Source: Thermosipho sp. (in: thermotogales) (lineage in GTDB: Bacteria > Thermotogota > Thermotogae > Thermotogales > Fervidobacteriaceae). From it: a stretch of 34,359 bases of DNA. Position 1 is the stretch's first letter, and each line of letters opens with the position of its first letter. The DNA is taken from positions 1 to 34,359 of the forward strand of contig JACDNZ010000019.1 in the NCBI GenBank assembly GCA_017656345.1, in the 5' to 3' direction. Made by a program: the position numbers and the translations under genes. The notes beneath the pieces were generated by a model. That model did not search any database, was not told where the DNA came from, and saw only the letters and a list, made by a program, of their open reading frames with translations. Below are positions 1 through 34,359 of this stretch, piece after piece.

Positions 1-54
1 ACCCGTGCCTCTGGCTTGAAAGGCCAGTGTCCTAGACCGCTAGACGATGGGGGC
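1..54 (-). tRNA. tRNA-Glu (UUC), 3' part cut by window edge
   Basis: Read on the minus strand the gene starts GCCCCCATCGTCTAGCGG, typical of bacterial tRNA-Glu. The anticodon stem CTGGC/GCCAG encloses the loop CTTTCAA, giving anticodon TTC (plus-strand positions 18-20). The D arm is complete. The T arm, acceptor 3' strand and any encoded CCA lie beyond the left edge. It is divergent from the NYN ribonuclease gene. Confidence 0.95.
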
Positions 55-80
55 TCTTGTTAATTGCAAAACCAATTATT

Positions 81-108
81 ATATTATCAGAAATCCAGCT
101 TTTGTCAA
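81..108 (-). promoter_or_regulatory. Promoter of tRNA-Glu
   Basis: On the minus strand a perfect TTGACA (plus 103-108) is followed after 16 bases by TAATAT (plus 81-86), preceded by TGA as an extended -10. An alternative TATAAT lies at 78-83 with a 19-base spacer. The start would fall about 20-25 bases before the tRNA. The other two tRNA genes of the window have the same 16-base spacer and TGN extension. Confidence 0.75.
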
Positions 109-183
109 GCACAAGTTTTGTAACTTTTAACTGACAACTAAAAAAATATGAAGTTAAAAATTGTATATTAATACTTTTCAATA

Positions 184-192
184 TGATATAAT
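184..192 (+). promoter_or_regulatory. Extended -10 box upstream of the NYN ribonuclease gene
   Basis: TGATATAAT is an extended -10 whose core, TATAAT, lies at 187-192. No good -35 is visible at 16-18 bases; TTGTAT at 161-166 is 20 bases away. The start would be near 199 and the leader about 40 bases. GGAGG at 226-230 lies 9 bases before the TTG start. Confidence 0.45.
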
Positions 193-239
193 ATTTTAGC
201 TCAATACAACGATTTAAATTATTTTGGAGGTTTGTCAAA

Positions 240-1163
240 TTGATATATGATCCAGAATTTTTAGATAGATATTATGAATTAAAAAGGAAGAGAAATGTAA
301 TAATAAACATTTTAAAAAACTTAAACTCATTGAGTTTATCAAACTACAAAATATTAATTAAAAACCTGGAAGGAAAATTAAAAGAAAAGCTCAAAAAAAT
401 TGATATAAATTATTTTTCAATTTATACATGGAATCTTATATATGGAAAAGGTTCATTGGAAAAAAGATTAAATTCCTTTAAAGAAATTGGCCTGAATTCC
501 AATGAAATATCTGAAATATTATTTTGGGCTAATCCAAAGAAATACCCATTTCCAAATACACAAAAAAACTATTCAAAAGAGTTTATAAAATCTGAATTTG
601 AAAGGTTAAAAAAGAATAACTTAGAAGATTTCTTACAACTTTATGCACTTGATACCCAAAGAAACGTTAAAAGCAATATTATTGAAGATATTATTCGCGA
701 AATAAATTCTGCAAAGATTCATGACTTTGAAAAAATAAAGTGGCTAAGAGAATTAATTTCGGAATTTGATCCTATAACAAAAGAAAAAATTAAAGAAAGA
801 ATTAACGTACATAATTACATTAGAAAAGCATTACTTTCAAAACCAACCTCTGAAATCATCCTTGATGGAAGTAATATTATACATTGGACTACTCCTCCGT
901 CTTTTTATAACATAGAAAGAGTATTACAGAAACTCTCAACATTAAAAAAATTATACTTCCCATTTTATATAGTATTCGATGAAAACGCAAAATATATGTA
1001 CAAAAGTAATATATTTGACTATCCAAATGTTTATTTCCATTCTCCTGCCGATGAAATGATAATAAACCTTGCAATTTCAAAAAAAGCAAAAATTATATCA
1101 AGAGATAAATTCAGAGAATGGGATATTGATGCGAAAAAATACATATTGAAATTAGACTTATAA
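240..1163 (+). CDS. NYN/PIN-like domain protein, putative ribonuclease
   Basis: A 307-residue protein. The C-terminal third (about residue 205 on) looks like a NYN (Zc3h12a-type) PIN-fold nuclease domain. ILDGSNIIHW carries D209, IVFDEN carries D247 and E248, ADEMI carries D271 and E272, and ISRDKF carries D289. This is the acidic set expected to bind the metal ions. Residues 1-200 are helical and Lys/Glu-rich and match no family I recognise; they may bind RNA or a partner. The start is TTG with GGAGG 9 bases upstream; a nearby ATG at 247 is out of frame. It stands alone, divergent from tRNA-Glu, and its stop codon directly abuts the stop of the convergent gene at 1164. The fold call is fairly sure; the RNA substrate is unknown. 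Confidence 0.7.
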   Translation: MIYDPEFLDRYYELKRKRNVIINILKNLNSLSLSNYKILIKNLEGKLKEKLKKIDINYFSIYTWNLIYGKGSLEKRLNSFKEIGLNSNEISEILFWANPKKYPFPNTQKNYSKEFIKSEFERLKKNNLEDFLQLYALDTQRNVKSNIIEDIIREINSAKIHDFEKIKWLRELISEFDPITKEKIKERINVHNYIRKALLSKPTSEIILDGSNIIHWTTPPSFYNIERVLQKLSTLKKLYFPFYIVFDENAKYMYKSNIFDYPNVYFHSPADEMIINLAISKKAKIISRDKFREWDIDAKKYILKLDL

Positions 1164-2363
1164 TTAGTAATCTTCCAAGTTCAATTTTAACGCATAAATA
1201 TCCGGCTCTTCCTCATCCTTATACAATGAAAAAAACAAAATTCCATCACCAAAAGCCGGGTAAAAAACATCATAATTCAAATCGGGAGTTAAGCAGGTTA
1301 CGGATCCTGTTTCAAGGTTTTTTAACCATATTCTGTAAATCCCATCCCTATTAGAAGTAAAAACAAGATGAGTAGCATCAATCAACAATGGATCATGTTC
1401 ATTGTAAAATGTATCTTCAACTTCGTAATTTTCATTTTCAACATTTTTATAAATTCCAAAATTTGCACCCTGGAGCGATGTATAATATATTTCGTTATTA
1501 TACACCCTTGGTGTAAATGCCATTGTACCCACGGTATTGATAGTTTCAGTATACCCTGAATAAATGTTCTTCTTTATCATCATATTACCTTTTTCAATAT
1601 CTTGAATATACAAAATATTCTCATTATCAAACCATTCAGGAGTATAGGCAGGTAAATTTGCATTAGAAATTTTTTTGATTTTTTTGGAATAGTTAGGATC
1701 ATTGAAAGGCATTATATAAATATTCCAGAAACCGTGAAGTGATCCCTGAAAAGCTATTTTTTCACCATCCGGCGAAAACTTTGGATAATACTCACTACTT
1801 CCAAAAACAGGTAAAATCTTTATTTTCTCATTATCTATATCGAAATAAGTAACATTCCTATTCCCACCTAATCTATCACTAATAAATAAAAATAATCTAT
1901 TTGAATAATCCCCGTATTCATCTATCCCAGGATAATATGTCAACCTCAGATACCCGGAAAAATCTCCCGTTTTTAACCTATGAAGAGCCAACTTTTCCAG
2001 CGGATAATAAATTATTTCCATTAAAAAAGTTTTATATCTTTTATAACCTTTTGGAGAATATATGGAACTTACAAAGTATTCACCATCTTCATACGTTGCT
2101 TTATAAATGTTATCTGTAGCGTTATAACTCAAATAAAGATATACATACTCATTACACGTTGCTTCAGTAGCAGCATTTAAAAATATAACATTACCATATT
2201 CTAAATTTTCATATAAAAGCATTTTAGCGTCCTCAAAAATTTCGTACGTTTCTGTGCTTAATGATGTAACAACACCAATTGTATAATCATTTAATTGAAC
2301 ATCTATTGAAAAAGATATAACAACACTAAAAAATATTGCCAACATTATTAATCCTCTTCTCAT
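1164..2363 (-). CDS. Secreted TolB-like beta-propeller protein
   Basis: About 399 residues. The N-terminus (MRRGLIMLAIFFSVVISFS) is a clear signal peptide, so the protein is exported. The second half has repeated PD40/WD40-like blades, for example YPKFSPDGEKIAFQG, YTPEWFDNENILY, LVFTSNRDGIYRIW and YPAFGDGILFFS, as in TolB propellers. The N-terminal third resembles the mixed domain preceding TolB propellers but is less certain. I chose ATG at 2363, which forms a TGATG overlap with the upstream gene's stop. An in-frame TTG at 2366 is the alternative; GGGGGTG lies just upstream. It is the last gene of the long leftward run. With no Tol-Pal partners visible here, its role is probably envelope-related but unspecified. 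Confidence 0.7.
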   Translation of the reverse strand: MRRGLIMLAIFFSVVISFSIDVQLNDYTIGVVTSLSTETYEIFEDAKMLLYENLEYGNVIFLNAATEATCNEYVYLYLSYNATDNIYKATYEDGEYFVSSIYSPKGYKRYKTFLMEIIYYPLEKLALHRLKTGDFSGYLRLTYYPGIDEYGDYSNRLFLFISDRLGGNRNVTYFDIDNEKIKILPVFGSSEYYPKFSPDGEKIAFQGSLHGFWNIYIMPFNDPNYSKKIKKISNANLPAYTPEWFDNENILYIQDIEKGNMMIKKNIYSGYTETINTVGTMAFTPRVYNNEIYYTSLQGANFGIYKNVENENYEVEDTFYNEHDPLLIDATHLVFTSNRDGIYRIWLKNLETGSVTCLTPDLNYDVFYPAFGDGILFFSLYKDEEEPDIYALKLNLEDY

Positions 2364-4954
2364 CAACTTACACCCCCAATGTATTTTTCATATAAACTTT
2401 CGATTTCTTTCAATTCGTCAATATCAGGGTTATCGAGTTTTTTACAAAACAGCTCATTCATAATTTTCCCAACCACTGGACTTGCCTTTATATCATATTT
2501 CTTTATTAAATATTCACCTGACACTTTGGTGAGTTTTGTTGAAAAAACTCTTCTTAAATATTCAAAAAAATATTTTTGTTCCGTTTCTTTAAGGTACGCT
2601 GAAATATGTGCAGCAGTTTCTGAAGTTGGTTTACCCAACATAACATAAAGTTCTGAAAATTTTGAATTATTTTCTATTATTTTTTTAATTTCTCCAACTT
2701 TCCTTTCAGTCGATTTTAAATCATCTGCAAACTTTTTAGGAATTCCATACTTTTTCGAAACCTCTTTAAGCGTCTGTTCGTCATAAAATTCAAGTAATAC
2801 CCTTAACACTGCGTAAAACTTATTTATTTTTCCAAAAATTTCATACAAATTCGGAAATGCCCTAAACATTCTTTCAAGTTTTTCCTCCATTAATCTCGTA
2901 TAATAAGTTTTTGGAAATACATGATTCAAAATTTTCAAATTCGCTAATCTTTTGATTGCCTTTAAAGGATTTCTTTCTTCCAAAATCTTCTCAATTTCCT
3001 GTCGAATACGTTGCCCTGTAACTTTTTCTAAATAACCCTCTTCAAGCGTTTTTTCCAGTAATTTTTTCGTTTCGCTATCAATTTTAAAACCAAATCTTTG
3101 TTCAAATCTTACTGCTCTGATAATCCTTGTAGGATCTTCAACAAAACTTAAATTATGCAGTACCCTAATTACTCCATTTTTTAAATCCTCTCTTGAACCA
3201 AAAAAGTCGTACAGTACACCAAAATTGCCTAAATTTAGCTTAATTGCCATAGCATTGATTGTAAAATCTCTCCTATACAAATCCTTTTTTATAGTGCTAA
3301 TATCAACCAATGGAAGTTCAGCTGGTCTTTCATAATATTCCGTTCTTGCCGTTGCAATATCTATTCTGTAACCATCCTTAAAGAATATTGACGCAGTTAA
3401 AAATTTTTCGTAAGAAACCATAGAAGCATCAAGTTGTTCTTTCACGTATTTTGCATATTCAAGACCATCTCCTTCAACAACTATATCAAGGTCAAAATTT
3501 TCAATCCCAAGCAATAAATCTCTTACAAATCCACCTACGACATATACTGGCATGTTTAACTCTTCGCCATATTCTCCAAGTAATCTAAGAAGATTTATCA
3601 GTCTTTTTGGAAGTCTTTCTAACATTATTTTTCTAACATCTTCTGTATCTTCTTTTTTAACCACAAACCGAAATTTTCGTTCAGAATTTGTTGCTCTCAG
3701 CAAATCTGAACGTGTAATAATTCCAATTAGAATTTTATGCTTATCTAATACAGGAACTCTACCTATATCACTTTCGAGCATAATTTCTCTAACTTTTTGA
3801 ACAGAAGAATCTTCATCAACAGTAATTAAATTAGTGTTCATAATTGATTTAACAGGTCTTTCACCCAGACCATGGTTCAGCGCCTTATCTACAGCCTTTC
3901 TAGTCACTATCCCTACAAGTTTATTCTTTTCAACAACGGGTAGTCCGCCATGACCAGTTATTTGCATTATTTCGTACGCCTTCTTTATCGTCTCATTCGC
4001 AAGAATAGTTCGTACAGGATAAGACATAATATCTTTTGCTCTAAGTAAAGGAGTGATACAGGAAGATATTTTTTCTTTTATTTTAAAAATCACCTCATCC
4101 ATTGAAACATTAACAAGTGTAGCTGATGCTGCTCTTTCATGACCAGTACCGTTAAAGTATTCCATTAACTTTTTTATACTCAAATCAGGATTCTTTGTCC
4201 TACCCACAATATAAGTTTTTTTCCCCATTCTGGTAACTACAATAATCGTTTCAACATTCACAAAATCCCACAATTTGCTGGCGATTATATTCAAACCACC
4301 TATAAATTTTTCTATTTCAGCTTTTGAAATAGCTATTTCATAATCATCAACTACAAAAGTTTCCAGATTTAACTCTAAAGTTCTTAATAAATTCATTTGT
4401 TCAGTATTCAATTCCAAAGTTATAAATTCATGAATTATATCGACATTGGCACCTGTTTCTATCAAATATTTTGCAGCTTCAAAATCTAAAGGAGAAACTG
4501 TGTTGTACAAAAAATTCCCCGTATCTTCGTAAATAGCTATTGCAAGCAAGTTGGCTTCTTGCTCTTTTAAAGGCACATTTTTCTTTCTCAATTCATTAAC
4601 AAAATAAGTTGTAACTGCTCCAACTCTAAAAACATTAACATCAAAATTTTCACTTATATTTTTTATATCAGGATGATGATCATAAATAATTATTTTCGCA
4701 TTTTTTGAGAGACTTATTATTTTTTCTCCAACTCTATTTACAAGTGAATTATCAACAATTACAAGCTCATCAATTTCTTCGGTCAAATCATTTTCGTACA
4801 AAAAATGAAAGTCATATAATTTTATAAATTCTTCAAGATTTTGCTGAAAACTTCCACTAACAACTATTTCAAAATCCGGATTTAATTTTTTAAAAGCATA
4901 AGCTGCTGCAAAACCATCAAAATCCGGATTTCTATGAGTTGTGACAACTTTCAA
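2363..4954 (-). CDS. DHH-CBS-tRNA nucleotidyltransferase fusion (CCA/poly(A) polymerase family)
   Basis: A large protein of 863 residues with three modules. Residues 1-300 are a DHH phosphoesterase-like domain (NPDFDG near 9-14, VIVDNS, YDHHP near 91, GTGHERAA near 270). Residues 310-425 are two CBS domains. From about 460 follows a class II nucleotidyltransferase: VVGGFVRDLLLG near 470, the metal-binding DLDIV, RRDFTINAMA near 560 and EDPTRIIRAVRF near 605. The family adds C and A residues to tRNA 3' ends. Related long proteins in Aquifex are described as CC-adding only, so full CCA, CC-only or A-only activity cannot be decided here. The start is TTG in a TTGA overlap with the upstream metallophosphoesterase, which implies translational coupling. 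RNase Z lies two genes upstream, so the operon groups tRNA 3'-end functions. Confidence 0.9.
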   Translation of the reverse strand: MKVVTTHRNPDFDGFAAAYAFKKLNPDFEIVVSGSFQQNLEEFIKLYDFHFLYENDLTEEIDELVIVDNSLVNRVGEKIISLSKNAKIIIYDHHPDIKNISENFDVNVFRVGAVTTYFVNELRKKNVPLKEQEANLLAIAIYEDTGNFLYNTVSPLDFEAAKYLIETGANVDIIHEFITLELNTEQMNLLRTLELNLETFVVDDYEIAISKAEIEKFIGGLNIIASKLWDFVNVETIIVVTRMGKKTYIVGRTKNPDLSIKKLMEYFNGTGHERAASATLVNVSMDEVIFKIKEKISSCITPLLRAKDIMSYPVRTILANETIKKAYEIMQITGHGGLPVVEKNKLVGIVTRKAVDKALNHGLGERPVKSIMNTNLITVDEDSSVQKVREIMLESDIGRVPVLDKHKILIGIITRSDLLRATNSERKFRFVVKKEDTEDVRKIMLERLPKRLINLLRLLGEYGEELNMPVYVVGGFVRDLLLGIENFDLDIVVEGDGLEYAKYVKEQLDASMVSYEKFLTASIFFKDGYRIDIATARTEYYERPAELPLVDISTIKKDLYRRDFTINAMAIKLNLGNFGVLYDFFGSREDLKNGVIRVLHNLSFVEDPTRIIRAVRFEQRFGFKIDSETKKLLEKTLEEGYLEKVTGQRIRQEIEKILEERNPLKAIKRLANLKILNHVFPKTYYTRLMEEKLERMFRAFPNLYEIFGKINKFYAVLRVLLEFYDEQTLKEVSKKYGIPKKFADDLKSTERKVGEIKKIIENNSKFSELYVMLGKPTSETAAHISAYLKETEQKYFFEYLRRVFSTKLTKVSGEYLIKKYDIKASPVVGKIMNELFCKKLDNPDIDELKEIESLYEKYIGGVS

Positions 4955-6132
4955 ATTATCACTTCCCGCCTTTTTAAATTGTTAATAGTTGCAGTTGTTA
5001 TTTCAATGTCAGTATCTATAGTCATTAACGCATAAAATAACTCGTTCTTTCTATGAAAAACATTACGTCTTATTTTTTCTACTATTGGTTTCCAGGAACC
5101 ACAGTTTATATAATACTTTGGTTTTTTGTCAATTTCAAAAATCCTAAAATTATTTTGGTGAATATGTCCCATTATCAAGCCATCTACTTCACCAATTTCT
5201 ATGTCATCCTCATATCCCACTAAATAATCCATTAAATTTAAAGAACCCGAAAGAATTTTCTTAGCCTTTTTTAATAAATAATCAGTTCTTTTTATTCTTC
5301 TGAGATGCATTACTACTCTAACGAGTGCTTCACCGAATTTTATTCCACCAATTCGATTTAAAAATACCTTTGAAAAATGACTTAAAAATGGATAATTGCT
5401 TTTCATCCACTCTTGAGCTTCAAATGATCTCATCATTTTTAAAAACTCTGTTATCCAGATTTCCAATAAATCAATACTTAAATCGTATGTTTTTGTAATC
5501 AAATCGAACCAATTAAACAAATCCAATGTTGGCCTTACGTTATCGTAATCTTTAATCACATATTTTGGAACATGAGTCTCCAATTTTTTGTCAAAATTAG
5601 ACATCATATATCTAACAATATAATCACCTAATGGCGGGATAATTTCCCCGCTTTTTTTATCCACTGTAAATTTATTTACAGGATCAAACTGGTTGCCATG
5701 AATTACCAATAGCTTCAATTTTTCATCGTAATAGTAAGGTTCGATTTCCAAATTTGGTATTTTTTCCTTTAACTTATCGATTATCTTTGAATTTTTTAAA
5801 ATATAATAATCATGATTACCAATTATATAATGAATTTTATTATACTTGGAAAATTTTCTGAAAGAATTAAAAACCTTTGGATGCCTTTTTTCTATTTCAT
5901 CAATTATATCTGGATTAATATTTTCTAAAAGCTTTGAAAATTCGATTAATCCCATGCGAGAAACATGGGAAGTTTCTAAAAGTTCAAACCCATCTCCTAC
6001 AATAAACAGTTCTGCGTTATTTAATTTTGAAAAATCTTCAAGAGTCTTTTCAAATATTTCATCGTGTTCAAAATCATCTTTAGCGCTTCCATCTCCAACA
6101 TGTAGGTCGCTAATAAAAATATATCTTTTCAT
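4951..6132 (-). CDS. Calcineurin-like metallophosphoesterase (LpxH-like, COG2908 type)
   Basis: A 393-residue cytoplasmic protein with the full set of metallophosphoesterase motifs: D9-x-H11 in ISDLHVGD, G46-D47-G-F-E50 (usually GDxxD), G105-N-H-D108, H145 in IHGNQFD, and GHIH near residue 321. The family resembles UDP-2,3-diacylglucosamine pyrophosphatase LpxH. At 393 residues it is much longer than LpxH (about 240), with an extra helical segment near residues 160-290. Thermotogota are not known for classical lipid A, so a lipid A role is doubtful. It lies between RNase Z (9-base gap) and the nucleotidyltransferase (4-base overlap), so a phosphatase role in tRNA 3'-end repair is an alternative. 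ATG start with a G-rich ribosome site just upstream. Confidence 0.8.
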   Translation of the reverse strand: MKRYIFISDLHVGDGSAKDDFEHDEIFEKTLEDFSKLNNAELFIVGDGFELLETSHVSRMGLIEFSKLLENINPDIIDEIEKRHPKVFNSFRKFSKYNKIHYIIGNHDYYILKNSKIIDKLKEKIPNLEIEPYYYDEKLKLLVIHGNQFDPVNKFTVDKKSGEIIPPLGDYIVRYMMSNFDKKLETHVPKYVIKDYDNVRPTLDLFNWFDLITKTYDLSIDLLEIWITEFLKMMRSFEAQEWMKSNYPFLSHFSKVFLNRIGGIKFGEALVRVVMHLRRIKRTDYLLKKAKKILSGSLNLMDYLVGYEDDIEIGEVDGLIMGHIHQNNFRIFEIDKKPKYYINCGSWKPIVEKIRRNVFHRKNELFYALMTIDTDIEITTATINNLKRREVII

Positions 6133-6140
6133 AGACCCCC

Positions 6141-6983
6141 CTAAAGTTTGAATAATTTATCCGGTTTTATATAATATACATCTACATTCTCTAACTCTTT
6201 TTTATATTTCGAAATTATACTATCTATTTTCCTTAAATATCGTCCGGATATATGATATAAAATAAGTTTTTTTACCTTTGTGCCTTTTATAAGCTCAACA
6301 ATATCTTCTATAGTTGCATGATTATTATATTTTCTATCTTTTTTGTCTAAAAACGTGCATTCATGTATTAACATTTCAGTATCTTCAACATCTTCTTTCT
6401 TTAAAAGGTACGTATCCCCTGAAAAAGTTAAAATTTTACTATTATAACTCTCAGTTATATATTCACTACCAAACTGTCTGGCAAGTTGCGTTATTTCATC
6501 CTGACTTAGATTTTTAAATTCTTCTTTTAGTTTTTTTCTTACCTCGTAAATATGAAATCCAACACTTTTTTCACTCTGAGTATGCTTTACCTTAAAAACT
6601 TTTATAAATTTTTTATTTTGTTTGGAATCCCTTAAAAGTATTTCATCCCCATCTTCAACCGGAAAAATATTCAAATTAAATCTTAAATCTGAATTTACTT
6701 TCATAATAAAGCTCAAATATTCTTCTATTCCTTTATTTCCTTTTGGATAATAAATATTCAAATCTTTGCCTCTATCTCCCATAGCATTATTTCTTGTATT
6801 AATTAGTGACCATAATCCCGAAATATGGTCAACATGCCCATGGGATAAAAAAATATGTTTTATTGCATATATCTTATTGTTCATAAGTGTAGAAACACAT
6901 TCGCCTGCATCAAACAAAATTCTTTCAGGCGAATAGTATATCCATGTAGTATATAAAGCTTTTGAATAACCTATTATATTCAA
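6141..6983 (-). CDS. rnz: Ribonuclease Z (tRNase Z)
   Basis: A 280-residue metallo-beta-lactamase-fold endonuclease that trims tRNA precursors at the 3' side. The zinc signature is H48-G-H50-V-D52-H53 in [10 protein letters not shown]. Further ligand regions are FSGDT near 188, HECTF near 207 and LYHIS near 243. It agrees along its whole length with my memory of T. maritima TM0864, which also begins MNIIG. That enzyme is known for cutting after an encoded CCA, which fits the CCA-encoding tRNA-Ser at 14032. The start is TTG, overlapping the rplI stop (TTGA), with CCTCCT (minus AGGAGG) at 6991-6996 placed 7 bases away. An oddity is Cys29 in DAGEC, where I recall Gly. Confidence 0.95.
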
Positions 6984-7435
6984 TTTTTACCCTCCTGTAC
7001 TACCTCAACTTTTATCTTTCCCGAAACTCCTCCAGGTAGTTTAATTTCAATATCATAAACTCCTATTTGCTTAATAGGTTTATTTAAAATTACCCATTTT
7101 TTATCAATTTGTCTTTCAACTTTTTCTGAAACAACTTTCGCAATATCTGAATTTGTTAAAGCTCCAAATAACTTACCACTTCCACCAGCCTTAACTGGAA
7201 TTTTATATAAAAATTTCTGGAGATATTTCAAAAGTTCCTGACTTTCTTCCCTTATCTTCTGTTCCTTTTCCTGCTGAATTTGTTTCTCCTTTTCTATCTT
7301 CTTTAAAACATCAGGAGTAGCTACTAAAGCTAATCTTTTTGGTATTAAATAATTTCTTGCATAACCATCTGAAACATTTTTGATTTCACCTTTTTTCCCT
7401 ATTTTTGGAACATCCTTTATTAAAACTACCTTCAT
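6980..7435 (-). CDS. rplI: 50S ribosomal protein L9
   Basis: A 151-residue protein with the L9 N-terminus [17 protein letters not shown] followed by [17 protein letters not shown] charged helix (about residues 45-70) joins it to a C-terminal domain with [14 protein letters not shown]. The length is normal for L9, which binds 23S rRNA near the L1 stalk. An open frame extends upstream to 7456, but GGAGGTG lies directly before ATG 7435 and the family starts at this Met. The gene begins 4 bases after the prmC stop and ends overlapping the RNase Z start. Confidence 0.97.
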
Positions 7436-7439
7436 TTTT

Positions 7440-8225
7440 TCACCTCCATCCATCAAAGACCGCTATTCTATCATTACCAGACAGATCTTTTTTAACATTC
7501 CATCCTAACTGTCTAAAAAAATCACCCTGATCATGACCTATTTCTAATATAACAATTTTACCAGATAAATCATACAACTTTAAGAACTCTTTGTAAAAAT
7601 CAAGTCCATCTTCACCAGCAAAAAGTGCTTCCCTCGGTTCCCAATAAAGCTCTTTCGGCAATCTGGCATTTTTTTTAACATAGGGTGGGTTTGAAACAAT
7701 AAGATCTATTTTTTCATATAACTCATTGAACGGATAAAGATAGGGACCTTTTCTTAACAGTAACTTCTCATAAACTCCTAATCTTTTTGCATTAATTTTT
7801 GTAATCTCCAAAGCTTTTTCTGAAATATCTGTTCCAAAACCTATTGTATTAGTCTCTAATAAAATACTTATAATAACTGCGCCACTACCAACTCCTATTT
7901 CACATACAATCTTTAACTTATATTCTTTTATATATTCAATTGCCGTTTCAACTAAAATCTCTGTCTCATGTCTTGGTATTAAAACACCTTCTTCTACATA
8001 AAACCAATTTTTGTAAAATTCTTTACCTTTAATAATATAGTGAATTGGATAACCATCCAACCTCTTTTTTAATAATGACAAAAACCTTTCTTCATCTATT
8101 TCATAATCTGGATTCATTATGATAAATTCTTTTCGTTTATTAACAATATACTGAATAAGAAGATGGGCTTCCGTTTCTGGAAGCCCACTCTGTCTTGCAA
8201 TTTTTAAAGCTTCAAAAATTGTCAT
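7440..8225 (-). CDS. prmC: Release factor glutamine N5-methyltransferase (HemK/PrmC)
   Basis: A 261-residue class I SAM-dependent methyltransferase. The N-terminal helical domain (1-75) recognises the release factor. EIGVGSGAV near 112-120 is the SAM-binding loop. NPPY near 177-180 binds the Gln side chain of the GGQ motif. [13 protein letters not shown] is also conserved. Its substrate RF1 is encoded at 28950-30026. The ATG overlaps the stop of the SufT-like gene (ATGA). A strong hairpin lies in the first codons (8164-8187), described separately. The SufT-like/PrmC pairing is the same as TM0487/TM0488 in T. maritima. Confidence 0.95.
8164..8187 (-). repeat. 9-bp inverted repeat in the 5' part of prmC
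   Basis: TGGGCTTCC and its exact complement GGAAGCCCA are separated by 6 bases, inside prmC codons 13-20 (encoding SGLPETEA). A stem this G+C-rich is unusual here. On the mRNA it is followed by TCTTCTTATT, not a continuous T run, so it is not a convincing terminator. It may be an mRNA structure or chance. Confidence 0.5.
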
Positions 8226-8527
8226 ATTCCTAATTGGCCTCTAACTTCAGGGTCTATTCTATCAGGTGTCCAAGGTGGATCAAAAGTAAGTTCAACTTTC
8301 ACATCATTTACACCCTCAACTTCTTTAATTTTGGCTTCAGCTTCTTGCAAAATCATCCCTGCCAAAGGACACATAGGTGTAGTCATTGTCATTAATACAT
8401 ATACGTTGTTATTCTCATCTACCTGAACATCATACACCAATCCCAAAGAAACAACGTCTAAACCTATTTCAAAGTCAATAACTTCTTTTAGCTTGTTCCA
8501 AATAACTTCCTTTGTTACATCACTCAT
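8222..8527 (-). CDS. MIP18/DUF59 family protein, SufT-like Fe-S assembly factor
   Basis: A 101-residue protein that is a complete MIP18 (DUF59) domain. The conserved block VVSLGLVYDV lies near 25-34. TTPMCPLAG holds the invariant Cys53. DPPWTPDRI follows near 83-91, then a C-terminal tail. It corresponds to T. maritima TM0487. Relatives (SufT, PaaD) help mature Fe-S proteins; whether this one acts in general cluster delivery or on a specific client is not shown. ATG start with a GAGGAGTGA ribosome site. It lies 4 bases after glmM and overlaps prmC by 4 bases. Confidence 0.9.
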   Translation of the reverse strand: MSDVTKEVIWNKLKEVIDFEIGLDVVSLGLVYDVQVDENNNVYVLMTMTTPMCPLAGMILQEAEAKIKEVEGVNDVKVELTFDPPWTPDRIDPEVRGQLGI

Positions 8528-8531
8528 GAAT

Positions 8532-9824
8532 TCACTCCTCTCGCATTAATGTTTCAATAATTTCATAAAACTCATTTGCAATTTCATTTGATTTTTTATA
8601 GTCTGGACCTTCAACTAAAATTCTAATAACAGGTTCTGTACCTGACGGTCTTATAATCACTCTATAATCTTTTATTGATTTTATTCTATTAGACACTATT
8701 TCATTTTTATATATTTCTTTATTTTTTACCTTTATATTCAACATGACCTGAGGATAATCTGGTATGACTTTTGAAAGTTCCGAAAGTGATTTGCCGATTT
8801 TAGTTAAAACATTTAAAATTTCCAGGGTAGTAATCAAACCATCTCCTGTTGTAGATCTATCAAGAAAAATAATATGTCCACTCCTTTCACCACCCAGAAC
8901 GTAATCGGAATGTATCATTTCACTTAATATATATCTATCGCCTACTTTTGTTCTAACTGTGTTTATATCATTTTCTTTTAAATATTTTTCCAAGCCCATA
9001 TTTGACAAAATAGTTAAAACAACTGTATTGTTATTTAATCTTCCCTCTTTTTTCATTTCAAGAGCTGTTATTCCCAAAATCTTATCTCCATGTACTTCCT
9101 CGCCTTGTTCATCAATAAAAATACACCTATCACCATCACCATCATAAAGAACCCCAATATATCCTTCCTTTAAACGTCCTCTAGCACTTTCAGGATGTGT
9201 AGAACCACATTCAGCATTAATGTTGACACCATCAGGTTCATTATTAATAACTTCAACAGAAGCCCCAAAACTTTTCAATATTGATGGATTTAATTTATAT
9301 GTCGCACCATTTGCAACATCAACCAAAAGCTTTACACCAGTTAAATCCAAATCCTTATAAAGGTTACGTACATAATTACTGTATTCTTCCTCAGCAAATT
9401 TGTATTCAATAACTTTACCAATCTTATTAAACGGTAAGTACTTCACTTCTTTCATCTCTTGCTCAATCTTTTCTTCAATCTCATCAGGTAATTTATAACC
9501 TCTAAAAATTACTTTTAAACCATTATACTCTGGTGGATTGTGAGATGCTGAAATCATGATACCAGCTGATTCTTCTAGTTTGGTAATTAACGCAAGAGCA
9601 GGGGTTGGCATAATTCCACATTTATATACATCAGATCCAGATGAAGTAAGTCCTGCTATTAAAGCTGCTTCCAACATATCACCGGAAATTCTGGTATCTT
9701 TTGCAACAAACACTTTTCCACCAACAATTTTTCCAACAGCATTACCCAACCTAAAAGCTATTTCAGGTGTTAAAAATTCATTTACTACCCCTCTTATTCC
9801 ATCCGTTCCAAAAAGTTTCACCAA
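8532..9824 (-). CDS. glmM: Phosphoglucosamine mutase
   Basis: About 430 residues. Converts glucosamine-6-phosphate to glucosamine-1-phosphate for UDP-GlcNAc and peptidoglycan synthesis. FGTDGIRG is at the N-terminus. [12 protein letters not shown] holds the phospho-accepting Ser94. The Mg-binding loop is DGDGDRC near 230. The substrate loop GGERSGHI and the phosphate-binding [10 protein letters not shown] near the C-terminus are present. The start is uncertain: TTG 9824 directly follows the pyrR stop, only 5 bases after GGAGG, while the next codon GTG 9821 is 8 bases from it and may be the true start. It sits between pyrR and the SufT-like gene. Confidence 0.96.
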
Positions 9825-10355
9825 TTATTCCTCCTTCTTAATTTTTACTATATATACTGCATCTTCACCATCAATTTCCTTTAATTTCACCTTAACAGAT
9901 TCAAATTTTTTAGAAGTTGGAATATTCTTACCAACGAAATCTGGCCTAATAGGAAATTCACGATGCCCACGATCTATCAGTACTGCAAGTCTTAATATAC
10001 TAGGCCTTCCTCTACTAGTTATTGCATCCATTGCTGCTCTTACTGTTCTACCAGTAAAAAGAACATCATCAACTAAAACTACATTCTTGTTATTCAGATC
10101 AAAATTTATCTCGCTATTATCTTCGGTTTTTCTCTTTTCATCATCCCTAAATGGGCTCACATCCAACTTCCCCAAAGGAACTTTTACACCCTCAAAAAAT
10201 TCAATATTTTCAACTATCCTTTTTGCAATATAATATCCACGAGTTAATATACCAATAATTACTAAATTTTCCGTCCCCTTATTTTTTTCAAGAATTTCAT
10301 GCGAAATCCTAATTAAAGATCTCTTTATATCATCCGCTTCCAAAATTTTCTTCAT
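9825..10355 (-). CDS. pyrR: PyrR bifunctional regulator / uracil phosphoribosyltransferase
   Basis: A 176-residue type I phosphoribosyltransferase fold. The PRPP loop is VVLVDDVLFTGRTVRAA (residues 92-108), and LTRG near 37-40 and SPFRDD near 67-72 are typical of PyrR. In other bacteria PyrR binds pyr mRNA leaders in response to UMP and also makes UMP from uracil and PRPP. No pyr biosynthetic genes are in the window, so its targets lie elsewhere; a separate upp is at 30016. ATG start; it abuts glmM and follows the beta-rich secreted protein gene without a gap. Confidence 0.93.
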   Translation of the reverse strand: MKKILEADDIKRSLIRISHEILEKNKGTENLVIIGILTRGYYIAKRIVENIEFFEGVKVPLGKLDVSPFRDDEKRKTEDNSEINFDLNNKNVVLVDDVLFTGRTVRAAMDAITSRGRPSILRLAVLIDRGHREFPIRPDFVGKNIPTSKKFESVKVKLKEIDGEDAVYIVKIKKEE

Positions 10356-11147
10356 CTAAAATTCCACCTCAATTATTACATCGTATCCATAAGGATGATT
10401 TTCATAATTCATCATAAGATCTACGGTCGATACACCTATATTTCCAAACGAATAAAATCCACTTACTTTCGCTTTTAAATTTCCTACCTTCAAAATAAAG
10501 TATCCTTTAACTTTATTATAGAATTCGTTAACTTTGTTATAATACTCTGGAGCCCAATAGCCTCCAAAAGAAATCATATCAAAATCAGCAGATCCTCCAA
10601 CATTAAATTGGAAATATTCTTGTTTGATATAACATAAATTAAATAACAAATCATATTGGCCAAAATCAAAGATCAAATCCAAACCTACATTCCCCTTAAA
10701 AAGCTGTCCAGGATAACCAGAATAAACTGAAAAATCGTCTAAAAATGCTCCAAGAATAACATTTTCAAAAACTTCACCGGAAAATCCTATGCCTATATTC
10801 ATTAGATATGTACTTGTTGATATGTCAGAATAATTAACAAATTTAAAATTCGCACCCCAATTTATTGTTCCATTTTCGCCACTTAAAGCATAACCTACCT
10901 CATTAATACTTTGACTACTGTCTTTAGAGGAAAATAAATAAAATCTACCTACCATGTTCTCCTCAAGCTCGTTGTAATAAATTCCAAAATTTGTTATCCA
11001 ACCATATACCCCTCCAAAAAATGTACCATATTCAAATCCCATCGCCGTATTTTGATTTAAAGAAAAAACAGGATTAGTTACAAATCTTATACCAAAAGAA
11101 AATATAGCAACAATTAATAATACCAAAATCAAAAATTTTTTAATCAT
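10356..11147 (-). CDS. Exported beta-rich protein, possible outer-sheath beta-barrel
   Basis: A 263-residue protein, family not recognised. Residues 1-19 ([19 protein letters not shown]) are a signal peptide. The rest alternates hydrophobic and polar residues and is rich in Tyr, Phe and Gly (for example [18 protein letters not shown]), as in transmembrane beta strands. The chain ends in Phe (IIEVEF), consistent with an outer-membrane insertion signal. This suggests a barrel in the toga, but that is inference. The ATG overlaps the 3' end of tgt by 8 bases, and its own stop directly abuts pyrR. Confidence 0.6.
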
Positions 11148-12243
11148 AATACTTCAAAACCTCCCCTCTTAAATTTTCAAAAGTATCATTTTCAATTGAC
11201 TCTCTGATTTTCTTGCTCAAATCCATCATGAAATGCAAGTTATGAATTGTTAACAACATCTGCCCAAGAACTTCACCCCTATCAAATAAATGGCGAATAT
11301 AAGATCTCGAAAAGTTTCTACATGTATAACAGGTACAATTTTCATCAATTGGTGCCTTGTCAAACTTAAACTTTGCCGCTCTAATATTTTTCTTACCCTT
11401 CCAGGTTAACGCCTGTCCATGTCTTGCAACTCTAGTTGGAAGAACACTGTCAAAAATATCCACACCATTGTATACCAAATCAACTATCAATTTCGGTGAA
11501 CCTGCTCCCATAAAATACCTTGGCTTATTTTCAGGTAATAACGGAGCAGTAAACTCCGTCATCTTTAATGTTATATCGTATTCTTCTCCGACACTTAGCC
11601 CTCCAATTGCAAAACCATCAAAATCCAAACTTGTTATCTCCTTTGCACTTCTTTCTCTTAAATCATAATAAAAAGCACCTTGGACAATTCCAAAAATAGC
11701 TTGATCTGAAAGTTCCCTTATTCTAATTAAACTTCTTTCTGCCCATTTTGTTGTGAGTTCAAGAGCATACACTGCTTCATCATAACTAATCTCAGGTTCA
11801 GCACAATAATCAAAAGCCATTACTATATCTGAACCTATCGTATTTTGAATTTCCATTGAAAGTTCAGGTGTTATAAAATGTTTACTTCCGTCCAGAGGGG
11901 ATTTAATCCAAACTCCATCTTCGTTTATCTTTCTTCCCTTTCTTAAACTAAATACCTGAAATCCCCCACTATCAGTTAAAACCGGTTTATTCCAGTTAAT
12001 AAAATTATGTATCCCCCCATGAATCTTCATTATTTCCATTCCTGGCTTTAGATACAAGTGAAATGCATTACTTAAAATAATCTGTGCCCCAATTTCTTCT
12101 AAATCTCGAGGCATCATTAGTTTGACATTAGCATTAGTCCCCACAGGCATAAATGTTGGTGTTTCAACAACACCATGTGGAAGATGAATTCTACCACGTC
12201 TAGCTTTTCCAGATGTTTTTAATAATTCAAATTTCAAAGCCAT
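11140..12243 (-). CDS. tgt: tRNA-guanine transglycosylase (queuine tRNA-ribosyltransferase)
   Basis: A 367-residue protein. Exchanges guanine for preQ1 at the wobble base of GUN-anticodon tRNAs in queuosine synthesis. Visible motifs are [35 protein letters not shown] (Asp91), GGLSVGE for base recognition, and [12 protein letters not shown] with the nucleophilic Asp. The zinc site is CTCYTC (near 300) with a downstream Cys/His region ending in IHNLHF. The length is normal. The ATG lies 17 bases inside the 3' end of the cyclodeaminase-like gene, so translation is probably coupled. Confidence 0.97.
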
Positions 12244-12850
12244 TTTCTTTGATCAACTCCCGAATATCTTTGTATATACCTTGTGCTTCATTCTTCAATT
12301 CTTGAAGTTCAGATTTATAATTATCAACAAACTCTTCATCTTTTATAGATTTCAAATTAATTAAAACATTGTACATTGCTATCCTGAAAGCAGCTCTTGA
12401 AAGTTCCGCAGCTGAATAAGCATCTGATATTGCATTTTTATTTCCCCATTTACATGTAATTTGACAATATTTGAGAATATTTCTTGCTTCTCTTGCCAAT
12501 TCAAAAGGAACATCTGCCGCTTTTTTCAAAGCTTCTTGAAGTTTAATTCCTCTATCAGGATTATCTTTTGGTAACTTAATTGCTTCCATTACTTCATTAA
12601 ATGCTTCGATATCTTTAGATGCTATTTCTTGTAACTTATTTCTCGAATATTCCATGCTTTCTAAAACTTCTTCCATAACTTCTTGAAAATCTTCATACTT
12701 TTTCTTTCCAAGCGTTAGATTGGCCACCATTTGATTTAAAGAGGCTGCAAGTGCAGCAACAACGGCTCCTACTGCTCCTCCACCAGGAACAGGTGATTTT
12801 TCCGAAACTTTATCGCAAAACTCTTTAAGAGTCATATTTTTTATATCCAT
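12227..12850 (-). CDS. Cyclodeaminase/cyclohydrolase family protein (FTCD_C, FchA-like)
   Basis: A 207-residue all-helical protein. The signature [22 protein letters not shown] (near 17-38) marks the formiminotransferase-cyclodeaminase C-terminal family. [15 protein letters not shown] near 136-150 is the other conserved helix. Members remove ammonia from formimino-tetrahydrofolate or act as methenyl-tetrahydrofolate cyclohydrolases. It corresponds to T. maritima TM1560 as I recall. With no formiminotransferase domain or histidine-degradation genes nearby, a folate cyclohydrolase role is at least as likely. ATG start with a GGAGGGG ribosome site; the 3' end overlaps tgt. Confidence 0.88.
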
Positions 12851-12865
12851 GTTTTCCCCTCCTAA

Positions 12866-13135
12866 TTAGCCGAAATTATAGTGTTTTTTCACAGGAGACT
12901 TTACCTTCCATTTACATCTCAAACCTTTGGGAAATTCAACCAAATCACCTTTTTTAATAACATAAACTGTTCCTTCTTCAGTTTCCACCTCAACTTCTCC
13001 TTCTAAAAAGTAGCATGTTTCCTTCTCATCGTAATACCAATTAAATTCTGAAATTTCTTTTGTCCATATTGGCCAGCTTTTTACTCCCAATTTTTCCAAT
13101 TCCTCTTTCGAAGGTCTCTTAATTTTGATTTCCAT
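12866..13135 (-). CDS. Small cupin-fold protein (DUF861 type)
   Basis: An 89-residue single-domain cupin. ETCYFLEGEVEVETEEG (about 38-54) and KKGDLVEFPKGLRCKWKV (about 61-78) are the two cupin motifs. WPIWTKEISEFNWYYD precedes them. It is very close to T. maritima TM1112, a structurally solved protein without known function. The usual His ligands are largely replaced, so an enzyme role is not evident. ATG start preceded by GGAGGTG. It lies 31 bases from the DUF368 gene and 15 from the cyclodeaminase-like gene. Confidence 0.88.
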   Translation of the reverse strand: MEIKIKRPSKEELEKLGVKSWPIWTKEISEFNWYYDEKETCYFLEGEVEVETEEGTVYVIKKGDLVEFPKGLRCKWKVKSPVKKHYNFG

Positions 13136-13166
13136 AACAAAACACCTCCAAATTAATTATAGCATA

Positions 13167-13922
13167 TTATCTATCAATTTTTTCTATTAATATTGATATA
13201 AAATACCCACCAAAAGCAAAAAGAAAACCTAAAATCACGTTTCCTTTCCCGTGAAACGTGGGAAAGATAGGATATAACGAACCAATAACTAATCCAAGTA
13301 CAAAATTATCCACAAAAACTTTATTTTTCTCAATTGCCCATCTTAAAAACTGAGTAACAAAATAAATTCCCATTAAAACTCCTAATCCCAAAATGACTAA
13401 AACATCATATTGTAAATTACTTACCGCTGAAATAGCTAGATCATATATGCCCATTATCAATAGCATTAAAGATCCACTCAAACCTGGAACAATCATAGCA
13501 GCACCACCTAAAAAACCCCCAAAAAGAATTTTTAAGCTCGAAATAGAAGAACTATGTGGCAAAAAATTTGGAATCAAAACTGTTAAAATTCCTAAAACAA
13601 TTGGAAAAACTTTAAAACTAATTTTCCTCATTAAATAAACTATCGAACCAAGAATTAAACCAAAAAAGAAAGAATACATATAAAAAGGAAATTTAGATAA
13701 AGCAAAATCAAAAAACTTTGCTCCAGAAAAGATCGAAAAAATAATACCCATACCAACAAATATGATAATTTTCAATCCACTTTTTTTCAATCTAAAAACT
13801 TGTGATATTGAAACAACTAACTCATCAAATATTCCAGTGATTACTGCCATAGTTCCTCCACTAACACCTGGTATCAAATTTGCCAAGCCCATTAGTATTC
13901 CACCTAAAAAATATTTAAACAC
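13167..13922 (-). CDS. DUF368 integral membrane protein
   Basis: About 251 residues with roughly eight membrane segments. Two copies of a glycine/proline motif are visible: GLANLIPGVSGGTMAVITG near the start and GGAAMIVPGLSGSLMLLIMG in the middle. This internal duplication is typical of DUF368; recent work links this family to polyprenyl-phosphate flipping, which I do not assert for this protein. The frame is open to GTG 13952, but I prefer GTG 13922: GGAG sits 8 bases before it, and 13952 coincides with the expected transcription start of the promoter at 13958-13963. It is the first gene of the long leftward run. A CACGTTTC/GAAACGTG inverted repeat (13236-13260) lies in its 3' part. Confidence 0.82.
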   Translation of the reverse strand: MFKYFLGGILMGLANLIPGVSGGTMAVITGIFDELVVSISQVFRLKKSGLKIIIFVGMGIIFSIFSGAKFFDFALSKFPFYMYSFFFGLILGSIVYLMRKISFKVFPIVLGILTVLIPNFLPHSSSISSLKILFGGFLGGAAMIVPGLSGSLMLLIMGIYDLAISAVSNLQYDVLVILGLGVLMGIYFVTQFLRWAIEKNKVFVDNFVLGLVIGSLYPIFPTFHGKGNVILGFLFAFGGYFISILIEKIDR

Positions 13923-13957
13923 TAAAATCACTCCTATATAAAAATTTGCCACTTTAT

Positions 13958-13963
13958 ATTATA
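13958..13963 (-). promoter_or_regulatory. -10 box for the 14-gene leftward run
   Basis: A minus-strand TATAAT lies about 36 bases before the preferred GTG of the DUF368 gene. The -35 region is poor (TTTATG near 13980-13985). A 12-base palindrome ATAGTATACTAT at 13961-13972 overlaps the -10 and could be an operator or simply AT-rich sequence. Confidence 0.45.
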
Positions 13964-13989
13964 GTATACTATGACTTCACATAAAAGAG

Positions 13990-14017
13990 TTGCAAAATCA
14001 AATTTTTATGGTAAAAT
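13990..14017 (+). promoter_or_regulatory. Promoter of tRNA-Ser(GGA) and probably rimP-nusA-fur
   Basis: TTGCAA (13990-13995), a 16-base spacer, then TAAAAT (14012-14017) with TGG just before it as an extended -10. The start would be near 14024, about 8 bases before the tRNA. The design matches the promoters of the other two tRNAs. No separate promoter is visible between the tRNA and rimP. Confidence 0.7.
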
Positions 14018-14031
14018 CTAATACGGATTCA

Positions 14032-14122
14032 GGAGAGGTGGCCGAGGGGTCGAAGGCGCACGCCTGGAGAGCGTGTGACGCCCACAAGGCGTCCGTGGGT
14101 TCAAATCCCACCCTCTCCGCCA
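14032..14122 (+). tRNA. tRNA-Ser (GGA) with encoded CCA
   Basis: Acceptor GGAGAGG (14032-14038) pairs with CCTCTCC (14112-14118), followed by discriminator G and encoded CCA (14120-14122). The anticodon stem CACGC/GCGTG encloses CTGGAGA with anticodon GGA at 14066-14068. A long variable arm GACGCC/GGCGTC marks a class II tRNA. The T arm GTGGG TTCAAAT CCCAC is complete. Confidence 0.97.
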
Positions 14123-14136
14123 GATGTTAAATTTTA

Positions 14137-14165
14137 CCGGGACTTTTGTCCCGGTTTAATGTTTA
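14137..14165 (+). terminator. Hairpin between tRNA-Ser and rimP
   Basis: CCGGGAC (14137-14143), loop TTTT, GTCCCGG (14148-14154): a perfect 7-bp G+C-rich stem followed by TTTAATGTTTATT. The T tract is interrupted, suggesting a partial terminator that ends the tRNA transcript while letting some transcription into rimP-nusA. Confidence 0.65.
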
Positions 14166-14181
14166 TTAGCGAGGTGAAATT

Positions 14182-14634
14182 ATGAAAAACCGAGAAATCA
14201 TTGATAAAGTAACAAAAATTGCTGAAAAGGCTGTGAAAAAATTCAATCTCGAACTTTTCGATGTTAAATACTATAACCAAGCTGGAAAATGGGTTTTAGA
14301 AATTATCATTGATAATCCTCTTGACTATGTCAGTACAAAAGACTGTGAAAATGTTTCAAGAGAAATTGAAAGCGAACTGGATAATTTAGAACTCATTCAT
14401 ACAAAATATTATTTAACCGTTTCTTCTCCCGGACTCGATAGGCCTTTAAGAAACATTCAGGATTTTATAAGGTTTAAAGGTCATAAAGCAAAAATCAAAA
14501 CAAAAAACAATGTGATAATTGGAGTAATATCAGAAGTTCACGATGAAACAATTACCATACAACTTGATAATAACAAAGTTGAAAAAATAAATTACTCAAA
14601 TATTGAAAAAGCAAACTTGGAAATTAATTTCTAG
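14182..14634 (+). CDS. rimP: Ribosome maturation factor RimP
   Basis: A 150-residue protein of normal length. LELFDVKYYNQAGKWVLEI (about 24-42) and LTVSSPGLDRPL (near 80-91) are the RimP signatures, and a C-terminal SH3-like domain follows. It is needed for 30S subunit maturation. ATG start with GAGGTGA upstream. It lies 60 bases after tRNA-Ser and 11 bases before nusA, the usual bacterial rimP-nusA order. Confidence 0.95.
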   Translation: MKNREIIDKVTKIAEKAVKKFNLELFDVKYYNQAGKWVLEIIIDNPLDYVSTKDCENVSREIESELDNLELIHTKYYLTVSSPGLDRPLRNIQDFIRFKGHKAKIKTKNNVIIGVISEVHDETITIQLDNNKVEKINYSNIEKANLEINF

Positions 14635-14645
14635 GAGGGATAAAA

Positions 14646-15680
14646 ATGAATCTGGATTTCTTAAGAGCATTAGAACAACTTGAAGAAGAAAAAGGTATAA
14701 AAGTAGACGAAATCATTCCTGTTATAGAAAAAGCCCTGGTAAGTGCTTACAGAAAAGACCATGGCGGTGAAAAAAACGTTGAAATAATAATTAACAGACA
14801 AACAGGCGAAATTGAAGTTTATCAACTTTTAGAAGTAGTAGACGAAGTTGAAAACGACAGAAAACAAATTTCATTGGAAGAAGCTCTAAAAATAAAATCA
14901 GATGCAACCATAGGAGATATAATTAAAAAAAGGCTCAACATCAAAAAATTTGGAAGAATTGCAGCTCAAACAGCAAAGCAAGTACTTATTCAAAAAATAA
15001 GAGAAATAGAAAAAGAAAAACAATTCGAAAAATATTCCGAATTAATAGGAAAAATAACAACTGCAGAGGTAATCAGAGTAACCCAGGATTGGGCTGATAT
15101 TAGAATTGGAAAACTTGAAACAAGACTTCCAAAAAAAGAGTGGATTCCTGGTGAAGAAATTGAACCTTCTTCACTCATAAAAGTATATATTAAAGATGTA
15201 AAAAAAGACAAAAAAGGGCCCAGAATTCTAGTTACAAGAACAAGTGAGGAATTTGTAAAAGGTCTTCTCGAACTTGAAGTACCCGAAATTGAAAATAAAA
15301 TAGTGGAAATAGTAAAAATCGTTAGAGAACCTGGTATTAGGACAAAAGTCGCTGTAAAATCAAACAATCCAAAAGTTGACCCTGTCGGTGCTTGTATCGG
15401 TGAAGAAGGAGTAAGAATTGCTGCTATTCTAAAAGAACTCAAAGGTGAAAAACTCGATATAATAAAATGGTCAGATGATCCAAAAGAATTTATTGCTGCA
15501 TCATTACAACCTGCTTCAGTTATTGAAGTAGAGATTCTGGATATTGAAAATAAGGCTTCAAGAGTAATAGTTCCACCAAATCAACTTTCTCTTGCAATTG
15601 GAAAAGGTGGGCAAAACGCAAGGCTTGCTGCAAAATTAACAGGTTGGAAAATTGATATAAAACCAATTATGAACATCTAA
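14646..15680 (+). CDS. nusA: Transcription termination/antitermination factor NusA
   Basis: A 344-residue protein. An N-terminal RNA polymerase-binding domain (to about 125) is followed by an S1 domain (GKITTAEVIRV to LVTRTSEEFV, about 133-205), then KH1 (PVGACIGEEGVRI near 245) and KH2 (LAIGKGGQNARLAAKLTGW, about 315-333). It lacks the acidic repeats of the E. coli protein, as is usual outside proteobacteria. It modulates pausing, termination and antitermination; its partner Rho is encoded at 30655. GGAGGG lies before the ATG. Downstream comes a Fur-family gene rather than ylxR-infB. Confidence 0.97.
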   Translation: MNLDFLRALEQLEEEKGIKVDEIIPVIEKALVSAYRKDHGGEKNVEIIINRQTGEIEVYQLLEVVDEVENDRKQISLEEALKIKSDATIGDIIKKRLNIKKFGRIAAQTAKQVLIQKIREIEKEKQFEKYSELIGKITTAEVIRVTQDWADIRIGKLETRLPKKEWIPGEEIEPSSLIKVYIKDVKKDKKGPRILVTRTSEEFVKGLLELEVPEIENKIVEIVKIVREPGIRTKVAVKSNNPKVDPVGACIGEEGVRIAAILKELKGEKLDIIKWSDDPKEFIAASLQPASVIEVEILDIENKASRVIVPPNQLSLAIGKGGQNARLAAKLTGWKIDIKPIMNI

Positions 15681-15691
15681 GGAGGAAAAAA

Positions 15692-16144
15692 ATGTATATA
15701 GAGGCTCTAAAAAAAGAACTAAAAGACAAAAAATACAGAATGACTCCTCAAAGAGAATTAGTATTAAAAGTTTTTATGGATAATGAATCAGAGCACTTAG
15801 GTGCCGAAGATGTTTACAGAATATTGTTTGCAAACAAACATTCTGTAAGTAAGGCAACGGTATATAGAACTATAGAACTTCTTGTAGAATTTGGCTTTTT
15901 AAGAAAGTTAGATTTTGGAGAAGGAATCTATAGATATGAACTTGCCAAAAAGAATAAAATGCACCATCATTTCATTTGTAAGCATTGTGGAAAAATTTTC
16001 GAAGTTGAAGAACATCATCTTGAATTAATAAAGCAAGAACTCGAAAGTCAAGGATTTGTGTTTGAAGATTTCGACTTCAAAATATATGGAATATGTCCAA
16101 AATGCAATAAAAAAATGAAGAATAAAAAAGAAAAGAAAAAATAA
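15692..16144 (+). CDS. Fur-family metal or peroxide-responsive repressor
   Basis: A 150-residue protein. The winged-helix DNA-binding domain (1-85) contains MTPQRELVLKVF and SKATVYRTIELLVEFG. Then comes a dimerisation domain with MHHHFICKHCG (H91-H93, C96, C99) and C135-P-K-C138, the four-Cys structural zinc site. Fur, Zur and PerR cannot be told apart with confidence. The C-terminal tail is Lys-rich (KKMKNKKEKKK). GGAGG lies before the ATG, 11 bases after nusA, so it probably shares that operon. Its last 97 bases overlap the convergent comEC. Confidence 0.9.
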   Translation: MYIEALKKELKDKKYRMTPQRELVLKVFMDNESEHLGAEDVYRILFANKHSVSKATVYRTIELLVEFGFLRKLDFGEGIYRYELAKKNKMHHHFICKHCGKIFEVEEHHLELIKQELESQGFVFEDFDFKIYGICPKCNKKMKNKKEKKK

Positions 16145-17289
16145 GTAATTAAACCACTAGGAACACCAGGAATCGTTGAAAAAACAAAAGCAATTTTCTC
16201 AATAAACCAAGCAAATGGTTTTGTAAAAATCAAAATCACATTGGAAATATTTTGAAAATTTAAAGAATAAAATAAAAAAGAAATTGAAATCAAAGAAAGA
16301 GCAAGTTGAACTGGCAAGAATAATATTAAACTTCCGAAAATTGAAAAAACATTAACTGATGAAAATAAAGACAAATAAGGAGCACTACCCAGAAAAGCAG
16401 CAATGGGTTTAAGATATTTCTTTTTAACACTTAAAATACCTAAAGTACTAAAAAAGGTCATATAAAACGACAATGAAAAGGCAAGTGAAGGATCGACAAT
16501 CAAATAAATAATTCCAATAAGGCATAAAATGTCTAATTTATTGATTTGGTAATCAAAAATTTCTACAACTGTTACTCCCAAGATCAAATTAAAAGCTCTT
16601 AATGCAGGAAGATTTAACCCCGTGCCAATTACAAATATTAGTGGAAAAATTAACGAAAGAAGATTCTTAATTTTTTTGTTTAGACCAAACATTGCCAAGA
16701 AAAAAGCAGAAAAAGCAAACAAAAACGAAACATGCGCTCCAGATATGCTAAAAAAGTGGTAAAGTCCACTTTTGTAGTAGTATTTGGTTTTTATTTTCCC
16801 TCCAAACAATCCATAATAAACTTCGGAATAATTTTTTAAATAATTTCTAAATTGCTCGCTAAATAAATACACTCTCCTTAACACTGAAAAATAGGGTGAT
16901 GACATCACCCTATTTTTATCTAATATTATTCTTGGAAAATTCAGGCTTTCTGTATCTACATTTCCATAGTAATATATCACATCATTAATAGGAAATTCTT
17001 TATAGACACCTACGCTCAAATTTAAGGTTTTCCATTTTCCTTCATAGTACAATTTTCCTCTAATTAGGGAATAGTTATCATTTGTTTGAACAACCCTTCC
17101 AACAAATTCAAAATTTCCATGTACATTTGTTCCTCCAAGATAATTTATAACCAAAAACAAAGTTAAATTTATAAACAAAAAGCGTTTTTTATAAAATAAT
17201 AGTGGTGCAATTAATAAATATTTTGATACAGAAAAAAGAGGGGCCATTAAAGCCCCTAAAATAGAGGATAAAAATGAAAAGACTAACAT
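16048..17289 (-). CDS. comEC: ComEC/Rec2-type DNA uptake channel, short form
   Basis: A 413-residue polytopic membrane protein. An N-terminal pair of membrane segments and an OB-like soluble part (about 50-115) are followed by the competence domain: GLYHFFSISGAHVSF near 172, GTGLNLPALRAFN near 223, and DPSLAFSLSFYMTFFSTLGI near 262. It lacks the C-terminal metallo-beta-lactamase domain of long ComEC proteins. The family moves single-stranded DNA across the inner membrane in natural transformation. GGAG precedes the ATG, which directly follows the apgM stop. Two terminator-like hairpins lie inside the gene (17229-17257 and 16887-16917). The last membrane helix is encoded antisense to the Lys-rich end of fur. 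Confidence 0.85.
   Translation of the reverse strand: MLVFSFLSSILGALMAPLFSVSKYLLIAPLLFYKKRFLFINLTLFLVINYLGGTNVHGNFEFVGRVVQTNDNYSLIRGKLYYEGKWKTLNLSVGVYKEFPINDVIYYYGNVDTESLNFPRIILDKNRVMSSPYFSVLRRVYLFSEQFRNYLKNYSEVYYGLFGGKIKTKYYYKSGLYHFFSISGAHVSFLFAFSAFFLAMFGLNKKIKNLLSLIFPLIFVIGTGLNLPALRAFNLILGVTVVEIFDYQINKLDILCLIGIIYLIVDPSLAFSLSFYMTFFSTLGILSVKKKYLKPIAAFLGSAPYLSLFSSVNVFSIFGSLILFLPVQLALSLISISFLFYSLNFQNISNVILIFTKPFAWFIEKIAFVFSTIPGVPSGLITYFFFSFLFFIFLLHFGHIPYILKSKSSNTNP
16887..16917. terminator. 31-base near-perfect palindrome with A and T flanks inside comEC
   Basis: AAAAATAGGGTGATG (16887-16901) and its exact complement CATCACCCTATTTTT (16903-16917) flank a single base. On either strand this is a G+C-rich stem with an A run before and a T run after, the form of a bidirectional intrinsic terminator. 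It is in frame in comEC (encoding KNRVMSSPYF), between the OB-like part and the competence domain. Confidence 0.65.
17229..17257 (-). terminator. Intrinsic terminator-like hairpin at the start of comEC
   Basis: On the minus strand AGGGGC, loop TTTAATG, GCCCCT, then CTTTTTTC: a 6-bp G+C stem followed by six T. It lies 33-51 bases after the comEC ATG and after the apgM stop, where an apgM terminator would be expected. Confidence 0.65.
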
Positions 17290-18498
17290 TTATGCTCCGT
17301 ATTTTTCCAACCTTCCAGAATATGCCAATGCAAGTGGCATAAGATCAACAGCATAAATTGTACCTAAGCTTCCTCTCGCACATTCAAACTCGTTAAATGC
17401 ATTTGAAAGACCTTTTCTTGTAAATTCTGCCCTAATCATTAAGGGCACCGGATGGAATGAATGAGCCTTCATTTTGCATGGAGTTGAATGATCACCTGTC
17501 ACAATTAAAACATCAGGATTTAATTCAAGAAGTATTGGTAATGCTTTGTCAACTTCTTCAATTACTTTTACTTTATTTTCAAAATTCCCATCTTCCCCAT
17601 ATGAATCTGTTTTTTTAACATGTACATAAAAGAAATCATACTCATCCCATAATTCACATACTGTTTTGAATTCATCTTCAATAGTTTGTCCAGTAGATAC
17701 TACATTCATACCTACAAGTTTTGCTAATCCTCTATACATAGGATAAACTGCCACCGCAGCTGCTTTTAATTTAAATACTTCACCAAATCTCGGTAAATCT
17801 GGATATTTTGAAAAACCTCTTAAAAGAGCAAAATTCATTTTTGGTTGTTCTTTCAACACTTCTCTAATTTCATTTAACAACTTATTCACAATCTTTTCTG
17901 TTTTCAAAGAAGAATCATCTAATGCCTTTGTATATTTTATAGGTTTACCTTCTTTTTGAGGATCTGCGTCTTCCAATTTATCACCTAAATTTTCTCCCGT
18001 TAATTTCACGACAAAACGATGTTCTTTACCTGGATAAAATGTTATTTTCACATCATCAATTTGTTTAATTTTTTCGTTTAACAATTCAACAACTTTTGCA
18101 CTCTCCTCAGATTTAGGTCTACCAGCTCTTCTATCGACAATGATTTCTCCGTCAATTGTTGCAAAGTTACCTCTTGCTACTACGTCTTTCTCGCCAACTT
18201 CTACATCTATACCTAAAGCTTCAAGTATTCCTCTTCCAATTTGATATTTCAAAGGATCATACCCAAAAATACCTAAATGGCCTGGACCACTTCCTGGGGT
18301 AATGCCTGGTAATACCGGTATTGTTTGACCTAAATCACTTTCTTTGGCAACTTTATCGAGATTAGGAGTATTAGCTCTTTGAAGAGGGGTTAAGCCGTCT
18401 TTATCAGGAATATCTCCAATACCATCCATAACTAACATAACAATCTTTGAATTATTTGGAGAAACTAGATCCTTAATTACCTCTTGTCTATCAAGCAT
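17290..18498 (-). CDS. apgM: Cofactor-independent phosphoglycerate mutase, archaeal type
   Basis: A 402-residue alkaline-phosphatase-superfamily enzyme interconverting 3- and 2-phosphoglycerate. The N-terminal metal site is VMDGIGD near 23-29; LQRANTPNLD follows. TPGSGPGHLGIFGYDP near 67-82 holds the active Ser. The C-terminal metal site is VTGDHSTP near 337-344, followed by HSFHPVP. This is the short archaeal-type family, not the 510-residue bacterial iPGM. ATG start with GGAGGTG. It lies 2 bases after lgt and abuts comEC. Confidence 0.95.
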   Translation of the reverse strand: MLDRQEVIKDLVSPNNSKIVMLVMDGIGDIPDKDGLTPLQRANTPNLDKVAKESDLGQTIPVLPGITPGSGPGHLGIFGYDPLKYQIGRGILEALGIDVEVGEKDVVARGNFATIDGEIIVDRRAGRPKSEESAKVVELLNEKIKQIDDVKITFYPGKEHRFVVKLTGENLGDKLEDADPQKEGKPIKYTKALDDSSLKTEKIVNKLLNEIREVLKEQPKMNFALLRGFSKYPDLPRFGEVFKLKAAAVAVYPMYRGLAKLVGMNVVSTGQTIEDEFKTVCELWDEYDFFYVHVKKTDSYGEDGNFENKVKVIEEVDKALPILLELNPDVLIVTGDHSTPCKMKAHSFHPVPLMIRAEFTRKGLSNAFNEFECARGSLGTIYAVDLMPLALAYSGRLEKYGA

Positions 18499-18500
18499 CC

Positions 18501-19373
18501 TTACACCTCCTTAGGCTTTTTGAATCTCAAATATACAAACATTATAATACCTATTACTATCAAAATAACACTTATCAACTGTGCAACTCTTATTTTTCCA
18601 ATGTAAAGGCTGTCCGTTCTTAGAGATTCAATCCAAAATCTATTCAGTGAATACAATATGAAGTACAGAGCTGTTGTTTCACCATTGTTTTTCTTTTTAA
18701 GCTCATATTTATATAAAAATAGAAATATAAGAAAGTCAATAAGACTTTCATACAAAAAAGTTGGATGAAACTTTGAAAAATTTTCATACCCTGGTAATCT
18801 ATTGTAAGGTGGAACATACATACCCCACGGCAAATTAGTTGGTGCACCATAAGCTTCGTAATTAAAGAAATTACCCCATCTTCCAAGCGCCTGACCAAGT
18901 GGAAGAACACTTGTAAACAAATCTAATCCCTGAAGGAAGGTAAAACTACAATCTTTTTTAAACTTAGTATACAAATATGCTGAAAAAATTGCTCCAATTA
19001 TTGCTCCATGAATTGCTAAACCCCCATGCCAGATTTTAAATATTTCCGACGGATATTTTGAATAATACTCCTCCCACATAAAAATTACATAATAAATTCT
19101 AGCACCTATTATTCCTGAAATAATCCCCCAAAATAGTATTTCATCAAGATGTTCTGGATTGATATTAAAAATCTTTAGTCTCCTTCTAACAAGAAAATAA
19201 GAAAGAAGTATCCCTGTAACAATTAACAAACTATACCATCGTAACTCAAAATTTCCTACTCTAAATACATATCTCTTGACAATTAATTCACCACTGAAAA
19301 CTTTAGATAAGAAAATCCCAATAAGCACCAATATTAAAATAGTAATTAAAGCATAAAATATCTTCTTTTTCAA
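18501..19373 (-). CDS. lgt: Prolipoprotein diacylglyceryl transferase
   Basis: A 290-residue inner-membrane enzyme with about seven membrane segments. It transfers diacylglycerol from phosphatidylglycerol to the lipobox Cys. LRWYSLLIVTGILLSYF, ISGIIGARIYYVIF, WHGGLAIHGAIIG, GQALGRWGNFFNYEAYG and FHPTFLYES are the family signatures. The N-terminus has an extra hydrophobic helix before the usual start. The start is TTG with GGGGTGA upstream. It lies 18 bases after the MnhB-like gene and 2 before apgM. Confidence 0.96.
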   Translation of the reverse strand: MKKKIFYALITILILVLIGIFLSKVFSGELIVKRYVFRVGNFELRWYSLLIVTGILLSYFLVRRRLKIFNINPEHLDEILFWGIISGIIGARIYYVIFMWEEYYSKYPSEIFKIWHGGLAIHGAIIGAIFSAYLYTKFKKDCSFTFLQGLDLFTSVLPLGQALGRWGNFFNYEAYGAPTNLPWGMYVPPYNRLPGYENFSKFHPTFLYESLIDFLIFLFLYKYELKKKNNGETTALYFILYSLNRFWIESLRTDSLYIGKIRVAQLISVILIVIGIIMFVYLRFKKPKEV

Positions 19374-19391
19374 AAGTTGTCACCCCTTTTA

Positions 19392-20021
19392 TTAGATAAT
19401 TCCCCTGTGTTTTATAAAACTATATAATATTATCCAAGTACCAAACATTACCTTTAGATAAATCAGCAAGTTTAAAATTATTATATTATCAATTCCAAAA
19501 AATGCAAATTTTCCCAAAAAGCTTAAAAAAGCAATCATATAGATAAAAAATAAAAACAACTTTTCAAAAAGTTCAACCTTAAAACCATGGAACAAATGTT
19601 CGAATTCACTAATTGTAGTACTCAAAGCGTATAACAATAATGAAGTTCCTCCAGCAACACCAGCTGAAAATCCTCCACCTGGTGAAATATGGCCATAAAA
19701 CGCTAGATAAAAAGAACTTAACATAACAAAATAGCTTAAAAATCTTAATAAAATTCTTATATGTTCATCATGCAAAAAAATTCTTTTCAATTCTGACGAA
19801 AAATTAAAAAGTAACACCCCTAATGATGCCAGGGAAAAAACCAAAACTTCGAAAATTGTATCATATACTCTATTTTTCAAATATATTTCAGTTACATAAT
19901 TATTAACGGTACCCAATTTTGAAAAATCCACTGAATATTCTGATTTTTCAAACATTATAAATATAAAACTTGTTAAAATCAAAAGTAATGCAATATATTT
20001 GAATGCCCTTACCCAAACCAT
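19392..20021 (-). CDS. MnhB/MrpB-like membrane subunit (Na+/H+ antiporter or hydrogenase module)
   Basis: A 209-residue protein with about six membrane helices. YGHISPGGGFSAGVAGGTSLLL (about 110-131) is the hallmark of Mrp subunit B (PF04039). The preceding stretch VTEIYLKNRVYDTIFEVLVF (about 43-62) resembles the small MbhE / MrpA C-terminal module, so this looks like an E-plus-B fusion. Such subunits work in Mrp antiporters or membrane-bound hydrogenases, but no other subunit of such a complex is in the window. The ATG lies 13 bases inside the end of the upstream regulator gene, implying coupling. Confidence 0.8.
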   Translation of the reverse strand: MVWVRAFKYIALLLILTSFIFIMFEKSEYSVDFSKLGTVNNYVTEIYLKNRVYDTIFEVLVFSLASLGVLLFNFSSELKRIFLHDEHIRILLRFLSYFVMLSSFYLAFYGHISPGGGFSAGVAGGTSLLLYALSTTISEFEHLFHGFKVELFEKLFLFFIYMIAFLSFLGKFAFFGIDNIIILNLLIYLKVMFGTWIILYSFIKHRGII

Positions 20022-20635
20022 ATTAATTTCAAATCCTCCGTTTTAAATATATATACGTCTCTATATCCAAATTTTAATGCTTTTTCAGCCATTTTTTTTG
20101 AGTTTTTAAATGAAGCTACCACCAACGCATCGAATCTCGCTGGTGTACCTAAACTAATTACAGGAATACCTTCTATTCGTGAATTTAACTTTTTCTTATC
20201 ATCATCAAAAAAAGCGACAACATTAAATCCCCTATTAGTAAGAAGCTTACCTAAAGCTTTTCCAACTTCTCCTGCACCATAAATTGCTATATTAGTTTTT
20301 CCTCTTAACTTCAAAAAAATATTTTCAAGTTGAGAATTAATTTTATTTGTAAGTGAAACTATGTCGTTGAAAAAAACTAATTTCATCAAATTTAATTCAG
20401 AAAGTCCTTCATCTGTTAAAAAATAATTTGCTCTTTTTCCTTCTTTTACTATCCTTATTAATCCCTCGTTTTGAAGTTCAGCAACATATTTATTTATTAA
20501 CGAAGGAACAATCCCAACCTTTAATGAGAGTTGTTTTTGAGTTATCATTCTATTTTCATTAATAAACTCTAAAATCATCATTTTTCTAAAATAAGGTGTA
20601 GGTTCAAAAATTTTTAGATTATCAACTTTAATCAC
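20009..20635 (-). CDS. Winged-helix / Rossmann-fold regulator (Rex-like architecture)
   Basis: A 208-residue protein. The N-terminal winged helix (about 17-80) reads RMITQKQLSLKVGIVPSLINKYVAEL then GLIRIVKEGKRANYFLTDEG, like MarR/ArsR-type DNA readers. The C-terminal half is a nucleotide-binding domain with GAGEVG (120-125), and FFDDD ends the second strand, an acidic pattern favouring NAD(H) over NADP. IEGIPVISL follows. Order and length recall the redox repressor Rex, but the DNA-binding part is not Rex-like. The start is GTG with GGGAGTG upstream. It is divergent from nadE across an inverted repeat and overlaps the MnhB-like gene. Fold calls are fairly sure; ligand and targets are inferred. 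Confidence 0.75.
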   Translation of the reverse strand: MIKVDNLKIFEPTPYFRKMMILEFINENRMITQKQLSLKVGIVPSLINKYVAELQNEGLIRIVKEGKRANYFLTDEGLSELNLMKLVFFNDIVSLTNKINSQLENIFLKLRGKTNIAIYGAGEVGKALGKLLTNRGFNVVAFFDDDKKKLNSRIEGIPVISLGTPARFDALVVASFKNSKKMAEKALKFGYRDVYIFKTEDLKLIWFG

Positions 20636-20656
20636 TTTCTCACTCCCTTTCTAAAA

Positions 20657-20681
20657 ATTATAACATACTTCGTGATATAAT
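20657..20681. promoter_or_regulatory. Divergent promoters forming an inverted repeat (regulator / nadE)
   Basis: ATTATAACA (20657-20665), 7 bases, TGATATAAT (20673-20681). Read outward, each arm is an extended -10 (TGTTATAAT leftward, TGATATAAT rightward), identical at 8 of 9 positions. Neither has a recognisable -35. Starts would be near 20650 (regulator) and 20688 (nadE). The symmetry makes it a candidate operator for the adjacent winged-helix protein. Confidence 0.6.
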
Positions 20682-20703
20682 TTTAAGCAAGGGAGGCGAA
20701 ACA

Positions 20704-22431
20704 ATGTTTTTAAGAGTTACTTTAGCGCAATTGAATTCCACACTCGGTGACTTTGAAAACAACTTTAAAAAAGTAGTAAACGCTGTTGATTATGCTGAAA
20801 ATAATAATTCAGACTTTGTCTTATTCCCAGAATTATTTTTAACCGGTTACCCACCTGAGGATCTTGTTCTTCGAACTTCTTTCATTCGAAAAAACATACA
20901 TTTTTTAAACAAAGTAGTTGAATACTCGAAAGGAAAAAATGTAATAATCATAATAGGTTTTATAGATGTAAGCAATGATGCATACAATGCTGCAGCCATA
21001 ATTCAAAACGGCAAAATTATTGGAAAATATCACAAACAACTTCTACCGAACTACAGTGTTTTTGACGAAAGAAGATATTTTAAACCCGGTGATAAAATCA
21101 CACTTATTAACCATAATGGTATAAAAATAGGAATTAACATTTGCGAAGATATTTGGAGCCCATTGGGACCAATGTATTATCAAATAATTAATGGAGCTCA
21201 GATAATACTGAATATCTCAGCTTCACCTTATTTTTATGGAAAAAGAAATTTAAGAAACAATTATTTATCACAAAAATCCTACGATTATCACTGCCCAATT
21301 GTTTACTGTAATCTTGTTGGTGGTCAGGATGAAATAGTTTTCGATGGTGGAAGTATTGTAACTGATTCTGAAGGAAAAATTATCTTTGAAGGAAAACCAT
21401 TCGAAGAAGAAATTAAATATGTGGATATTCCAATCGAAGAAAATCTGAGAACCAATCTTCATGATCCACGTAGAAGATATCTTGAAAAATTAACTTCCCA
21501 AGAAATTGTCGAGATTAACACGTTTGAAAATAAAAAAGAGAAGGTTTTCTACAACTCAAAAAGAATTAATTACAACCTTTCTAAATATGAAGAATTGTTT
21601 AAAGCATTAGTATTAGGTTTAAAAGATTATGTAAGAAAAAATGGTTTCTCAAAAGTTGTTCTAGGTTTAAGTGGTGGAATGGATTCATCTTTGGTTGCAG
21701 TTATCGCAGCGGAAGCACTTGGAGCTGAAAATGTTATAGGAGTTTTAATGCCTTCAATGTACAGTTCTCAGCACAGTATTGACGATGCTATAGCTCTGGC
21801 AAAAAATTTAAATATTAAATATCACATAATCCCTATAACAGATGTGTATAAAAAATATCTTGACATTTTTTCAGATATTTTTAAAGGACTTAACGAAGAC
21901 GTTACTGAAGAAAATTTACAAGCAAGAATCAGAGGAAATATTTTAATGGCACTATCGAATAAATTTGGATATTTGGTGTTAGCTACTGGGAACAAGAGCG
22001 AAGTTGCAACTGGATACGCCACACTCTATGGTGACATGGTAGGTGGATTATCACCACTTAAAGACGTCTATAAAACAGAAGTTTATAATATCGCAAGATG
22101 GTACAATAATTATAAAGGCAAAGAAATTATACCTGAAAATGTATTTAAAAAACCACCAAGTGCAGAGCTAAGACCAAACCAAAAAGATGAAGACACACTA
22201 CCACCTTATGATATTCTCGATAATATCTTAAAACTCTATATAGAAAATGAAAAAGCAGTTTCTGAAATCGTGGAATATGGATTTGACAAAGAAACGGTCA
22301 AATATGTTGCTAGATTAGTTGACAAAAACGAATATAAAAGAAGACAAGGAGCAATAGGAATAAAAATTTCCGAAAGATCATTTGGAAAAGACAGAAGAAT
22401 GCCCATAACAAATAAATACAAAGAATGGTAA
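20704..22431 (+). CDS. nadE: Glutamine-dependent NAD+ synthetase
   Basis: A 575-residue two-domain enzyme making NAD+ from deamido-NAD+, ATP and glutamine. The N-terminal nitrilase-type glutaminase has the Glu-Lys-Cys triad: E43 in FPELFLTGYP, K111 in YHKQLLPNY, C147 in NICEDIW. The C-terminal synthetase has the ATP-pyrophosphatase loop LSGGMDSS (324-330) and TGNKSEVATGYATLYGDM, GGLSPLKDVYKT and KKPPSAELRPNQKDED. Length is normal. ATG start with GGGAGG 8 bases upstream. It is divergent from the winged-helix/Rossmann regulator, which may control it. Confidence 0.97.
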   Translation: MFLRVTLAQLNSTLGDFENNFKKVVNAVDYAENNNSDFVLFPELFLTGYPPEDLVLRTSFIRKNIHFLNKVVEYSKGKNVIIIIGFIDVSNDAYNAAAIIQNGKIIGKYHKQLLPNYSVFDERRYFKPGDKITLINHNGIKIGINICEDIWSPLGPMYYQIINGAQIILNISASPYFYGKRNLRNNYLSQKSYDYHCPIVYCNLVGGQDEIVFDGGSIVTDSEGKIIFEGKPFEEEIKYVDIPIEENLRTNLHDPRRRYLEKLTSQEIVEINTFENKKEKVFYNSKRINYNLSKYEELFKALVLGLKDYVRKNGFSKVVLGLSGGMDSSLVAVIAAEALGAENVIGVLMPSMYSSQHSIDDAIALAKNLNIKYHIIPITDVYKKYLDIFSDIFKGLNEDVTEENLQARIRGNILMALSNKFGYLVLATGNKSEVATGYATLYGDMVGGLSPLKDVYKTEVYNIARWYNNYKGKEIIPENVFKKPPSAELRPNQKDEDTLPPYDILDNILKLYIENEKAVSEIVEYGFDKETVKYVARLVDKNEYKRRQGAIGIKISERSFGKDRRMPITNKYKEW

Positions 22432-22450
22432 CAAAGTAGGAAAAAATTAA

Positions 22451-22499
22451 TGATAATGATATTTAAATATTTAACGTTCATTTATTGAAATCTTTTCAA
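22451..22499. promoter_or_regulatory. Possible operator elements upstream of nfo
   Basis: The 105-base gap between nadE and nfo holds TTGAAA-TCT-TTTCAA (22485-22499), a perfect inverted repeat of 6-base arms. GATAATGATA (22452-22461) matches the left half of the classical Fur box, but the right half does not match. Neither is more than a candidate. No clear promoter is visible. Confidence 0.3.
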
Positions 22500-22536
22500 C
22501 CCTAAACTTACGAGCACAAAAAGGTGGTGAATAAAT

Positions 22537-23379
22537 ATGATATACATTGGAGCACATATGCCTATAGGTGGTGGTTTTAAAAGAGTTCCAAGAGAAACTG
22601 TAGAAATTGGTGGAAATACCTTTCAAATCTTTCCACATAATCCTCGGCAATGGAATGCCAGTTATCCAAAAGAAGAGGACATAAAAAAATTTAAAGAAGG
22701 GTTGCACAAGTTTAATATAATGCAACAATATATGTTATGTCATAGTGGGTACTTAATTAATATTGCAAGCCCTAAAAAAGATGGATGGGAAAAATCATTG
22801 AAACTTCTTATAAAAGAAATGGAAATCTGTAGTATGCTTGGAATAAAATATTTAAATATTCACCCTGGAAGCCACTTGGGAATCGGCGAAGAAGTGGGAA
22901 TTAAAAAAATAGTTGAAGCACTCAATATTGCGCTTGATTCTGAAAAAAACACCATTATTTTACTGGAAAATGTCACAAAAAAAGGTGGAAATATTGGCTA
23001 CAAAATTGAACATTTGAAAAAAATTATTGATAAAGTTAAATACCCAGAAAGACTTGGAATAACAATCGATACCTGCCATGCATGGGATGCTGGTTATGAT
23101 ATAGTAAACAAGCTTGATGAATTCCTAACAATGATTGATAAATTAATTGGCTTAAATAATTTAAAATTTATCCATCTAAACGATTCAAAAAATGAACTCG
23201 GTTCAAATAAAGATAGACATGAAAACATCGGAAAAGGAAAAATTGGTAATGATGGATTAAAAGTCTTTCTAAATCATGAAATAATTAAAAAAATACCCTG
23301 GATACTTGAAACACCAGGAGATAATGAAGTACATAAAAACGATATAAAAGAAGTATTAAAACTTGTAGAGGTGAATTAA
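22537..23379 (+). CDS. nfo: Endonuclease IV (AP endonuclease family 2)
   Basis: A 280-residue TIM-barrel zinc enzyme that cuts abasic sites in base-excision repair. IGAHMPIGGGF is the start. FQIFPHNPRQW, LCHSGYLINIASP, LNIHPGSHLG, ILLENVTKKGGNIG, ITIDTCHAWDAGYD, FIHLNDSKNELGS and DRHENIGKG cover the Zn-binding His, Glu and Asp residues. Length is normal. ATG start with AGGTGGTGA upstream. It is 105 bases after nadE and abuts the patatin gene (TAA then ATG). Confidence 0.96.
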   Translation: MIYIGAHMPIGGGFKRVPRETVEIGGNTFQIFPHNPRQWNASYPKEEDIKKFKEGLHKFNIMQQYMLCHSGYLINIASPKKDGWEKSLKLLIKEMEICSMLGIKYLNIHPGSHLGIGEEVGIKKIVEALNIALDSEKNTIILLENVTKKGGNIGYKIEHLKKIIDKVKYPERLGITIDTCHAWDAGYDIVNKLDEFLTMIDKLIGLNNLKFIHLNDSKNELGSNKDRHENIGKGKIGNDGLKVFLNHEIIKKIPWILETPGDNEVHKNDIKEVLKLVEVN

Positions 23380-24177
23380 ATGAAAATAGGTTTAGCATTG
23401 GCAGCAGGTGGTGCAAAAGGATTTGCACACATTGCAACATTAAAACTCTTAGAAGAATATAAAGTTAAACCTGAGATAATCACAGGTTCTTCAGCTGGAG
23501 CAATTGTCGCAGGATTATATGGTTTATACGAAGACAGTGAGATTGTATACGAAAAATTCTCAACTGCTGTTGAAAAATTTCTTCCTTCATTTAAAAAATA
23601 TTACGACAAGTTAAATAGAAAAACTGGAATATGGGGGATACTTCAAAGATCATTAGTTCCTATTGAAGATTATTATCCTTTTTTTAAATTTTTATTTGGA
23701 AAAAAGAAATTCAGTGATTGTAAAATAAAAGTTGGTATAATAACATTCGATAATTCAAACATGGATTCTATGTTAATTACGGAAGGCTACCTTGTAGATG
23801 CCATAATGGCAAGTTCATCTGTCCCAGGAGTTTTTTCACCTGTATGGATTGCCGGTGTTCAAAACACAGATGGGGGTGTTCTTTCACCTGTACCAGTTTC
23901 AGAAGCTTTTTCAATGGGAGCTAATTTCGTAATTGCAAGCACTTTTTTGAGAAAGCCTACAAATTTTCCTAAAGATCAGTTGGAATTAATGTTCTACATT
24001 GATACTTGGAAAGAAATTGAAATAGAGTATATTGATTTAGATAAAGCAAATGTGGTAATATATTATAGGTTCCCCTATGAATGGTATGAATTTTTGAGAT
24101 ATAAAGAAATATACAATTCTGCTCTTTCCTATGCTTATGAAAGGAGAGAAGAATTTGACCCTCGCTTTTGGAGGTAA
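23380..24177 (+). CDS. Patatin-like phospholipase (RssA type)
   Basis: A 265-residue serine lipase-fold protein. ALAAGGAKGFAHIATLKLL supplies the glycine-rich oxyanion loop. G36-S-S38-A-G40 is the nucleophile elbow, and N-T-D164-G-G supplies the Asp of the Ser-Asp dyad. SSSVPGVFSPV precedes it. All catalytic parts are present, so it should be an active acyl hydrolase of unknown substrate. No signal peptide. ATG directly follows the nfo stop. The next gene is a diverged, probably inactive relative. Confidence 0.9.
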   Translation: MKIGLALAAGGAKGFAHIATLKLLEEYKVKPEIITGSSAGAIVAGLYGLYEDSEIVYEKFSTAVEKFLPSFKKYYDKLNRKTGIWGILQRSLVPIEDYYPFFKFLFGKKKFSDCKIKVGIITFDNSNMDSMLITEGYLVDAIMASSSVPGVFSPVWIAGVQNTDGGVLSPVPVSEAFSMGANFVIASTFLRKPTNFPKDQLELMFYIDTWKEIEIEYIDLDKANVVIYYRFPYEWYEFLRYKEIYNSALSYAYERREEFDPRFWR

Positions 24178-24886
24178 TTCAGTCCTTTATTTTTCATTAC
24201 CTGCTTTTTTCAAAGCTTGTGAAGAATTTAATCTAAAATTTGATGAGATACATTGCGTAGGTTTCTCCTGTATACCTGTATATTATTATCTAAAAACCGG
24301 TTCCTCAAATCAAAGTTACGTACTTTCCAAAAATCTATATGAAGACGCTATTAAAACTTTTCATTTTGCAAATGGTTTTAACTTTACAAACGTAATTGAA
24401 CAAATTAGAGCTTTGTATAAAGCATCAAAAACTTTAGCTGGTTTTAAAAGTCAAAAGGTTTTAGTGAAATTTGTAGAAAAATATTTTCCAGACGAAAAAA
24501 TAGATAAGAAACTAAAAATCCACGCATTTAACTTAAATACCTTTAACGATGAAATTCTACAAGATAATTTAAGGGAAGCAATAATAAAAACTTTAACTTT
24601 ACCATTAGAATTTGCTCCATATAACGGATATGTCTCAGGTGCTTGGGTATATGGTATTCCAGAAGCTGATTTTTTATTAATAATTCAAAAAACTTTTGAT
24701 GTGAGTTTGAACAACGCAGTTGATTTCATGGTTTACTCCACTTACGCAAGAACTCAAAAAATTATCAATCAAAGAATTAATAATGCAAAATACAAAATTA
24801 AAATTTCAACCAAAAATTCCAATCCCTTTAACTTATCAACAAAATTATATGAAATTTCAAAAAAATATATTGGGGGTATAATATGA
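24155..24886 (+). CDS. Degenerate patatin-like protein (probable pseudoenzyme)
   Basis: About 243 residues from TTG 24155, which has GGAG 8 bases upstream; the open frame reaches ATG 24131 but lacks a ribosome site there. From this start the protein lines up with the preceding patatin. TLAFGGNSVLYFSLPAFFKA matches the glycine loop and first helix, and V-G36-F-S38-C-I40 falls at the same numbers as the GSSAG elbow, but with Ile for the last Gly. The DGG motif appears as SGA (S161-A163), losing the catalytic Asp. So Ser38 remains but the dyad is broken. It overlaps the patatin gene by 23 bases and the next gene by 4 (ATGA). It is an intact reading frame, not a pseudogene. It may partner or regulate the active copy. 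Confidence 0.65.
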   Translation: MTLAFGGNSVLYFSLPAFFKACEEFNLKFDEIHCVGFSCIPVYYYLKTGSSNQSYVLSKNLYEDAIKTFHFANGFNFTNVIEQIRALYKASKTLAGFKSQKVLVKFVEKYFPDEKIDKKLKIHAFNLNTFNDEILQDNLREAIIKTLTLPLEFAPYNGYVSGAWVYGIPEADFLLIIQKTFDVSLNNAVDFMVYSTYARTQKIINQRINNAKYKIKISTKNSNPFNLSTKLYEISKKYIGGII

Positions 24887-25506
24887 AAAAACTTGTCTTG
24901 CTTTTTTTACTTTTTATATCATTTTTTGCATTCTCAAAAACCATTCATATTTCTTCAGAATACGTCGAACCAACTGAAAACTTAATTACTTATCAAGGAA
25001 ATGTAGTTGTGTTCATTGATTCAGATAATTTTGGTTTAAAAACCAATAGCATGCAAATCAAAAAAATCCAAAATAAATGGATAGATCTTTCAGCAACAAG
25101 TACCGTGCAAATTACATTTGAAAATGGCACCCTTGAAGGAGAAAATTTAAAATACAATATAGAAACTCAACTGGGATCTATTGAAAACGCCTCTTTAACA
25201 ATACTTGATGCTCAAAGTTCTGAGACTATATATATAAATTGTGACAACTTAGTTTTTGATTTAAATAATAATTACTTCACGGGAACAAGCAACAAAAACC
25301 AAGTAAATATAATTAAAGGTGCAATTAATGCAAAGTCTGATAAATTTATTTATGATAGAGAAAATGGAGAATTAATACTTGAAGGAAACGTCGAACTAAT
25401 TGACAACGAAAAAGATATCAAAATGAAAGCAAGTAAAATTGTCATTGATACACAAAATAATAATATGAAAGGCGAAAAAGTTCAAATAGAAATAGTGGTG
25501 GAATAA
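24883..25506 (+). CDS. LptA/OstA-like exported protein
   Basis: A 207-residue protein. Residues 1-18 (MKKLVLLFLLFISFFAFS) are a signal peptide. The remainder is repetitive beta structure of the OstA/LptA type: ITYQGNVVVF, GTLEGENLKYNI, AKSDKFIYDRENGELILEGNVELI and MKASKIVIDTQNNNMKGEKV. LptA forms the periplasmic bridge for lipopolysaccharide; Thermotogota are not known for classical LPS, so a different envelope lipid or glycan may be carried. ATG lies in an ATGA overlap with the pseudo-patatin, and it ends 1 base before miaA. Confidence 0.75.
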   Translation: MKKLVLLFLLFISFFAFSKTIHISSEYVEPTENLITYQGNVVVFIDSDNFGLKTNSMQIKKIQNKWIDLSATSTVQITFENGTLEGENLKYNIETQLGSIENASLTILDAQSSETIYINCDNLVFDLNNNYFTGTSNKNQVNIIKGAINAKSDKFIYDRENGELILEGNVELIDNEKDIKMKASKIVIDTQNNNMKGEKVQIEIVVE

Positions 25507-25507
25507 T

Positions 25508-26425
25508 ATGAAGTATGTTATCATTAGTGGCCCAACAGCAGTAGGAAAAACTGATCTAGTTATAGAATTGTGCGAAAAACTAAATATTCAGATTATTTCC
25601 ATTGATTCTCGACAAATATACAAATACATGAACATAGGTACTGCAAAACCTTCACCTGACGAACAGAAAAAGGTAAAGCACCATTTAATAGACTTCATTG
25701 AACCTGATCAGTACTACAACGCATTTTTATTTAGGCAAGATGCATTAAAAATTAAAGAACAACTCGTTTCTAAGAATATATATCCACTATTTGTTGGAGG
25801 GACCGGACTTTATATTGATGCAATAGTAAAAGGAATGTTTGAAGGTGTTCCAAGAGATGAAAATTTAAGAAAAGAACTAAGTGAACTAGAAAAAAAAGAA
25901 CCTGGTATTTTACGAACGATGCTAGAAAAATATGACCCTGCTTCCGCTGCTAAAATTCATCCTTCCGATATTAAAAGAACTATAAGAGCTTTGGAGGTAT
26001 ATTTAAAAACCGGGAAAAGAATTTCCCAACTTCAAAATCATAAAAATATCTCTGATGAGTATCAAATAATAGTCTTAAACAGAAATAGAGATGAGCTTCA
26101 TGAACGGATTAACCAAAGAGTCGAAAAAATGATTGAAAATGGACTCATTGATGAAGTGAAATCATTAATTGAGAAATACCCTAAAGATATCAATGCTTTC
26201 CAAACAATTGGTTACAAAGAATTAATATTATATCTTGAGGGAAAGTATAATTTAAAAACAGCTATCCACTTAATTAAAAGAAATACCAGAAGATATGCTA
26301 GAAGACAAATAATATGGCTTAGAAGATATAAAAACGCAAAATGGTTGAATCTTTCTGAGATATCACGAAAAGAAGCACTCGAAAAATTAGAAAATTTTTT
26401 AATAACAGCTAGAGAAGGAGGATAA
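25508..26425 (+). CDS. miaA: tRNA dimethylallyltransferase
   Basis: A 305-residue enzyme that prenylates A37 of tRNAs reading UNN codons. The P-loop is G8-PTAVGK-T15. DSRQIYKYMNIGTAKP, HHLIDFIEPDQYYNAF, VGGTGLYIDAIVKG and the tRNA-binding FQTIGYKEL and RNTRRYARRQIIWLRR are all present. Length is normal. ATG is 1 base after the LptA-like stop. The two tRNA-Ser and the tRNA-Glu show the local tRNA theme; of these only tRNA-Ser(UGA) reads a UNN set with A36 as expected for MiaA. Confidence 0.97.
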   Translation: MKYVIISGPTAVGKTDLVIELCEKLNIQIISIDSRQIYKYMNIGTAKPSPDEQKKVKHHLIDFIEPDQYYNAFLFRQDALKIKEQLVSKNIYPLFVGGTGLYIDAIVKGMFEGVPRDENLRKELSELEKKEPGILRTMLEKYDPASAAKIHPSDIKRTIRALEVYLKTGKRISQLQNHKNISDEYQIIVLNRNRDELHERINQRVEKMIENGLIDEVKSLIEKYPKDINAFQTIGYKELILYLEGKYNLKTAIHLIKRNTRRYARRQIIWLRRYKNAKWLNLSEISRKEALEKLENFLITAREGG

Positions 26426-26426
26426 G

Positions 26427-27902
26427 ATGGAAACTCTATATAGAAAATATCGTCCCAAAAATTTTTCTGAATTAATTGGTCAAAAACATGTTAAAAAAAT
26501 ATTCATAAATGCACTTGAAAATAACTTAGTATCCCACGCGTATATTTTTGCTGGCCCACGTGGAACCGGGAAAACTACTGTTGCCAGAATACTTGCTAAA
26601 TCACTGAACTGTGAAAATCGAAAAGGTGCCGAACCCTGCAACACATGTTCCAGTTGTATAGCAATTGATAACGGGAATTTTATGGATGTATACGAAATAG
26701 ATGCCGCATCAAATAGAGGAATTGATGAAATAAGAAAAATTAGGGAAGCAGTTAACTATCATGCCGCTCAAGGTAAATACAAGGTATATATTATCGATGA
26801 AGTCCACATGTTAACCAAAGAAGCTTTCAATGCTCTCTTGAAAACCTTAGAAGAACCACCAGAAAATGTTGTATTCATTTTAGCAACAACAAACCCGGAA
26901 AAAATTCCACCAACAATAATCTCCAGATGTCAAATCATAGATTTTAAAAATATTGAACCAGAAAAGATTATTGAAAGACTGAAATATGTGTCTGAAAAAG
27001 AAAAATTTAAAATCACAGATGAAGCATTTCATGAAATAGCAAAAAGAGCTAATGGCGGGTTAAGAGATGCTCTAACAATTCTTGAACAGGTTATGAGATA
27101 TTCTAATGATATGGTTACGATCGATACCATAAAAGAAGCTCTGGGACTTGTCTCTGATGAAATTGTTGAAAAATTACTTGAATATGTTATAAATGGGAAC
27201 TTAACAAATGTTCTAAAAACAATCGAAGAAGTTTATTTTTCTGGAAAAGATATTGAAGTATTCTTAAAACAAATCATAGAAAATATCGTTGAAAAAGTGG
27301 AAACTGGAAATTTCAAATATATAGAAATATTAAAGCCAGTTTCCCAGATTTTAAAAGATATAAAGTTTTCCGACGAAAAACTTTTATTAACTAAATTAGG
27401 ATTTTTAGAAATTACAAAAAGTTTTGCTAAAAATATGCAACCTGAAACAAATACTAATAAAAGTAATGAAAATATTCAAAAACCAAAAGAAAAAGAAGAA
27501 GTAAAAATTAGTCAAACACTTATATCACCCGAAACACCAAAAAAAGAAAAACCAAACAATTCAAAATCAAATGAAAAAATTGAACAAAAAGAAGAAAAAA
27601 CAACAAACATTATTGATGAAATAATGGAAGAATTAAAGATTAAAGGAGATTTATCATTATATGTTGCCCTTAATTTTGCTAAAATAAAAGAGGATAATAA
27701 TGAAATAACTATTTCTTTCACCCCTGATAAAAAAATACATTATGAAATTGTCAAAACAAAATCTGATATTCTTGAAAAATTGTATCTATCTAAAGCTGGT
27801 TTTATTAAACCTATAAATATTAAAATCTCTGAAGATAATGAAGATGATGTCCTAAAAAAACTTAAAACTCTATTTGGAAATAACTTTATTATTGAGGAGT
27901 GA
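26427..27902 (+). CDS. dnaX: DNA polymerase III subunits gamma/tau
   Basis: A 491-residue clamp-loader ATPase. Walker A is G43-PRGTGKT. The zinc module uses C62, C71, C74 and C77. Walker B is D124-E-V-H, and the SRC arginine motif is at 166-168. Domain III ends near residue 340. A Lys/Glu/Asn-rich linker (about 345-395) precedes a C-terminal domain (about 400-491). The linker holds an in-phase A7 run that could allow a -1 shift to a short gamma form (described separately). ATG start with GGAGGA; 1 base after miaA. The end overlaps nothing once pilT is started at 27907. Confidence 0.96.
   Translation: METLYRKYRPKNFSELIGQKHVKKIFINALENNLVSHAYIFAGPRGTGKTTVARILAKSLNCENRKGAEPCNTCSSCIAIDNGNFMDVYEIDAASNRGIDEIRKIREAVNYHAAQGKYKVYIIDEVHMLTKEAFNALLKTLEEPPENVVFILATTNPEKIPPTIISRCQIIDFKNIEPEKIIERLKYVSEKEKFKITDEAFHEIAKRANGGLRDALTILEQVMRYSNDMVTIDTIKEALGLVSDEIVEKLLEYVINGNLTNVLKTIEEVYFSGKDIEVFLKQIIENIVEKVETGNFKYIEILKPVSQILKDIKFSDEKLLLTKLGFLEITKSFAKNMQPETNTNKSNENIQKPKEKEEVKISQTLISPETPKKEKPNNSKSNEKIEQKEEKTTNIIDEIMEELKIKGDLSLYVALNFAKIKEDNNEITISFTPDKKIHYEIVKTKSDILEKLYLSKAGFIKPINIKISEDNEDDVLKKLKTLFGNNFIIEE
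27539..27574 (+). other. Possible -1 frameshift site in dnaX
   Basis: A run of seven A (27539-27545) lies in the phase A AAA AAA after codon 370 (Pro-Lys-Lys, then GAA). A -1 shift would add about nine residues and stop at TGA 27572-27574, giving a product of about 382 residues ending in the linker, like gamma. No stimulating stem-loop is visible, and A7 runs occur in other genes here (for example nusA), so this is only a candidate. Confidence 0.3.
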
Positions 27903-27906
27903 TAGG

Positions 27907-28949
27907 ATGTTAAATCTTAATGAAATTTTAATTAAAGCTAAAGAAATGAGGGCATCTGATGTACATTTAACTGTCGGATTACCTCCTATCGCAAGAGTCG
28001 ACGGAAGATTGGTCAAAATACCAAATTTTTATCCAATAGAAGCTAATGAATTAGAACACGCAGTTGAAGATATTTTTTTGAAATATGGTATTGAAAGAAA
28101 GAAAAAAGAAGTTGATTTCTCATTTCCACTTGAAGAATTGAGGATTAGAGCCAATTTCTACTATGAAAAGAGAAAACCAGCTCTGGCATTAAGACTTATT
28201 ACAAAAAAAATCAGAACAATCGAAGAATTAGGATTACCCCATATTTTAAAAACATTTGCTGAAAGGGATCATGGATTAATCCTGGTTGCAGGACCAACTG
28301 GAAGTGGTAAATCAACAACACTGGCAGCAATGATTGATCATATTAACAACAGATTCGCAAAACATATTATCACAATTGAAGACCCCATTGAATATGTCTT
28401 CGAAACAAAGAGAAGTTTAATTCACCAAAGAGAAGTTGGCACTGATACTGATAGCTTTGCAGATGGATTAAAGTATGCTTTAAGACAAGATCCTGATGTA
28501 ATTTTAGTTGGGGAAATGAGAGACCTTGAAACAATGGCATTGGCACTCACATCAGCTGAAACAGGTCATTTAGTTTTTGCAACAGTTCATACCAATTCTG
28601 CAGCATCAGCACCCGAAAGAATTATTGATGTGTTCCCTGCACACCAACAAAAACAAATTGCCTTACAATTAGCCAACACCCTCGTCGCTGTTGTATTTCA
28701 AAGGCTGATACCTAAAAAAGATTTTGGTGTTGTTCCTGTTGCTGAAATTATGGTTTCAACCCCCGCAATTAGAAACTTAATCCGCGAAGGCAAGTTACAT
28801 CAAATTGAGGGGGTTATGCAGGCAAGTAAAAATCAAGGGAATATATTATTCGATGAAGCTCTAATAAATGCATTTCTTTCTGGTGAAATTTCTAAAGAAA
28901 CTTTAATTGAAAACATTAGAAATCCTCAGGAGGTGTCTAAAAGACTAGG

Positions 28950-28962
<13 letters not shown>
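27907..28962 (+). CDS. pilT: Twitching motility ATPase PilT
   Basis: A 351-residue type IV pilus retraction ATPase. The N-terminal PAS-like domain has [19 protein letters not shown]. Walker A is GPTGSGKST (129-137), the Asp box [11 protein letters not shown] follows, and Walker B is ILVGEMRD near 199-206. The His box [12 protein letters not shown] and the PilT-specific [14 protein letters not shown] near 290 are present. I chose ATG 27907 with GAGGAG 7 bases upstream, rather than the open frame from 27874 that overlaps dnaX. No other pilus genes are here. Together with comEC it hints at DNA uptake or twitching. It overlaps prfA by 13 bases. Confidence 0.95.
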
Positions 28963-30642
<1,680 letters not shown>

Positions 30643-30654
30643 GGAGGAGTTACT

Positions 30655-31926
30655 TTGAAAATTGACACTTTAAATATAAAAGATTTAGAAAAAATGACAA
30701 TTAAAGAACTATATAAACTTGCAAAACAATATGATATTCCAAGATATACTTCAATGAGAAAACATGACCTGATCTTCGCAATTTTAGAGGCAAAAGCACA
30801 ATCCGAAGGGTACTTTTTTGGTGAAGGAGTTTTAGAAGTTCATCCCGATGGTTTTGGCTTTTTAAGAAGCCTTGAAAGTATGCTACCGAGTTCCAAAGAT
30901 ATTTATTTATCAAATTCTCAAATTAGAAAGTTTAACTTAAACACTGGCGATATAATTTCAGGGGTAATTAGACCCCCAAAAGAAGGCGAAAGATTTTTTG
31001 CAATGATCAAAATTGAAGCGGTAAATTACAAAACACCTGAACTTGCAAATGAAAGAGTTAACTTTGAAAATCTTACTCCAACTTATCCAAATGATAGATA
31101 CATTCTTGAAACAGAAAAAGATATAATTTCAACTCGACTAATTGACTTGTTCTCACCTATTGGTAAAGGACAAAGGGGTATGATTGTAGCTCCTCCAAAA
31201 GCAGGAAAAACCACTATTTTAAAAGAAATTGCAAACGGTATTGCTAAAAATCATCCAGAAACTATCAGAATTGTACTATTAATAGATGAACGCCCAGAAG
31301 AAGTTACAGATATCAAGGAATCGGTTGATGCACAAGTAATTGCCGCTCCATTCGATATGCCTCCCGAAAAACAAATTAAAAAAGCTGAATTAACTCTAGA
31401 AATGGCTAAAAGACTTGTTGAATATGGATATGATGTAGTTATTTTAATGGATAGTTTAACCAGACTTGCAAGAGTATATAATATCAACGTCCCACCAAGT
31501 GGAAAATTACTTAGTGGTGGGGTTGATCCAGCAGCATTATACAAACCCAAGCACTTTTTTGGAGCAGCTCGAAATACTAAAGAAGGCGGAAGTTTAACTA
31601 TAATAGCAACTTCATTAATTGAAACTGGTTCAAAAATGGATGAGGTAATTTTTGAGGAATTTAAAGGAACTGGAAACATGGAACTAGCACTTTCCAGGCA
31701 ACTTGCAAACAAACGAATTTTCCCGGCAATTAATTTGATTTTATCGGGAACTCGCCGGGAAGAATTATTACTTGATGAAAAAACACTAAAAAAGGTTTGG
31801 ATTTTAAGAAAAATGCTTTCTTCCATGAGTGAAGAAGAGGGATTAAAACTTATTCTTTCAAAATTAAAAGATACTAAAACTAATGATGACTTTCTCGCTT
31901 TAATAGACCTAGAAAAAGGAAATTAA
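30655..31926 (+). CDS. rho: Transcription termination factor Rho
   Basis: A 423-residue hexameric RNA helicase. The N-terminal helical domain (1-45) is followed by the primary RNA site with the RNP-like D65-GFGFL. Walker A is APPKAGKTT (179-187), LLIDERPEEVTDI contains catalytic and Walker B neighbours, and DSLTRLARVYN, GGVDPAALYKPKHFFGAARN (secondary RNA site) and SGTRREELLL follow. No large insertion is present. The start is TTG with GGAGGAG 5 bases upstream. It begins 12 bases after upp. An 8-base G+C inverted repeat (31720-31761) lies in conserved codons. Confidence 0.97.
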   Translation: MKIDTLNIKDLEKMTIKELYKLAKQYDIPRYTSMRKHDLIFAILEAKAQSEGYFFGEGVLEVHPDGFGFLRSLESMLPSSKDIYLSNSQIRKFNLNTGDIISGVIRPPKEGERFFAMIKIEAVNYKTPELANERVNFENLTPTYPNDRYILETEKDIISTRLIDLFSPIGKGQRGMIVAPPKAGKTTILKEIANGIAKNHPETIRIVLLIDERPEEVTDIKESVDAQVIAAPFDMPPEKQIKKAELTLEMAKRLVEYGYDVVILMDSLTRLARVYNINVPPSGKLLSGGVDPAALYKPKHFFGAARNTKEGGSLTIIATSLIETGSKMDEVIFEEFKGTGNMELALSRQLANKRIFPAINLILSGTRREELLLDEKTLKKVWILRKMLSSMSEEEGLKLILSKLKDTKTNDDFLALIDLEKGN

Positions 31927-31946
31927 TCCACTTTGTGAGGACAAAT

Positions 31947-33221
31947 ATGTCTGAAATACTTACAATACTACTTTTTTTAATTGCATACTATTTTATAATT
32001 TTTAAAAAAGAAAGAGCCTCAGTAACTACTTTTCTAATTGGTTTAATCATTGGATTGCTAAAAATAGGAAATATAAAAATTGAAAATGCTTCACAATTTA
32101 TTGACTTCAATACAATTTCACTTCTTTTAGGAATGATGATTATTGTTTCAATATTAAAAAGAACTGGCTTTTTTCAATTTATTGCCGTAAAAATTGTAAA
32201 AATTAGTAAATCAGATATTCACAAATTACTTTTTTTAATCTACTCAATAATTTTCCTTTTTTCTGCCTTTCTGGATAATGTAACTACAATAATTCTTTTC
32301 ACTCCTATAATATTATTAATTTCAGATTCAATTGATATTAATCCTGAACCAGTAATGTTTCTTGCTATTATCTCATCGAACATTGGGGGACTCTCAACAA
32401 TTATCGGTGATCCTCCTAATATTTTAATCGGAAGCGCGGCTAAAATAAGTTTCATCCAATTTATTCAAAACATGTTCTTACCTTCTTTAATATCATTTAT
32501 TATTATCGTGTTTATTGTCATAAAAAAGATAAAATTTCCTAAAAATATCAATGAAAAGCTAAAAGAATTTATTGAAATTGACCCGAATTCACTAATTACC
32601 AACAAATCTCTTATGTTCAAAAGTTTATTAACTTTCATTATTGTCATAATAGGTTTTGTTCTACATGAGTACGTTGATTACGAACTTTCATTAATCGCCC
32701 TTACCGGAGCAGCTTTTTTGTTAATCTTATCAAATGAAAATTTTGAAACGATAAGTAGAGACATTGAATGGGATACAATTTTTTTCTTTATAGGTCTCTT
32801 CTCAATTACCTATGCATTAGAAGTTATTGGAATTACTGATTTTATTGCTAAATCATTGATAAATGCAAACATTTCAAAAACATTTTTATCAACTTTATTA
32901 TTTATCATTTCATTCTTCATGTCGGGGTTTGTTGGCGCAGTTCCTTCAACAATGATACTTATCCCAGTTGTCGAAAAATTAATTTTAAATAATTTATCCT
33001 TCAACCTATGGTGGGCTATTGCTCTTGGAGCAGGGCTTGGAGGAAACCTAACACCTATCGGGGCTGCTTCAAATATTGTTGGTCTTTCATTGCTTGAAAA
33101 ACACCAAAATAAACACATAAATTTCTTCGGTTATATGAAAAAGGTAATTCTACCTTTAACATTTACGTTTTTTACTGCTATAATATATTTAGTACTAAAA
33201 GAATATTTTAGTAAGGGGTGA
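31947..33221 (+). CDS. SLC13/ArsB-type anion permease
   Basis: A 424-residue protein with about 10-12 membrane segments in two related halves. SAFLDNVTTIILFTPIILL and SSNIGGLSTIIGDPPNILIGSAA in the first half, and GFVGAVPSTMILIPVV with GAGLGGNLTPIGAASNIVGLSL in the second, are the paired hairpins of the ion transporter superfamily (ArsB, NhaD, SLC13). The substrate (arsenite, Na+/H+, dicarboxylate) cannot be told. I chose ATG 31947 with GAGG 6 bases upstream over GTG 31935. TTTGT/ACAAA (31932-31945) could fold that ribosome site into a loop. It overlaps the next gene by 4 bases. Confidence 0.85.
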   Translation: MSEILTILLFLIAYYFIIFKKERASVTTFLIGLIIGLLKIGNIKIENASQFIDFNTISLLLGMMIIVSILKRTGFFQFIAVKIVKISKSDIHKLLFLIYSIIFLFSAFLDNVTTIILFTPIILLISDSIDINPEPVMFLAIISSNIGGLSTIIGDPPNILIGSAAKISFIQFIQNMFLPSLISFIIIVFIVIKKIKFPKNINEKLKEFIEIDPNSLITNKSLMFKSLLTFIIVIIGFVLHEYVDYELSLIALTGAAFLLILSNENFETISRDIEWDTIFFFIGLFSITYALEVIGITDFIAKSLINANISKTFLSTLLFIISFFMSGFVGAVPSTMILIPVVEKLILNNLSFNLWWAIALGAGLGGNLTPIGAASNIVGLSLLEKHQNKHINFFGYMKKVILPLTFTFFTAIIYLVLKEYFSKG

Positions 33222-33820
33222 GTTTTATCAAAAAGAGTTTGCTTCTTTTTCTTTTCCTGTTATTAGTCTATACTTCTATATCCTTTTCTGAACCTTTAAT
33301 TTACAATTTTATCAAGAATATCTCCGGTAAAAGAGATTTTTATTTTAGCGTTGATATATTATTTGACGTTATTGACAATCAGCAAAACAATTTTAGAACC
33401 AATATTAGTCTAGAAGCCACTGTAATTAATCTGGAAAATATAACTGTAAACTTTATAAGTCCCGAATTTTTAAAAGATATTGAAATTAATTATAATACAA
33501 TAAATAATATTGCAGTTTATAAGTACAAAAATAATATTAGTTCTGAAGTTACAAATTTTAACTTAGAAAAACTATATGAAATCTTTAAAACAGCTGCTGG
33601 TTTTTTATCATCTTCAGTTTTTACTGTCACTGAAGATGAAGATAGTTTAATTTTTGTGCCAACTGGTTATGTGTTTTTAAAAAGATTGGGGCTGGAACCA
33701 ACAAAAATCTATGTAAATCTCAATGAATATGGTTTTAGCGAATTTCTTTTCTCAACTGATGATAGTACAGAAACTGTTACAATAAAATTCAATGAATTCA
33801 AAATTTTAAATATCAAATAA
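33218..33820 (+). CDS. Exported LolA-like protein, putative
   Basis: A 200-residue protein. The N-terminus (KKSLLLFLFLLLVYTSISFS) is a signal peptide. The body is beta-rich, with a repeated pattern ending LEPTKIYVNLNEYGFSEFLFS then TVTIKFNEFKILN, reminiscent of LolA-type lipoprotein carriers, but similarity is weak by eye. Lgt in the window shows that lipoproteins are made. The start is uncertain: GTG 33218 overlaps the permease stop but has no proper ribosome site. GGTGA (33217-33221) would better serve codon ATC 33227, a rare start. Confidence 0.55.
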   Translation: MSFIKKSLLLFLFLLLVYTSISFSEPLIYNFIKNISGKRDFYFSVDILFDVIDNQQNNFRTNISLEATVINLENITVNFISPEFLKDIEINYNTINNIAVYKYKNNISSEVTNFNLEKLYEIFKTAAGFLSSSVFTVTEDEDSLIFVPTGYVFLKRLGLEPTKIYVNLNEYGFSEFLFSTDDSTETVTIKFNEFKILNIK

Positions 33821-33833
33821 GAGAGGGAAATGC

Positions 33834-34298
33834 ATGGAATTCAAAAAAAGTATTTTTGACATCGATTATGACAAGCTTATAGAAAATGGATACAAAGTTT
33901 TCTTGTTTGATTTTGATAACACACTAAATAAATGGAAAATGTCAATAATATCCAATGAAACTATTAAACTCTTTGAAAAACTAAAAAATAAAAAAGCTCA
34001 AATATTCATTGTATCAAACGGAAAGCCAAGAAAATTAAATTACCATATTGAAACAATCTGGCTTGCTAGAAAACCTTTTACTTTCAAAGTTAAAAAATTT
34101 CTAAAGTCAAAAAATTTTGATAAAGAAAAAATTGTTGTAATTGGCGATCAATTTTTTACAGATATGATCTTTGGTAAACTACTAGGAGCATATTTAATAA
34201 AAGTTGAGCCTCTCGATACTTCAAGAGAATTTTTAATAACTAAAATTTTCAGATTCTTTGAAAAATTACTCTTGAAAATATTAAATGTTGTGATATAA
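33834..34298 (+). CDS. YqeG-family HAD phosphatase
   Basis: A 154-residue small HAD (IIIA) hydrolase. FLFDFDNTLNKW is motif I with the nucleophile Asp and the +2 Asp. IVSNGKPRK is motif II. ARKPFTFKVKKFL supplies the motif III Lys. VIGDQFFTDMIFGKLLGAYLIKV is motif IV. The family matches B. subtilis YqeG and yeast Gep4-like phosphatases (phosphatidylglycerophosphate phosphatase in fungi and plants); the substrate in Thermotogota is not shown. ATG start with GAGAGGG upstream. The -10 box of the following tRNA-Ser overlaps its stop codon. Confidence 0.88.
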   Translation: MEFKKSIFDIDYDKLIENGYKVFLFDFDNTLNKWKMSIISNETIKLFEKLKNKKAQIFIVSNGKPRKLNYHIETIWLARKPFTFKVKKFLKSKNFDKEKIVVIGDQFFTDMIFGKLLGAYLIKVEPLDTSREFLITKIFRFFEKLLLKILNVVI

Positions 34299-34299
34299 T
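34272..34299 (+). promoter_or_regulatory. Promoter of tRNA-Ser(UGA), inside the end of the YqeG-family gene
   Basis: TTGAAA (34272-34277), a 16-base spacer, TATAAT (34294-34299), with TGA just before it. The -10 overlaps the TAA stop (34296-34298). The expected start (34305-34307) coincides with the first base of the tRNA, so the 5' leader would be nearly absent. Confidence 0.8.
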
Positions 34300-34306
34300 T
34301 TCATTT

Positions 34307-34359
34307 GGAGGCGTGTTCCGAATTGGCTAAGGGGCCGGTCTTGAAAACCGGTGGGGGTT
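34307..34359 (+). tRNA. tRNA-Ser (UGA), 3' part cut by window edge
   Basis: Begins GGAGGCG, with an anticodon stem CCGGT (34335-34339) and ACCGG (34347-34351) around CTTGAAA; the anticodon is TGA at 34342-34344. The start of a variable arm (TGGGGGTT) reaches the edge. The D arm (TTCCGAATTGGCTAAGGGG) looks about two bases longer than the Thermotoga form I recall. The T arm and 3' acceptor strand are outside. Confidence 0.92.

Follow-up and report, generated by a model that had tools for sequence, protein, structure and literature searches.

A conserved and probably inactive patatin paralogue encoded in overlap with an intact patatin in Thermotogota

The stretch of DNA considered here – all 34,359 nt of a Thermosipho sp. 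contig (JACDNZ010000019.1, assembly GCA_017656345.1), hereafter the window – encodes, in overlapping genes, an intact patatin-like phospholipase (A) and a second protein (B), which is a patatin by descent, homologous over its full length, and which, judging from the residues it has lost, is probably catalytically dead. The reading we prefer, with a probability of roughly 0.58, is that B serves A as a pseudoenzyme partner, most likely joined to it in a heterodimer in which it replaces a homodimer's second subunit.

Gene A (23380..24177, + strand; 265 aa) starts at an ATG that abuts the stop codon of the preceding gene, which encodes an nfo-like endonuclease IV (AP_endonuc_2; 22537..23379, + strand; PF01261, E 2.2e-52). 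It is the sole match to PF01734 in the window's genome (E 1.6e-32) and represents type I of the two types of pair described below. Its product carries the features of the catalytic patatin family: a GxSxG nucleophile elbow (GSSAG, G36–G40, 23485..23499, + strand, with the Ser38 codon at 23491–23493), the Asp of a DGG/DGA motif (here DGG, 23869..23877, + strand, with the Asp164 codon at 23869–23871) and a GGxR/KG glycine loop. Across a profile alignment of 78 intact A sequences, the Ser, the Asp, the Gly at S+2 and the glycine-loop Lys/Arg are each found in 78/78. By alignment, the short patatins of Thermotogota are also seen to be without the basic C-terminal tail of ~30 aa present in many patatins of outside bacteria.

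Gene B (24155..24886, + strand; 243 aa) begins at a TTG codon preceded, at a distance of 8 nt, by a ribosome-binding site, AGGAG, that lies inside gene A (24142..24146, + strand). Since AGGAG followed by TTG is kept across the Thermosipho and Fervidobacterium relatives and the upstream ATG codons are not, we take the TTG at 24155 as the start and reject a longer ORF from the ATG at 24131. The original prediction – an intact frame, a TTG start with a well-placed ribosome site and translational coupling on both sides – agrees with what is found: the frame is open throughout, and B shares 23 nt with A and 4 nt with the following gene, C. Among 30 A–B pairs with a recognisable ribosome site at the start of B, the A–B overlap is exactly 4 nt in 25. 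Gene C (24883..25506, + strand; PF03968, E 5.2e-10) encodes an LptA/LptD_N-like secreted protein; in several families it comes third in the type I operon, adjoining A–B in genomes of the window's own family, in Thermotoga-like genomes and in those of family f10. To our knowledge, Thermotogota are not known for LPS.

The descent of B from a patatin emerges from comparisons of increasing depth. With BLASTP, B matches the adjacent A proteins of relatives at E values of ~2e-4 and 5e-4; hhalign of B against A gives 6e-12 with narrow profiles (29 and 30 sequences) and, with the full profiles (82 B, 78 A), a probability of 99.6 and an E value of 1e-23 over 249 columns. Against PlpD, a patatin of solved structure, a profile built from 59 B proteins gives an E value of 6e-8. 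PF01734 itself is matched at E≤1 by 25/59 B members (best 9.6e-16); the window's B is not among these, and no Pfam or NCBIfam family matches it above cut-off. Its weak Pfam matches (Mltc_N, DOT1) fall under the cut-off and are unrelated, and the PDB matches of the narrow B profile (USP6NL) are attributable to chance.

The predicted fold points the same way. An AF2 model of B, based on an alignment of B orthologues only (without A), is of moderate confidence (pLDDT 59.8, pTM 0.67; residues 167–228 unreliable), and in a Foldseek search with it the top 24 PDB matches are all patatins or PLA2 enzymes – among them PlpD, CapE, CapV, iPLA2-beta, VipD, ExoU and cPLA2 – with PlpD (5fya, E 2.2e-5) the best. 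Another AF2 model, built on the B of a Fervidobacterium, was too poor to use (pLDDT 41.6). An alignment mixing A and B was left out of structure prediction, as MAFFT misaligned the Asp region. Profile and structure searches, two of the checks proposed along with the original prediction, thus both place B with the patatins: the former as a relative of the A family, the latter, as far as a moderate model allows, as a member of the patatin fold superfamily. The unrelated fold that would have spoken against the original prediction did not emerge.

Within this shared framework, B departs from catalytic patatins in all three of the features retained by A: the GxSxG elbow, the DGG/DGA Asp and the glycine-loop Lys/Arg of the oxyanion hole. 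The two proteins are in register at the elbow, with G36 and S38 aligned in both, as had been noticed from the window alone; the elbow of the window's B, however, reads GFSCIP (G36–P41, 24260..24277, + strand, Ser38 codon 24266–24268), with Ile instead of Gly at S+2. This Gly is found in 0/82 B proteins, the other members carrying Leu, Ile, Phe, Val, Tyr or Met. The nucleophile Ser persists in 40/82 – in 29/29 close relatives of the window's B and in 11 of the other 53 – and is otherwise Ala, Gly, Thr or Pro (42/82). In place of DGG, and hence of the catalytic Asp, the window's B has SGA (S161–A163, 24635..24643, + strand). Because a narrow profile alignment had set a different B motif, PEGD, on DGG, which would rescue the dyad, this register was re-checked: the full 82-by-78 profiles and the alignment with PlpD both place SGA there, and PEGD was rejected as the true catalytic Asp motif. 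Only 1/82 B proteins has an Asp in the DGG column, and that member has Gly as its nucleophile; an intact elbow and the Asp occur together in 0/82, which bears out the proposed break in the Ser–Asp dyad for the family as a whole. In the glycine loop, the GG is kept in most B proteins, and the Lys/Arg position is taken by Gly, Ser, Phe and others (Lys in 5/82). The Ser38 that is invariant in the window's type I subgroup could, nonetheless, support some residual chemistry.

Selection has evidently kept B. In comparisons with usable dS, its dN/dS (NG86) is ~0.07–0.2, indicating purifying selection and lying near the 0.05–0.14 of A. Within the GTDB family every genome (20/20) has B, and all loci show the order A–B–C. 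A search across Thermotogota, first with the B profile and then with a broadened one, recovered the pair in most of the families sampled. A and B stand in tandem in families f1, f3, f4, f7, f9, f10 and f11, and the neighbourhoods of short patatins added another 49 tandem pairs, a B-like ORF following immediately 3' of A in each; two f7 loci first counted as lone A proved to contain a divergent B. Both its presence across the phylum and its dN/dS thus lend good support to the suggestion that B is maintained as a dead partner, and the pair shows one hallmark of enzyme–pseudoenzyme pairs: an apparently dead paralogue that purifying selection preserves and that is inherited along with a live enzyme.

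The co-occurrence is with short patatins. By an approximate hand count among the matches listed, in genomes that are not independent of one another, B is found in ~74/77 genomes with a short patatin versus 4/26 without; where all patatins are long (400+ aa), B is almost always missing. As to exceptions, B occurs without a detected patatin in two assemblies (G032, 88% complete; G087, 92% complete) and with only a long patatin in a third (G033, 87% complete), while G021–G023 have short patatins and no B. The genes flanking A–B vary by lineage – an FAD oxidoreductase, alanyl-tRNA synthetase, a class I tRNA synthetase or IPP transferase – so that the conserved unit is A–B, with C in several families.

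The wider search took in 390 genomes, ~287 of them from outside Thermotogota, where sampling was thin (some one or two genomes for each family). The best match of the B profile there reaches 3.7e-26; the 20 best loci, however, all score as A by a wide margin and contain GxSxG, and none has an adjacent B. The outside patatin loci inspected carry DGG, DGA, DGN or DGS as the Asp motif. A scan of genome contigs matched only Thermosipho and Fervidobacterium, and no relatives of B were found among viral contigs and plasmids. As sampled, B looks confined to Thermotogota.

The history of the pair can be read, with due caution, from trees of 91 and 62 rows. In these, B forms one clade (branch SH-aLRT 99–100), and the same division into types I and II is seen among the A and among the B proteins; this fits a single duplication giving A and B, followed by duplication of the pair. 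The type II pair is absent from the window's genome; some genomes of its family (G016, G012 and G019; loci L072, L081 and L084) have one as a second pair. Eight genomes, which come from few lineages only, have kept both A and B although the two are unlinked, and the types match (type II in G086, G088, G097 and G099; type I in G031, G034, G035 and G036). In G099 a distance of ~272 kb separates them on one contig; for most of these assemblies, 'unlinked' means that A and B lie on different contigs, each among other genes. A type II pair in family f9 (L152, G048:C16:41500-45500) has decayed jointly, A being split by a frameshift and B carrying an internal stop, and the sister genomes G042 and G045 have only long patatins and no B.

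Some further loci are worth recording in their own right. Two other f9 genomes, G038 and G040 (loci L022 and L023), have a type I pair nearer to the Thermosipho-like copies (identity 55% for A and 42–43% for B; C not adjacent) than the pair of Thermotoga-like genomes is, which suggests lateral transfer. At five f8 loci (L146, L147, L148, L149 and L150), B lies away from A and beside a Rex-like gene (Put_DNA-bind_N plus CoA_binding, as tested in L150); near B in most of them is a protein of ~200 aa, which in L150 has no Pfam match.

How, then, might A and B be connected? Their co-occurrence, the matching of their types and a single case of joint decay speak for a functional link, and the fact that a live and a dead paralogue are made together, and retained even when unlinked, leads us to suppose that they act on each other; co-inheritance of A and B also follows from linkage. 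The regulation or heterodimer that the original prediction envisaged would require physical binding and an effect on A, both of which we infer. In the course of events that we favour, B would have arisen in a single ancient duplication that preceded the diversification of the sampled Thermotogota families, and would have been kept since as the partner of A, both being made together from overlapping genes. It would bind A through the patatin core as a heterodimer and keep the active-site region of A (the catalytic-Asp segment), or the face that A turns to the membrane, in working order or under regulation, standing in for the second subunit that patatins such as PNPLA9/iPLA2-beta gain by homodimerising. 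PNPLA9 needs dimerisation via its catalytic domains, and contacts with a partner protein have been proposed, in a review, to order the segment with the catalytic Asp in patatins (PMC12871566). More speculatively, B might help membrane binding, A being without the basic C-terminal tail.

The same genetic evidence would be shared by a B that binds A not as an activating subunit but as an inhibitor or chaperone, restraining the lipase until some signal releases it, in the manner of SpcU and ExoU, and translational coupling would suit a guard made with its target. We consider this unlikely: no sign that A is toxic emerges from this analysis, G021–G023 keep a short patatin without any B, and SpcU is not known to be a patatin homologue. 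Still more doubtful is that B has a job of its own, for instance in lipid or acyl-chain binding, for which A is not needed, the old tandem simply having been inherited together. The unlinked copies in eight genomes, the two genomes with B and no detected patatin, and residues conserved specifically in the window's subgroup (B1: G6, G7, Y12, C34, S38, P41 and R199) could be understood in this way; the strong co-occurrence with short patatins, the matched types, the joint decay in one genome and the lack of B where only long patatins occur speak against it, and the two B-only genomes are incomplete assemblies. A rebuilt active site, in which B is still an enzyme using, for example, Ser38 and the Asp172 of PEGD, seems very improbable. 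It would be in keeping with the narrower profile, with a Ser38 invariant in 29 B1 members and with a position 172 that is Asp or Glu in 63/82, but the deeper profiles and PlpD put PEGD on the strand following SGA, Asp172 is Glu in several members, more than half of all B proteins have replaced the Ser, none has the elbow Gly, and most have lost the glycine-loop Lys/Arg. A decaying pseudogene or spurious ORF, as the lack of any Pfam or NCBIfam family above cut-off might have hinted, is refuted by the low dN/dS, the conserved start and ribosome site and the presence of B throughout its family.

If A and B are indeed partners, the consequences extend beyond the window. B is a previously unnamed protein family, conserved across a deep bacterial phylum and tied to a specific enzyme; the family is new and, on present evidence, amounts to a new version of enzyme–pseudoenzyme pairing, a phenomenon itself already known. 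Why patatins need a partner or dimer for activity has been discussed for human PNPLA9 and others, and a thermostable natural pair of a live and a dead member, with type-matched unlinked copies as built-in controls, would make this need directly testable. The pair also opens a way into lipid turnover in the envelope of Thermotogota, which is poorly understood. A wider picture, which we put forward as possible rather than probable, is that Thermotogota have phylum-wide obligate heteromeric patatins with the dead paralogue as second subunit, that types I and II are anciently duplicated and non-interchangeable, and that type I acts with the LptA-like envelope protein in the upkeep of toga lipids. 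In the open-access literature that we searched (subscription literature lay outside it), no account of a pseudoenzyme partner for a bacterial patatin came to light.

Several known systems nevertheless provide points of comparison. Paralogous enzyme–pseudoenzyme pairs, in which a dead copy is kept beside a live one under selection, are a general kind, and A and B resemble them in just this respect. With the patatins of PF01734, such as PlpD (PDB 5FQU/5FYA) and RssA, B shares the fold and a full-length register, but whereas A is a true member, B is without the elbow Gly, the catalytic Asp and mostly the glycine-loop Lys/Arg, and the window's subgroup lies below Pfam detection. SpcU (the partner of ExoU), Rab5 and ABHD5 are not known to be patatin homologues, unlike B, which is a paralogue of its presumed target A. 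The pairs they form – ExoU–SpcU, VipD–Rab5 and PNPLA2–ABHD5 – are nonetheless examples of patatin enzymes under the control of a separate protein (PMC12871566). There is also a likeness to PNPLA9/iPLA2-beta (PDB 6AUN), whose patatin catalytic domains pair for activity (PMC12871566); yet PNPLA9 is a homodimer of two live domains, whereas A and B would combine, in a putative dimer, one live and one dead domain encoded by separate genes.
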